Origin: Chitinophagaceae bacterium
Lineage (GTDB): Bacteria; Bacteroidota; Bacteroidia; Chitinophagales; Chitinophagaceae
Length of the DNA stretch: 62,654 nt
NCBI GenBank assembly: GCA_004173355.1
Contig: SEAD01000012.1
Coordinates: forward strand, 1-62,654
Direction: 5' to 3'
Positions 1-62,654 of the stretch are shown here, in pieces. The notes beneath the pieces were generated by a model. The model had not been told where the DNA came from. It searched no databases and was given only the letters and a program-made list of their open reading frames with translations. Every line of letters starts with the position of its first letter. The stretch's first letter is position 1. Position numbers and translations under genes: made by a program.

Positions 1-36
1 GCCCGTAAAACCGCCCTGAATCCGGCGCCCCGGTGA

Positions 37-210
37 TTAGCCGGTATTGCCCGGCCTGCGGAACCGGCGGGTGATCATTTTCCAGTCACGCTGGTGGCGT
101 CCGGCCACCATGTCAAAATACTGGTTCGCTAAATTATACCAGGGGTTAAATGCACCTGCCTGTTCGTCAATCTGGCGGATCTGCTGCCAGAGGGTAACAA
201 TCTTGTTCAT
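37..210 (-). CDS. small protein of unknown function (57 aa)
   Basis: A short closed reading frame of 57 codons from ATG at 210 to TAA at 37-39. An in-frame TAA lies a few codons upstream of the start, so it is not the tail of a longer frame. The peptide is rich in aromatic and basic residues (NPWYNLANQYF in the middle, ITRRFRRPGN at the end) and has no signal peptide or membrane segment. Its codon use resembles the neighbouring genes. I do not recognise the family. It lies just downstream of, and on the same strand as, the lipoprotein gene at 278-1735, so the two could share a transcript. It could be a chance ORF. Confidence 0.45.
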   Translation of the reverse strand: MNKIVTLWQQIRQIDEQAGAFNPWYNLANQYFDMVAGRHQRDWKMITRRFRRPGNTG

Positions 211-277
211 CACCGGATTTTAAAGTTCAACGTTAAAATATCAGTTTCCGGTGAGATTCAAAAGCGCCGTGGAAAAA

Positions 278-1735
278 TCATCGCTTTCCGACCTGCTGCC
301 CGTCGACTCCGTAATTGGATGGCTGGTTCGGAAATCCATTACTGTCAAGAATCAGCGGCGTTGAGGTCATCAATCCATTCTGGACAGGGAATCGCCATTT
401 TTCATTACCATTTAAGGCATCCAGTGCGTAAAAATTATGCGTACCTCCGCCTCCGATATAAACGATGCCATCCGACACTGATGCGGAGGCGCTGTTCGTC
501 AGGAGTTGTTTTTTCCAGAGCGTTTCACCATTCGCCGCGTTGAGCGCATAAAAGTAAAGATCATCAGCCCCGATATAAACTATGTTGTTTGCCACACAGG
601 GGCTTGAACTGAAGCCTGTGTTTTCCAGTTTATTCCATACCAGGTTACCGGTAACGGCGTCCAGCGCGAAGAAGCTGCCGGCTTCCTGGTTGCCCGGAAA
701 ATTATACCAGCCACCCATATATACCCTGTTGTTTGCCACGGTCGGGCTGCATGCCTCCAATGACACACCGGCGGGATAAGACCATTTCAGGATGCCTGTC
801 TGTGCATCTATTGCATATAAATTCCGGTCGCGGCTTCCTACATATAACGTTTCATTGTAAAGGCATGCCGCTGACTGGTTGATCATGGCATTCGTCTGGT
901 AATGCCAGACGTACCGGCCAGTGGCGGTATCCAGTGCATACATATTTCCATCAGAACTTCCGAAACAAACCAGGTTTTGGAATATGACCGCACTGGAACT
1001 GACATTTGATCCCGTGCGGAACGACCATTTCAGGTTGCCGGTTTGTGCGTCCAGTGCCATGAAGTCATCGTCGTTGTTTCCGACATACACTGTGTTGCCA
1101 TGAATGACCGCATCGGACTCGATTCCGGTCTGTCCTGTGAGTTGTTTCCACAGGACTTCGCCAGTCGATGCTTTAAATGCATACACATAGTTGTCGATTC
1201 CCCCGACATAGACCACGCCATCCTTATACGTTGGTGATGAATAAGCAAAGGATGCCGTGCTGCTATACTTCCATTTCAGGGCACCGGTCTTTGCATTCAG
1301 CGCATAGAAGCTATTATCGCCGCTCCCGAAGAACACCAGGTTGGCAGGGATTGCATTTTTTATGATCACAGTGTAAATTCCCTGTGATCCGTCTTCCGCA
1401 GTGACGGTATATTGAACCGGACTACTAAAATCCTGTTGCACCCCGCTTGCAGGGGAAATAGATATTCCTGAAATAATAATGACTGGTGTCAGGGCGGTGA
1501 GATCTGTTTCTTCCGGAACCGTCACGCGGATAGTATCATTGACTATTGTCACTGATACCGTCGAAGAATCGATTACGGAGCCATTTGCCTTCCGCAGGGT
1601 AAGTGAAATGATTTCATGGCTGTTATCCGAAACCTCCGGATTGTCTTTTTCGCAGGACGAAAAAAGACAGATCAGCGCAAACAGGAAAAGGCAAGGCAGG
1701 GCCTTGCGGGCAGGCATAAGGTGGTGGTGGTTCAT
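278..1735 (-). CDS. lipoprotein with PQQ-type beta-propeller
   Basis: A 485-residue exported protein. The N-terminus has a hydrophobic stretch ending in a lipobox-like FSSC (Cys near residue 28), so it is probably a lipoprotein of the cell envelope. Residues about 35-125 form an Ig-like, DUF5018-like region (VTIVNDTIRVTVPEET; YTVTAEDGSQGIYTVIIKN). From about residue 130 onward there are seven to eight repeats of the type VVYVGG..YVYAFKASTGEVLWK, the tryptophan-docking blades of PQQ-dehydrogenase/BamB-like propellers. The quinoprotein fold does not imply bound PQQ; such lipoproteins mostly act in binding or assembly. Two starts are possible: Met1, or Met7 (MPARK, at 1717), which gives a more usual signal peptide. 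The ligand is unknown. Confidence 0.85.
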   Translation of the reverse strand: MNHHHLMPARKALPCLFLFALICLFSSCEKDNPEVSDNSHEIISLTLRKANGSVIDSSTVSVTIVNDTIRVTVPEETDLTALTPVIIISGISISPASGVQQDFSSPVQYTVTAEDGSQGIYTVIIKNAIPANLVFFGSGDNSFYALNAKTGALKWKYSSTASFAYSSPTYKDGVVYVGGIDNYVYAFKASTGEVLWKQLTGQTGIESDAVIHGNTVYVGNNDDDFMALDAQTGNLKWSFRTGSNVSSSAVIFQNLVCFGSSDGNMYALDTATGRYVWHYQTNAMINQSAACLYNETLYVGSRDRNLYAIDAQTGILKWSYPAGVSLEACSPTVANNRVYMGGWYNFPGNQEAGSFFALDAVTGNLVWNKLENTGFSSSPCVANNIVYIGADDLYFYALNAANGETLWKKQLLTNSASASVSDGIVYIGGGGTHNFYALDALNGNEKWRFPVQNGLMTSTPLILDSNGFPNQPSNYGVDGQQVGKR

Positions 1736-1867
1736 AGGGCAATATAATAAACATCCTCATATGGGACAACGCCGGGGACGGTACGAAACGGGAGTCTGCC
1801 GCGGGTCTGCCTGGCTATCTGCCGGGGCAATGGTGGTTTCTATTAAATTGTAGAACAGATGCATAAA

Positions 1868-1892
1868 CAAAAAAACCCGCTCAAAGAGCGGG
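1868..1892 (-). terminator. intrinsic terminator after tRNA-Gln
   Basis: Read on the minus strand, a 7-bp stem (arms 1886-1892 and 1876-1882) with a 3-nt loop is followed by a run of eight T (complement of 1868-1875). It lies 17 nt past the tRNA-Gln 3' end. Confidence 0.85.
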
Positions 1893-1908
1893 CTTCATTT
1901 TTAACCTG

Positions 1909-1979
1909 TTGACCCATAAGGATTCGAACCTTAAATGACTGAACCAAAATCAGTAGTGTTACCATTACACCATGGGTCA
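1909..1979 (-). tRNA. tRNA-Gln (anticodon TTG)
   Basis: A complete cloverleaf on the minus strand. The acceptor TGACCCA (1979-1973) pairs with TGGGTCA (1916-1910) and the discriminator is A. The anticodon stem ACTGA/TCAGT encloses loop TTTTGGT with anticodon TTG. The T-arm GGTTCGAATCC is canonical. No CCA is encoded. It lies 69 nt downstream of cphA on the same strand, with its own possible promoter and terminator. Confidence 0.95.
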
Positions 1980-1985
1980 ATCCGT

Positions 1986-2017
1986 TTAAAATAGGGAGTC
2001 CGGCTCTTTCCCCCAAA
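1986..2017 (-). promoter_or_regulatory. possible promoter of tRNA-Gln
   Basis: On the minus strand TTTG (2017-2014) is followed after 20 nt by TATTTTAA (1993-1986), a 6-of-8 match to the Bacteroidota -7 motif TAnnTTTG. It ends 6 nt before the tRNA. The match is imperfect. Confidence 0.35.
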
Positions 2018-2048
2018 TGCTTTTCAAAGAAAATTAAACATTTACCGG

Positions 2049-4679
2049 TCAGGAAACCGGGGTTTTATCTTCGCGTTCCTTTAGTTCCCTGATTTTGTCG
2101 ATTGCACCCGCAACCACATCACACATAATGACATAGAGCGCACCCTGCACCGGATTTGCATAGATATATTCCAGTGCTTCGTTCTCGTTCGGGATCACCC
2201 GGGTTGGATGGTTCGGGTCCACATCACTGATCCCCGCATGCAGCAGGCCAATGATTTCCTCGGCCGTCCGCCCGCGGAGGTTTTTATCGCACCGGATGAT
2301 GATTTCGTCAAAATGTTTCGCGGAAATGCTTCCGAGTGCCCGGATATCCTCATCCCGCCGGTCGCCGGTACCGGAAATGATCCCGATTTTCCGGGTGTAC
2401 TCAAGCTTGTCGACAAACTCACCGAGCAAACGCAATCCATGGGGATTGTGCGCAAAATCGGCGAGCATGGTATAATTCCTGAACTGGAAAAAATTCAGCC
2501 GTCCCGGTGTCTGTGCCGAAGAAGGGATAAATGAATTCAGGCTCGACCGGATATCCTCGATCGAAATATCCCTGAACAAATAGGTGGCAAGCACGGCCGG
2601 AAGGCAGTTCTGCACATTATGGATTGCCTTGCCTTCGTATGTCAGCGGGATATCCTTCACCGGAAGTACCCTGATTTTCCAGGTTCCTTTCATGATACTG
2701 ATATAGCCATTCTCAAATACGGTCGCCAGGCCACCCCTTGCACAGTGCCTCTTGATCCGCGGATTGTTTTCATCCATTGAAAACAACGCCACATTACAGG
2801 TCAGGCCCTCGCGCATGCCATAGACGAGGTCGTCATCAGCATTGAGTATTGCATATCCATGGGGAAATACCGTTTCGGGTAATACGGCTTTTACTTTGGC
2901 CATCTGCTCTACGGTGTTGATGCCACCAAGACCCATATGGTCCGCGGCCACATTGGTGACAATCGCCACATCACAATGCTGGAAAGACAATCCGTTTTTC
3001 AGGATCCCGCCTCGTGCACACTCCAGTACGGCAAACTCAACAGTGGGATCTTTTAATACAAAGGCCGAACTCACCGGACCGGTGCAATCGCCTTTCATCA
3101 TCATCTGGTTCTGGATATATACCCCGTCGGAAGTGGTATAACCTACTTTTTTTCCCGCACTCTTTACAATATGCGCCGTGAGGCGGGTAGTGGTGGTTTT
3201 CCCATTGGTGCCGGTGATGGCAATGATCGGGATCCTTCCATTACTCCCCTTTGGGAAAAGCATATCCACCACGGGCTCGGCCACGTTTCGCGGCAGGCCC
3301 TCTGATGGTTCAATATGCATCCGGAAGCCGGGTGCTGCATTGACTTCAAGGATCGCACCGCCATTTTCGGATACGGGTGTGCGCAGGTCCATGGCCATAA
3401 TATCGATGCCACAGATATCGAGACCGATGATCTTCGCGATGCGCTCGCACATCACAATATTGGCGGGATGTATTTCGTCCGATACATCGGTGGAAGTACC
3501 ACCGGTTGAAAGGTTGGCAGTTGGTTTCACCGCAACAAACTCGCCTTTCGCTGGTACGGTCTCCAGCGTATATCCTTTTTCCGCCAGGATTTTTTCAGTA
3601 AAACCGTCCACCTTGATCTGCGTAAGTACTTTCTCATGCCCGAAGCCACGGCGTGAATCCTTGTTTACCTCATCGATCAGCCACTGGATCGTATGTTTGC
3701 CGTCACCGATGACTGAAGCCGGTGTGCGGAGCGCGGCACAGATAAATTTATAATTGATCACCAGTACGCGGAAGTCGAACCCGGTGATATATTTCTCCAC
3801 GATCGAACTCCGTCCATACAGCTGTGCTGCAGCCAGTGCCTTGGTGGCCTGTTCCCAGGTGGTGATATTGGTGGTATTCCCCTTTCCATGGTTGCCATCG
3901 ATTGGTTTTATCACCAGCGGGTAGCCATACGTATCCACGGCTTCCCGCAGTCCCTCTTCGGTACGGATCACCATGCCTTTGGGTACCGGGATTTCCGCTG
4001 CGCTCAAAAGGTTTTTTGTTTCTTCCTTATCGCATGCGATGTCCACCGCAATATTCCCGGTAGTGGATGCAATAGTGGCCCGGATCCGTTTCTGGTGCAC
4101 CCCGTAACCCAGCTGGACCAGGCTTTGTTTATTGAGCCGGATAAACGGGATATTCCTTTTAGCGGCTTCATCCACGATACAGCCGGTTGAGGGGCCGAGA
4201 CGGGTATCTTCCCGGATTTCACGCATCTGCTGGATATCGGGTTCGAGGTCGTACGGGGTATTGTCGACCAGCGCCTGTGCGATCCGCACCGAGGCCCTGG
4301 CGGCATACACGCCCGCATCTTCTTCCATATAATCAAACACTACATGGTACACACCATCCCGCTCACCCGTACCGCGTGTGCGGCCAAACCCGCAGTCCAT
4401 CCCCGCAAGCGTCATTATCTCCAAAGCAATATGTTCTATCACATGTCCCATCCAGGTACCCTCGTCCACGCGACTGAAAAACCCGCCAGCCACGCCTTCA
4501 CTGCAGCGATGCGACTGCAGGCTCGGCAGCAGTATTTCGAGTCGTTCCCTGAATCCCGGGATCTTGTTCGTCGGCAGCTGTTCAAGCTCTTCCAGGTCCA
4601 GTTTCATCTGGATCAGTTTGGGTCGCCTGACACTCCAGTAGTTTGGTCCCCTGAGCACTTTGATCTCGAGTATTCGCAT
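2049..4679 (-). CDS. cphA: cyanophycin synthetase
   Basis: Makes multi-L-arginyl-poly-L-aspartate (cyanophycin), a nitrogen storage polymer, by alternating ATP-dependent addition of Asp to the backbone and Arg to the Asp side chain. I use ATG at 4679 because it begins the family N-terminus MRILEIKVLRGPNYWS; the longer frame to 4718 adds 13 atypical residues. This gives 876 residues, the usual CphA length. The order is an N-terminal CphA domain (1 to about 160), an ATP-grasp domain (about 210-475, with KPIDGNHGKG and a metal-site-like EVNAAPG), then a Mur-ligase domain with P-loop ITGTNGKTTTT near 489-498. Divergent from a permease, with cyanophycinase 1.8 kb beyond. A dipeptide-using CphA2 is less likely because both ATP-binding halves look intact. 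Confidence 0.95.
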   Translation of the reverse strand: MRILEIKVLRGPNYWSVRRPKLIQMKLDLEELEQLPTNKIPGFRERLEILLPSLQSHRCSEGVAGGFFSRVDEGTWMGHVIEHIALEIMTLAGMDCGFGRTRGTGERDGVYHVVFDYMEEDAGVYAARASVRIAQALVDNTPYDLEPDIQQMREIREDTRLGPSTGCIVDEAAKRNIPFIRLNKQSLVQLGYGVHQKRIRATIASTTGNIAVDIACDKEETKNLLSAAEIPVPKGMVIRTEEGLREAVDTYGYPLVIKPIDGNHGKGNTTNITTWEQATKALAAAQLYGRSSIVEKYITGFDFRVLVINYKFICAALRTPASVIGDGKHTIQWLIDEVNKDSRRGFGHEKVLTQIKVDGFTEKILAEKGYTLETVPAKGEFVAVKPTANLSTGGTSTDVSDEIHPANIVMCERIAKIIGLDICGIDIMAMDLRTPVSENGGAILEVNAAPGFRMHIEPSEGLPRNVAEPVVDMLFPKGSNGRIPIIAITGTNGKTTTTRLTAHIVKSAGKKVGYTTSDGVYIQNQMMMKGDCTGPVSSAFVLKDPTVEFAVLECARGGILKNGLSFQHCDVAIVTNVAADHMGLGGINTVEQMAKVKAVLPETVFPHGYAILNADDDLVYGMREGLTCNVALFSMDENNPRIKRHCARGGLATVFENGYISIMKGTWKIRVLPVKDIPLTYEGKAIHNVQNCLPAVLATYLFRDISIEDIRSSLNSFIPSSAQTPGRLNFFQFRNYTMLADFAHNPHGLRLLGEFVDKLEYTRKIGIISGTGDRRDEDIRALGSISAKHFDEIIIRCDKNLRGRTAEEIIGLLHAGISDVDPNHPTRVIPNENEALEYIYANPVQGALYVIMCDVVAGAIDKIRELKEREDKTPVS

Positions 4680-4752
4680 GATGGATTGTTTTTCGGAAGT
4701 TAAACGATTTTGCATCACGCTCCAATAAGCAGGGGTATATTACACTGTCCTG

Positions 4753-4778
4753 CCGGAAAGCAGCGCAACATTTTCCGG
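4753..4778. promoter_or_regulatory. inverted repeat in the cphA/permease divergent region
   Basis: CCGGAAA (4753-4759) and TTTCCGG (4772-4778) are perfect inverted arms with a 12-nt gap, inside the 110-nt region between the divergent cphA and permease starts. This is a possible operator; no regulator is identifiable. Confidence 0.25.
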
Positions 4779-4789
4779 TACATGCTGTT

Positions 4790-6175
4790 GTGGCAGGCAG
4801 ACTGATTAATTCCTTTTTTTTGAACCAGCCAGACACCAACCGCAAAATCACACTGCTCCAGGCCACCGCCATCAACATGATTGATATGGTTGGCATCGGC
4901 CCCTTCGTCGTCATCCCTTTCGTGGTCAGCCAGTTCAGCAACGGACTGTTTCTCTGGGCATGGATATTCGGCGCTTTCGCGGCGCTGGCCGATGGCATGA
5001 TCTGGAGTGAGCTGGGGGCACGATACCCGCTCGCAGGTGGCACCTATAATTTCCACCGTATTGCTTTCGGGGAAAAGGGCGGGAAAATGATGGGGTTCCT
5101 GTTTGTCTGGCAGACCAGCATACAGGCCCCGCTGGTCGTGGCTTCCGGGGCAATCGGTTTTGCACAGTACCTTACCTATCTCGTGGACCTCACGGCCCTG
5201 CAGCAGAAAATGGTGTCGGGCGGACTGGTCATCCTCGTGCTCCTGCTGTTGTACCGGAAAATCGAAACCATCGGTCGTATTTCCGTGGTGCTTGGTACAA
5301 TCGTTATCCTTACCATCTGCTGGATCATCATCGGGGGATTGCTCAACCAGCGGCACAGTGTGCAGTTGCTGCCTGCCACCGGTCAGTCGTTTTCCGCAAC
5401 TGCCTTTATTGCTGCTATCGGGTATGGTTCACTGAAGACCGTGTATTCCTATCTTGGTTATTATAATGTATGCCATCTCGGTGGGGAAATCCGGAAGCCC
5501 GGTATCAATATCCCCCGAAGTATATTTATTTCCATCATTGGCATTGCAATCCTTTACCTGCTGATGAACTACAGTATCATGGGCGTGATTCGCTGGCAGA
5601 CAGTCAGGGCCAATGACAAATACCTGGTGAGTTCATTTATGGAAATCGTGTATGGAGGCAGGGCCGCGGTAGTGGTGACGGTGCTGATCCTGCTCATCGC
5701 CCTTTCCTCTTTGTTCGCCGTGGTACTGGGTTATTCGCGGGTACCGTATGCGGCTGCACTGGATGGAAATTTTTTTCCGGTGTTCAGCAAACTGCATCCA
5801 ACCAAAAACTTTCCCTATGTATCGCTGCTGGTATTATGTGCCACGGGATTTGTGTTCAGTCTTTTTATGCGGCTGGGTGATGTGATCACGGCGATCCTGG
5901 CGATGCGGATCCTGGTGCAGTTTATCGGGCAGGCGGCCGGGGTAGTGTTGTTGCGCCGCCGGTTTGGCACAGGGGACCTTCCCTTCCGGATGTGGCTTTA
6001 TCCGCTGCCGGTAATTGTATCACTGGCGATCTGGATTTTCCTGTTTTGTTCAACAGGATGGTTTGCCTTTTACGGACTGGGGATTGCGGCCACCGGTGTA
6101 CTGGTATACCTGCTGCTCAATCGCGGAGTTATTCCTTTTTGGTCCTCGATTTCAGGAAGTAAAAAAACGCAATGA
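4790..6175 (+). CDS. amino acid permease (APC superfamily)
   Basis: A polytopic inner-membrane protein of up to 461 residues with about twelve hydrophobic segments. The first segment carries the APC-type motif TAINMIDMVGIGPFVVIPF. The family catalyses proton- or sodium-coupled uptake or exchange of amino acids. The start is uncertain: no ATG precedes the first helix, so GTG at 4790 or TTG at 4823 (giving MNQPDTNRKITLLQ) are the options. It is divergent from cphA and upstream of cphB, which suggests supply or export of Asp, Arg or a cyanophycin breakdown product, but this substrate is only an inference. Its last 47 nt overlap a small membrane-protein gene on the other strand. Confidence 0.85.
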   Translation: MAGRLINSFFLNQPDTNRKITLLQATAINMIDMVGIGPFVVIPFVVSQFSNGLFLWAWIFGAFAALADGMIWSELGARYPLAGGTYNFHRIAFGEKGGKMMGFLFVWQTSIQAPLVVASGAIGFAQYLTYLVDLTALQQKMVSGGLVILVLLLLYRKIETIGRISVVLGTIVILTICWIIIGGLLNQRHSVQLLPATGQSFSATAFIAAIGYGSLKTVYSYLGYYNVCHLGGEIRKPGINIPRSIFISIIGIAILYLLMNYSIMGVIRWQTVRANDKYLVSSFMEIVYGGRAAVVVTVLILLIALSSLFAVVLGYSRVPYAAALDGNFFPVFSKLHPTKNFPYVSLLVLCATGFVFSLFMRLGDVITAILAMRILVQFIGQAAGVVLLRRRFGTGDLPFRMWLYPLPVIVSLAIWIFLFCSTGWFAFYGLGIAATGVLVYLLLNRGVIPFWSSISGSKKTQ

Positions 6176-6338
6176 CATGCAGTGTAAAAAAGAAAAGCAA
6201 GAGCAGCAGTAACGAAACAAAACCGGCGAACAGGATCCAGCTGTCAGTGAGATCGTACCGGAGGATCCAGGTGAGCAGGTAGGTGGTGAGCAGCGCATGC
6301 AGTAAAAGAGCGAAAACGCGGCGGAAAAGTCTGCCCAT
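6129..6338 (-). CDS. small two-helix membrane protein (69 aa)
   Basis: A 69-residue frame with ATG at 6338. It has a basic N-terminus (MGRLFRRVF), two long hydrophobic stretches (about 9-25 and 37-61) and a basic C-terminus (LKSRTKKE). This balanced layout is typical of a real small membrane protein rather than a shadow ORF, and most of the frame (6176-6338) lies outside any other gene. Its 3' end overlaps the permease 3' end in convergent orientation. I do not recognise a family. Its place between the permease and cyanophycinase makes a link to the polymer locus possible but unproven. Confidence 0.55.
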   Translation of the reverse strand: MGRLFRRVFALLLHALLTTYLLTWILRYDLTDSWILFAGFVSLLLLLLFFFTLHVIAFFYFLKSRTKKE

Positions 6339-6470
6339 TCGATGGAGTATTGTTTAGTTTCCCAAATGTATCGGTTTTCACGGTCCCGCCAATCCCACAA
6401 ACAGGGGGTTTTCTTTCTCCACATATCCACATCCCAAGTCCATAAAGCTCGCAGGCTCTTATATTTCCAT

Positions 6471-6478
6471 TAAATTTG
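6471..6478 (+). promoter_or_regulatory. -7 promoter element of cphB
   Basis: TAAATTTG, an exact match to the Bacteroidota -7 motif TAnnTTTG, ends 21 nt before the cphB ATG. This predicts a short leader of roughly 15 nt. Confidence 0.6.
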
Positions 6479-6499
6479 GGGCTGACCAAACCCCTTTGA

Positions 6500-7393
6500 A
6501 TGGACCATCCAAAAGGTAAGCTGATCGCCGTTGGCGGCGCAGAAGATAAAGGCACAAACCTGGAGACCGGAGATATTTTCAGAAATAACCTCAACTTTTT
6601 TGAGCTCGGCATCCTTCGCCGGGTTGTGGAAGAGGCCGGCGGTCCTTCCGCGCGGATCGAAATCATTACCACCGCCTCCACCATTCCATATGAAGTGGGT
6701 GAAAATTACCTGGATGCATTTGGAAAAATTTCCTGTACCAATGTAGGGGTAATGCATATCCGCAACCGGCAGGACACCCAGAACCCGGATTTCCTGGAAC
6801 GGATCCGCAGTTGTGATGCGGTAATGTTCAGTGGCGGCAACCAGCTGCGGCTGAGTGCAACCGATGGTGGTACCGAGTTCCTGCGGATCATGAAACGCCG
6901 TTACCTTGAAGAAAATTTCCTGATCGCCGGTACCAGTGCAGGAGCCATGGCTATGAGTAATACCATGATCTATGAAGGCAATGCCACTCGTGCCCACCTG
7001 AAAGGCGAAGTAAAAATCACTACGGGTCTTGGTTTTATCAATACCCTGATCATCGACTCCCATTTTGAAAAACGCGGACGGTTTGGCCGGCTTGCGCAGG
7101 CGGTAGCCACCAACCCGAGCTGTATCGGTATCGGGCTGGGGGAGGATACCGGGATGCTGATCACGGAAGGCAACAAGATGGAGGCGATCGGAAGCGGGCT
7201 GGTGGTGATCATCGACGGGCATGATATACTGCATTCCAATATCGCCGATATCCCGGATGGCAATCCGGTGAGTATCGAAAACCTGAAAGTCCACTTCTGC
7301 GAAAAAGGGAACGGTTACCTGATCCGCGAACGGCAGTTCCTCCCCGAAGCCGTGGATGGGGCAGTCATCAAAAAACAGGTGAGTGTGGAATAG
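6500..7393 (+). CDS. cphB: cyanophycinase
   Basis: A serine exopeptidase of family S51 that degrades cyanophycin to beta-Asp-Arg dipeptides in the cytosol. It has 297 residues, normal for the family, and no signal peptide. The nucleophile is Ser146 in the elbow GTSAGAM. His188 (DSHFEKRGRFGRL) and Glu215 (GLGEDTG) occupy the other expected active-site positions. SGGNQLRL near 111-118 is also characteristic. An exact -7 promoter motif lies just upstream, so it is probably transcribed separately from the permease. The dipeptide product needs an isoaspartyl dipeptidase; a candidate is encoded at 46534-47475. Confidence 0.95.
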   Translation: MDHPKGKLIAVGGAEDKGTNLETGDIFRNNLNFFELGILRRVVEEAGGPSARIEIITTASTIPYEVGENYLDAFGKISCTNVGVMHIRNRQDTQNPDFLERIRSCDAVMFSGGNQLRLSATDGGTEFLRIMKRRYLEENFLIAGTSAGAMAMSNTMIYEGNATRAHLKGEVKITTGLGFINTLIIDSHFEKRGRFGRLAQAVATNPSCIGIGLGEDTGMLITEGNKMEAIGSGLVVIIDGHDILHSNIADIPDGNPVSIENLKVHFCEKGNGYLIRERQFLPEAVDGAVIKKQVSVE

Positions 7394-7411
7394 CGGTCCG
7401 TTGCGGACCGC
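7393..7411 (+). repeat. perfect hairpin spanning the cphB stop
   Basis: GCGGTCCG (7393-7400) and CGGACCGC (7404-7411) form an 8-bp perfect stem with a TTG loop. It begins on the last base of the cphB TAG. No T-run follows, so it is an mRNA 3'-end stabiliser or attenuator candidate rather than a classic terminator. Confidence 0.5.
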
Positions 7412-7442
7412 GTTACAATCCGGAAAGAAACAAGTCATTATT

Positions 7443-8114
7443 ATGAAATATATCATTGCTTCCCTGGCCCTCGGTTTACTCATGGCATTTACCACCCTGC
7501 AGAAAAAAAAGAAAGTGATTTTTTTTGGTGATTCAATCACGCAGGCGGGCGTACAACCCGGCGGATACATCAAAAGGGTTGATTCGATGAGTGCCGCGGC
7601 CGGCAAATCTGCCGAATACGAATTCCAGGGTGCGGGTATTGGTGGCAATAAAGTGTATGATCTCTATCTCCGGCTTGAAAGCGATGTACTGGATAAAAAA
7701 CCAGACCTGGTGTTTATTTATGTTGGTGTGAATGATGTATGGCATAAACGCCTTGCAGGTACCGGCACCGATGCGGATAAGTTCCAGCGTTTTTATCAGG
7801 CCCTCATCGACAAAATCAAAGCTGCCGGTGCAAAACTGGTGCTTGTCACGCCCGCTGCGATCGGGGAAAAGAACGATTTCAGTAACGAGCAGGATGGGGA
7901 CCTGAACCGCTACAGTGGCTTCATCCGTGAACTTGCATCGAAGAATAATCTCGCGATCGTTGATCTCCGGAAAATCTTCCACGACTACGAAGTAGCCAAT
8001 AACCCCAAAAATCTCGAAAAGGGAATCCTTACCACAGATGGCGTCCACCTCAATGCCGAAGGAAACCAGCTGGTGGCTGACCATTTCTGGAAAGCGGTGC
8101 AGGCTGCGAAATAA
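7443..8114 (+). CDS. SGNH/GDSL-family hydrolase
   Basis: A predicted secreted or membrane-tethered esterase or acyl hydrolase of the SGNH superfamily. I use ATG at 7443 (MKYIIASLALGLLMAF), which begins a signal peptide; the longer frame would start inside the preceding hairpin region. It has 223 residues. Block I is FFGDSITQAG with Ser31, block III is GVNDVW with Asn97, and block V is DGVHLN with Asp199 and His202, so the catalytic set is complete. The natural substrate (carbohydrate acetyl ester, lipid or other) cannot be read from sequence. It lies 49 nt downstream of cphB on the same strand and may be co-transcribed past the hairpin. Confidence 0.88.
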   Translation: MKYIIASLALGLLMAFTTLQKKKKVIFFGDSITQAGVQPGGYIKRVDSMSAAAGKSAEYEFQGAGIGGNKVYDLYLRLESDVLDKKPDLVFIYVGVNDVWHKRLAGTGTDADKFQRFYQALIDKIKAAGAKLVLVTPAAIGEKNDFSNEQDGDLNRYSGFIRELASKNNLAIVDLRKIFHDYEVANNPKNLEKGILTTDGVHLNAEGNQLVADHFWKAVQAAK

Positions 8115-8189
8115 CCCTGTTGCCCGCTGTGGGGCACAGCACCGGAAGGTGAACGTGAGACCAACCCGGCAGTCAGGCCGGTGCCGGCA

Positions 8190-8837
8190 TTATTTACTCT
8201 CAATCAGTTGGCGGAGGATCACCGAAATTTCATCGGCTTTGTCCAGGGTCATCACATGACTGCCTCCCTGGATGATGTACTGCGCTTTAGTGCGTTTGTA
8301 GGGAAGCAGGCGATCCCCTGTGCCATGGATGTGTACGATATTTTCGGGCACGATGGCATTATCCCATTTAAGGATTGCGGTTACGGCCCACTTCACAAAT
8401 TTCATATCTGAGTCGGCTACGATCTGGTAAATGAGTTTCCGCTGCTCTGGATTTTTTACACCGAAAATGCTGGTGTACGCTTTCTGGTATCGTTTCAGTG
8501 CGGACCCGGGGATCACTTTATGGAATGGAAAATGGCGGAACACTTTCAGGTGCCGGGGAAATTCACTGGCGAGTTTGTTGCTGCTGATGATAATGCTTTT
8601 TACCCCCGGATCTTTTTTTGCCATTTCGGTAGCGAGCATGCCGCCGAATGACAGCCCGACGATCACCGGATTTTTTTCAGGGATCAGTTCCCGCAGTCGC
8701 ATGGCGTAATGGGCGAGTGATTCATCCTGCTCGGCATCGATCCAGTCGATATGCACCGGTTCGCAGAAGGAGAGGTCGAGGTAAGCAAATACCCGTTTGT
8801 CTGCACCCAGTCCACTGATGAAATACACTTTATCCAT
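8190..8837 (-). CDS. alpha/beta hydrolase
   Basis: A compact 215-residue alpha/beta-hydrolase without a signal peptide. The nucleophile elbow is GLSFGG (Ser63), the acid is likely Asp175 in HGTGDRLLP, and the catalytic His is His194 in GGSHVM. The oxyanion-region ISGLGADKRVF lies near the N-terminus. The cap domain is small. It is convergent with the GDSL hydrolase and upstream, on its own strand, of nothing obviously related. Substrate unknown. Confidence 0.85.
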   Translation of the reverse strand: MDKVYFISGLGADKRVFAYLDLSFCEPVHIDWIDAEQDESLAHYAMRLRELIPEKNPVIVGLSFGGMLATEMAKKDPGVKSIIISSNKLASEFPRHLKVFRHFPFHKVIPGSALKRYQKAYTSIFGVKNPEQRKLIYQIVADSDMKFVKWAVTAILKWDNAIVPENIVHIHGTGDRLLPYKRTKAQYIIQGGSHVMTLDKADEISVILRQLIESK

Positions 8838-8912
8838 GAAAACCCAACCCGTTTTTATTCTGTTTCCGTCCGCCTTGCAGCGATCCGGCTGAAGATAATA
8901 AAACTCTCTGTC

Positions 8913-10190
8913 TTACCCTGCAATGAGCAGGTAATGGTTCTTTTTCCCTTTCTGCAGCAGCAGGAATTTTCCATGCAGCAGGTGTTGCCCGCTGACCACC
9001 AGCTGTGCGTCGTCCAGTTTGATTCGGTTGAGGCTAACCCCGCCACCAGTCAGCGTTTTACGCGCATCACCCTTGCTTGCGAAAATACCGGATTCAGCGA
9101 GCAGGCTGATGATATCGATCCCGGCTTCCAGCTTCCCGCGGGAAAAATGGAGCGTAGTGACACCCTGCATTTTTTCCAGGTCATCCACGGACAGGTCTTC
9201 TGCCGCAACATGCTGGTTGCTGAAAGTTTTTTCCGTGGTGGTGATGGCTTCGTCGAGTGCTGCCTGCCCGTGCACAAACCGCGTGACCTGGCTGGCAAGT
9301 TCCTTTTGTAGAATCCGTGCGGCGGGATCTGCCTGGTGACGGATCACCAGTGGTTCAATTTTCTCTTTGGATAAAAAGGTAAAAATGCGGATCCATTTTT
9401 CCGCGTCGGTATCGGAGGCATTGAGCCAGAACTGGTAAAACTGGAAAGGGGTGGTGCGCACGGGGTCAAGCCACACATTCCCGGATTCCGTTTTGCCAAA
9501 CTTGCCGCCATCGGCTTTTGTGAGCAGGGGACAGGTAAAGGCAAATGCCTCACCGCCTGCTTTGCGACGCACCAGCTCCGTGCCGGTAGTGATATTTCCC
9601 CACTGGTCGCTGCCGCCCATCTGCAGTTTCACGTTTTTGTTGACATGGAGCCAGTAGTAGTCATAACCCTGCATCAGCTGGTAAGCGAATTCGGTGTAGC
9701 TGATCCCGGTTGTGCCTTCTATCCGTTTCCGGACGCTGTCCTTCGACATCATGTAATTGACCGTGATATGTTTCCCTGTATCCCGGAGGAAATCGATGAA
9801 ACTGATATTCCTGAACCAGTCATAGTTGTTCACCATCTCTGCTGCGTTGGGCAGGGTAGGATCGAAGTCGAGGTATTTTTCCAGTTGCCCGCGGACACCC
9901 GCCACATTCTGCGCCAGTTGTTCTTCACTCAGCAGGTTCCGCTCTTCACTTTTCATGCTCGGATCGCCGATCATACCCGTGGCACCACCGATGAGCGCGA
10001 TTGGTTTATGACCTGCCAGCTGCAGGTGCCGCAAAAGGAGGATGGGCACCAGGCTCCCGATATGCAGGCTGTCGGCCGTGGGATCGAACCCGATATAGGC
10101 CGTGGTCATCTCTTTCTGCAATTGTTCTTCGGTACCCGGCATGATGTCCTGCAGCATGCCTCTCCAGCGGAGTTCTTCAATGAAATTCAT
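8913..10190 (-). CDS. tyrS: tyrosyl-tRNA synthetase
   Basis: Charges tRNA-Tyr with tyrosine in the cytosol. It has 425 residues, normal for bacterial TyrS. The class I signature HIGH appears as HIGS (43-46, in DSLHIGSLVP) and the KMSKS loop as KFGKT (230-234), as usual for TyrRS of this type. The tyrosine-pocket motif QLMQGYDYYWLH lies near 171-182 and the C-terminus has the S4-like RNA-binding domain. The cognate tRNA-Tyr is at 20777-20859. A -7 promoter match lies 23 nt upstream on the minus strand. Confidence 0.97.
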   Translation of the reverse strand: MNFIEELRWRGMLQDIMPGTEEQLQKEMTTAYIGFDPTADSLHIGSLVPILLLRHLQLAGHKPIALIGGATGMIGDPSMKSEERNLLSEEQLAQNVAGVRGQLEKYLDFDPTLPNAAEMVNNYDWFRNISFIDFLRDTGKHITVNYMMSKDSVRKRIEGTTGISYTEFAYQLMQGYDYYWLHVNKNVKLQMGGSDQWGNITTGTELVRRKAGGEAFAFTCPLLTKADGGKFGKTESGNVWLDPVRTTPFQFYQFWLNASDTDAEKWIRIFTFLSKEKIEPLVIRHQADPAARILQKELASQVTRFVHGQAALDEAITTTEKTFSNQHVAAEDLSVDDLEKMQGVTTLHFSRGKLEAGIDIISLLAESGIFASKGDARKTLTGGGVSLNRIKLDDAQLVVSGQHLLHGKFLLLQKGKKNHYLLIAG

Positions 10191-10212
10191 GGTGTTATGA
10201 GCGAATTTTGCG

Positions 10213-10220
10213 CAAAAATA
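10213..10220 (-). promoter_or_regulatory. -7 promoter element of tyrS
   Basis: Read on the minus strand this is TATTTTTG, an exact TAnnTTTG match 22 nt before the tyrS ATG. The nearest upstream TTG-type element is about 24 nt away, slightly long. Confidence 0.45.
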
Positions 10221-10391
10221 CGTACCTATCCGTTAGGGCCCCTTCAAATGCAATATTTTTCTAAATGTTTCGTTTTCAAGGCCCGGGTTTTTTCCTACGT
10301 AAAACTATGATGGTAACAGCTGTTGGTATACTTTTACCAGCGGCATTCCCGGACACCAATAGCGGAAATTGCTTATAAGAAAACTATCCTG

Positions 10392-11516
10392 ATGAAACTG
10401 ACCCGTATATATCTCACCCTTCCGGCGTTATGCCTTTGCCTTGGCGTATCCGCCCAATTCCGGAAATATTCCAATGAATTCCTGAACATCGGTGCAGGTG
10501 CAAGGGGACTTGCCATGGGTAGTGCGCAGGTGGCATCGGTGAACGATGGTACCGCGGGTTACTGGAATCCGGCAGGACTGGTGGGAGTGAAGGACCATCC
10601 GCAGATCAACCTGATGCATGCGGAGTACTTTGCCGGGATCGGTAAATATGATTACGCCAGTATCGCTTTCCCTTCGGCAAACAACAGGCGCACCGTGGCC
10701 ATTACCGGTCTCCGTTTCGCCGTGGATGATATCCCCAATACGCTTTTCCTTGTTGAACCCGATGGTTCCTACAACTACGATAATGTCACTGCCTTTTCAT
10801 CGGCCGACTATGGCTTCCTGGTGTCGTTTGCACAAAAACTGAAAGAAAAGAAAAACAGGAATATCAACTTCGGCCTGAATGCAAAAGTGATCCACCGGAG
10901 TGTGGGCAAGTTTGCCAAAGCCTGGGGTTTTGGTATTGATGCCGGTGTACAGATCATCAAGGACAAATGGAAGTTTGGCCTTTCCGCCCGTGATATCACC
11001 ACCACCTTCAATGCATGGTCATTTACATTTACCGAAAGGGAAAAAGAAGCGCTGTACCTGACCAATAACAAAATACCCGTACGCTCAACTGAAATGACGC
11101 AGCCACGGCTGATCCTCGGGGCAGCACGTGATTTCAAACTGGGAAAAAAAACCAGCCTGCTTGCTGAAGCGAATCTCGATCTCACGTTTGATGGGCGCCG
11201 CAATACCGTCATCAGTACCGATCCGCTGAGTGTGGATCCGAAACTTGGGGTAGAGCTCAATGTAAACAATGTCTTTTTCCTCCGCACCGGTATCAATAAT
11301 TTCCAGCGCGCACTAGACGACGATGATATCACCAACCAGGAAAAGGTATGGATCTACCAGCCCAGTGTTGGTGCGGGTTTCAAGGTGCAGAGCGTAACCA
11401 TCGATTATGCTTTTACCAACCTTGCCAACCAGTCGAACCCGTTGTTTACCCATGTGTTTTCGCTGCGGCTGGATATGGTCAACAATGACAAGACCAAAGC
11501 GAAAACAAAAAAATAA
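10392..11516 (+). CDS. PorV/PorQ-family outer-membrane protein
   Basis: A predicted outer-membrane beta-barrel of the PorV/PorQ type, a family that shuttles type IX secretion cargo to the surface or scaffolds the sortase complex. I use ATG at 10392, which begins a clear signal peptide (MKLTRIYLTLPALCLCLG, cleavage after VSA). It has 374 residues. The mature N-terminus carries the family signature NEFLNIGAGARGLAMGSA and GTAGYWNPAGL, and the rest alternates amphipathic strands. It lies 24 nt upstream of the PorU2-like peptidase on the same strand, so the two almost certainly form an operon. Whether it acts as PorV, PorQ or a dedicated partner is not decided by sequence. Confidence 0.88.
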   Translation: MKLTRIYLTLPALCLCLGVSAQFRKYSNEFLNIGAGARGLAMGSAQVASVNDGTAGYWNPAGLVGVKDHPQINLMHAEYFAGIGKYDYASIAFPSANNRRTVAITGLRFAVDDIPNTLFLVEPDGSYNYDNVTAFSSADYGFLVSFAQKLKEKKNRNINFGLNAKVIHRSVGKFAKAWGFGIDAGVQIIKDKWKFGLSARDITTTFNAWSFTFTEREKEALYLTNNKIPVRSTEMTQPRLILGAARDFKLGKKTSLLAEANLDLTFDGRRNTVISTDPLSVDPKLGVELNVNNVFFLRTGINNFQRALDDDDITNQEKVWIYQPSVGAGFKVQSVTIDYAFTNLANQSNPLFTHVFSLRLDMVNNDKTKAKTKK

Positions 11517-11540
11517 CCACCGTACTCCCAACTCATCCGC

Positions 11541-14500
11541 ATGAAACGAATTTTACTTTTACTGCTGGTCATCTCGTCGCTCTCCGCTTCCGCGCAGGGC
11601 TTCAACAATGAATGGATCGACTACAGCAAAACCTATTATAAATTCAAGGTTGGGAAAACGGGACTCTACCGGATCCCGCAGTCTATCCTTGCTGCCAACA
11701 GCATGGGCGCGGTGAATGCGGATCATTTCCAGCTCTGGCGCAATGGTGTGCAGGTACCCATTTACACCAGCACCAGTGGTGCACCGGTGGCTGCAGGTGG
11801 CTATATCGAATTCTGGGGTGAAATGAATGACGGTAAACCAGATCATGTCCTTTACCGCGATCCCAACACCCAGCTGAATGATAAATGGTCGCTTTCCACT
11901 GATACTGCTGCATTCTTCCTGACCGTGAATCCCAATACATCTGCCAATGCACGGCTGCAGGTTACCAATAATGATGTGGCAGGCAATACTCTCAGTGCCG
12001 AGCCTTTCTTCATGCACAGGACGGGTCAGTATTTCCGGGATAATATCAATATCGGACGTTCCGAGATCATAGGTATTTCCCGCACGTACTCCTCTTCGTA
12101 TGATGTGGGGGAGGGTTGGACGAGCAGTGTTATCGGTCCGCTGGCCAACCGTGCCGTTAATTTGACTTCGCTTGCACCGTATACCGGTGGCGGCGCGCCG
12201 GATGTGACGCTGATGGTAAATGCGGTAGGCGATGCTGTCAACCAGCGCAACCTCGTGGTCAGTCTCGGCAGTGACTCCGTAGCCGGTGGCCCTGTCGATT
12301 TTTTCAACGATGCAAAATTTACCCGCAACCTTCCCGTCAGTTCGCTTGGAAGTTCGGCCACATTCAACCTGAAGAACAGCTGTAACATTGCTGACGACCG
12401 TTTAATGGTTGCCAAACTTGAGATAGTCTATCCCCGCCAGTTTAATTTCGGCGGAGCCGCAAATTTTGAATTTACACTCGCCGCAAATACAACCGGGAAT
12501 TTCCTGGAGATCACCAATTACTCCAGCACCGGTGCACCGGTACTGTACGACCTTACCAACGGCCGGCGCTATGTTGCCGTGGTGAGTGCGGGTACCGCCC
12601 GTTTCGCCCTCCAGGGTTCGGCGGTGGACCGCAACCTCGTGCTGGTTGACCAGGGAGCCGGTAATATTACCACTGTAAATGCACTGCAGCAAAGGAATTT
12701 TGTCAACTATGCGTTACCGGCCAACCAGGGTAACTACCTGATGATTTCAAATCCCGTACTGCTTGGCAGTGGCGGTCTTGATCCGATCAGCGATTACCGC
12801 GCTTACAGGTCATCCGCTGCGGGTGGCAGTTTCAATCCGGGTCTCTACATGATTGACGAACTGGTTGACCAGTTTGGATTCGGTATAAAAATGCATCCCC
12901 TGTCGATCCGTAATTTTATCCGCTGGACGAGGGTGACCTATGCCCAACCCATCCGCTATGTATTACTGATCGGCAAAGGCGTTACCTATTATTCACTCCG
13001 GGTCAACGAACAGGCCGCACAGATAAACCAGCTGATGCTGGTGCCGACTTTCGGTTACCCCGCATCGGATAACCTGCTGACCGCTGAAGGTTCGAGATCA
13101 TTACCCCTCACGCCGATCGGGCGCCTCTCGGTGATCAACAGGCAGGAACTGGCCGATTACCTTGAGAAGGTAAAAACATACGAGCAGGTACGCCTGACCA
13201 CTTCCCCGGCGATACAGGACCAGGCCTGGCGGAAAAATGTGGTGCATGTGGTGGGTGCCAGTGATGATGTCACCTCCGATATACTTTCCAATGCCCTTGC
13301 AGGCTGGGAACGTATCATCGAGGATACATTATATGGAGGCATTACCAGTACATTCAAAAAAACGTCAACGGACGGCGTGGAGCAGATCAACAATGCAGAG
13401 CTGGCCGGACTGTTTAATAAGGGGATCGGTTTCCTCAGTTACTTTGGGCACTCATCTTCCACCACGCTGGAATTCAACCTCGATAATCCCAACAATTACA
13501 TGAACATGGGCAAATACCCCATCTTCAATGTGATGGGTTGTAATGCCGGTAACTTCTATAGTTATAATGAAGGACGGCTCTTTACCAAGGAAACAATCTC
13601 CGAACGGTATGTGCTGGCAAAAGAACGTGGGTCAGTAGCTTTCATGGCCAGCACCCACCTTGGTATTGTGCACTACCTGGATATTTATGCCAACAAAATG
13701 TACCGCGCCATGAGCCGCAGCCACTATGGCCTTGCACTTGGCGATATCATGGATGAGGCGATAAAGGAAACTTTTGTCCAGACCAGCGAGAATGATTTTT
13801 ATTCCCGTTTCCAGTGTGAGCAGTTTGCCCTTCACGGTGACCCTGCACTCCGGATGTATACTTTTGAAAAGCCGGATTATGTGCTGGAAGACCAGAATGT
13901 GAAGGTGTCCCCATCCTTTATTTCGGTGGCGGAATCAAGCTTCCGGGTGAAAGCCAATATGATGAATATCGGTAAATCGCCCAACAGGTCGATCGTGATA
14001 GAAGTAAAACGGACTTATCCGAATAATCCGACTCCGGAAGTGATCCAGCGTGATACCATTCCGGGCATCCGTTACCTGGACTCACTGACTTTTAATATCC
14101 CGATCGTGGGCACCCGCGACAAGGGGCTCAACAGGATCACCATTACGGTCGATGCCGACAATGATGTGGATGAGCTGTATGAAACCAACAACTCGATTAC
14201 AAAGGATGTTTACATCTATGAAGATGAGATCCGTCCGGTGTTCCCGTATACCTATTCCATTGTTAACTACGAGAACCCGAAACTGATTGCTTCCACTGCC
14301 AATGCATTCGTGCAGACACGCAATTACCTGTTTGAAGTGGATACCACAGAGCGATTTAACTCAAATGCCAAAGTCACAAAGACTGTAACGGCTTCGGGTG
14401 GTATCGTGGAAACCGTGTTCAATACATCCATGGTGGACAGTACCGTGTATTACTGGCGCGTGGCTGAAAATGTATCCAACGGCGATTTCAAATGGAATAA

Positions 14501-16580
14501 ATCCTCGTTCCAGTACATCCGGAACGGACAGGATGGTTTCGCCCAGGCACAACACTACCAGCATCGTAACTCTACCGGTACGCTGATCCGGCTCGACAGT
14601 TCAGACCGCGTGATGAAGTTTGACAGCACACTGCGTTATATATTTTCCTCGAATGGTGTGTATCCGACTGCGGGAACGGAAGATGCCAACTTCGTGGTGG
14701 CACCGGATGGTGATGCCTATATCCGTTCTGCCTGTGTGGGCAGCTCACTTATCTTCAACCTGATCGATCCGATATCCTTCAGGGCCAAACAGAACCTCAC
14801 GGGTGAAGGTGGTTCCGCACTTCCCTGTCTCCCTTCAAGGAGCTGGAACTACGAGTGGACCTATATGACACTGGCGGGCAGAAACCAGATGAGGGACTTT
14901 ATGGATGCAATACCTGCCAACTATGTGGTGGTGATCCGCAATATCCCGAATAATGATGTGAATGGTTTTGTGGATGAATGGATGGCCGATTCTGTAGCGA
15001 ACGGGGGTATCGGGAACACCCTGTACAGTCGTCTCAAAGCAGTTGGTTTTGATGGTATTGATTCTTTCAATAAGAAACGTGCATTCATTTACATGTACCA
15101 GAAGAACCATACGGACTTTGAACCGGCAGGGGTGGTATCGGAAGGTATTTACGACATGGTTTCGCTGACGAAAAACCTGCTCACAATCAGTACTACCGGG
15201 CATTTCACCTCACCGCTGATCGGTCCGGCACGTTCGTGGGGTGTGATGAAGTGGAATGGTAACTCAATTGAAAATGATAATTCAGATGTTGCTTCCGTGA
15301 ATGTGATCGGTGTGTCGGCGGCAGGATCGGAGACCACGCTGTATACAAATGTGACTGCGGATAATTTTGATATTTCAACCGTCAGCGCACAGCAGTACCC
15401 GAATATCAAACTGCAGCTGAACTCGCGCGATACCGTGCATGCCACACCATTCCAGCTTCGTTACTGGGAACTGACCTACGAGCCGGTACCGGAAGGTGCC
15501 ATCGCACCGAACCTGTACTTCGTCAGCAAGGATACTGTTGACGCGGGTGAGCCGTACAATATGGGTATCGCGTTCAAGAATATCAGCCGGTATGATTTTG
15601 ACAGCCTGAAGGTGAAAGTAACGGTGCTGGATAAAAACAATATCGAAACGATTGTACCGGTGCCCCGGCAGAAAGACCTCAAGTCGGTGGCGCCCAATGA
15701 TACATTGCAATTCAGGGTGGCGGTTGACACCAGGAGTCTGTCCGGTACCAACACCGTGTTTGTCAATTTCAACCCGGACAATGACCAGCCGGAACAGTAT
15801 GTATTCAACAACTATGCATTCAGGTCGGTATATGTACGTCCTGATAGCCTGAATCCGTTGCTGGACGTAACCTTTGACGGAATACACATACTTAACAGGG
15901 ATATCGTGGCATCGAGGCCGGATATCCAGATCAAACTGAAAGACGAGGCAAAATGGATGATCCTGGATGATACCAGCCTGGTGAGTCTGCGCGTCAGATA
16001 TCCGGATGGCACCTCAAGGCCATTCTATTTCAACAATACCGATACCATGACCTGGATCCCCGCGGGCCAGGCGCCGAACACGGACAACACGGCAAGCATC
16101 AACCTGAAACCGTACTTCCCGCAGGATGGTGAGTATGAACTTACGGTGAGTGGCAAGGATGCAAGTGATAACGTGGCGGGAAGATCGTCGTATAAAGTGA
16201 TGTTCCAGGTGATCAACAAACCGATGATCTCGAATATGCTGAACTACCCGAATCCGTTCACCACTTCCACCGCATTTGTATTCACGCTGACCGGTTCGGA
16301 AGTGCCGCAGAACCTGAGGATCCAGGTGCTGACCATTACGGGTAAGATCGTGCGGGAGATCACGAAAGAGGAGCTGGGACCATTACATATCGGCCGCAAC
16401 ATGACCGAGTTCAAGTGGGATGGGACTGACCAGTATGGCGCTAAACTTGCCAATGGTATCTACCTTTACCGGGTGATCACCAGCCTCAATGGAAAGTCGC
16501 TCGACAAGTACAAAGCGGAGAGTGATAAAACAGACAAGTTCTTCAACAAGGGGTATGGTAAAATGTACCTGATGCGATAA
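11541..16580 (+). CDS. porU2: C25-family cysteine peptidase, putative type IX secretion sortase PorU2
   Basis: A 1679-residue exported protein with an N-terminal signal peptide (MKRILLLLLVISSLSASA). A gingipain-like C25 peptidase domain spans roughly 410-780. Its probable catalytic dyad is His637 (SYFGHSSS) and Cys667 (VMGCNAG). Several Ig-like or adhesin-like regions follow. The last 90 residues (from NYPNPF, ending in GIYLYRV..) form a type A C-terminal sorting domain. PorU sortases cleave sorting domains and attach A-LPS to cargo; this protein is far longer than the roughly 1150-residue core PorU, so it fits the PorU2 group. It is paired with the upstream PorV/PorQ-type gene and closed by a strong terminator. 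It could instead be a surface protease. Confidence 0.85.
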   Translation: MKRILLLLLVISSLSASAQGFNNEWIDYSKTYYKFKVGKTGLYRIPQSILAANSMGAVNADHFQLWRNGVQVPIYTSTSGAPVAAGGYIEFWGEMNDGKPDHVLYRDPNTQLNDKWSLSTDTAAFFLTVNPNTSANARLQVTNNDVAGNTLSAEPFFMHRTGQYFRDNINIGRSEIIGISRTYSSSYDVGEGWTSSVIGPLANRAVNLTSLAPYTGGGAPDVTLMVNAVGDAVNQRNLVVSLGSDSVAGGPVDFFNDAKFTRNLPVSSLGSSATFNLKNSCNIADDRLMVAKLEIVYPRQFNFGGAANFEFTLAANTTGNFLEITNYSSTGAPVLYDLTNGRRYVAVVSAGTARFALQGSAVDRNLVLVDQGAGNITTVNALQQRNFVNYALPANQGNYLMISNPVLLGSGGLDPISDYRAYRSSAAGGSFNPGLYMIDELVDQFGFGIKMHPLSIRNFIRWTRVTYAQPIRYVLLIGKGVTYYSLRVNEQAAQINQLMLVPTFGYPASDNLLTAEGSRSLPLTPIGRLSVINRQELADYLEKVKTYEQVRLTTSPAIQDQAWRKNVVHVVGASDDVTSDILSNALAGWERIIEDTLYGGITSTFKKTSTDGVEQINNAELAGLFNKGIGFLSYFGHSSSTTLEFNLDNPNNYMNMGKYPIFNVMGCNAGNFYSYNEGRLFTKETISERYVLAKERGSVAFMASTHLGIVHYLDIYANKMYRAMSRSHYGLALGDIMDEAIKETFVQTSENDFYSRFQCEQFALHGDPALRMYTFEKPDYVLEDQNVKVSPSFISVAESSFRVKANMMNIGKSPNRSIVIEVKRTYPNNPTPEVIQRDTIPGIRYLDSLTFNIPIVGTRDKGLNRITITVDADNDVDELYETNNSITKDVYIYEDEIRPVFPYTYSIVNYENPKLIASTANAFVQTRNYLFEVDTTERFNSNAKVTKTVTASGGIVETVFNTSMVDSTVYYWRVAENVSNGDFKWNKSSFQYIRNGQDGFAQAQHYQHRNSTGTLIRLDSSDRVMKFDSTLRYIFSSNGVYPTAGTEDANFVVAPDGDAYIRSACVGSSLIFNLIDPISFRAKQNLTGEGGSALPCLPSRSWNYEWTYMTLAGRNQMRDFMDAIPANYVVVIRNIPNNDVNGFVDEWMADSVANGGIGNTLYSRLKAVGFDGIDSFNKKRAFIYMYQKNHTDFEPAGVVSEGIYDMVSLTKNLLTISTTGHFTSPLIGPARSWGVMKWNGNSIENDNSDVASVNVIGVSAAGSETTLYTNVTADNFDISTVSAQQYPNIKLQLNSRDTVHATPFQLRYWELTYEPVPEGAIAPNLYFVSKDTVDAGEPYNMGIAFKNISRYDFDSLKVKVTVLDKNNIETIVPVPRQKDLKSVAPNDTLQFRVAVDTRSLSGTNTVFVNFNPDNDQPEQYVFNNYAFRSVYVRPDSLNPLLDVTFDGIHILNRDIVASRPDIQIKLKDEAKWMILDDTSLVSLRVRYPDGTSRPFYFNNTDTMTWIPAGQAPNTDNTASINLKPYFPQDGEYELTVSGKDASDNVAGRSSYKVMFQVINKPMISNMLNYPNPFTTSTAFVFTLTGSEVPQNLRIQVLTITGKIVREITKEELGPLHIGRNMTEFKWDGTDQYGAKLANGIYLYRVITSLNGKSLDKYKAESDKTDKFFNKGYGKMYLMR

Positions 16581-16600
16581 AAATTTGTTTTTGATAGTTA

Positions 16601-16631
16601 GTCCCCGGCCCGATGCCGGGGACTTTTTTTT
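16601..16631 (+). terminator. terminator of the porV-like/porU2 operon
   Basis: A 9-bp perfect GC-rich stem, GTCCCCGGC (16601-16609) with GCCGGGGAC (16615-16623), a 5-nt loop and eight T directly after. Confidence 0.95.
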
Positions 16632-16635
16632 CAAC

Positions 16636-16643
16636 TAATTTCG
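16636..16643 (+). promoter_or_regulatory. possible -7 element (TAnnTTCG)
   Basis: TAATTTCG, one base off TAnnTTTG, lies 18 nt before the membrane-protein ATG at 16662 and just after the porU2 terminator. The same variant occurs at 46498-46505. Confidence 0.3.
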
Positions 16644-16661
16644 GCAGGCATAAACAAAAGG

Positions 16662-18008
16662 ATGAAGCCTTTCCCCGACAGATTTTATTCCCGGTGTTCG
16701 ATCATGCTGGTCCTGCTTTCGCTGCTGGTCTACGGCAAGGCGATTCACCTGCCGTTTTTTTCAGATGATTATGCAGTAATGCTGCGCCTGTCGCGTGGGG
16801 ATTTTGACACCGGCATTTTTTTACGCCCACTGGGTGATTTTACCTTGTACCTGCAATACCAGTTGTGTGGATTCAACGCGGCATGGTATCACCTGGTGAA
16901 TGTATTGCTGCATGCCGGTTGCGCCGTGCTGGTATTGTATGTGACGCGTGAGCTGCTTGGTTACATCGGTTACCAGGGCCCCGCGGGATGGGTGGCCGCG
17001 CTTGCCGCGTTACTGTACACCTGCAACCCGATGATTGCTGAAACGGTGATCTGGATAGTTGGCAGGGGCATCATACTTTCCACATCCTGTATGTTGTTGT
17101 CGATCCTGTTTTTCCTGCGAACCAGGGCCGGAAAGAAATGGATGCGGCTGCCTTCACTTATTTTTTTTGCATTGGCGCTGTCTGGTTACGAGACGGCGCT
17201 CGTCCTTCCTGCGCTGTTGTTTGTGATGGTACTGTCGGGAAAGGGGAAACTGACAAAGGCGATGGTTGCGGTGTTGCCATTTGTCGCAGTCGTGCTGGCA
17301 TACCTCCTGTTGCGGGTGCTGCTGCTTCCTGAATTTTCCGGAGGCGGATATTTCCGGACCGGGCATGGCCCTGCATTCTATGCTTACAATTTCGCGGCAT
17401 TACTCACCCGTTGTTTTACGCCGCCGGCCGCTGACAGCAGGAACTTTTCCATAATGGGCGCGGTGGTATTTGTGCTGCTGGCAGCTTTTTTTGTTTTATA
17501 CCGCAGGCGATCACCGGTTTCTTTCCCGGTGCTGATGATTTTTACGCTGCTCCTCATTTTGTCATTGCTTCCGGTAGTCACAGTGGGTATCAGCACACGC
17601 GACTATGAAGGGGGAAGGTTCCTTTACCAGCCGGCAGTTTTTTCATCCGTACTGATCGCGCTGTTGCTGATGGGTTTGCTGCGAAGTGCACGCGGGCTGA
17701 TGACCGGGGTGTCGGTGATGCTCGCGCCCTGCCTCGCATTGTTGCTGAATGTAGTCATGCAATGGAATACCGCCGGCAGTTTACTGGATGCGGCAATGCG
17801 TTCCTTACCTGTTATCGAACGGCCATTTTTGCTGGAGGGTGCCCCAGGAAAAATTGGCACAGCTTATTTCCTCCGCAATGGTGCCCGCGAGGCAGTAGTT
17901 ATATATGGTAAGACATCTGTGGCGCTCATGGAGACAACGGTGCCTGCTGGCGCAGCGGAGACCTTTGTGTACCGGGATGGACGATTTGAAAAAAAGCAGG
18001 TGTTATAG
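16662..18008 (+). CDS. polytopic membrane protein, GT-C glycosyltransferase-like
   Basis: A 448-residue inner-membrane protein with about ten or eleven hydrophobic segments. After the first helix there is a periplasmic loop with FFSDDYAVMLR and RPLGDFTLYLQYQLCG, followed by NAAWYHLVNVLLHAG. An acidic pair in the first loop and this motif order resemble GT-C fold enzymes of the TMTC/PMT group, which transfer sugars from polyprenyl phosphates. A donor and acceptor cannot be assigned. The C-terminal 110 residues are mostly soluble. The gene overlaps the convergent riboflavin synthase gene by 6 nt. Another polytopic protein with a similar first loop is encoded at 29147-30592. Confidence 0.65.
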   Translation: MKPFPDRFYSRCSIMLVLLSLLVYGKAIHLPFFSDDYAVMLRLSRGDFDTGIFLRPLGDFTLYLQYQLCGFNAAWYHLVNVLLHAGCAVLVLYVTRELLGYIGYQGPAGWVAALAALLYTCNPMIAETVIWIVGRGIILSTSCMLLSILFFLRTRAGKKWMRLPSLIFFALALSGYETALVLPALLFVMVLSGKGKLTKAMVAVLPFVAVVLAYLLLRVLLLPEFSGGGYFRTGHGPAFYAYNFAALLTRCFTPPAADSRNFSIMGAVVFVLLAAFFVLYRRRSPVSFPVLMIFTLLLILSLLPVVTVGISTRDYEGGRFLYQPAVFSSVLIALLLMGLLRSARGLMTGVSVMLAPCLALLLNVVMQWNTAGSLLDAAMRSLPVIERPFLLEGAPGKIGTAYFLRNGAREAVVIYGKTSVALMETTVPAGAAETFVYRDGRFEKKQVL

Positions 18009-18596
18009 GATACCGAGGTCTGCCCGTCGCTGTATATATTTCCCTACCACATCAAATTCAAGATTGACGGTCTGTCCCGCATCAAGCCGGCCCATGTTGG
18101 TATGCTCCATGGTGTAGGGGATGATTGCTACGGTAAAACTGCTCTTTGTGATATTAAAAATGGTCAGGCTGATACCGTTGAGGCAGATACTGCCTTTTTC
18201 AATGATCAGGGGGGCAAAGTGTTCGGGGTAATTGATAGTGATCTCCCAGCTTCCGTCTTTAGCCGTTTTGGAGAAGCAGGTACCTGTGGCATCCACATGC
18301 CCCTGTACGATATGCCCGTCGATCCGGCCATTGAAGCGGAGGCATTGTTCGAGGTTGATCAGGGAACCGGTTTCCCAGTTGGCCAGGTCGGTTACCGAAA
18401 GCGTTTCGTCGATGGCAGTCACCCGGTGACGGTCACCCGAAATTTCCTCTACCGTCAGGCAAACCCCGTTATGGCTCACGCTCTGGTCGATTTTGAAACT
18501 GCTGGAAATCGGGGAGCTGATCCAGAATGTTTTGTTGCTCCCGTGGCTGGCGATGTCTTCGATGAGGCCCAGACTTTCAATGATTCCTGTAAACAT
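18003..18596 (-). CDS. ribE: riboflavin synthase, alpha chain
   Basis: Dismutates two 6,7-dimethyl-8-ribityllumazine molecules to riboflavin and a pyrimidine. I use ATG at 18596 because it gives the invariant N-terminus MFTGIIES; the frame to 18647 adds 17 unrelated residues. It has 197 residues with two lumazine-binding repeats: the first contains SVSHNGVCLTV, the second GHVDATG and SICLNGISLTI. The duplicated layout and length are standard. It is not near other rib genes, and no FMN riboswitch is visible upstream. It converges with, and slightly overlaps, the preceding membrane-protein gene. Confidence 0.96.
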   Translation of the reverse strand: MFTGIIESLGLIEDIASHGSNKTFWISSPISSSFKIDQSVSHNGVCLTVEEISGDRHRVTAIDETLSVTDLANWETGSLINLEQCLRFNGRIDGHIVQGHVDATGTCFSKTAKDGSWEITINYPEHFAPLIIEKGSICLNGISLTIFNITKSSFTVAIIPYTMEHTNMGRLDAGQTVNLEFDVVGKYIQRRADLGIL

Positions 18597-18659
18597 CCCG
18601 CGAATTTCCCACGGCTGCCGGCATTTTCCAAATCGGGCTGAAATCAATTTCCGGGAAAC

Positions 18660-18690
18660 TTGATTTTTTACTGTTTTCCCTCTATCTTTG
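18660..18690 (+). promoter_or_regulatory. promoter of rpsU
   Basis: TTG (18660-18662), a 20-nt spacer, then TATCTTTG (18683-18690), an exact Bacteroidota -7 motif. The predicted start of transcription is about 18695, giving a leader of about 30 nt. Confidence 0.7.
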
Positions 18691-18707
18691 CCGTCCTAAA
18701 ACATACC

Positions 18708-18716
18708 AGAGGGGGT
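18708..18716 (+). promoter_or_regulatory. Shine-Dalgarno-like site of rpsU
   Basis: AGAGGGGGT can pair over all nine positions (two G-U wobbles) with the standard 16S rRNA tail and ends 10 nt before the rpsU ATG. Such sites are rare in this phylum, where S21 helps mask the anti-SD. It fits reported autoregulation of S21 in Bacteroidota. Confidence 0.6.
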
Positions 18717-18726
18717 ATTATCCATT

Positions 18727-18924
18727 ATGCTTATTATCGATTCAAAAGACTGCGAAAACATTGACAAGGCGCTGAAGAAGTACAAGAAGAAATTCGAGAA
18801 ATCGAAAGTTCTGCTGCAGCTTCGTGAGCGTCAGGCGTTTACAAAACCATCGGTACGTCGTCGTACGCAGGTTCTGAAAGCTGTCTACAAGCAGAATATT
18901 GCAATCGGCAAGATCGAGAAGTAA
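18727..18924 (+). CDS. rpsU: 30S ribosomal protein S21
   Basis: A small basic ribosomal protein of 65 residues located near the 3' end of 16S rRNA on the 30S platform. It carries the family signature KYKKKFEKSKVLLQLRERQ and RRRTQVLKAVY. In Bacteroidota S21 is part of the pocket with S6 and S18 that sequesters the anti-Shine-Dalgarno sequence. Its own start is preceded by an SD-like element, which suggests S21-poor ribosomes translate it best. It is followed by a hairpin terminator that abuts the recombinase gene. Confidence 0.97.
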   Translation: MLIIDSKDCENIDKALKKYKKKFEKSKVLLQLRERQAFTKPSVRRRTQVLKAVYKQNIAIGKIEK

Positions 18925-18952
18925 TTTTCCCGGTTTTCCGAGATTATATAGC

Positions 18953-18987
18953 TAGCTGCAAAGTTCCCTAACTTTGTAGCTATTTTT
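18953..18987 (+). terminator. rpsU terminator fused to the xer promoter
   Basis: TAGCTGCAAAGTT (18953-18965) pairs with AACTTTGTAGCTA (18970-18982) with a single G-T wobble and a CCCT loop. It is followed by five T (18983-18987) and then directly by the ATG of the next gene. The 3' arm contains the -7 element TAACTTTG. Confidence 0.75.
18969..18976 (+). promoter_or_regulatory. -7 promoter element of the Xer recombinase gene
   Basis: TAACTTTG, an exact TAnnTTTG match, ends 11 nt before the ATG at 18988. The predicted transcript is therefore nearly leaderless. The motif is embedded in the terminator hairpin of rpsU. No clear -33 TTG is visible. Confidence 0.55.
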
Positions 18988-19890
18988 ATGTCTATACCCC
19001 ATCCGCCATTTATACAGGCGTTCCTGGATTACCTCAAGTTCGAAAAACGGTATTCCATCCACACGCTTTCGTCCTACGAAGGCGACCTGCGTGATTTTTT
19101 CGATTACCTGGAACTGACCTATGGAGGTACGCCCCTGGCGTCTGTCAGCTACCCGATGATCCGCAGCTGGCTGGCGGAGCTGAAGCTGGCCGGGCTTACG
19201 GCCCGTACCATCAACCGCAAGATTTCCACACTCAAATCCTTCTTTAAGTACCATTTGCGGCTGGGTGCCATTACCGTGGCACCAACGGCAGCCATCATCA
19301 CTCCCCGTGTCAGCAAGCGGCTGCCGGTGTTTGTAAAGGAGTCCGAAACACAGTCGCTGATGCAGGCCGTGTCCACGGTGTCGGAAGACTGGAAAACGCT
19401 CAATGGGAAAATGATCATGCTCTTGTTTTATGCTACCGGGATCCGGCTGAGTGAGCTGCTTGGGCTGAAGGAGGCCCATGTGGATGCCGCCCGCGGCCAG
19501 GTAAAAGTGCTGGGGAAGGGGAACAAGGAGCGGATTATCCCCGTCAGTCCGGCCCTGATGGCTGACCTGCAGGAATACCAGCGGCTGAAACGGAAGGAGT
19601 TCGATGCGCAGGTGCCTGAACTGCTGGTCACAGAGAAGGGGAAGAAGCTGTATCCCAAATATGCCTATCTCCTGGTGCGTGCTGCGCTTGGCAATGCCGG
19701 TACGCTGGATAAAAAAAGTCCCCACGTACTGCGGCATACCTTTGCCACACACCTGATGAATAACGGGGCGGACCTGAATGCCGTAAAAGAACTGCTCGGG
19801 CATTCAAGCCTTGCTGCCACACAGGTTTATACCCACAATACGATCGACAAACTTAAGGACATCCATCGCCGGGCACACCCCAAGGCCTGA
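18988..19890 (+). CDS. xerC: tyrosine recombinase XerC/XerD type
   Basis: A site-specific recombinase expected to resolve chromosome dimers at dif together with FtsK. It has 300 residues, the standard Xer size. The N-terminal SAM-like core-binding domain spans about 5-90 and the catalytic domain about 110-292. The catalytic set is complete: Arg153 (ATGIRLSELLGL), a Lys in the KVLGKGNKER turn (near 173-179), His246 and Arg249 (HVLRHTFATHL), His272 (LGHSSL) and Tyr281 (TQVYTH). The position beside rpsU and away from phage or integron genes supports a housekeeping role. XerC versus XerD is not settled by sequence alone. Confidence 0.92.
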   Translation: MSIPHPPFIQAFLDYLKFEKRYSIHTLSSYEGDLRDFFDYLELTYGGTPLASVSYPMIRSWLAELKLAGLTARTINRKISTLKSFFKYHLRLGAITVAPTAAIITPRVSKRLPVFVKESETQSLMQAVSTVSEDWKTLNGKMIMLLFYATGIRLSELLGLKEAHVDAARGQVKVLGKGNKERIIPVSPALMADLQEYQRLKRKEFDAQVPELLVTEKGKKLYPKYAYLLVRAALGNAGTLDKKSPHVLRHTFATHLMNNGADLNAVKELLGHSSLAATQVYTHNTIDKLKDIHRRAHPKA

Positions 19891-20067
19891 GCCGCCCCGG
19901 ACGGGAAAAATACGGGGATAATCAGGTGTTTTCCTCCCGTTAAAATTTGCATGAAATCCTTGCTTTCAAAACGCGGATTTGTTAACTTCATTGTAAGCAG
20001 GTCCGGCTCCCGGTGCCTGCCCGTAAGCAGTTCTTTACAATATTATTTCACAGAAAAAAAATTGATT

Positions 20068-20367
20068 ATGAACGTTAACATTCAGACCGTTCGATTCGAA
20101 GCGGACCAGGGTTTGCTAGAGCATGTGAACAAAAAACTCGAAAAGCTCAACACCTTTCACGACCGGATCATCAAAGTCAGTGTGTTCCTTAAACTGGACA
20201 ATGTAGTTCATACGATAAAAGACAAAATAGCCGAGATCAGGATCCATGTGCCGAGGCAGGAATTTTTTGTAAAATCCACCAGCAAATCATTTGAAGGTTC
20301 ATTTGATGCCGCACTTGATTCCATTGTAAACCAGATTAAACGGAAAAAACAAAAGCTCGCCGCTTAA
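20068..20367 (+). CDS. raiA: ribosome hibernation-promoting factor, short HPF/YfiA type
   Basis: Binds the 30S decoding region and inactivates ribosomes in stationary phase. I use ATG at 20068 (MNVNIQTVRFEADQGLLEHV), the family N-terminus; the longer frame from 19951 adds 39 residues without family likeness. It has 99 residues, so it is the short form, lacking the C-terminal dimerisation domain. The beta-alpha-beta-beta-beta-alpha pattern is readable, with the basic C-terminal helix VNQIKRKKQK. It lies 177 nt after the recombinase and is closed by a strong terminator. Confidence 0.9.
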   Translation: MNVNIQTVRFEADQGLLEHVNKKLEKLNTFHDRIIKVSVFLKLDNVVHTIKDKIAEIRIHVPRQEFFVKSTSKSFEGSFDAALDSIVNQIKRKKQKLAA

Positions 20368-20394
20368 CGAAACACCCGTACACGCGTGCAATTA

Positions 20395-20441
20395 TCCCGG
20401 GCCGGAAGGTTGATCAGACCTCCGGCCCGGGATTTTTTTTT
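20395..20441 (+). terminator. terminator after the hibernation factor gene
   Basis: A 12-bp perfect stem, TCCCGGGCCGGA (20395-20406) with TCCGGCCCGGGA (20421-20432), followed by nine T (20433-20441). Confidence 0.95.
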
Positions 20442-20567
20442 GATCGGGGCCTTTCCGGGACCCCGGAACAGGGAAAGCCGGTGCCCGCAAACCCTGATCT
20501 GGCGTGAATCCTGGCAGTTGCGGCACAACTCTCTGAAAACAAGTAAAAAAATCCTTTTGTAAAGTTT

Positions 20568-20595
20568 TTGCAATTATCAATTTCCCTTACCTTTG
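20568..20595 (+). promoter_or_regulatory. promoter of the tRNA cluster
   Basis: TTG (20568-20570), a 17-nt spacer and TACCTTTG (20588-20595), an exact -7 motif, lie 36 nt before tRNA-Thr. Confidence 0.65.
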
Positions 20596-20631
20596 CCTTC
20601 CCAAAAAACGGGGTAGTTCTTTGTACTTTAA

Positions 20632-20704
20632 GCCGAAGTAGCTCAGTTGGTAGAGCAGCTGATTTGTAATCAGCAGGTCGCGGGTTCGACTCCCTTCTTC
20701 GGCT
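20632..20704 (+). tRNA. tRNA-Thr (anticodon TGT)
   Basis: Acceptor GCCGAAG pairs with CTTCGGC (20697-20703), discriminator T. The anticodon stem GCTGA/TCAGC encloses TTTGTAA with anticodon TGT. The T-arm GGGTTCGACTCCC is canonical. First of four clustered tRNAs upstream of tuf. Confidence 0.96.
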
Positions 20705-20717
20705 CAATAACAGTTAG

Positions 20718-20745
20718 TTGGAATTAACGGTAAAGTTTTATCTTG
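20718..20745 (+). promoter_or_regulatory. possible promoter of tRNA-Tyr
   Basis: TTG (20718-20720), an 18-nt spacer and TATCTTG (20739-20745), a near match to the -7 motif, lie 31 nt before tRNA-Tyr. Confidence 0.3.
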
Positions 20746-20776
20746 CCGATTCTTTCCAATCAAACGGGGATATTTT

Positions 20777-20859
<83 letters not shown>

Positions 20860-20872
20860 CGATTTTTATCAG

Positions 20873-20899
20873 ATGCAAACCGCTGACCACGGTTTGCAT
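20873..20899 (+). repeat. perfect hairpin between tRNA-Tyr and tRNA-Gly
   Basis: ATGCAAACCG (20873-20882) and CGGTTTGCAT (20890-20899) form a 10-bp perfect stem with a 7-nt loop. No long T-run follows. It may be a weak terminator or a processing signal that separates the tRNAs. Confidence 0.5.
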
Positions 20900-20950
20900 T
20901 TCAGTTCTTTTACAGGTGATCGGTAATTTTTCTCACCATCACATTTTTTT

Positions 20951-21023
20951 GCGGGAGTAGCTCATTTGGTAGAGCGATAGCCTTCCAAGCTATAGGTGGC
21001 GAGTTCGAGCCTCGTCTCCCGCT
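20951..21023 (+). tRNA. tRNA-Gly (anticodon TCC)
   Basis: Acceptor GCGGGAG pairs with CTCCCGC (21016-21022), discriminator T. The anticodon stem ATAGC/GCTAT encloses CTTCCAA with anticodon TCC. A run of six T begins three bases after the tRNA end. Confidence 0.96.
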
Positions 21024-21101
21024 CTTTTTTCAGTAGGCAGCCAGCGGGCAGCGGTAATACACTGTCCGGGTCACACGGCCGGGTTCTGCTAGCTGGACTA
21101 C

Positions 21102-21173
<72 letters not shown>

Positions 21174-21208
21174 CAGGTGAAATGATAACCGTGAAATTGG
21201 ATTTGGAC

Positions 21209-21299
21209 AGGAGGAAGGAACAGTGACATGGAGGGTTCCGGATCCCAATGGATCAGTTTTTCATATCAGTTACTTATAAACAACTTTAAAAACACATAA
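21209..21299 (+). promoter_or_regulatory. tuf leader with AGGAGG and a 23-codon ORF
   Basis: A perfect AGGAGG (21209-21214) precedes a GTG (21223) and an ATG (21228). The ATG opens a 23-codon frame (MEGSGSQWISF..) that ends with TAA at 21297-21299, two bases before the tuf ATG. The close stop-start spacing would allow translational coupling. This may be chance: the phylum rarely uses SD sites. Confidence 0.3.
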
Positions 21300-21301
21300 C
21301 A

Positions 21302-22489
21302 ATGTCAAAAGAGACCTTTAAGAGGGAGAAACCTCACGTAAACATTGGTACGATTGGTCACGTTGACCATGGTAAGACCACGTTGACTGCCGCTATTACT
21401 GAAATCCTTTCTAAAAAAGGCCTGGCGACAGCTAAAAAATATGATGAAATCGACGGTGCTCCTGAAGAGAAAGAAAGGGGTATCACGATCAATACTGCAC
21501 ACGTTGAGTACCAGACGGCTTCCCGTCACTATGCTCACGTTGACTGTCCTGGTCACGCTGACTATGTGAAGAACATGATCACAGGTGCTGCCCAGATGGA
21601 CGGAGCGATCCTCGTAGTTGCGGCTACTGACGGACCGATGCCACAAACAAAAGAACACATCCTCCTGGCCCGCCAGGTAGGTGTACCAAGCATGGTCGTG
21701 TTCATGAACAAGGTTGATCTTGTTGATGATCCTGAACTGCTGGATCTGGTAGAAATGGAAATCCGTGAAGAGCTCACCAAACGTGGCTTTGACGGTGACA
21801 ATACCCCGATCATCAAAGGTTCTGCTACCGGCGCACTTGCTGGTGACGAAAAATGGGTTGGTGCGATCACAGAGCTGATGGATGCTGTGGATTCTTACAT
21901 TCCCCTGCCTCCGCGCCCGGTTGATCTTCCGTTCCTGATGTCTGTGGAAGACGTATTCTCTATCACTGGTCGTGGTACTGTTGCTACCGGCCGTATCGAG
22001 CGTGGTCGTATCAAAGTTGGTGAAGCTGTTGAGATCGTTGGTCTCATCGACACTCCGCTCAACTCTGTATGTACTGGTGTGGAAATGTTCCGCAAACTCC
22101 TCGACGAAGGTGAAGCTGGTGACAACGCTGGTCTCCTCCTCCGTGGTATTGAAAAAACCCAGATCCGTCGTGGTATGGTAATCTGTAAGCCAGGTTCTAT
22201 CACCCCGCACACTGAGTTCCGTTGCGAAATCTACGTTCTGTCGAAAGACGAAGGTGGTCGTCACACTCCGTTCTTCCAGAAATACCGTCCTCAGTTCTAC
22301 TTCCGTACAACTGACGTAACCGGTGAAGTTGAACTGAACGAAGGAACAGAGATGGTTATGCCTGGTGATAACACATCACTCAAGGTAAAACTGATCCAGC
22401 CTATCGCAATGGAAAAAGGTCTGAAATTCGCGATCCGCGAAGGTGGCCGTACCGTTGGTGCAGGTCAGGTGACTGAAATCCTCAAATAA
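21302..22489 (+). CDS. tuf: elongation factor Tu
   Basis: The GTPase that delivers aminoacyl-tRNA to the ribosome. It has 395 residues, the full family length. The P-loop GHVDHGKTT lies near 19-27, switch regions contain [22 protein letters not shown] is the G3 motif, and NKVD the G4 motif; domains 2 and 3 follow. Codon use is strongly biased toward a small set (for example CGT for Arg and GGT for Gly), unlike the neighbouring accessory genes and as expected for a very highly expressed gene. It sits between the tRNA cluster and tRNA-Trp-secE-nusG. Confidence 0.99.
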
Positions 22490-22533
22490 GACCTAAATGC
22501 CCTGTAACCAGGGTGTTAAATAAAGTCGATATA

Positions 22534-22576
22534 AACAACAAGGTACTTAAGCTGCAAGCCTAAGTACCTTGTTGTT
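22534..22576 (+). repeat. 16-bp perfect inverted repeat after tuf
   Basis: AACAACAAGGTACTTA (22534-22549) and TAAGTACCTTGTTGTT (22561-22576) pair perfectly around an 11-nt loop, 44 nt after the tuf stop. The 3' arm is T-rich but is followed by seven A rather than T. Probably the tuf 3' terminator or a stabilising hairpin. Confidence 0.6.
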
Positions 22577-22629
22577 AAAAAAAGTTCTTACTTTAAGGCG
22601 GTTAGTGCCTCCGGGTGCTAACCTTTATA

Positions 22630-22698
22630 CGGGCATGGTGCAACGGTAGCATACGGGTCTCCAAAACCTTTGATCTGGGTTCGAATCCTAGTGCCCGT
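22630..22698 (+). tRNA. tRNA-Trp (anticodon CCA)
   Basis: Acceptor CGGGCAT pairs with GTGCCCG (22691-22697), discriminator T. The anticodon loop CTCCAAA carries CCA; the anticodon stem has one C-T mismatch at its outer pair. The T-arm GGGTTCGAATCCT is present. It lies 18 nt upstream of secE, a conserved arrangement. Confidence 0.93.
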
Positions 22699-22716
22699 GC
22701 GAGTTAAACGATAACA

Positions 22717-22914
22717 ATGAACAAGATTACAACTTACTTCAGCGAGTCATACAAAGAGCTGACAGAAAAAGTGACCTGGCCAAACTGGAACCAGCTGCAG
22801 CAGTCAACCATGATTGTACTGGTATCCACACTGGTGATCACCGGTATCGTCTGGGTGCTTGATTTTCTCGCCAATAACGGATTAAAATTCGTTTACAACC
22901 AATTTTTCTCTTAA
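22717..22914 (+). CDS. secE: preprotein translocase subunit SecE
   Basis: The small membrane subunit that clamps SecY in the Sec translocon. It has 65 residues, the short single-span form. An amphipathic N-terminal helix with the conserved YKELTEKVTWPNW is followed by one membrane span (about 31-52). It starts 18 nt after tRNA-Trp and ends 3 nt before nusG, so secE and nusG are co-transcribed. Confidence 0.96.
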   Translation: MNKITTYFSESYKELTEKVTWPNWNQLQQSTMIVLVSTLVITGIVWVLDFLANNGLKFVYNQFFS

Positions 22915-22917
22915 ACC

Positions 22918-23499
22918 ATGGAAGCAACCAGTAATACCGATAACGTACAGCAACAGGAGACCAAATGGTTCGTCCTCCGTGTCGTTAGTGGCAAAGAGCG
23001 CAAGGTGAAGGAGTTAATCGACAGGGAAGTCTCCCGCAGCGGGTGGACTGAGTTGGTGAAACAGGTATTCCTTCCTGTAGAGAAAGTGTACAAGGTGGCC
23101 AACGGTAAAAAAGTGATGCGTGAGCGGAACTACTACCCGGGCTACGTGATGATTGAAGTGCTGGAAGGCAAACTCAGCGACGATCTCCGCGATATGATCA
23201 CCAACACCAACAGCGTTATCCATTTCCTTGGTAAGGAAAACCCGATCGCACTCCGTAAGGCGGAAGTGAACAAGATGCTGGGCAAGATGGATGAAATGGC
23301 CGAAGCGGGTGGTGTGAGCATGAGCGAACCATTCATCGTTGGTGAAACCATTAAGATCATCGAGGGACCGTTCAACGACTTTAATGGTGTGATTGAAGAA
23401 GTAACCGATGAGAAGAAAAAACTGAAAGTAACCGTGAAAATCTTCGGACGTTCAACACCGGTTGAACTGAACTACATGCAGGTTGAAAAAATCAGCTAA
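22918..23499 (+). CDS. nusG: transcription termination/antitermination factor NusG
   Basis: Binds RNA polymerase, raises processivity and links it to Rho or the ribosome. It has 193 residues. The NGN domain opens with KWFVLRVVSGKERKVKELI and contains the NYYPGYVMIEV motif; the C-terminal KOW domain carries EPFIVGETIKIIEGPFNDFNGVIEEV. The gene follows secE by 3 nt. Unusually it is closed by an intrinsic terminator, and rplK does not follow directly. Confidence 0.98.
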   Translation: MEATSNTDNVQQQETKWFVLRVVSGKERKVKELIDREVSRSGWTELVKQVFLPVEKVYKVANGKKVMRERNYYPGYVMIEVLEGKLSDDLRDMITNTNSVIHFLGKENPIALRKAEVNKMLGKMDEMAEAGGVSMSEPFIVGETIKIIEGPFNDFNGVIEEVTDEKKKLKVTVKIFGRSTPVELNYMQVEKIS

Positions 23500-23521
23500 G
23501 GTTTACGGTTAAAAGATACAG

Positions 23522-23553
23522 AGCCATCCAACTTCGGTCGGATGGCTTTTTTT
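23522..23553 (+). terminator. terminator after nusG
   Basis: AGCCATCC (23522-23529) pairs with GGATGGCT (23540-23547), followed by a run of T to 23553. It separates secE-nusG from the inserted sulfatase gene. Confidence 0.9.
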
Positions 23554-23706
23554 ATGGGTACTGCCCGTTCGGGTCCGCTGCTTTCCGGGGGGTAGTTTAT
23601 AAACATCCGCAGGCCGCTGAATGGTTTGTGTTGCGGTGATCCCGAACTTTACATCCTGCAGTACCGCCGGTGCCGGACCGGGGAACCCCTGGAGACTTGC
23701 CAAACA

Positions 23707-25737
23707 ATGGGAGCGAAGTTTAAATTTTTACTGGTTTACTATTTCAGCTGGTTCGTATTCTTCGACCTGATGCGAGTGTTGTTCCTGCTGTACCATGCTG
23801 ATAAAACCGCCGGACTGACAGGGGGCGAGATTGCACGCACTTTTCTGTACGGCGCGCGCATGGATCTTTCCGTGGCGGCCTATATCCTGCTGCCGGTAGT
23901 GTTATTTGTATTGCTGAGCCTGTTTATCCATTTCTTCCGACGCCTGCTGATCTACAAAATCTATACGTTTACCATTCTCCTGCTGGTTTCGGTGATCTGC
24001 CTGGCAGATCTTGAACTGTACAATGCCTGGGGATTCCGGATTGATGCCACACCCCTCAACTTCCTCACTACACCAACAGAAGCGATGGCATCCGTCAGCC
24101 ACCTGCCGGTCTGGTGGATCCTGTTTTTTTTCATCGCTTCCTATGCACTGTTTTATTTCTGTTTTTCAGTTATAATGAAGTGGATTTTTTTCCAGCAGCA
24201 GAACAAACAGCGCGCCCTCACTGCCGCGTTGCTGCTGGTGTTTATGGCAGCGTTGCTGATCCCGATCCGTGGCGGGCTGCAGCAGTCGCCCCTGAACCAG
24301 AGCAGTGTGTACTTTTCCACCACGGCCTATGCCAACCATGCGGCAATCAATGCCAGCTGGAACTTTATCCATAGTGTGTTTGGGAAAGACAGGGTGAAAA
24401 CAAATCCCTACGTCTATATGGATCCGTTGAAAGCAGCACAGGTGGTGCAGGACCTCTATGCTTTTGACGACACCGGCCTGACGGACCAGAGTCCCTACAG
24501 GGATGCTGCCCAGCAGCAGGAACTGGAACATTACCAGTGGATCAACCGGCAGGGCACAAAACCGGTCAACGTGATCGTGGTGATCTGGGAGAGCTTTACC
24601 GAGAAGGCGCTCCATCTCCAGAAGTCAGGTGTGGCCATCACCCCCCGCTTCCTCGAATACAAAAACCAGGGAATCTTTTTTGAAAATTGTTATGCCAGCG
24701 GTGACCGCACCAACAAGGGAATACCTGCCGTGCTCAGTGGTTATCCCGCGATGCCCAATACTACTATTATCCACTCGCCCGGGAAGTCCGCCAAACTTAA
24801 ATCCCTGCCAGCGTTTTTCCGGCAGAGTGGTTATGCCACTCCGTTTTTTTACGGGGGTGAAACTGAATTTGCCAATATAAAATCCTACCTGGTGCAGAGC
24901 GGCTTTGATCCCATCATCGGGAAATCGGATTTTGCAGCCGCGGATATGAATTCAAAATGGGGAGCACATGATGGTGTTGTCATGAAAAAAGTGCTGGCGG
25001 CGCTCGATACCACCAAAGGGCCATTTTTTGCCGGCTGGCTGACACTCAGCAGCCATGAACCTTTTGAAGTACCCGTGAAAACGGTTATCTCCGGTAAGGA
25101 CGTGCCGTCAATGTTCCTCAATTCCCTGCATTACACCGACCAGGTACTGGGCGATTTTATTGATAGTTGTAAGACCCGGCCCTGGTGGGACAACACTGTC
25201 ATCATCATTGTCGGGGATCATGGGCATCCGCTTCCGGAAACCGGTCGGCGGTCTGACGATTTCCGGACGCCCATGTTGTGGACTGGTGGCGCGATCGTGC
25301 AGAAGGGAATGGTGGTACGCAAGACTGTTTCGCAGATTGATATTGCAGCCACACTTCTGCGGCAATTTAACTTTGGGAGTATCCCGCCAGCCGATTTTGG
25401 CAAGCTGCCGGCCCAGCGGGTAAAAGAACTCCGGCAGGCAGATGAGTTCGAAAAGCGCGCGTTCGCCACCCGCAATTTTCCCTTCAGCAAGGATATGGCT
25501 GATCCGCGGTACAAAGCTTGGGCATTTTTTGATTTCAATGATGGTTTTGGATTTGTGGATTCCAGCGGTGTGCTGGTTTTTGACAACGTGGGACGACAGC
25601 CGATTATGAAACTCGGTTCCCCCGGTGATGCGCAGGTACAGTCCGGACAGGCATTGATGTACTGGTACTTCAATGATTTCATGTCACCCCCCGGCAGAAA
25701 GCCCTCAACCGGGGAGATGGACACGAAGAATCCTTGA
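23707..25737 (+). CDS. LTA synthase-like sulfatase, membrane phospho/sulfo-transferase
   Basis: A 676-residue membrane enzyme. I use ATG at 23707 (MGAKFKFLLVYYFSWFVFF), which begins the first membrane helix; the longer frame begins with TTG. Five hydrophobic segments fill residues 1-205, and a periplasmic sulfatase/alkaline-phosphatase-fold domain follows from about 285. The likely nucleophile is Thr335 in SGDRTNKGIPAVLSGYP, and IIIVGDHGHPLPE provides the metal-binding DH pair. The family transfers glycerol-phosphate or phosphoethanolamine, or hydrolyses esters; since Bacteroidota lack lipoteichoic acid, a lipid A or glycan decoration role is more plausible. It lies between nusG and rplK, an unusual site. 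Confidence 0.85.
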   Translation: MGAKFKFLLVYYFSWFVFFDLMRVLFLLYHADKTAGLTGGEIARTFLYGARMDLSVAAYILLPVVLFVLLSLFIHFFRRLLIYKIYTFTILLLVSVICLADLELYNAWGFRIDATPLNFLTTPTEAMASVSHLPVWWILFFFIASYALFYFCFSVIMKWIFFQQQNKQRALTAALLLVFMAALLIPIRGGLQQSPLNQSSVYFSTTAYANHAAINASWNFIHSVFGKDRVKTNPYVYMDPLKAAQVVQDLYAFDDTGLTDQSPYRDAAQQQELEHYQWINRQGTKPVNVIVVIWESFTEKALHLQKSGVAITPRFLEYKNQGIFFENCYASGDRTNKGIPAVLSGYPAMPNTTIIHSPGKSAKLKSLPAFFRQSGYATPFFYGGETEFANIKSYLVQSGFDPIIGKSDFAAADMNSKWGAHDGVVMKKVLAALDTTKGPFFAGWLTLSSHEPFEVPVKTVISGKDVPSMFLNSLHYTDQVLGDFIDSCKTRPWWDNTVIIIVGDHGHPLPETGRRSDDFRTPMLWTGGAIVQKGMVVRKTVSQIDIAATLLRQFNFGSIPPADFGKLPAQRVKELRQADEFEKRAFATRNFPFSKDMADPRYKAWAFFDFNDGFGFVDSSGVLVFDNVGRQPIMKLGSPGDAQVQSGQALMYWYFNDFMSPPGRKPSTGEMDTKNP

Positions 25738-25843
25738 TGCATTAGACCGTTGGGACAGGGGATGGACCGCTGGAATGCCCGTCCCGGGCCGGTTTCCCCC
25801 AAATTATCCTGCGGATTTTCTTTTCCGGTACCGGGAAACTTCG

Positions 25844-25851
25844 TATATTCG
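25844..25851 (+). promoter_or_regulatory. possible -7 element of the rplK operon
   Basis: TATATTCG, one base off TAnnTTTG, lies 119 nt upstream of rplK after the sulfatase gene. It would give the ribosomal-protein operon its own promoter and a leader of about 110 nt. Confidence 0.35.
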
Positions 25852-25875
25852 CGTCCCCAAGAAGTTCTTTAGAGA

Positions 25876-25893
25876 TCCCGGCCCGTGCCGGGA
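25876..25893 (+). promoter_or_regulatory. hairpin in the rplK leader
   Basis: TCCCGGC (25876-25882) and GCCGGGA (25887-25893) form a 7-bp stem with a CCGT loop, in the position where many bacteria carry the ribosomal protein L1 feedback site. An L1-specific motif is not demonstrated. Confidence 0.35.
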
Positions 25894-25969
25894 ATGAGGA
25901 ATTTGGGAGACCAAGTAGTTAAGCCACAAGCTTTTACAAAAGGTCGTTATTACCAAAAAAAGGAAAAAA

Positions 25970-26413
25970 ATGGCAAAAGAAATCTCCGGCTTTGTAAAGC
26001 TGCAGTGCAAGGGTGGCCAGGCCAACCCAGCACCTCCCATCGGTCCGGCTTTAGGTTCCAAAGGTGTTAACATCATGGAATTCTGCAAGCAGTTCAATGC
26101 AAGAACACAGGACAAACCAGGAAAAGTACTTCCGGTTCTTATCACTGTTTTCACAGACAAAAGTTTTGAATTCGTTATCAAAACCCCGCCTGCTGCTATC
26201 CAGCTCCTGGATGCCGCAAAAATCGCGAAGGGTTCAAAGGAAAGCAACCGCGCCAAGGTTGGTAAGGTTACCTGGGAACAGGTAAAGGTTATCGCTGAAG
26301 ACAAGATGCCTGACCTTAACTGTTTCACCGTTGAAAGCGCCATGAAAATGGTTGCAGGTACTGCCCGCAGCATGGGTCTCAACGTTGAAGGTAAAGCTCC
26401 CTGGGAAAATTAA
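25970..26413 (+). CDS. rplK: 50S ribosomal protein L11
   Basis: Forms the GTPase-associated stalk base on 23S rRNA. It has 147 residues. The family N-terminus [12 protein letters not shown], the proline-rich linker [14 protein letters not shown] and the C-terminal rRNA-binding domain ([20 protein letters not shown]) are all present. First gene of rplKAJL. Confidence 0.98.
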
Positions 26414-26491
26414 TCAATCACAACCCTCCTTCACCATTCTGCAGTGAAAGCTGTAAATGAGAACGGTTCCGGCGGGTGAAAACGAATCAAA

Positions 26492-27187
26492 ATGGCATTC
26501 ATTAGCAAAAAAAGAAAGGTAGTCAACGCGAAAGTTGACGCCAATAAAGTATACTCGCTGAAAGACGCATCTGCACTGGTGAAATCTCTCACCACCTGCA
26601 AATTCGATGCTTCAGTGGATCTGCACGTTCGCCTTGGTGTTGACCCAAAGAAGGCAGACCAGGCTATCCGTGGTACAGTAAACCTGCCTCACGGTACAGG
26701 TAAAACCAAAAGGGTTCTCGTACTCTGCACTCCTGACAAGGAAGCAGAAGCAAAAGCGGCGGGTGCTGATTTTGTTGGTCTCGACGAGTTTGTTGCGAAA
26801 ATCGAAGGCGGATGGGTTGATATCGATGTGATCATCGCTACTCCTGCCGTGATGCCGAAAATCGGTCGTCTCGGTAAAGTACTCGGACCACGTAACCTCA
26901 TGCCGAACCCCAAGACCGGAACGGTTACCAACGATGTGGCGAATGCAATCAACGATGTAAAAGGTGGTAAGATCGCCTTCAAGGTTGATAAAGTGGGTAT
27001 CATCCACGCTTCAATCGGCCGTATCAGCTTCTCCCCGGAGAAAATTGCTGAAAACAGCCAGGAGCTTATCAACGCGATTCTCAGGGCTAAACCTGCCACC
27101 GCGAAAGGTACTTATGTAAGGGGTGTAAGCATGGCCAGCTCCATGAGCCCAGGTATCACTGTTGATGCAAAAGCATTCATCCATTAA
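26492..27187 (+). CDS. rplA: 50S ribosomal protein L1
   Basis: Forms the L1 stalk that moves tRNA out of the E site, and in many bacteria represses its own operon by binding the leader. It has 231 residues with the two-domain pattern and the signature [19 protein letters not shown] near 128-146, followed by GTVTNDV. It lies 78 nt after rplK. Confidence 0.98.
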
Positions 27188-27195
27188 TTAACCGG

Positions 27196-27209
27196 TTCGC
27201 TTCGGCGAA
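27196..27209 (+). repeat. UUCG-tetraloop hairpin between rplA and rplJ
   Basis: TTCGC and GCGAA flank a TTCG loop with a C-G closing pair, the extra-stable tetraloop. It sits 17 nt before rplJ. It may protect the mRNA or modulate L10 synthesis. Confidence 0.4.
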
Positions 27210-27225
27210 TGACAAATAAGACGTC

Positions 27226-27759
27226 ATGACTAAAGATCAAAAGAATGAAGTGATTGAACTGCTGAAAGGCAAGTTCTCACAATACAACAACTTCTACATC
27301 ACCGATACAGAATCACTTTCTGTAGCACAGGTTGGCAAGCTCCGCCGTGCATGTTTCAGCAAGGATGTTGAAATGAAGGTTGCGAAGAATACCCTCATCC
27401 GTAAGGCGCTCGAGTCGCTCGATGCCGAAAAGTATGCCGGTGTTTATGATTCACTGCACAAGGTAACAGCACTGCTGTTTTCGGAGAACCCGAAAGAGCC
27501 GGCCCTGATCCTGAGTTCATTCCGTAAGGAAAGCAATGGTGAAAAACCGGAACTGAAAGCTGCATTCATCAATGGCGATATTTATGCCGGTGATGAGCAA
27601 CTGAAGAACCTGACGAAGATCAAGACGAAAAACGAGCTCATCGGCGAAGTTATCGGCTTGCTCCAGTCTCCTGCAAAACGTGTACTGGCTGCCCTGTTGC
27701 ACCACCACGAGCAGAAAGCAGGTGGCGCTACCGAAGAGGTAACAGCTGCTGCAGAGTAA
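27226..27759 (+). CDS. rplJ: 50S ribosomal protein L10
   Basis: Anchors L7/L12 dimers to the stalk base. It has 177 residues. The N-terminal rRNA-binding part includes MTKDQKNEVIELLKGKF and VAKNTLIRKAL, and the C-terminal helix that binds L7/L12 ends in an Ala/Glu-rich tail. It lies 38 nt after rplA. Confidence 0.97.
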   Translation: MTKDQKNEVIELLKGKFSQYNNFYITDTESLSVAQVGKLRRACFSKDVEMKVAKNTLIRKALESLDAEKYAGVYDSLHKVTALLFSENPKEPALILSSFRKESNGEKPELKAAFINGDIYAGDEQLKNLTKIKTKNELIGEVIGLLQSPAKRVLAALLHHHEQKAGGATEEVTAAAE

Positions 27760-27846
27760 TTACTATGGGGAAGGATTTATCCTTCTTTCAGATAGCACAC
27801 CAGCCACGGGTGTATAAAGCGGGGTAAAACAAATTTTTTTAAACTT

Positions 27847-27877
27847 CCGTCGGACCCCATGCGGGGTGTGAAGACGG
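27847..27877 (+). promoter_or_regulatory. two-tier hairpin before rplL
   Basis: Outer arms CCGTC (27847-27851) and GACGG (27873-27877) enclose inner arms ACCCC (27854-27858) and GGGGT (27863-27867). A run of seven T lies just upstream (27834-27840). Located 15 nt before the rplL ATG in the 133-nt gap after rplJ, it may help set the higher L7/L12 dose. Confidence 0.35.
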
Positions 27878-27892
27878 TAAAAATGACACAAA

Positions 27893-28267
27893 ATGGCAGA
27901 CGTAAAAGCATTAGCAGAAGGCCTTGTAGCCCTCACAGTTAAAGAAGTACAGGAGTTAGCAGATTTCCTGAAATCAGAATACGGCATCGAGCCAGCAGCA
28001 GCAGCAGTTGTTGTATCGGCTGATGGTGGTGGTGGCGCAGCTGCTGCTGAAGAAAAAACCGCATTCGATGTTATCCTGAAGAGTGCAGGTGCTTCTAAAC
28101 TGAACGTTGTTAAAATCGTGAAAGACCTGACTGGCTTAGGTCTGAAAGAAGCGAAAGACCTCGTTGACGGTGCTCCTAAACCAGTTAAAGAAGGCGTAAC
28201 AAAAGCGGAAGCTGATGAAATCGCTGGTAAACTGAAAGAAGCGGGTGCTGAAGTTGAGATCGCTTAA
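27893..28267 (+). CDS. rplL: 50S ribosomal protein L7/L12
   Basis: The multi-copy stalk protein that recruits translational GTPases. It has 124 residues: an N-terminal dimerisation domain, an Ala/Gly-rich hinge (about 35-52) and the C-terminal factor-binding domain with [20 protein letters not shown]. Last gene of the cluster, followed by a strong terminator, so rpoB is not in the same unit. Confidence 0.98.
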
Positions 28268-28295
28268 TTCACTGATCAGATTATCCCGAAAGGGT

Positions 28296-28328
28296 GAAGG
28301 TCGTCCTGTCGGGCGACCTTCTTTTTTT
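28296..28328 (+). terminator. terminator after rplL
   Basis: GAAGGTCG (28296-28303) pairs with CGACCTTC (28314-28321), extended by three inner pairs around a TGTC loop, and is followed by seven T. Confidence 0.95.
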
Positions 28329-28379
28329 ATAAACTGACCGGTCCCGGCAGCGCAGGAACCCGGGGTTTCCCACGTTTCT

Positions 28380-29033
28380 CTAACGGCGACGCAGCAGTAC
28401 TGCCACTACTTCAAACTTCCGGAAAAAATGCGGCAGGCCGCTGGCCAGTTTTTTCCAGGAGTTGAATTTATAAAACGGGGTAAGCAGCCGGGCGCCGAAT
28501 TTCAGCAATGCCACGGGGGAGGATTTGAGTTTGTCAAAATGGGAGTCCTGTTCACTGATAATGCTGCCTTCAACCAGTTCGCAATGATGGAACATGGCGG
28601 CAAGTTCCTTGACGGAAGGGCGGAACATGGTATCGATCGGATCATTGTGGTAGGGGAAAAGGTATGGCCCCGATACAATGATATACCCACCGGGCCTGAC
28701 CACTTCTTCCAGTTTGTCGATAATCAGTTGCGGTTCGGTAACATGTTCCAGCAGGTTCGAACAGAGGGCGATATCAAAACCGGATTTCAGCGAAGCCAGG
28801 AACTGTTCGTCCATCAGGTTACCGACAATATCCACGCCTTCACTCTTTTTCATGTCAAGATGTACCACGTCGGTAGCGGGTCGCAGCCTCGCAAACACAT
28901 TTGCATGGATATGCGGTTGCTCCACCGTCCTGAAATGCAGGGTTGAGCTGCCGATATTCAGCAAACGCATCTGGTTCTCGCCGGTGATCTTCAGTAAAAT
29001 ATCCCCGATCCAGTTCGACTCATTAAATAGCAT
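28380..29033 (-). CDS. class I SAM-dependent methyltransferase
   Basis: A 217-residue protein with a Rossmann methyltransferase core of the Methyltransf_11/23 type. LLNIGSS near 24-30 is the degenerate motif I, DMKKSEGVDIVGNL the acidic loop region, and ALCSNLLEHV the motif IV region, followed by LEEVVRPGGYIIVS. Substrate unknown; proteins like this often sit in glycan or envelope clusters. It lies on the opposite strand to rplL and rpoB, divergent from a membrane-protein gene. A second possible start is Met22 (MRLLNIGSS). Confidence 0.8.
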   Translation of the reverse strand: MLFNESNWIGDILLKITGENQMRLLNIGSSTLHFRTVEQPHIHANVFARLRPATDVVHLDMKKSEGVDIVGNLMDEQFLASLKSGFDIALCSNLLEHVTEPQLIIDKLEEVVRPGGYIIVSGPYLFPYHNDPIDTMFRPSVKELAAMFHHCELVEGSIISEQDSHFDKLKSSPVALLKFGARLLTPFYKFNSWKKLASGLPHFFRKFEVVAVLLRRR

Positions 29034-29146
29034 CTTTTAACCGGTTGATTCGTCCGAAGATAATCCGCTTTTGCATTCTGCCCGTTTTTAGCGCAGTGAA
29101 ATTTAGCCTGTTGCCGCTCCGTTCAGATTGTTGGTTAACTTCCGGT

Positions 29147-30592
29147 ATGGACCCGCTGATCTCCGGTTATGTTTTGTTCCGCAAACCCTGGCTTGTAACA
29201 GCATTGCTGATGCTGCTGGCTTTGCTCCTGTATCTGCCGGTCTGCCGGGCCGAATACCTGTATACCGATGAAGCAGTACAGCTCTGGCATTACCGCCCCG
29301 GTTCGGCTTATCATATGTTTATCGAACAGGGACGGTATCTTACCGACCGGCTGGTCAGTTTCCTGTTCAGCCATACAGACAGCATCTCCGGTCTGCGGTA
29401 CGTCCGCCTGTTTTCCCTGCTTGCCTGGATGGCCTGTGTACCCGTATGGTACATGGTGCTGCGTTACATCTGTCACAGGGAACAGATACACCCGTCTGCG
29501 CCATTCCTGGTCACTGCCTGGCTGGTTTGCTCTCCTGCCTGCACGATCTCGATTGCCTGGGCTTCCTGCGTCGAATTATCCTTTGCCTATACCGCGGGTC
29601 TGCTGGCTGGTTATTGTTTTTACCGGTACCAGTGTGACCGGCATACCGGGGGTATCACTGCGCTGCTGTTATCGTTCTCCGTCCTGGCCGGCCTGGTCTC
29701 GCTGTTTTCCTACCAGAATGGCATCGGTTGTTTTTTCCTGCCTTTTGTAATCCGTGTACTGGGCGGTCGTGCGCCCATGGCAAAGAACTTTTCAGTGCTA
29801 CTGTTTGCCGGCTTTATTGCCTTGCTTTATTTTTTACTGTTTCGCTGGCAGCTGCATTACTTCGGCATCAGTGCCGGTAACCGGACCAGCATTGTTTCCA
29901 ATCCGCTGAAGAAGCTTGCATTTTTTTTCGCGCGGCCATTTGTTGCAGCCTGGTTGCCGGGGGTTGGATACAATGAGTCTGACCGCCGGGTGTTCCTGTA
30001 TGTCATCCCGGTGATCCTGCTCGTCTTTTACCTGTCGTGCCGTTACATCCTGCCCGGACAGTCGTTGCGGAAGAAAACAGCATCCATGCTACTCCTTCTG
30101 CTGTTTTGCCTCGCCAGTTACTATCCATCGCTGCTGGTAAAAGAAAACTACGCATCGGTGCGCACCACGCTCGCCTTGTCACTCGTCACCCTCACGTGGC
30201 TGATAGTATTGTTATCCCGGTCTGTTGCCAAAAAGCCAGTCCTGCATTTTGCAGGTATGTTGTTGCTTGTACTTCTGTTCGCCGGCAATGGCCTGTACAA
30301 TTTCCATATCCGTTTCCTCCGCCCCCATGTGGCGGAACACCTGGAAGCAGTGGCCTCTTTCAGGCAGGGTTATGATGCCGGGACAAACAGCTTCAGCTGG
30401 CAGAGGCCGGCCGAGAGTGATTTCGAAATCCGGTATGGCATCACCCGGTCATGGGATGAGTTTGGTGTGCCATCGCTTTTTTTCCCCTGGGTGCCTGAAT
30501 TTTATTTCAAACAACTGTTGTACGAACAGACCGGTGACCGCGAAAAGGCTTCCTCGCTGCATGTAACAACCACCCCGCCTCTGCAACCCTGA
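29147..30592 (+). CDS. polytopic membrane protein, GT-C-like
   Basis: A 481-residue inner-membrane protein with ten or more hydrophobic segments. I use ATG at 29147 (MDPLISGYVLFRKPW); the upstream 34 residues of the frame look non-coding. The first periplasmic loop holds YLYTDEAVQLWHYRPG and GRYLTDRLVSFLF, a layout seen in GT-C type glycosyltransferases. The C-terminal 90 residues are soluble. Function not assigned. It is divergent from the methyltransferase gene and convergent with the helix-hairpin-helix gene, just 1 nt apart. Confidence 0.6.
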   Translation: MDPLISGYVLFRKPWLVTALLMLLALLLYLPVCRAEYLYTDEAVQLWHYRPGSAYHMFIEQGRYLTDRLVSFLFSHTDSISGLRYVRLFSLLAWMACVPVWYMVLRYICHREQIHPSAPFLVTAWLVCSPACTISIAWASCVELSFAYTAGLLAGYCFYRYQCDRHTGGITALLLSFSVLAGLVSLFSYQNGIGCFFLPFVIRVLGGRAPMAKNFSVLLFAGFIALLYFLLFRWQLHYFGISAGNRTSIVSNPLKKLAFFFARPFVAAWLPGVGYNESDRRVFLYVIPVILLVFYLSCRYILPGQSLRKKTASMLLLLLFCLASYYPSLLVKENYASVRTTLALSLVTLTWLIVLLSRSVAKKPVLHFAGMLLLVLLFAGNGLYNFHIRFLRPHVAEHLEAVASFRQGYDAGTNSFSWQRPAESDFEIRYGITRSWDEFGVPSLFFPWVPEFYFKQLLYEQTGDREKASSLHVTTTPPLQP

Positions 30593-30593
30593 T

Positions 30594-31586
30594 TTATAAA
30601 CGCAGGTAGGGACGGATTTTTTCGTAAGTCATGGCGGGCATCACGGTCATTTTCTGCAGGTCGTCCAGTTCCCGGAAGCCTCCATGTTCCTGCCGGTAGG
30701 AGATAATGGTCCTTGCGAGGTCAAACCGCAGGTAGGGGTGTTTTTTTAATTCATCCAGTGACACTTCGTTGATGGCGATCAGCCGGCAGCCTGCGGCATC
30801 GGCCCTTAGGAAGGGCCGGATCACCTGGAAGGCGGAGTCCGTGATCCCGTAGACCTCCCGTAACTGTTCCACGGAATGGAACCCGCCCAGCCGGTCGCGG
30901 AACTGCAGGATCCTTGCGGCTAGTTTTGACCCGATACAGGGTAGCGCCACCAGTGAGGACGTGTCGGTATTGTTGAGGTCGATGCTTCCGCGGGCGGGTG
31001 TTGTGCGTGCGGGGTACGGATGCCTGTACCCCGCGGCGGTTATTGGAGCCGGAGGTATATTGCTGGTTTCCCGCCGTTGGCCCATCGGTTGAAAATGCCT
31101 TGTGTTCCCCGGGGCACCCGGAGCAATCCGTACAAAAGGCAGCAGTCTGTTCCGCAGCCCGGGGGAAAGCCCGTAAATCTTTTCCAGGTCTGCCGGCTCC
31201 CGGAATTGCCCGCCTTTACCCCGGTATTTCAGGATGGTTTCAATGGTCCGGTCACGCAGGCCGAGCTCCCGCCAGCCGTTTTCCCCAAGTGTATTGGGGT
31301 CGAACCTGAACAGTTTGCCTTCCTGTGCGTTATTAATCCTGTTATCCCCCTGATTTAACGGAATAAACCTGGCGGCACTGCTTCCGGAAGTGCCCGGACC
31401 TGGTTGCAGCAGGCTGTCGACCAGCTTTGTCCAGGCCCCATCTGTTGTTGTTTCCCCGCCCGGACCAGGCGCAAAGAGATAGGGGAGGCACCAGGCTAGT
31501 GCAATGAGGATCAGGAGGGTAATGACCGCGAGGCGGTCTTTGTGGGAGAAAAGGAAGTATTCGCGGAGGAGTCGTTTTGCTGCCAT
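30594..31586 (-). CDS. membrane-anchored helix-hairpin-helix protein (ComEA-like repeats)
   Basis: A 330-residue protein. I use ATG at 31586 (MAAKRLLREYFLFSHKDR). One hydrophobic segment lies near 20-37. After a linker come three helix-hairpin-helix units: FDPNTLGENGW..LGL, IDLNNTDTSSLVALPCIGSK and IAINEVSLDELKKHPYLRFD, each followed by a GGF-type second hairpin. Only the middle unit keeps the classic ALPCIGSKLA turn. Related ComEA-type domains bind double-stranded DNA in a sequence-independent way. Its role here is unknown. It sits divergently upstream of rpoB. Confidence 0.82.
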   Translation of the reverse strand: MAAKRLLREYFLFSHKDRLAVITLLILIALAWCLPYLFAPGPGGETTTDGAWTKLVDSLLQPGPGTSGSSAARFIPLNQGDNRINNAQEGKLFRFDPNTLGENGWRELGLRDRTIETILKYRGKGGQFREPADLEKIYGLSPGLRNRLLPFVRIAPGAPGNTRHFQPMGQRRETSNIPPAPITAAGYRHPYPARTTPARGSIDLNNTDTSSLVALPCIGSKLAARILQFRDRLGGFHSVEQLREVYGITDSAFQVIRPFLRADAAGCRLIAINEVSLDELKKHPYLRFDLARTIISYRQEHGGFRELDDLQKMTVMPAMTYEKIRPYLRL

Positions 31587-31673
31587 ATTTTTTTTGTCAA
31601 GGTAGGACGCGGGTCCTGCCGTTTCCATGGGGAAATCATCAGTATTTGGCGGGATTTTTGTCAGGAAGTTTTC

Positions 31674-31704
31674 TTGGCCCAGAACCTATTAATCCTTAAC
31701 TTTG
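31674..31704 (+). promoter_or_regulatory. promoter of rpoBC
   Basis: TTG (31674-31676), a 20-nt spacer and TAACTTTG (31697-31704), an exact -7 motif. The predicted leader is about 138 nt. A 10-nt palindrome, TTTGGCCAAA (31716-31725), lies just inside the leader. Confidence 0.7.
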
Positions 31705-31847
31705 CCTTCCTTTATTTTGGCCAAATATATTTTGACATCCCATTCCAGACTCAACTAATTGACGTTCATAGACTTTTATTTTAAACAAAATAGAGGTCCT
31801 GTGAATGGTTTGCGTGTCATTAATATCTAAAACCGGTTTTTACGCGT

Positions 31848-34800
31848 ATGTCTTCAACAAAAGTCAATTCAAGAGTGGATTTCGGTAAGATTAAGCACCT
31901 GGCCGAAACTCCAGACCTTCTTGAAGTACAGATCCAATCGTTCAAAGAGTTTTTCCAACTGGAAACAACCCCCGACAAACGGAACATCGAAGGATTGTTC
32001 CGGGTGTTCAAAGACAACTTCCCGATCACTGATACGCGGAATATCTTTGTGCTGGAGTTCCTGGATTACTTTATTGACCCGCCCCGTTACACCATTGATG
32101 AGTGTATGGAGCGCGGACTTACCTATGCTGTTCCCCTCAAGGCGAAACTCCGCCTGAGCTGTAATGATGAGGAACACGTAGATTTCCAAACTATCGTTCA
32201 GGACGTGTTCCTGGGTAATATCCCTTACATGACTCCCCGTGGCACATTTGTGATCAACGGTGCCGAGCGTGTGGTGGTATCCCAGCTGCACCGTTCGCCA
32301 GGCGTATTCTTCGGACAGTCGGTTCACCCGAACGGTACGAAGATTTATTCTGCCCGTGTGATCCCGTTCAAGGGTGCATGGATGGAATTCGCTACCGATA
32401 TCAACAACGTGATGTACGCGTACATCGACCGTAAGAAGAAATTCCCGGTAACCACGCTTCTCCGTTCTATCGGTTATGAAACCGACAAGGACATCCTTGA
32501 GCTCTTCGGTATGGCCGATGAGGTGAAAGGGGAGAAGAAGGACCTCGACAAATACATTGGTAAACGCCTTGCTGCCCGCGTACTGCGTACATGGGTGGAA
32601 GATTTCGTGGACGAGGATACAGGTGAAGTGGTATCCATCGAACGTAACGAAATCGTGATGGAGCGTGATACCGTACTGGATGAGGAAGCGATCGAAACCA
32701 TTTCCGAAATGGATGTGAAGAGTGTCTTCGTCCAGCGTGAGGATGTGGGTGGCGATTATGCAATCATCTACAATACCCTGAACAAGGATACATCGAACTC
32801 CGAGCTGGAAGCGGTTCAGTTCATCTACCGCCAGCTTCGTGGCGCGGATGCACCGGATAACGAAACAGCCCGTGGGATCATCGATAAATTATTCTTCAGC
32901 GACAAACGTTATGACCTCGGTGAAGTGGGCCGTTACAAGATCAACCGCAAGCTGAATCTTGATGCACCGCTTGACCAGAAGACGCTGACCCGCGAGGACA
33001 TTATCCTGATCATCAAATACCTGGTACGTCTTACCAACGGTAAAGCAGAGATCGATGATATCGATCACCTGAGCAACCGTCGTGTACGTACCGTAGGGGA
33101 GCAGCTGTATGCACAGTTCGGCGTGGGTCTTGCCCGTATGGCCCGTACCATCCGCGAGCGGATGAACGTACGTGACAACGAGGTGTTCACCCCGGTTGAC
33201 CTGATCAACGCGCGTACACTGTCTTCGGTGATCAACTCCTTCTTTGGTACATCGCAGCTGTCCCAGTTCCTTGACCAGACCAACCCGCTGAGTGAGATCA
33301 CGCACAAGCGTCGTATCTCCGCGCTCGGGCCAGGTGGTCTCTCCAGGGAGCGTGCCGGCTTCGAGGTTCGTGACGTACACTACTCACACTATGGCCGTCT
33401 CTGTACCATTGAAACACCGGAAGGACCAAACATCGGTCTGATCTCCACCCTTTGCGTACACGCAAAGATCAACGACATGGGCTTTATCGAAACCCCGTAC
33501 CGTCGTGTGGAAGCCGGCAAGGTAAACATGAAGGAACTCGAGTTCCTGAGTGCTGAAGAAGAAGATCTCGCAAAAATCGCACAGGCGAATACGCCGCTCG
33601 ATGATAAAGGCAATTTCGTGGAGGAAAAGATTGTCAGCCGCGAAACCGGTGACTTCCCGATCCTCGACAGGAATGATGTCCAGTTCATGGACGTTGCGCC
33701 GAACCAGATCGTGGGTCTGTCTGCCTCACTGATTCCGTTCCTCGAGCATGATGATGCCAACCGTGCGCTGATGGGATCAAACATGCAACGCCAGGCTGTA
33801 CCACTTCTCCGTCCGGATGTACCTATCGTGGGTACCGGCCTGGAAGGAAAGGCTGCCCGCGATGCGCGTATCCAGATCCACTCTGAAGGAAACGGTGTGG
33901 TTGAATTCGTGGATGCCAATGAAATCCATGTCCGTTACGATCGTGACGAGCAGGAAAAACTGGTGAGCTTCGAAGAAGATCTCATTGTTTACAAACTGAC
34001 CAAATTCATCAAGACCAACCAGGAAACCTGTATCAACCTGAAACCCGCTGTGAAGAAGGGCCAGAAGGTGAAAAAAGGGGACTTCCTGACGGAAGGTTAC
34101 GCAACGCAGAACGGCGAACTCGCCCTCGGTAAAAACCTGAAAGTGGCCTTCATGCCATGGAAGGGTTACAACTTCGAGGATGCGATCGTGATCAGCGAAC
34201 GTGTGGTGAAAGAAGATATGTTCACATCGGTTCACATTTCCGAATATGAACTCGAAGTACGTGATACAAAACTGGGTGAGGAAGAACTGACCCCGGATAT
34301 CCCGAACGTTTCGGAAGAAGCGACAAAAGACCTTGATGAGAATGGTATCATCCGTGTGGGTGCCCAGATCAAGGAAGGGGACATCCTGATCGGTAAGATT
34401 ACACCAAAAGGTGAATCTGACCCTACCCCTGAGGAGAAGCTTCTCCGTGCCATCTTCGGTGATAAAGCCGGTGATGCAAAAGATGCTTCACTCAAAGCAC
34501 CAAACGGTGTGGAAGGTATCGTGATCGGCAAGAAACTGTTCCAGCGCGCCAAGAAAGACAAAAACGCGAAGGTCCGTGAGAAAGCCGCTATCGAGAAACT
34601 GGAAAAAGTACACGAGAAGAACGAAGCGGACCTGATGGAAGTGTTGCTCGAAAAGCTCACGACCTTACTTGCCAGCCATACCTCTACAGGTGTAAGCAAC
34701 AACTTCGGTGAAGTGCAGATTGGCAAAGGCGCGAAGTTCACTACCAAGAACCTTTCCGGTCTTGATTACGCGAACATCAACCCGCTGGGATGGACAGGTG

Positions 34801-35651
34801 ATAAAAAAGTGGATGACCAGATCAACGTACTGCTCCACAACTATAATATCAAATTCAACGAGGAACTCGGTCGTTACAAACGGGAGAAGTTCAATATTTC
34901 CATCGGTGATGAGTTACCGGCGGGTGTATTGAAACTGGCGAAAGTTTACCTGGCTGTGAAGCGTAAGCTGAAAGTGGGTGATAAAATGGCCGGACGTCAC
35001 GGTAACAAGGGTATCGTTGCGAAGATCGTACGTGCGGAAGACATGCCATTCCTTGAGGACGGTACACCGGTTGACGTGGTACTGAATCCACTTGGTGTAC
35101 CAAGCCGTATGAACCTCGGACAGATTTACGAAACCGTACTCGGATGGGCGGGTGAAAAACTGGGTCTTAAGTTCGCAACTCCGATTTTCGACGGTGCCAG
35201 CACCGACGAGATCGAGAAGTTCTGCGACGAAGCAATGCTTCCGAAGTTTGGTCACACCTACCTGTATGACGGTGAAACAGGGGAACGTTTCCACCAGAAA
35301 GCTACCGTGGGTATTATCTATATCATCAAACTGCACCACATGGTGGATGATAAGATGCACGCACGTTCAATCGGACCATACAGTCTTATTACCCAGCAGC
35401 CGCTTGGTGGTAAGGCACAGTTCGGGGGACAGCGTTTCGGGGAAATGGAAGTATGGGCGCTCGAGGCATATGGTGCTTCGAACATCCTCCAGGAATTGCT
35501 GACGCTGAAATCGGATGATATCATTGGTCGTGCGAAGACTTACGAGTCGATCGTGAAAGGTGATAACGTACCGAGGGCGGGTATTCCTGAGTCCTTCAAC
35601 GTTCTGGTGCATGAATTGCGCGGACTTGGTCTCGACCTAAAGTTTGACTAA
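31848..35651 (+). CDS. rpoB: DNA-directed RNA polymerase subunit beta
   Basis: The beta subunit forms half of the polymerase active centre and binds rifampicin. It has 1267 residues, typical of Bacteroidota. The rifampicin region contains [20 protein letters not shown] and [19 protein letters not shown]. The C-terminus carries [20 protein letters not shown]. Codon use is strongly biased. It heads the rpoB-rpoC unit with its own promoter, separated from rplL by three genes. Confidence 0.99.
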
Positions 35652-35664
35652 GAATATTTAACCG

Positions 35665-35690
35665 GGGTGGAGGCTTCAAAGCCTCTACCC
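35665..35690 (+). promoter_or_regulatory. hairpin between rpoB and rpoC
   Basis: GGGTGGAGGC (35665-35674) and GCCTCTACCC (35681-35690) form a 10-bp stem with one G-T wobble around a TTCAAA loop, 14 nt after the rpoB stop. A short T-run (35697-35700) follows a few bases later. It may attenuate or process the transcript to balance the two subunits. Confidence 0.4.
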
Positions 35691-35751
35691 GTCAGGTTTT
35701 CCGGTCAGCTGTCCTGCATTTATTTAAAAAAATTAAATCGTCAATACGATT

Positions 35752-40044
<4,293 letters not shown>

Positions 40045-40061
40045 GAAAGTAACAACCATAT

Positions 40062-40101
40062 AAATCCCGTCCCGGCAGATCGCTGGGACGGGATTTTTTT
40101 T
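40062..40101 (+). terminator. terminator after rpoC
   Basis: AAATCCCGTCCC (40062-40073) pairs perfectly with GGGACGGGATTT (40085-40096) around an 11-nt loop, ending in a run of eight T. Confidence 0.95.
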
Positions 40102-40252
40102 GAGCCGGAGACTGTGCGGTTTTACTGCCGGTCTGTACAGTTTCGCTGACCCGGAACCCGGCGGTGCGGCATGGTTTTAGGAACACTGCACGCCCGGAGG
40201 GAATACTGACCAGTCCCAAACCCTAATAAGAAGTTAATACGTAGAGGTTGCC

Positions 40253-40260
40253 TATATTTG
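40253..40260 (+). promoter_or_regulatory. -7 promoter element of the OmpH-like gene
   Basis: TATATTTG, an exact TAnnTTTG match, 83 nt before the ATG at 40344. No convincing -33 TTG is seen at the usual distance. Confidence 0.5.
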
Positions 40261-40343
40261 CCCGCCTATAGATTAGTAATTTGCAACTTCGCTCTGTAAC
40301 GTGCCAGCGTGGCGGAAGCTTTTTTTAAACTAAAGAGACTTTG

Positions 40344-40937
40344 ATGAAAAATGGAATTTTAGTGTGGAACGTGTTACTTACTATCGCCGCAGGTGTTTTG
40401 TTTTTCCTCTACTTCGGAAACAAAAAAACGGCAACAACCCCCGCAGGCAAACCTGCTGCGGCAGCCACTGCGGATGGTTTCCGTATCGCTTACTTCGAGA
40501 TGGATTCAATCGAGAACAACTTCGATAAAGTAAAGGATGTAAAATCCGAGATCGCCAAAAAAGAAGAGCAGTACAGCAACGGTCTTTCCAGCCTCGATAA
40601 TACATACCGCAAACGCGTACAGGATTACCAGCAGCGTGCCCAGCAGATGACCCAGCAGGATTATGAAGCTGCCCAGATCGAACTCAAAAAACTGGAAGAG
40701 TCACTGAAAGGACAGAAAATGCAGCTGGATGCGGATTACCAGGACTTCGTTACCAAACGGAATGTGGGATTGAAAAAAAGCATCGAGGAATACATCGCCG
40801 AGTATAACAAGGATCGCAAATATTCCTATATCGTAGCCTCCGACCAGGGATTCTTCTACTATAAGGATTCGGTGTATGATATCACTGCTGAAGTAATCCG
40901 TGGCCTCAACGATAAATACAAAACAAAAAAAGACTAA
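40344..40937 (+). CDS. OmpH/Skp-family periplasmic chaperone-like protein
   Basis: A 197-residue protein with an N-terminal membrane segment (about 7-24) that may be a signal anchor, then a long charged helical region. The pattern IAYFEMDSIENNF, followed by a coiled coil of about 90 residues rich in Lys, Glu and Gln, and a small C-terminal strand region (YSYIVASDQGFFYYKDSVYDIT), matches OmpH/Skp proteins. These hold unfolded outer-membrane proteins in the periplasm. The start is ATG at 40344; a TTG lies directly before it. It is transcribed alone, with a promoter and a terminator. Confidence 0.85.
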   Translation: MKNGILVWNVLLTIAAGVLFFLYFGNKKTATTPAGKPAAAATADGFRIAYFEMDSIENNFDKVKDVKSEIAKKEEQYSNGLSSLDNTYRKRVQDYQQRAQQMTQQDYEAAQIELKKLEESLKGQKMQLDADYQDFVTKRNVGLKKSIEEYIAEYNKDRKYSYIVASDQGFFYYKDSVYDITAEVIRGLNDKYKTKKD

Positions 40938-40963
40938 GCCCGGATCGCCGGCCAACATACCCA

Positions 40964-40988
40964 AACCTGCCCGAACGGCAGGTTTTTT
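40964..40988 (+). terminator. terminator after the OmpH-like gene
   Basis: AACCTGCC (40964-40971) pairs with GGCAGGTT (40977-40984), followed by a T-run to 40988. Confidence 0.9.
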
Positions 40989-41034
40989 ATTTGCCCGCCT
41001 TTTTCCCTATCTTGACCATTAAACAACTGCCTTC

Positions 41035-42465
41035 ATGACGGAACAGACTTCATTCAAACGCTCCCTTGGCCTGCTTGATGCCACCATGATCGTGGCCGGC
41101 TCAATGATCGGTTCGGGGATCTTCATTGTAAGCTCGGATATCGTGCAGAATGTGGGCAGCGCGGGCTGGCTCATTGCGGTATGGGTTATCACCGCATTCA
41201 TGACCATCAGCGCAGCAGTATCTTACGGGGAGCTGAGCAGTATGTACCCCAAAGCCGGCGGCCAGTATGTGTACCTGAAAGAAGCCTACAATCCATTGAT
41301 GGGTTTCCTGTATGGCTGGAGTTTTTTCGCCGTTATCCAGACCGCTACAATCGCGGCAGTAGGTGTGGCATTTGCCCGGTACACGGCTTACCTGGTCCCG
41401 CAGTTCAGTGAAACAAATATCATCGCAGACCTCGGGTTTGTAAAAATATCCGCAGCACAGATCCTGGCAATAGGTACCATCGTGATCCTGACCTACACCA
41501 ATACCCGTGGTGTGAAGGAAGGGAAATTTATCCAGACATTGTTTACTTCAGTCAAACTGGTATCACTGTTTGGCCTGATCTTCCTAGGGTTCCTGCTGGT
41601 AAAAGATTCGTTCTGGGGTGCAAACTGGCAGGATGCATGGACTTCCGTCAGCGTGAAGGATACGGATGGTAAAATAACTGACCCGCATGTATGGCGGTCG
41701 ATCGGCGGTGCCGCATTGGTAGGCGCGATAGCCACTTCCATGGTGGGTTCCATTTTCAGCAGTGATGCATGGAACAACGTCACGTTTATTGCAGGCGAAG
41801 TCAAAAATCCGCAGCGGAATATCGGACTCAGCCTCTTCCTTGGTACCCTCGTGGTTTCCATTATTTATATCTCGGCCAACCTGATGTACCTCTACGTGAT
41901 GCCGATCCAGTCCATCGCATTCCCGGCCGGCAACCGCGTGGCTGTGGCGGCATCGGATGCCATTTTCGGCGCCGCCGGTTCAACCGTCATTGCCGTGATG
42001 ATCATGATTTCCACTTTTGGATGCAATAACGGTCTGATCCTCGCCGGGTCAAGGGTATATTATACCATGGCCAATGATGGACTGTTTTTCAAACAGGCAG
42101 GTAAACTGAATAAAAATGCAGTACCACAATGGGCACTCTGGGCGCAGGCGGTGGTGGCATCCCTGCTTTGCCTGAGCGGTGGATACAATGAACTGCTGAC
42201 CATGATTTCCTTTGTGGTAGTTATATTTTATATCCTTACGATCATCGGGATTTTTATCCTCCGGAAAAAACGTCCGGATTTTGAACGGCCCTACAAAGCT
42301 TTTGGCTACCCTGTACTGCCCATCATTTATATCCTGCTGGGGGCAACCTTCTGTATCTTCCTTGCCCGCTTCGAAACCAAGTATACTATGTGGGGCCTGG
42401 CCATTGTGCTGGCAGGTGTGCCACTTTATTACGTAGCTATTTCACAGAAAAAAACACAACCGTAA
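41035..42465 (+). CDS. amino acid permease (APC superfamily, LAT-like)
   Basis: A 476-residue inner-membrane transporter with about twelve hydrophobic segments. Helix 1 has the APC substrate motif MIVAGSMIGSGIFIVSSDI, and YPKAGGQYVYLKEAYNPLMGF follows helix 2. This pattern matches the L-type/cationic (SLC7-like) branch, which moves neutral or basic amino acids. It is only distantly like the permease at 4790-6175. It follows a terminator, so it is separately transcribed; a weak TATCTTG (41008-41014) may be its -7 element. Exact substrate unknown. Confidence 0.9.
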   Translation: MTEQTSFKRSLGLLDATMIVAGSMIGSGIFIVSSDIVQNVGSAGWLIAVWVITAFMTISAAVSYGELSSMYPKAGGQYVYLKEAYNPLMGFLYGWSFFAVIQTATIAAVGVAFARYTAYLVPQFSETNIIADLGFVKISAAQILAIGTIVILTYTNTRGVKEGKFIQTLFTSVKLVSLFGLIFLGFLLVKDSFWGANWQDAWTSVSVKDTDGKITDPHVWRSIGGAALVGAIATSMVGSIFSSDAWNNVTFIAGEVKNPQRNIGLSLFLGTLVVSIIYISANLMYLYVMPIQSIAFPAGNRVAVAASDAIFGAAGSTVIAVMIMISTFGCNNGLILAGSRVYYTMANDGLFFKQAGKLNKNAVPQWALWAQAVVASLLCLSGGYNELLTMISFVVVIFYILTIIGIFILRKKRPDFERPYKAFGYPVLPIIYILLGATFCIFLARFETKYTMWGLAIVLAGVPLYYVAISQKKTQP

Positions 42466-42531
42466 AATAAGCATACAACTCCGGAGCATCTGTGCCGGAT
42501 GTATTCCTGACCACCACCAACACCGCCACCT

Positions 42532-43155
42532 ATGTTATCCATGAAGTTCCGGACTGCAGTACTGCTGTTCAGCATAATTGCCCTGACTGCCGGTTGTGCC
42601 ACCACCCGGCATGTAAGTAATTTTAATTATTACACAAGGAACACCGGGGGAAAAGGGAGTTACCTGCTGATGAACGACGGGAAAAAGATAACCGGTTCGC
42701 ATGTGCAGTGGTCAGATATGCCTAATACGAGTACATGGGTTTCGATTGACAACCAGCGTTACAGGCGGACAGAGGTCAAAGCCGTGTGCCAGGGTGGGAT
42801 TTACTTTATCTATTACAAGGGACAATATCTCAAACGTATCATCACGGGGAACAAACTGAATGTGTATTCAAATATTGCACGTTTCAGTATTGGCGGTGCC
42901 CAGAACTACGAAACACCCGGACGCACTTATATCGTATGCTGGCTGCAACGCGGCAGCGATGGTGAACTGGTCCGGTATACCGGTAATGAGTTGCTGGCAA
43001 CAGAAGTACGCGACTGTCCGATGGCCTATGGGATGGCACACAAGTCATCCGCTGAAATCCGCAGGCTGACAAAAGATGATCCTGACTACCTCAACCGGAT
43101 CGTGGATATATTCAACAACAATTGCCGTCTCCCGGAAGAACAGGCCGTGCGTTAG
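42532..43155 (+). CDS. predicted lipoprotein of unknown function
   Basis: A 207-residue protein with a signal peptide ending in the lipobox LTAGC (Cys22), so it is likely lipid-anchored in the envelope. The start may be Met1 or Met4 (MKFRTAVLL). The mature part has several short beta-like stretches (YLLMNDGKKITG, GIYFIYYKGQYLKR) and a helical C-terminus (DPDYLNRIVDIFNNN). I recognise no domain. It follows the permease by 66 nt on the same strand and ends 5 nt before a 15-bp tandem repeat. Confidence 0.75.
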   Translation: MLSMKFRTAVLLFSIIALTAGCATTRHVSNFNYYTRNTGGKGSYLLMNDGKKITGSHVQWSDMPNTSTWVSIDNQRYRRTEVKAVCQGGIYFIYYKGQYLKRIITGNKLNVYSNIARFSIGGAQNYETPGRTYIVCWLQRGSDGELVRYTGNELLATEVRDCPMAYGMAHKSSAEIRRLTKDDPDYLNRIVDIFNNNCRLPEEQAVR

Positions 43156-43160
43156 TTTTC

Positions 43161-43235
43161 GCATCCCGGCTGACTGCATCCCGGCTAACCGCATCCCGAT
43201 TGACCGCATCCCGGCTGACCGTGCCCGGTCATCCG
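43161..43235. repeat. 15-bp tandem repeat, about five units
   Basis: Four well-conserved units with consensus GCATCCCGGCTGACC (43161-43175, 43176-43190, 43191-43205, 43206-43220) and a degenerate fifth (43221-43235). It fills the gap between two convergent genes, and its last bases include the stop codon of the histidine kinase gene. Confidence 0.85.
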
Positions 43236-45181
43236 GCATCCTCCACGATTATGTAGACCGAGGTGCCACTGCCGGGAGTGGACTCGATATCGAGTTTGCC
43301 CCGGAGGTAACTGACCCTGCTGCGGATATTTTCAAGGCCTATCCCGCTGGCAGCGGAACCGGTATCAAATCCTTTCCCGTCGTCTTCCACAGTGATGGTC
43401 ATCTGTCCGGGGATCTTCGTCACCTGCACGAGGGCCGTTTTGGCGGCGGCATGTTTCATGATATTATTCACCAGCTCCTGCACAATACGATAGATGGTCA
43501 CGGATGTGTTGCCGGCTATTTCAAGGCCAGCCAGTCCCACGGACTGGTAACTCACCGCCAATGCCCCGCTTTTATTGATGTCATGGCAAAAATCCCTGAG
43601 GGCGGTATCAAGGCCAAAACGGATCAATGCATCCGGCATAAGGTTGTGCGCGAGTCGGCGCATTTCGGTGATTGAACTATCGAGCATACCGATACTGCGC
43701 GTGATGGTGCCCATTGCGGCATCGGGCACGGACTGCGACTGTCCCACACCTGCAAGCGTATGCCTGATCCCGCTGAGCATCCCGCCGAGTCCGTCATGCA
43801 GGTCTTTTGACAAGCGCGTGCGTTCACGTTCCTCTCCCTGCAGGATGGCTTCCGCAGAGGCCAGCTGGTTTTCCGTTTCCAGTTCACGGATCCGCTGTTG
43901 CTGCAACTTCTGTTTCTGCCTGTAGTTGCGGTAGATCAGCAGTGCAACCAATGCCAGGATAATGGCTGCACCGATAAAGATAGAGTTCACCAGGTTTTTC
44001 TGGCGGATAGTGAGTGCCTGTACTTTCTGTTCGGCCTCAAGCCGCTGGATGGTGCTGACCTTTTTTTCCGTTTCGTATTTTTTGTCGAGTTCGGCGGACT
44101 GCTTTGACATCAGGTCTGTAAGGGCCGAATCGAGAATGGTATTGCTCAGGTCGTCGAGCTCATATCCCAGGGCAGGTTGCTGCGTGGCATAGGCAATACT
44201 GCTGAGCAGCCGGGTGCAGCTGATTTGTTCCAGTTTGAGATCATACTCCATCGAAATCTGTCTGGCTTCGGTCGCCAGCTGTTTTGCCCTGCTATAATCT
44301 TTCCCCTGCAATGCAGCAATTGCCAGTGCACGAAGTGCGGAACACTCCATATCCTTTGCGCCCGTCTGCCGCGCCAGTCCGAGACTCTGCATGATGTAAA
44401 CCGACATCGCACTGAAATTATGGTTCATCCGCTCAATCTCCGCGAGGTTTGACAGGACAGCAGCCATGACCCGCGGGTTTTCCAGCTTCTTCGCAAGTGT
44501 CAGTGCTTCCTGGAGCAATGGTTTACCGGCGGCCTGGTCGTCGCTGGTCAGGTAAACGGTAGCCAGGCTGACCAGTGCACTGGTAAGGAAGTAATCCTGT
44601 TTCAGTTCGCGCGCCTGTTTTACTGCAAGGTTCCCGAATTCGATCGCCCTGGTTTTTTCCCCGCGCAACTGGTAGAGGTTGCAGAGTGCATCATTTACCT
44701 GCACCAGAATTTCTTTTTTCCCGTATTTCTCCAGGATCCTGCGGCCACGGAGACTGTAATCCAACGCTTTTTCAAACGAGGAAAGCCCGCGGTAGCCAAT
44801 CGAAATATTGAAGAGGGCCATGCCGATATTCAGTGAGTCGCCCTGGCCCTCGGCAACCCTGAGCGACTGCTCATGTAGCAGCAGCGCGGAGTCAAGCTGG
44901 TTAGTAGTATGGAAAAGATCCGCGAGTTCAACCAGTGAATTAAAATGCCCCGGATAGTACCCGATCTCGATACTCTCGGCAAGTGACTGGTTAAATATTT
45001 TCCTTGCCCGCAACTGGTCTGCGGGAGCCACCAGCTTTGCTGCGGCCAGCAGGTAGTTTACGCGGTTGCTGTCTTTTTTCAAAGCTTCGGCTTTGCGCAG
45101 GAGGCTGTCCGCTACCGGTGTCTGGGCACCGGTCCGCAGCACTGTGGCCAACGCCAGCAGGATGAGCAGGGAAAAACGCAT
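43229..45181 (-). CDS. sensor histidine kinase with TPR sensor region (HisKA_3 type)
   Basis: A 650-residue membrane sensor kinase. The signal peptide is 1-19 and a TPR-like helical repeat region of about 350 residues lies outside the membrane. A coiled segment (about 365-395), one membrane span (399-418) and a second coiled coil follow. The dimerisation/phosphoacceptor region is of the NarL-partner type, with His462 in SKDLHDGLGG. The ATPase domain has the N box (Asn572-573, LVNNIMKH), DDGKGFD and GIGLENIRSRV. Such kinases phosphorylate LuxR/NarL-type regulators, but no regulator gene adjoins. The C-terminus lies in the tandem repeat. Confidence 0.92.
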   Translation of the reverse strand: MRFSLLILLALATVLRTGAQTPVADSLLRKAEALKKDSNRVNYLLAAAKLVAPADQLRARKIFNQSLAESIEIGYYPGHFNSLVELADLFHTTNQLDSALLLHEQSLRVAEGQGDSLNIGMALFNISIGYRGLSSFEKALDYSLRGRRILEKYGKKEILVQVNDALCNLYQLRGEKTRAIEFGNLAVKQARELKQDYFLTSALVSLATVYLTSDDQAAGKPLLQEALTLAKKLENPRVMAAVLSNLAEIERMNHNFSAMSVYIMQSLGLARQTGAKDMECSALRALAIAALQGKDYSRAKQLATEARQISMEYDLKLEQISCTRLLSSIAYATQQPALGYELDDLSNTILDSALTDLMSKQSAELDKKYETEKKVSTIQRLEAEQKVQALTIRQKNLVNSIFIGAAIILALVALLIYRNYRQKQKLQQQRIRELETENQLASAEAILQGEERERTRLSKDLHDGLGGMLSGIRHTLAGVGQSQSVPDAAMGTITRSIGMLDSSITEMRRLAHNLMPDALIRFGLDTALRDFCHDINKSGALAVSYQSVGLAGLEIAGNTSVTIYRIVQELVNNIMKHAAAKTALVQVTKIPGQMTITVEDDGKGFDTGSAASGIGLENIRSRVSYLRGKLDIESTPGSGTSVYIIVEDAG

Positions 45182-45274
45182 ATAGCTAATATAAACAAAA
45201 GCATAAATGGAAAGAAATGGTACATTTTTGGCACTGGGACGGGTACACCTTCAACCTGGATTAAACAAAGCCAT

Positions 45275-45721
45275 ATGGATAACAGCACCGTTTTCGTTGA
45301 ACATGTAATTGAAGCACCGGTAGCGGATGTGTGGAAAGCCATCACCGACAAAGAGGAAATGAAAAAATGGTATTTCACCGTGGAAGATTTCCGGCTGGAA
45401 AAAGAATTCATTTTCCATTTTGACGGACAGGGGTCCAAAGGTGAACAGTACCATCACATCTGCGTAATTACTGAAATCGATCCAGGCAAAAAATTGCAGC
45501 ATACCTGGAGGTACCAGGATTTTCCGGGTGAGTCACTGGTGACCTGGGAGCTGATCCCCGAGGGTGACTTTACCCGCGTGCAGCTGACCCACCAGGGACT
45601 GGATTCGTTTCCGCAGGACAGCCCGGATTTTGAAAAGGCCAGTTTCAAACAGGGATGGACACAGATCATCACGGTAATGCTGGCCGGTTTTTTTAAAGAA
45701 AAAACATCTGTCAATTCCTGA
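45275..45721 (+). CDS. SRPBCC (AHSA1-like) domain protein
   Basis: A 148-residue cytosolic protein of the START/Bet v1-like superfamily. The family opening VEHVIEAPVADVWKAITDKEEMKKWYF is readable over about 8-34, followed by the beta-rich core (LQHTWRYQDFPGESLVTWEL) and the C-terminal helix (FKQGWTQIITVMLAGFF). These proteins bind hydrophobic ligands or, in AHSA1 relatives, chaperones. No specific ligand can be named. It is divergent from the histidine kinase, 93 nt apart. Confidence 0.88.
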   Translation: MDNSTVFVEHVIEAPVADVWKAITDKEEMKKWYFTVEDFRLEKEFIFHFDGQGSKGEQYHHICVITEIDPGKKLQHTWRYQDFPGESLVTWELIPEGDFTRVQLTHQGLDSFPQDSPDFEKASFKQGWTQIITVMLAGFFKEKTSVNS

Positions 45722-45785
45722 ATCCTTCATGGATAGCCCACTCAATCCTTAATGCATAGACACCTTGGCGCCGCCATGGGTATGC

Positions 45786-46463
45786 CTAGACTTTTGTCTT
45801 TGCCTCCTTCTGCATATCGAGTACTGTGCTGTCGAGCATCGCGCGGTAATTGACCAGTAATTCAAAAAAGATTTTTATCAGGGCAAAGACCAGTACGAAG
45901 ATCATTTGCCCCCCGAGCATCAGGAACATGCTGCCGAGGATAACGGTGAACTGCTGTACGAAGATCCGTCCGTAAGGCTGGAACATGATTTTGATCATCG
46001 GTGTGTCTTTGTATTCATTATTCAGTACAAAAGGCAGGATGTCCTGCGCGAGATAACCAAGCAGCAATGCCGACAGCATGATGCGTACATCGCCGGTCAG
46101 GAATGTGGGGAAATGGGTGAGGAAATACAGGGAGCTTTTGCCATCGGGTACCACGCCGGCCACCCCGGAAAAAATCGCCATCTGGACCCCCACGAATATG
46201 CCGAAGTGGACCATGAAAAAAAGGATAAAAAATAACCCGCTGACTTCCTGTTTCTGTTCGCCATTGTACCAGGTATCTTTCTTTTTGTAGAAGGTAGCGA
46301 TCAGGAGTTTGAGTACAGTCATGCCGCCGACCAGCAGGGTCTCCAGGGCATAGGCGATAAATGCATCCAGCGGGTGCCAGCCCAGGAACCATACTCCATA
46401 AACCGGTACCAGGTTGGCCGCGATCATGAGGTAGTCGGTCTTTTTAAGTTTACGCAGTTTCAT
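45786..46463 (-). CDS. DUF6498-like integral membrane protein
   Basis: A 225-residue membrane protein with about five or six hydrophobic segments. The start KTDYLMIAANLVPVYGVWFLGWHPLDAFIAY and the acidic residue within the membrane near YALETLLVG match the pattern I associate with DUF6498 proteins. Function unknown. It is divergent from the isoaspartyl peptidase gene, 70 nt apart, and convergent with the SRPBCC gene. Confidence 0.7.
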   Translation of the reverse strand: MKLRKLKKTDYLMIAANLVPVYGVWFLGWHPLDAFIAYALETLLVGGMTVLKLLIATFYKKKDTWYNGEQKQEVSGLFFILFFMVHFGIFVGVQMAIFSGVAGVVPDGKSSLYFLTHFPTFLTGDVRIMLSALLLGYLAQDILPFVLNNEYKDTPMIKIMFQPYGRIFVQQFTVILGSMFLMLGGQMIFVLVFALIKIFFELLVNYRAMLDSTVLDMQKEAKTKV

Positions 46464-46476
46464 GTTGGTGGAAAGG

Positions 46477-46505
46477 TTTGGTAGCGTACAAAATAGCTAA
46501 TTTCG
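46477..46505 (+). promoter_or_regulatory. possible promoter of the isoaspartyl peptidase gene
   Basis: TTTG (46477-46480), a 17-nt spacer and TAATTTCG (46498-46505), a one-base variant of the -7 motif, end 28 nt before the ATG. Confidence 0.4.
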
Positions 46506-46533
46506 GGGCGGGTTCAAATACCCACCAGCACTT

Positions 46534-47475
46534 ATGGCAATCATCTCATTAGCTATCCATGGAGGGGCAGGAACGATCCTGAAAACAGATATGACCGATG
46601 AAAAGGAATCGGCTTACCGCATGGGGCTGCAGGCGGCACTTGATGCAGGGTATGCAGTATTGGAGAAAGGCGGTGAAGCAATCGATGCCGTGGTGGCGGC
46701 CGTTGTGGAGCTGGAAAACAATATCCTTTTCAATGCCGGGAGGGGATCCGTTTTCGCCAGTGATGGCGGGCATGAAATGGATGCTTCGCTGATGCAGGGC
46801 AGGGACCTCGCGGCGGGTGCTGTCAGTGCCGTAAAGAACATCCGGAATCCGATACTCCTGGCAAAGCAGGTAATGACGGCAAGCGAACATGTCATGCTGA
46901 GCGGCAAGGGCGCCAATGATTTTGCCGCTGCACAGGGTTTTGACAAAGAACCGGATGAATACTTTTATTCCGCATTCCGTCACGAACAATGGAAGGCGGT
47001 GCAGGGCAGTGATAAAACCATGCTGGACCATAATCCGCTGGTAAAGGATAAAAAATTCGGGACGGTGGGTGCGGTAGCCTGTGATGCCAATGGGCATATT
47101 GCCGCGGCTACGAGTACGGGTGGTATGACCAACAAACAATACGGCCGCGTGGGCGATAGCCCGATAATCGGCGCAGGTACTTATGCGAACGATGGCACCT
47201 GTGCGATCAGCTGTACCGGGCATGGTGAATTATTTATCCGCGCCGTGGCAGCCTATGATGTGAGCTGCCTGATGGAATACAAGGGGCTGAGCCTCCGGGA
47301 GGCCATGGATATCGTGGTGCATGACCGTCTTGTTAAAATCAAGGGAGAGGGGGGTATGATCGGGGTGGATGCCAAAGGGAATGCGGCCCTGCTGTTTAAC
47401 AGCGATGGCATGTACCGCGGGTTGAAAACAAGTGCCGGTGCTGATTTTACCGCTATTTACAAAGATGAATACTGA
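46534..47475 (+). CDS. isoaspartyl peptidase/L-asparaginase (Ntn-hydrolase, T2 family)
   Basis: A 313-residue plant-type asparaginase that cleaves beta-aspartyl dipeptides and sometimes asparagine. The precursor is expected to cut itself between Gly176 and Thr177 (KKFGTVGAVA), freeing Thr177 as the nucleophile. The N-terminal LAIHGGAG, the oxyanion/substrate motif TSTGGMTNKQYGRVGDSPIIGAG and TGHGE are all intact. No signal peptide, so it is cytosolic. In cyanophycin-using bacteria related enzymes split the beta-Asp-Arg product of cyanophycinase; cphA and cphB lie 39-42 kb away in this window. Clean-up of damaged proteins is the alternative role. Confidence 0.93.
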   Translation: MAIISLAIHGGAGTILKTDMTDEKESAYRMGLQAALDAGYAVLEKGGEAIDAVVAAVVELENNILFNAGRGSVFASDGGHEMDASLMQGRDLAAGAVSAVKNIRNPILLAKQVMTASEHVMLSGKGANDFAAAQGFDKEPDEYFYSAFRHEQWKAVQGSDKTMLDHNPLVKDKKFGTVGAVACDANGHIAAATSTGGMTNKQYGRVGDSPIIGAGTYANDGTCAISCTGHGELFIRAVAAYDVSCLMEYKGLSLREAMDIVVHDRLVKIKGEGGMIGVDAKGNAALLFNSDGMYRGLKTSAGADFTAIYKDEY

Positions 47476-47482
47476 TCCCTGG

Positions 47483-47514
47483 TTTGCGTCTTTTTATCCA
47501 TTGCCTTAAATTTG
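47483..47514 (+). promoter_or_regulatory. promoter of ispD, nearly leaderless
   Basis: TTTG (47483-47486), a 20-nt spacer and TAAATTTG (47507-47514), both exact. The ispD ATG follows after only 4 nt, so transcription should start at or beside the start codon. Confidence 0.75.
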
Positions 47515-47518
47515 CCCC

Positions 47519-48205
47519 ATGAAAAAGTTTGCTGTGATTGTTGCCGGTGGAACGGGTACGCGTATGGGAACTGACCTGCCAAAACAATTTTTGTCGCTCC
47601 ACGACAAGCCTGTGCTTTATTACACGATCCAGGCGTTCCTTGATTCGTATAAAGACCTTGAAATTGTACTGGTGCTGCCGGTTGAACATATGGACAGGGC
47701 CCAGGAAATCATCGATGGATATTTTGACAAGGAACGGATCCGCCTGACTGCCGGCGGTGACACACGTTTCCAGTCCGTAAAAAACGGACTCGCCCTGATC
47801 GAAGAGGAGTCTATCATTTTCGTGCATGATGGAGTGCGTTGCCTCGTTTCAAAAGAACTCATCCACCGGTGTTACGGGCAGGCGCTCGAGATCGGAACGG
47901 CAATCCCTGCGGTGGTTTCAAAAGACAGCATCCGGTTTATCATGGAAGATGGCAACCATGTGCTGGATCGTGAAAAAGTGATGGTGATCCAGACCCCGCA
48001 GACTTTCCATAGCAAGATCCTGCTGCCCGCTTACCAGATTGATTTCAAGGACAAGTTTACCGATGAAGCTACGGTGGTGGAAGCATTCGGACTGAAAGTA
48101 TCACTGGTGCAGGGTGACGATAACAATATCAAGATCACCAGGCCGGTTGACCTGCTGCTGGCGGAGAAGTTGCTGAACTTAAGGGAAACAGAGGTGAAAG
48201 AATAA
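47519..48205 (+). CDS. ispD: 2-C-methyl-D-erythritol 4-phosphate cytidylyltransferase
   Basis: The third enzyme of the MEP isoprenoid pathway: MEP plus CTP gives CDP-ME. It has 228 residues. The nucleotide-binding loop VAGGTGTRMGTDLPKQF lies at about 8-24, IIFVHDGVRCLVS holds the metal-site Asp, and the C-terminal pattern TDEATVVEAFGLKV..GDDNNIKITRPVDL is diagnostic. Its promoter places the transcript start almost on the ATG. Confidence 0.96.
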   Translation: MKKFAVIVAGGTGTRMGTDLPKQFLSLHDKPVLYYTIQAFLDSYKDLEIVLVLPVEHMDRAQEIIDGYFDKERIRLTAGGDTRFQSVKNGLALIEEESIIFVHDGVRCLVSKELIHRCYGQALEIGTAIPAVVSKDSIRFIMEDGNHVLDREKVMVIQTPQTFHSKILLPAYQIDFKDKFTDEATVVEAFGLKVSLVQGDDNNIKITRPVDLLLAEKLLNLRETEVKE

Positions 48206-48208
48206 GGC

Positions 48209-49120
48209 TCAGCGTTTCAGCCATTTCAGGTAAAAAGGCAGTGTATTCGCTTTTACCCCAAAATATTTTTCTTCCCTCGCGCCGAAGCTGCTGTAGAAGA
48301 AAGCGAGGTTGCGCAGATCGGATCCTTCAAAATCGAGGAGGAGGTTTTCCCCTGCATGATCCCGGATAAATGAGTCAATCAGGGCATGTGATGCGCCGAT
48401 GGTACGTCCGTCAGGATGGTTTCCCACAAGGATATAGTAGGCGCGGTTATGTGAAAAGATAAACACACAGGAGGCGATCAGTTCGCCGCGGCCGGACAGT
48501 ATGCCGTAGGTCTCGGCCTGCCCGCGTTGTTTCATCTGTAGGTAAAGTTCACGGAATCGACCAAGGTTATCATCGGTTTCCATTCCACCTTCACGGGCCT
48601 GTGATTTTGCCAGATTGATAACCTGGTCCACGTCGAAACCCTTGGTGGGCGTGCATCCTACCTGGACTGCCTTTTTTATATTACGCCGGATATTATCTCG
48701 ATAGGCGGATGCAAGTTCGTCATAGGTGAACCGCAGGTTCAGGATAAAATTGCGCCGCTCATAAAAATGGATCCCTGCTATGGGGAAGAGGTTTTGGTGG
48801 TTCAGGTAAAAATCCCAGTATTTAAATTGTTTGGGGATACTGTGCATGAATTGTTTCATCGTAGCGGCATCCACCTTTTCACCAAAGATCCCGAGTTGTG
48901 CGCAGAGATAAGGTTGGTAGAGGTAGGCGATGCCATATTTGCGGTTCCAGGTGAGTGGCATCACGGCTTCATAGTCGCCCAGCACCAATGCGTCCCAGTG
49001 CAGGGCCATTCCATCGAGGTACCAGCTGTAGGCATACACGAGACCATTGGATGCCTGGTTGATACAGGCGTTCCATTTATCGCGGTCGATTGATTGACTG
49101 GTGATATGCCGGATATTCAA
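48209..49120 (-). CDS. GNAT/FemAB-like acyltransferase
   Basis: A 303-residue protein with two GNAT-like halves. The N-terminal half has the FemAB-like opening DKWNACINQASNGLVYAYSWYL and RKYGIAYLYQPYLCAQLG. The C-terminal half has the acyl-donor region SCVFIFSHNRAYYILVGNHPDGRTIGASHALIDSFI shortened to typical GNAT strands, then LLDFEGSDLRNLAFFYSSFG. Relatives transfer aminoacyl or acyl groups in envelope or peptidoglycan metabolism. Substrate unknown. It converges with ispD with 3 nt between stops and is downstream of the M1 peptidase on the same strand. Confidence 0.75.
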   Translation of the reverse strand: MNIRHITSQSIDRDKWNACINQASNGLVYAYSWYLDGMALHWDALVLGDYEAVMPLTWNRKYGIAYLYQPYLCAQLGIFGEKVDAATMKQFMHSIPKQFKYWDFYLNHQNLFPIAGIHFYERRNFILNLRFTYDELASAYRDNIRRNIKKAVQVGCTPTKGFDVDQVINLAKSQAREGGMETDDNLGRFRELYLQMKQRGQAETYGILSGRGELIASCVFIFSHNRAYYILVGNHPDGRTIGASHALIDSFIRDHAGENLLLDFEGSDLRNLAFFYSSFGAREEKYFGVKANTLPFYLKWLKR

Positions 49121-49141
49121 GGGAGCGGGTTTGATGTAGGA

Positions 49142-51973
49142 TCAGAATTTTGCATTCGGATCAAATTTACGCAGGTCAAAATTAGAGAGGTCGATAGCGA
49201 AGCTGATTCTTTTCAGAAACGTATTCTGGTCGGGCAATTGTTTGTAGTAGTCTTTAAATACACCGCTGTATACAACCGGGATAAAGATGCGCACGGTTTC
49301 TTTCAGGATCGGGATTTCCAGACCGGCGTCAAAAAGGAAACGATCGGTATTGGCCCCGCGTTTCCAGGATTCGGCATAGGTGCCCAGGTCCGCAAATATT
49401 TTCAGGGGTATACGGAAGGGCAGCAGACTCAGCGGATTCACATTATCCGGGATGGATGTACGGAAATTCATGGCCATGAGCCAGTCATCAGTTTTGCCCA
49501 CTTTGTCCGCCAGTAATTCCGTCCGCACTTTAAACGCCCCGTCACGCATCATGACCTGCTGGCTGGTTGCCCCTTCAAACTCGTTCCGTCCTGCAAAATA
49601 ATCACTGTAGGTGTAGTCTTCCGAACCATTTGGTCCGCTCAGGTTGAGATGGTAGCGGCTGGTTTCAAATTGTTTCCCCGTTGTTTTCGTGCCGGTATAA
49701 AAAAACTTCCCTGCAAAAAACCGGAGATCCAGACCGCCGCCCTTGCTATAGTTGAAAAAATAATTTCCCGTGAATGCAGTACGGACGAACTGTTTCGACT
49801 GTTCGATTTTAAGCTCTGCTTTATAGGGGTAGAGTGTCCGGGTATTTTCGGTGACCAGTTTCAGCTGGTTGATGACCCGGCTTTCATTGGTTGCCGTAAA
49901 GCGCGTGTATACCGTGGTGTCAACCGGTGTGAATATAGAGTCGCGGTAGAAACCCAGCTGGTCTTCCCCAAGGATGAATGACTTGAACTGCAGGTAGGTA
50001 TTCTGCTGGCTGCGCGGGTTGGATTCCCTTTTTGTCAGTTTGATACCGGGAACGATTTTCCGTACGCGCAGGAATGTTTTATTTCCCTGTTCATCTTCCA
50101 GCGAATTAATGGAGAAGATGGCACCGGAGAGACCGAGGTCCACCTGCCGGAAATATTTTTGTTCCGGGAAAATGGAATAGGAAAGTACACCTGTACCGGT
50201 AAACTTTTTTGAGCCGAATGCATATTGCGGGGCGAGCAGGAACTGGAGTCCGCCGGCAGGCCGCAGGTAGTTGGTGATGAGTGCACCTGCGCTGAATTTA
50301 TCATACTTGTTCAGTCCGATGGAGGGCATGACCAGCAGGCCTTCTTTTGTAGGATAGCTGCCGAACCGTGCAGGGTCGTTGAGGTTGGGAATAAAACTGA
50401 TCCCCCGCGGTTTTTCCTGGTTGGGCAGCAGTCCGCGTTTGTGGATGTAACCAAAGACTGAATCGAGGTTTCGTCCGGTGCTTTCCTCAATGGATGCCTT
50501 GAAATCCGCCGGTGCCGGGTGGCGGAATTTCCATTTTTCATAGTATGCCTGCATAGCCTTGTTGAACGCTTCGGTGCCCAGCACTGTCTCGAGGTATTTC
50601 ATCCACTGGCTGGTCTGGAAGTAGGCGATGAGTCCGTAATTGGCATTGGTCAGTGAATCTGCCGCACTACTGATCGGCTGGTCCCGTTTTTCTGCGGCGC
50701 GTTGTTCAAAGTAAGCACGGTCGCGCGATCGCAGCTGGATTTTTCGCTCTTTCGCGTATTCATTTTCGTAGTAGCTGTTGAGACCCTCATCCATCCAGGG
50801 GTAGCTGCGCTCATTGTTTGCCAGTGCTCCGTAGAACCAGTTGTGTCCGATTTCATGCAGGATGGTGAGTTCAAGTTCGTTGGCATTTTCGAAGGGGGCG
50901 ATGGAAGTGATGGTCGGGTACTCCATACCGCTGCCGAAACTTTCCGGTCCCTGTACTACACTGCAGACATCATAGGGGTAGTCGCCGAGTTTCCAGGAAT
51001 AGTAGATCAGTGAACGTTTTGCATATTCCATTGCCCGCGTCCATTGCTTTGCATGGGCGGGGGTATAATAGACATTTACTTCCACGGTGCGACCTGAAGG
51101 CAGCAGGCAGCTGTCCTGTTTTACGATAAACCGTTTATCGAGGAAGAAGGCGAAGTCGTGGATATTTTTTTCAACGAAGCGGATCGTTTTGGTGTCGGTA
51201 TCGGAGTCGGGAAAAAGCCGGGTGTTTTTTTTATACTGTCCCGATTTATTTTTTGTCCGGGTGATGATGGGTTCCCAGGTGTATTCGCGCCGTGAGCGGA
51301 GGAAGCTGGATTCCTGCTGGTTCGCCGCCATTTTACCAGTTGCGGCAATGACATAGTTGGACGGTGTGGTGATGCTGACATCGTAGCTGCCGAATTCACT
51401 ATAGAATTCACCCTGGTCGAGATAGGGCATCGGATGCCACCCGGTTCGGTCATACACGGCTGGTTTCGGGAACCATTGGGTTGCCTGGTACGACTGGCCA
51501 TCGTGGCCACCGCGACTCACATTGAACGGGAGTTTTACATGAAAGGGGGTGGTGATGGTGATACCTGCGCCGGGCGCAAGTGGGGAGGGGAGCAGGAGCC
51601 TGGTGATATCGATATGCGTCGGGTGGTCTTCCGTTTCTGCCGTACTGCCATCTACCCGGAAGTCGAGCCGGTTGATATAACCTTTGCCCTCGTCTCCCGA
51701 AAAATAGAAAGCGGTGTTGCCATTTTCCAGCAGCTGGTCGCTGAATGCGGTTTTATCATTTTTGTAGGCATTGGGCCAGAGGTGGAACCAGATAAAACGC
51801 AGGGTATCGGGGGAGTGGTTGATATACCGGATGCTGGCGAAACCATCCAGGGAGTTGGTTTTATCATCGAGGCTGACGGTCATGGTGTAATTGACTTCCT
51901 GTTGCCAGTAGGTCTGTGCATGTGCCGCCGTGCCGGTGAGGGCCATCAGGATGATAAAGGGTAATTGCCTCAA
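49142..51973 (-). CDS. M1-family zinc aminopeptidase-like protein, exported
   Basis: A large exported metallopeptidase. No ATG precedes the mature part; I use TTG at 51973, which gives the signal peptide MRQLPFIILMALTGTAAHA. A TTG at 52018 would add 15 residues. The product has 943 residues. The zinc motif HEIGHNW has His373, Glu374 and His377, and the third ligand Glu lies in WMDEGLNSYYENEY 18 residues after. FGSGMEYPT stands where the GAMEN motif normally is (Gly-Met-Glu retained). The C-terminal 370 residues are beta-rich and may form a barrel-like domain. Role likely periplasmic or surface peptide processing. Confidence 0.9.
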   Translation of the reverse strand: MRQLPFIILMALTGTAAHAQTYWQQEVNYTMTVSLDDKTNSLDGFASIRYINHSPDTLRFIWFHLWPNAYKNDKTAFSDQLLENGNTAFYFSGDEGKGYINRLDFRVDGSTAETEDHPTHIDITRLLLPSPLAPGAGITITTPFHVKLPFNVSRGGHDGQSYQATQWFPKPAVYDRTGWHPMPYLDQGEFYSEFGSYDVSITTPSNYVIAATGKMAANQQESSFLRSRREYTWEPIITRTKNKSGQYKKNTRLFPDSDTDTKTIRFVEKNIHDFAFFLDKRFIVKQDSCLLPSGRTVEVNVYYTPAHAKQWTRAMEYAKRSLIYYSWKLGDYPYDVCSVVQGPESFGSGMEYPTITSIAPFENANELELTILHEIGHNWFYGALANNERSYPWMDEGLNSYYENEYAKERKIQLRSRDRAYFEQRAAEKRDQPISSAADSLTNANYGLIAYFQTSQWMKYLETVLGTEAFNKAMQAYYEKWKFRHPAPADFKASIEESTGRNLDSVFGYIHKRGLLPNQEKPRGISFIPNLNDPARFGSYPTKEGLLVMPSIGLNKYDKFSAGALITNYLRPAGGLQFLLAPQYAFGSKKFTGTGVLSYSIFPEQKYFRQVDLGLSGAIFSINSLEDEQGNKTFLRVRKIVPGIKLTKRESNPRSQQNTYLQFKSFILGEDQLGFYRDSIFTPVDTTVYTRFTATNESRVINQLKLVTENTRTLYPYKAELKIEQSKQFVRTAFTGNYFFNYSKGGGLDLRFFAGKFFYTGTKTTGKQFETSRYHLNLSGPNGSEDYTYSDYFAGRNEFEGATSQQVMMRDGAFKVRTELLADKVGKTDDWLMAMNFRTSIPDNVNPLSLLPFRIPLKIFADLGTYAESWKRGANTDRFLFDAGLEIPILKETVRIFIPVVYSGVFKDYYKQLPDQNTFLKRISFAIDLSNFDLRKFDPNAKF

Positions 51974-52049
51974 ATCAGTGGTTTGGCGTAAAATTACCCT
52001 ATGTTTTAACAATCCCAAACCTCATTTTAGGGCATGGGCTGGCCGGGAC

Positions 52050-53456
52050 TTATTTACCTTTTCCCTTAAAAATGATCCGCAGCGTATGCAGCATGATTTT
52101 GAAATCAAGGATGAGCGAGATGTTCTCGATATAGAGCAGGTCGAATTTGCTTCGTTCCGCCATCTGTTCCACGTTTTCCGCGTAGCCAAATTGTACCATG
52201 CCCCAGGAAGTTAGTCCCGGTTTTACCTTGAACAGGTATTTGTAATAGGGCAGGGTGTGCAGCAGCTGGTCGATGTAGAAGCGCCGCTCCGGTCGCGGGC
52301 CGACCAGGCTCATATCCCCTTTGATAATATTAAGGAGTTGCGGGAGCTCATCAAAGCGCCATTTGCGCATGGTCTTGCCCCATCGCGTGATCCGCGGGTC
52401 GTTGTCCGATGAGAGTGCCGGTCCGTTGGCTTCTGCATGATGGATCATTGAGCGGAATTTGTACATCATAAAAGGTTTGCCCTTGTACCCGATGCGTTGC
52501 TGCAGGTAGAAGATCGGGCCTTTGGAGGAGAGCCTAACCCGGATGGCGATGTACAGGAAAAACGGCAGCAGGAGCACGGTTGCGATGAGTGCGACCAGTA
52601 CATCGGTGAATCGTTTTATATGCTGTTGCCAGTCAGGCAGCAGGTCCGTTTTCATGGTGATGAGCGGTGCGCCCATCACGCTGATTGTTTTTACCGAGCC
52701 CGACAGGATATCCATGATATCCGGCTGGATCTGTATTTCTACATCTTTTTCGCTGAGGCGGCTGACGAGATTTTCGAGGTGCGGGTGTTCGGTACGTTCC
52801 ATGGCGATGACTACCCGTTTTACATCAAACTGGTCGATCAGCGATTCCAGGTCGCTGAGGTTGCCCAGATCAGGCAGCATCTGGTGGATAACGGCCTGTT
52901 TGCCGTTCGGTGTGACGAATCCGATGTAGCGGAAGCCGCCATCGTGGAGGTTTTCAGCCGTCTGTTTATAGATAGATACGGCATTGGTCTGGCTGCCGAT
53001 CATCAGAGTGTTGAAATAGATGCGACCGGAGAGCAGCTGGTATTTGACGCGGTTCAGTATGAGGATCCTGCCGATGGAGGTAAGGATAAAATGCATCAGC
53101 AGCAGGACGGAGAATGCCAGGTAGTAGTGCGAGAAAATTTTTTCCGGATCGTTCAGGGCGGATGCGAAGAAGAGTATGATGGAACCCAGCAGTGCACAGG
53201 CGAAAGTGACTATTGCTTCGACCAGCCTCGATTTTTTATAAAGGGAAGTATACGTGCCGGCCAGGGAGTAAAGGATCAGCCAGCAACCCGGTACGATGAG
53301 AAGGGCATAAAGCCAGCCACGTGCGGTCAGGGTTTGTTCGGTGTAACCTTCCATCAGGTCAAAGCGCACAAAATGGAACAGGTACCAGGTGAGGGCTGCC
53401 ATGAGGTAGTCCATCAGCGCGTACCAGGCGATATGTATTTGTCTCCCTTTACTCAT
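52050..53456 (-). CDS. polyprenyl glycosylphosphotransferase (exopolysaccharide sugar transferase)
   Basis: The initiating enzyme of exopolysaccharide or O-antigen assembly, which moves a sugar-1-phosphate to undecaprenyl phosphate. It has 468 residues: four N-terminal membrane helices, a CoA-binding-like Rossmann region (about 145-260), another hydrophobic segment and the bacterial sugar-transferase domain from about 275. The catalytic core has [24 protein letters not shown] and [11 protein letters not shown], then [14 protein letters not shown]. No other polysaccharide genes adjoin, except possibly the oxidoreductase upstream on the same strand. Confidence 0.93.
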
Positions 53457-53563
53457 TTGTTCCGCATGACATCACGTAATGTGCAATCGTTGCGCGGCTA
53501 TCCGTTATGATAGTGATGTCAGTTAAGTTAGTTTTTTTCTACCTGACAAATGTGTTAAAAACA

Positions 53564-58461
<4,898 letters not shown>

Positions 58462-58515
58462 CGATAGACATATGCTTTTTAAATAGTTGGTGTAGCGCAA
58501 AGAATTGCTAAAGGT

Positions 58516-59352
58516 TCAATTTTGCTGATCGTGTGTCCAGTTTCTGTAAATAAACCGGAGCGCATCATAAAGGGCAGGCACCGGTTCAGTCATGTGGTCT
58601 TCAGAGAAATAGTACTTATACTGGTGTTGAAAAGTTTTGGAGCTATCCTGTTGCACCAATCTGTCAAACTTCAGTACGTCATCCCGGAAAGCACCCTCTT
58701 CGTTCCCCACGCTGTAGAAGAGCTTTTTATCCCGCAGGGCCAATTTCGGAAATTTTTGTTCTGCCAGCCGCAAAACATATTTGTTGCCAAACCAGAAAGA
58801 GGGACTTATTGCAACGTAAGCTCCAAACATATCAGGGCGCGTAAGCATGCAATTGATTACGGTAAGGCCACCGAATGAATGTCCGGCAAAAATCCTGAAA
58901 GGGCTGGTTTTGTACGTCGCCTCTATGTAGGGCATTAGTTCCTGCTGGATAAAATCCAGAAACAGTTCATTACCACCGGATGTCTTATAGCTGGAATCCG
59001 GTTTCCCGTCAAAGTTTATTAAGCTGTTGACGGGGGTGAGGTCTTTTACGCGGTTTACACTTACAATACCAACAACTATCATCGGAGGGATAACCTTCCA
59101 GTGCCTCAGGTACTCTACATAGGCAGAAACGATGTGAAAATGATTTTCGCCATCCAGAAGATATAAAATAGGGAATGTGTGGGTTGTATCCGTAGTATCA
59201 GTTTTTGGGACATGGATGTACACCTGCCGGTCCTGGTTTAGTTTGCGGGAGCGTATCTGATGTACATCATTGGTGATATGGTTATACAGATCTGGGACCT
59301 GGGCGGTTGACCGTGAAGCGAATAGTATAAAAAATAGTACGAAGTGTTTCAT
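58516..59352 (-). CDS. secreted esterase, alpha/beta hydrolase (esterase D/Fes-like)
   Basis: A 278-residue exported hydrolase. I use ATG at 59352 (MKHFVLFFILFASRSTAQ), a clean signal peptide; an upstream Met at 59385 is possible. The fold shows FPILYLLDGENHFH (strand and oxyanion loop), the nucleophile elbow FAGHSFGG with Ser159, and a C-terminal EDHM with the catalytic His. The family includes enterochelin esterases, feruloyl/acetyl xylan esterases and S-formylglutathione hydrolases; secretion favours a siderophore or carbohydrate ester. It converges with the GH2 gene. Confidence 0.88.
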   Translation of the reverse strand: MKHFVLFFILFASRSTAQVPDLYNHITNDVHQIRSRKLNQDRQVYIHVPKTDTTDTTHTFPILYLLDGENHFHIVSAYVEYLRHWKVIPPMIVVGIVSVNRVKDLTPVNSLINFDGKPDSSYKTSGGNELFLDFIQQELMPYIEATYKTSPFRIFAGHSFGGLTVINCMLTRPDMFGAYVAISPSFWFGNKYVLRLAEQKFPKLALRDKKLFYSVGNEEGAFRDDVLKFDRLVQQDSSKTFQHQYKYYFSEDHMTEPVPALYDALRFIYRNWTHDQQN

Positions 59353-59656
59353 AATATTTACGAACAGCCGGATAGCAGTTGCCATCTGAAATGTATTACC
59401 CGGATTCTGAACCGACCCTAATATACGGAACAATGTTTTACCAGTTTCTGGGGCTGTGTACAGAGTTTTAATACGTTCCCGGCCTGATGACTAACTTCCT
59501 GTAATAGGAGAGGTGCAAATAAGTACGGATTTCATGACGAAATCTTTCCTTATTTGCACCAGGTACGGAGAATATATTGATCGATGTGAAGGAAAATGAA
59601 TTTCGCTTGCTTGTACCTTCAACTTGGATTCCGTAATACGGTCAAACGAACCTTTC
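59353..59656. other. intergenic region with a long hairpin
   Basis: 304 nt between two minus-strand genes without a credible ORF. It contains the imperfect palindrome at 59512-59560 and a short inverted repeat CCGTAATACGG (59634-59642 region). No IS end or tRNA is seen. Confidence 0.5.
59512..59560. repeat. long interrupted hairpin
   Basis: Outer arms GGTGCAAATAAG (59512-59523) and CTTATTTGCACC (59549-59560) are perfect; inner arms GATTTC (59528-59533) and GAAATC (59539-59544) are perfect too, separated by a 4x4 internal loop and a 5-nt apex. That is 18 pairs in 49 nt. No T-run follows on either strand. Confidence 0.75.
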
Positions 59657-60271
59657 TCATTTTGGGTATTGCAGATTGGCTTTAATTTTCCGGATCTGTC
59701 TCAGGTGGCGGTCGGTGTGTCCGTATATGCTGATATATATCTGGTGAATACTACCTCTTCCTTCCTTAAGATAGTATGCCCGCAGGTCTTCCCCGGTTGT
59801 CAACAGATAGGATAATGATTCATTGCGCATTTTCAGAAACCACTGTGTGTTATTTTCACCTGTGTTTATACCCATTGGCATGGAGAATGTAAATGGCTTT
59901 GTATATTCTGTTGTAATGTGGGGCTGCTCTTCCAAGAGAAAACGAAGTTTTACACTGTCAGGCTGTTGTTTCTGCTGCAATGCAGGCTGTGGGCCGCCGA
60001 CCAACGCCTGACTGATTTCCCGCTGGAATAGCAATTCCCATATAGAGAGATGTTCAATAACCTGGTTGATAGACCAGCTTTGCGATGAATCCCTGAAATT
60101 CCACTGTTTTTCGGAAAGGCCTTTTGTCTCCCTGGTCAGTTCATCCCTTGATCTGGTTAGTTCCGCCAGCAGATGAGCCCTGTCCGATTCAGTCCAATTC
60201 ACGGGCTGCTGTGCGACCGCATTTACGGATAGCACAATACCTGTTGCCAGGAATAGCAATAATCTTTTCAT
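59657..60271 (-). CDS. exported DinB-superfamily protein
   Basis: A 204-residue protein with a signal peptide (MKRLLLFLATGIVLSVNAVA). The mature part is a DinB-like four-helix bundle: LSEKQWNFRDSSQSWSINQV, then HLSIWELLFQ with a possible metal His, and a C-terminal YGHTDRHLRQIRKI with two further His. DinB proteins often bind a divalent metal through three His; relatives include thiol transferases and hydrolases. Function not assigned. Between the NTF2-like gene and the esterase gene on the same strand. Confidence 0.85.
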   Translation of the reverse strand: MKRLLLFLATGIVLSVNAVAQQPVNWTESDRAHLLAELTRSRDELTRETKGLSEKQWNFRDSSQSWSINQVIEHLSIWELLFQREISQALVGGPQPALQQKQQPDSVKLRFLLEEQPHITTEYTKPFTFSMPMGINTGENNTQWFLKMRNESLSYLLTTGEDLRAYYLKEGRGSIHQIYISIYGHTDRHLRQIRKIKANLQYPK

Positions 60272-60296
60272 GTTGTATCGATGTTTGATTTGACTG

Positions 60297-60737
60297 TTAC
60301 GAACCCAGCTGCCGGCTGAAATCAGCGTGGTTCCACTCTACGCTTATGGAGTCAATAAGGTTGGAAGTGTTGATGTGGAAGATGAAAATATGGTCACTGT
60401 CGAAACTCATTCCCTTATTGGGTATTCCTGCAAAATCCTTTACCTGCGTGCCGCGGATGACTACCTGGCAGCGGACGGTGTTGTCATCTTCGGCGACTGC
60501 GGCATCAAGAGTGTTGTCAATATTGGGAAAACAATCGATGAGCATTGTCCAGATATTTTTGCCAAGGTCTCCGATTGTACCTTTACCGGCTTCGCCCAGG
60601 GGTCTGAAGTGGACCGTTCCTTCGGGATCACATAACGAAAGCATTTTTGACACATTCTTTTGCTGGTAGGCAAACATAAACTCAACGCATTGGTTTTTGA
60701 TGCTTAGTTTCTGTTGTTGAAGTTGCAGGATTTCCAT
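60297..60737 (-). CDS. NTF2-like (SnoaL-type) protein
   Basis: A 146-residue cytosolic protein with the cone-shaped NTF2-like pattern: N-terminal helices (CVEFMFAYQQKNVSKMLSLC), then DPEGTVHFRPLGEAGKGTIG, and antiparallel strands ending in NLIDSISVEWNHADFSRQLG. The family includes ketosteroid-isomerase-like enzymes and ligand binders. Substrate unknown. It lies 25 nt upstream of the DinB-like gene and downstream of the AraC-type regulator, all on the minus strand, so the three may be one regulated unit. Confidence 0.82.
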   Translation of the reverse strand: MEILQLQQQKLSIKNQCVEFMFAYQQKNVSKMLSLCDPEGTVHFRPLGEAGKGTIGDLGKNIWTMLIDCFPNIDNTLDAAVAEDDNTVRCQVVIRGTQVKDFAGIPNKGMSFDSDHIFIFHINTSNLIDSISVEWNHADFSRQLGS

Positions 60738-60860
60738 TTTCTTTGTTTTGAAGTGATCGTAGATCGGTTTATAATACTTTCGGTTGACAGGACAAAGCTA
60801 CCTGGCATATGGTAAAGACAGTTGTAAGGATGCGACAAATGCGGTGTAAAAATGCGACAA

Positions 60861-61700
60861 TCAATATCGGATATCTCCTTCCCTGGGTTTTTCGATGAGA
60901 TTAGCCAGTTCAATATTTTGTTCCAGATATTGCTGCGGTGTGCGGCCGGTAAATTCAGTAAAGTCTTTGGTAAAATGTGAATGATCATAAAACTCACACT
61001 CTGAAAAGATGGTTGCCCAATCCACTTTCTTTTTCCCTGCTATCAGGTTCAGGATGTAACTCATACGTCTCATCCGTGCGTAATATTTCGGGCTTAGCCC
61101 CACTTTTTTGAAGAAACAGCGTTCAAAGTTTCGTCGCGACATGTACACATCTTTCAGCACTTCCGTAATGTCTACCAGGCCGTTTTTTTCAACGATCAGG
61201 TTTGCCGCCTTATCGATCACGTCGGGTTCCGGCTTTTTGCCGCTAAATTGCGATATCAGGAAAGCTTCGAGTAGCTTGGCTTTTTCATTTTCGTCAGTAC
61301 ATGCTGCCAGCGAGTGGGCAAGGGCGTCAACGGAAACCGCTTTAAAAACATTTTTCAGTGGAATTCTCTCTTCGGTGTATTGGTAGGTGGGAAGATTAAA
61401 AAGGGTTGCCAGTGCTGCTGGCTTGAAAACTATACCGGCGATGTTGATACGGCCACCCAGGAATAAGCGGTAACTGTAGATGGACTGCCCGGAAATGAAT
61501 TGTTTCGGTGCTTCAAGCCGTTCATACTTTTTATTTTGGAGAAAGTACTCATCACCGCTATTTACGACGAGAGAACAATACCCGGTCGGTGGTGACTCAA
61601 CTATGAAATCGGCTACGCTTTCTCCAGAAGAATGCCATAAAAAATAGCACTCTACAAAAGGTATGAGCCATTCAGCTGGTTTGAATTTCTGGTAGACCAT
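60861..61700 (-). CDS. AraC-family transcriptional regulator
   Basis: A 279-residue regulator. I use ATG at 61700 (MVYQKFKPAEWLIPFVECYF), the usual N-terminus of the DUF6597-type sensor domain; the frame to 61805 adds 35 unlikely residues. The sensor region covers about 1-150 (ESPPTGYCSLVVNSGDEYFL). The C-terminal third holds two helix-turn-helix units: DITEVLKDVYMSRRNFERCF and WATIFSECEFYDHSHFTKDF, followed by FTGRTPQQYL. It probably controls the NTF2/DinB genes just downstream. No effector can be named. Confidence 0.92.
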   Translation of the reverse strand: MVYQKFKPAEWLIPFVECYFLWHSSGESVADFIVESPPTGYCSLVVNSGDEYFLQNKKYERLEAPKQFISGQSIYSYRLFLGGRINIAGIVFKPAALATLFNLPTYQYTEERIPLKNVFKAVSVDALAHSLAACTDENEKAKLLEAFLISQFSGKKPEPDVIDKAANLIVEKNGLVDITEVLKDVYMSRRNFERCFFKKVGLSPKYYARMRRMSYILNLIAGKKKVDWATIFSECEFYDHSHFTKDFTEFTGRTPQQYLEQNIELANLIEKPREGDIRY

Positions 61701-62164
61701 GACGGTGATGGTGGAAGTTAGCGAATTTTTCGCCCACCTTACTAAATGAAAGGTACCAGCCTTATCCAATCCGGGCGCGCTGATATGGCGCGTTGCCAGC
61801 CCCATTTACGCTGGTTTTCCTAAAGGATCTTATGGCAGGCGAAATTCACTTTCCAGGAGGGGCTGTTGCACACTGTGAAAGCACCCGAAGAATTGCATTC
61901 CTGACAATTTTTCAAAGTCCAGCGTTTTCCCCCGGAAAGAGTCAAGGCCTGAAGGGTACCTTACATTTTTGAAAACTGTTATCCTAACTTGGCTGAACCG
62001 CTTTTCCGGGAAAAATCTAATCGACCGGTTGAGCGAAAAGCTTGCTGGCCGGTTTCGCGGGCTTGGCTGCGCGATTTTAGCAATAGCTGGAATAAATTCA
62101 GGACGAGTCACTGGCACGATCCCTGTTGCAAATTTGGAAGTTTGAACCCCAAAAAAATTATACC
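61701..62164. other. intergenic region between the AraC-type and copper-protein genes
   Basis: 464 nt between divergent genes. A minus-strand frame (61830-62246) overlaps the copper-protein start, has no family likeness and is rejected. I see no clear promoter, although CAAATTTG near 62129-62136 is one base off the -7 motif. Nothing else is recognisable. Confidence 0.5.
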
Positions 62165-62497
62165 ATGACAAATTATCATACCTACAAAGCCTGCATTGAC
62201 GCATGCCTGCGATGCGCGGCTGTTTGCAATCATTGCGCTTCGTCATGCACCCAGGAAAGGGACGTTAAAATGATGGCGAAGTGTATTCAGCTGGACATGG
62301 AGTGCTCAGCATTGTGTTATGCCGCTGCACAGCTTATGAGCCTGGGAAGCGGGCAGGCAGTAGCACTGTGTCGCATCTGTGCCGAAGCCTGTGACGCTTG
62401 TGCCCGGGAATGTAGTCAGCATGACACCGAACACTGTAAAGAATGCGCAGAAATGTGTACTCAATGCGCTGAAGCTTGTCGTAAAATGGCCGCGTAA
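62165..62497 (+). CDS. four-helix-bundle copper-binding protein (Csp-like)
   Basis: A 110-residue protein with 19 cysteines. I use ATG at 62165 (MTNYHTYKACIDACLRC); 13 upstream residues of the frame have no family likeness. The cysteines are spaced as CxxC and CxxxC along predicted helices (ACIDACLRCAAVCNHC; CRICAEACDACARECSQH; CKECAEMCTQCAEAC), so they line the inside of a four-helix bundle. This is the pattern of Csp copper-storage proteins, which bind many Cu(I) ions through thiolates. No signal peptide is seen, so it resembles the cytosolic Csp3 type. Expected role: copper storage or detoxification. Confidence 0.92.
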   Translation: MTNYHTYKACIDACLRCAAVCNHCASSCTQERDVKMMAKCIQLDMECSALCYAAAQLMSLGSGQAVALCRICAEACDACARECSQHDTEHCKECAEMCTQCAEACRKMAA

Positions 62498-62542
62498 TCG
62501 AACCCACTAGCGTAGACTAAAAAAAATAGACTAGGAACGACA

Positions 62543-62565
62543 AAACCCACTCATGGAGTGGGTTT
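62543..62565. terminator. hairpin between the copper-protein gene and tRNA-Asp
   Basis: AAACCCACTC (62543-62552) and GAGTGGGTTT (62556-62565) form a 10-bp perfect stem with an ATG loop. Both sides end in short A/T runs, so it could terminate both convergent genes. Confidence 0.75.
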
Positions 62566-62580
62566 GCTGCGATTTGCTCG

Positions 62581-62654
62581 CGGACCGGACGGGACTCGAA
62601 CCCGCGACCTCCGCCGTGACAGGGCGGCATTCTAACCAACTGAACTACCGATCC
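62581..62654 (-). tRNA. tRNA-Asp (anticodon GTC)
   Basis: Acceptor GGATCGG (62654-62648) pairs with CCGGTCC (62588-62582) with one T-G wobble, discriminator G. The anticodon loop CTGTCAC carries GTC on a GCCGC-side stem, and the T-arm GGGTTCGAGTCCC is canonical. The 5' end coincides with the last base of the window, so it appears complete. Confidence 0.95.

Follow-up and report, generated by a model that had tools for sequence, protein, structure and literature searches.

The window, that is, the whole stretch of 62,654 nucleotides from a Chitinophagaceae genome analyzed here, encodes a CphA1-type cyanophycin synthetase of 876 aa (cphA, positions 2049-4679, minus strand), recognized by TIGR02068, PDB 7lg5 and its active-site residues, and a cyanophycinase of 297 aa (cphB, 6500-7393, plus strand), recognized by TIGR02069, PDB 7uqv and its catalytic triad. 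Between these genes lie an APC-family amino-acid permease gene (4790-6175, plus strand; PF13520, 129 bits) and a 69-codon open frame for a small hydrophobic membrane protein (6129-6338, minus strand). A tRNA-Gln gene (ttg; 1908-1979, minus strand) is located immediately downstream of cphA, as a neighbor outside the system; in all 9 close relatives checked, it likewise lies near cphA. An iaaA-type gene, encoding an isoaspartyl aminopeptidase-like Ntn hydrolase of 313 aa (46534-47475, plus strand), lies 39 kb from the cphA-cphB pair and is unlinked to cphB here.

The open frame of cphA spans positions 2049-4718 and is readable from a GTG at 4718, with homology beginning at an ATG at 4679. The latter is most likely the true start because residue 1 of the 7lg5 chain pairs with query residue 14. 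The protein scores 1228.7 bits against the TIGR02068 cyanophycin synthetase model, exceeding the equivalog cut-off of 850, and its top PDB match, covering query residues 14-877, is 7lg5 (E 3.9e-282), which is identical in sequence to 7lgj, named SuCphA1 in PMC9427784. We compared 22 residues named for SuCphA1 and TeCphA1 in PMC9262961 and PMC9427784, many but not all of which were mutated in those studies; positions were carried over through the CphA-7lg5 alignment, on the assumption that the Su and Te numberings agree. All but two of the 22 are identical in the window protein, the exceptions being E215, replaced with Asp, and T522, replaced with Ser. An alignment at both ATP sites, proposed in the preliminary description of this DNA and performed here against CphA1, showed 7 of 8 identical residues in the ATP-grasp (G) site (E215, H267, R309, R323, N394, S396, D431, R458, as named in PMC9427784) and 7 of 8 in the Mur-ligase (M) site (K499, T500, T522, E558, D585, H586, R731, H748), both replacements being conservative. 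E215D is shared by 41 and T522S by 40 of the 59 CphA sequences compared, the window protein included. The Cx19HxxEH motif of the N domain, described in PMC9262961 as the primer-making motif of CphA1 that is missing in CphA2, is present as C59, H79, E82 and H83 and is retained in 59 of 59 sequences. The window protein shares the three domains and all three active sites with SuCphA1 (PDB 7lg5, 7lgj and 7lgq) and TeCphA1 (PMC9427784), differing at the two positions given above, and is a CphA1-type cyanophycin synthetase, the predicted maker of an Asp-Arg polymer.

CphB scores 217.8 bits against TIGR02069 (equivalog cut-off 126.6), matches PDB 7uqv with E 5.6e-52, and by inspection has no signal peptide at its N-terminus. 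The Ser-His-Glu triad is formed by Ser146, His188 and Glu215 and is found in 58 of the 58 named loci whose stretch holds CphB. In common with the cyanophycinases 7uqv and 3en0, the latter of which we take to be Synechocystis CphB, the window protein has this triad and the Gln, Asp and three Arg residues of the pocket, but carries Ser at the place of a second pocket Gln (Gln173 in Synechocystis numbering). Specifically, among the pocket residues listed in PMC3235067 (Gln101, Asp172, Gln173, Arg178, Arg180 and Arg183), alignments and motifs match Q115, D186, R192, R194 and R197 to all except Gln173, the place of which is occupied by Ser187. Gln173 has been reported as critical in cyanobacterial CphB. 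The reading of Ser187 as the mark of a different enzyme was rejected as improbable, given that all 45 family stretches covering the position have either Ser (40) or Thr (5), one genome, G057, being counted twice, and that the secreted enzyme CphE bears Thr there (PMC3235067). The preliminary description of both CphA and CphB as intact, the latter with its three catalytic residues, is therefore upheld by the curated cut-offs, both ATP sites, the N-domain primer site and the triad. The family scores of the two proteins are far above the chance level.

Comparison across the Chitinophagaceae, another proposal of the preliminary description, showed CphA in 61 of the 147 sampled genomes and CphB in 58 of these 61, compared with 2 of the 86 CphA-negative genomes; the same comparison did not bear out the position of the permease (see below). 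CphA was scored as present on strong matches (at least 399.7 bits, with contig-end fragments counted and weak Mur-ligase matches left out) and CphB on matches of at least 200 bits, so that G046, with a 93-bit fragment, was scored as lacking it. The presence lists for the co-occurrence counts were compiled by hand from the search results. This cphA-cphB arrangement is common among relatives and has already been described; Terrimonas pollutisoli (L162) is a cultured relative carrying both genes. The survey of Sharon and Schmeing (2023; PMC10206079) lists 86 Bacteroidota genomes with CphA1, 100% of which also have cyanophycinase, and reports cphA1 and cyanophycinase as clustered in 81% of all 658 genomes having both. 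As in those clusters, the two genes lie within 5 kb of each other in the window, but here the permease is inserted between them and the IaaA-type gene is distant. Reports also exist for other organisms of the Bacteroidota, namely, on cyanophycin genes in Dyadobacter (PMC11573002) and on the expression of CphA in Flavobacterium psychrophilum (PMC9723704). The window is one more genome of the published pattern and by itself adds little beyond a corrected guess about the permease.

The preliminary description called the locus complete, which holds for the synthetase and the cyanophycinase but not for the third enzyme, which lies outside positions 2049-7393. The IaaA-type protein matches PF01112 with 364.9 bits, has its nucleophile, Thr177, within a GTVG motif, and by inspection lacks a leader. 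Its best PDB match is 2zak (E 6.8e-90), which we take to be E. coli IaaA; the two agree in length and in the nucleophile motif, but the window protein scores 336.2 bits against the IaaA equivalog model NF007589, under the NCBIfam cut-off of 567, and is accordingly denoted IaaA-type rather than assigned to the same equivalog. No match to IadA above the cut-off was detected in the window's own genome. Bare presence of PF01112 is uninformative as an indicator (143 of 147 genomes), and we counted instead longer IaaA of the window's type, defined by at least 58% identity to the window protein, with fragments counted and G054 added at 55%; matches of 57% identity or less, most of them in frames long enough to include a leader, were excluded. 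Such proteins are present in 57 of the 61 CphA-positive and 32 of the 86 CphA-negative family genomes (42 of 43 versus 24 of 57 when counted by genus); in the sister genome G095 (about 900 contigs), which has cphA, no match of this type was found. In a tree of 114 rows, obtained after removal of duplicates and short rows and with family rows representing loci among the matches listed, the clade of the window protein has no cphB-linked members in the sample and includes members from genomes without cphA, so its role appears non-specific; a link to the cphB-linked IaaA clades is unsupported by this tree. The window IaaA is likely to perform the final step of cyanophycin breakdown, the cleavage of beta-Asp-Arg.

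Taken together, the locus is very probably an ordinary Bacteroidota cphA1-cphB pair, with a general IaaA-type enzyme finishing the breakdown and the permease a mere neighbor. With both ATP sites and the primer site of the N domain intact in CphA, and the triad intact in CphB, this organism is best interpreted as making and breaking cyanophycin, and storage of the Asp-Arg polymer is a sound prediction. In the proposed pathway, the ATP-grasp site of CphA would attach Asp to the lengthening chain, the Mur-ligase site would couple Arg onto its side chain, and the N domain would cleave early polymer into primers. CphB would then cleave the stored polymer to beta-Asp-Arg, which the general IaaA-type enzyme would split into Asp and Arg. 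The direct evidence consists of the genes, their families, the conserved catalytic residues and the co-occurrence of cphA with cphB and IaaA; from these we infer the presence of polymer in cells, the function assigned to IaaA and any regulation.

The main competing possibility concerns the permease, which the preliminary description suggested to supply or recycle Asp or Arg. Import of these amino acids for synthesis, or movement of breakdown products, would fit the position of the gene between cphA and cphB, its orientation in the direction of cphB, and the occurrence of transporters in cyanophycin scavenging clusters (PMC10206079), but its distribution makes such a role unlikely. Just 11 of the 60 family stretches with cphA also encode the permease (at least 60% identity), as do 5 of 80 named loci (at least 56% identity); the stretches represent 59 genomes besides the window's own (G089 twice, G025 left out), several stopping at contig ends, and the named loci come partly from the same genomes as the family sample (for example, L155 and G103). 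L164 and L180, named loci in which it likewise separates cphA and cphB, are MAGs. Orthologs with at least 62% identity are present in 21 of the 147 family genomes, namely, 15 of 61 CphA-positive and 6 of 86 CphA-negative ones (Fisher p 0.0037, a descriptive value only, since members of a single clade are not independent observations). Some enrichment with cphA thus remains, although it can be explained by gene order shared in one clade; in position and presence across the family stretches, the named loci and the 147 genomes, the permease fails to track cphA and cphB. In 15 of the 21 genomes, a class V aminotransferase gene stands in tandem with the ortholog, and 4 of these 15 lack cphA; G130 and G040 retain the aminotransferase, permease, GDSL, alpha/beta-hydrolase and TyrS genes in the window's order without cphA and cphB. 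Nor did the permease match any specific transporter model at its cut-off (TIGR00909, 122 bits versus 556.8). On the basis of its distribution, we rejected the permease as a part of the pathway: it probably belongs to something else and would lie between cphA and cphB through shared gene order. The class V aminotransferase adjoins cphA in 11 relatives but was not detected in the window's own genome at E 1e-60; it was rejected as a new cyanophycin component because it also occurs with the permease in genomes without cphA.

It is still less probable that CphA yields a variant polymer, for example, a Lys-rich one, or that the pair acts on another isopeptide. E215D and T522S in CphA and Q173S in CphB do depart from the cyanobacterial enzymes, but all three are conservative substitutions seen commonly across the family, and the other compared Asp-binding and ATP-site residues of CphA are identical. 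Use of the genes for eating cyanophycin produced by other organisms is very improbable: loci with a cyanophycinase, a dipeptidase and a transporter are known (PMC10206079), but cphA is intact here and the CphB start has no signal peptide.

The small membrane protein noted in the preliminary description exists as a hydrophobic frame, but the case for it is weak: the frame overlaps the permease 3' end by 47 bases and recurs in 1 of the 60 relatives' stretches, that of the sister genome, making its significance doubtful.

For Firmicutes and Bacteroidota, the 2023 survey (PMC10206079) states that the isoaspartyl dipeptidases "remain undiscovered". One candidate for the missing Bacteroidota enzyme is a clade of short (280 aa) IaaA-like proteins of PF01112, the genes of which adjoin cphB in several other Bacteroidota families; in L267, for example, such a gene occupies positions 5783-6625 on the minus strand. 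In the phylum sample, this clade is nearly restricted to cphA-bearing genomes, being represented in 16 of 36 CphA-positive and 3 of 260 CphA-negative genomes; the tree is uninformative on this exclusivity because its short-clade rows were all gathered beside cphB. With three weak matches excluded, 28 of 33 CphA-positive phylum genomes encode either the short form (16) or a longer IaaA (12, counted when near cphA or at least 58% identical to that of the window). We consider the chances evenly balanced that the short clade is a beta-Asp-Arg dipeptidase dedicated to cyanophycin and among the enzymes undiscovered in Bacteroidota, and the comparison renders the gap stated in the survey testable. 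The window's own family mostly carries the longer IaaA instead of the short form.

The cphA gene occupies the frame 2049-4718 on the reverse strand, most likely starting at the ATG at 4679 because homology begins at residue 14, and its product scores 1228.7 bits against the cyanophycin synthetase family TIGR02068 (cut-off 850). Domain search identified an N-terminal PF18921 domain followed by ATP-grasp and Mur-ligase domains, and the best solved relative is 7lg5 (E 3.9e-282). Using the 7lg5 alignment, 22 active-site residues described in the available portions of PMC9262961 and PMC9427784 were mapped onto 59 CphA proteins, including that of the window. In the window protein, the six N-domain positions are unchanged, and the ATP-grasp and Mur-ligase sets each match at 7 of 8 positions; the exceptions, E215 replaced with Asp and T522 replaced with Ser, are conservative and represent the majority states (41 and 40 of the 59 proteins, respectively). 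For E215, excerpts of PMC9427784 report that the E215A mutant of TeCphA1 lost most of its activity, whereas that of SuCphA1 kept nearly half. With the family score above the cut-off and 20 of the 22 residues identical, seven of them at each ATP site, the CphA of the preliminary description is indeed intact. The primer-making motif of the N domain, Cx19HxxEH, is present in all 59 proteins and, according to excerpts of PMC9262961, absent from CphA2; judging by its sequence, the window synthetase is thus a CphA1, and probably primer-independent.

The cphB gene (6500-7393, forward strand) encodes a cyanophycinase (TIGR02069 score 217.8 bits, cut-off 126.6; PDB 7uqv, E 5.6e-52). Its catalytic triad, Ser146, His188 and Glu215, is present as initially noted, and the pocket residues are kept save for Ser187 in place of Gln173, a residue that the available text of PMC3235067 describes as critical in CphB and as Thr in CphE. 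Of 50 distinct matched CphB stretches, 45 are close and show either Ser (40) or Thr (5) in this position; the others are three distant paralogues with Gln and two truncated stretches. A pattern scan of named genomes yielded at least 593 stretches; among the best 80 loci, which include Terrimonas, Ferruginibacter, Taibaiella, Kordia, Polaribacter and Psychroserpens, 58 have CphB within the fetched flank, the residue being Ser (43 loci) or Thr (15).

The cphA-cphB locus, located on contig 323 of the 372 that make up a 5.36 Mb genome, is real, conserved and ordinary. In the family, Chitinophagaceae bacterium UBA4857 (locus L155) included, CphA was detected in 61 of the 147 genomes, and CphB (200 bits or more) in 58 of these 61 and in 2 of the 86 genomes lacking CphA. 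Across the phylum, CphA was detected at E 1e-100 in 36 of the 296 genomes; three of these matches are weak and cover part of the protein at 35-36% identity. These three CphA-like proteins (G321, G369 and G422; loci L288, L289 and L290) are probably not CphA1, and are encoded beside a common block of other genes. Genomes G211 and G283 encode a second CphA, 52-53% identical to that of the window, on stretches (L283, L284) lacking CphB. The locus belongs to an already known type, since clusters of this kind have been published for Bacteroidota: the accessible part of a 2023 survey (PMC10206079) reports CphA1 in 86 Bacteroidota genomes, cyanophycinase in all of these, and a clustered arrangement in 81% of the 658 genomes having both genes, and cyanophycin genes are also described from Dyadobacter (PMC11573002) and Flavobacterium (PMC9723704). 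From these genes, we infer with good confidence that the organism would store cyanophycin.

Between cphA and cphB, domain search and reading frames confirmed an APC permease gene (4790-6175, forward strand) and a 69-codon hydrophobic frame (6129-6338, reverse strand). In 60 cphA stretches fetched from the family, several ending at contig ends, CphB was present on the stretch in 35, the permease (60% identity or more) in 11 and the small membrane frame in 1. Permease orthologues (62% identity or more) are represented in 21 of the 147 family genomes, and in 15 of these adjoin the gene for a class V aminotransferase (PF00266) with a Tat-like leader by inspection, which in 11 relatives adjoins cphA on the cphB side. 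Six of the 21 genomes lack cphA, four of them with the aminotransferase-permease tandem; in genomes G130 and G040, both lacking cphA and cphB, genes for the aminotransferase, permease, GDSL hydrolase, alpha/beta hydrolase and TyrS even follow the order of the window. The proposed role of the permease in supplying or recycling Asp or Arg is therefore not borne out, and the permease is most likely a bystander. That it is a working part of the cyanophycin locus appears quite improbable: it is enriched with cphA (15 of 61 versus 6 of 86 genomes, p 0.0037), but this can be explained by a gene order common to one clade, and both its scarcity on cphA stretches and its pairing with the aminotransferase, also without cphA, count against such a role. 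Examples of the tandem, from genomes with and without cphA, are loci L299-L302; no class V aminotransferase of this type was found in the window's genome at E 1e-60. A tRNA-Gln (ttg) gene at 1908-1979, just beyond the cphA end, recurs on the cphA stretch in all nine close relatives checked.

Breakdown of cyanophycin to free amino acids requires an isoaspartyl dipeptidase. A candidate of the IaaA type is encoded at 46534-47475 (PF01112; GTVG motif, Thr177; no leader by inspection), at a distance from cphA-cphB; its best PDB match is 2zak, E. coli IaaA (E 6.8e-90), and its score of 336.2 bits does not reach the 567-bit cut-off of the NCBIfam equivalog model. The genome encodes two further PF01112 proteins, one of 386 aa with a leader by inspection and one of 343 aa with a Tat-like leader and a different Thr motif, and no IadA above the cut-off. 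The window-type IaaA is present in 57 of 61 family genomes with CphA versus 32 of 86 without. Among the best 80 of at least 593 named loci, 25 have cphB and, some 1 to 6 kb away from cphA, a longer IaaA (57-65% identical) on the cphA stretch. In the tree, the window protein groups with family members of which none is cphB-linked and some come from genomes without cphA, a placement that counts against a dedicated cyanophycin role. A second APC-family amino-acid permease gene (41035-42465) lies about 4 kb before the IaaA-type gene of the window.

The survey, in its accessible part, detected IadA or IaaA in 22.1% of CphA1-bearing Bacteroidota and, for both Firmicutes and Bacteroidota, regards the isoaspartyl dipeptidases as still undiscovered (PMC10206079). 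We fetched 20 cphA stretches, two of them second cphA copies, from 18 phylum genomes with a doubtful longer IaaA or none. Fifteen carry cphB, and 14 of these encode a short PF01112 protein (280 residues, except for one of 281 and one of 299) directly beside cphB, or next but one in locus L281; the exception is G188 (L266), and the short gene is also absent from the fetched cphA stretches of the CphA-bearing genomes G238, G371, G382, G321, G369 and G422. On the stretches of eight other fetched genomes the longer IaaA is present. Together with two proteins from the window's family (G031, G125), the 14 form one clade with 100/100 support and a long branch. Its proteins retain both the GTVG and the SDS motif, and one of them has 2zak as its best PDB match (E 1.1e-33). 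A search of all 296 phylum genomes with one short protein produced matches at 64% identity or more in 19, the next match being at 41%: 16 of the 36 genomes with CphA versus 3 of the 260 without. In all 16, the short gene sits beside cphB, although in G396 the pair is away from cphA. Because of this location, largely in CphA-bearing genomes, the short clade suggests itself as a candidate cyanophycin-dedicated dipeptidase. The loci with the short gene beside cphB are L265, L267, L269-L274, L276-L278, L280-L282, L087 and L088. The survey queries, one from Pedobacter, may already touch this clade; among ten listed papers since 2021 on isoaspartyl enzymes and cyanophycin, none describes it in the title or opening of the abstract.

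With the three weak CphA set aside, 16 of the 33 CphA-bearing phylum genomes encode the short form, 12 the longer IaaA (near cphA in eight; elsewhere, at 58% identity or more, in four), and five (G188, G215, G238, G371, G382) neither by these criteria. In the CphA-lacking carriers G152 and G161, the short gene adjoins genes whose products, by inspection, resemble a transporter and an RpiR regulator; a weak CphB-like match lies about 6 kb away in G152, and the 12 kb fetched from G161 contain none. In the third, G147, a leader-bearing CphB-like gene adjoins the short gene. Short-hydrolase loci L304, L305 and L306, of one family and without cphA, are perhaps scavenging clusters.
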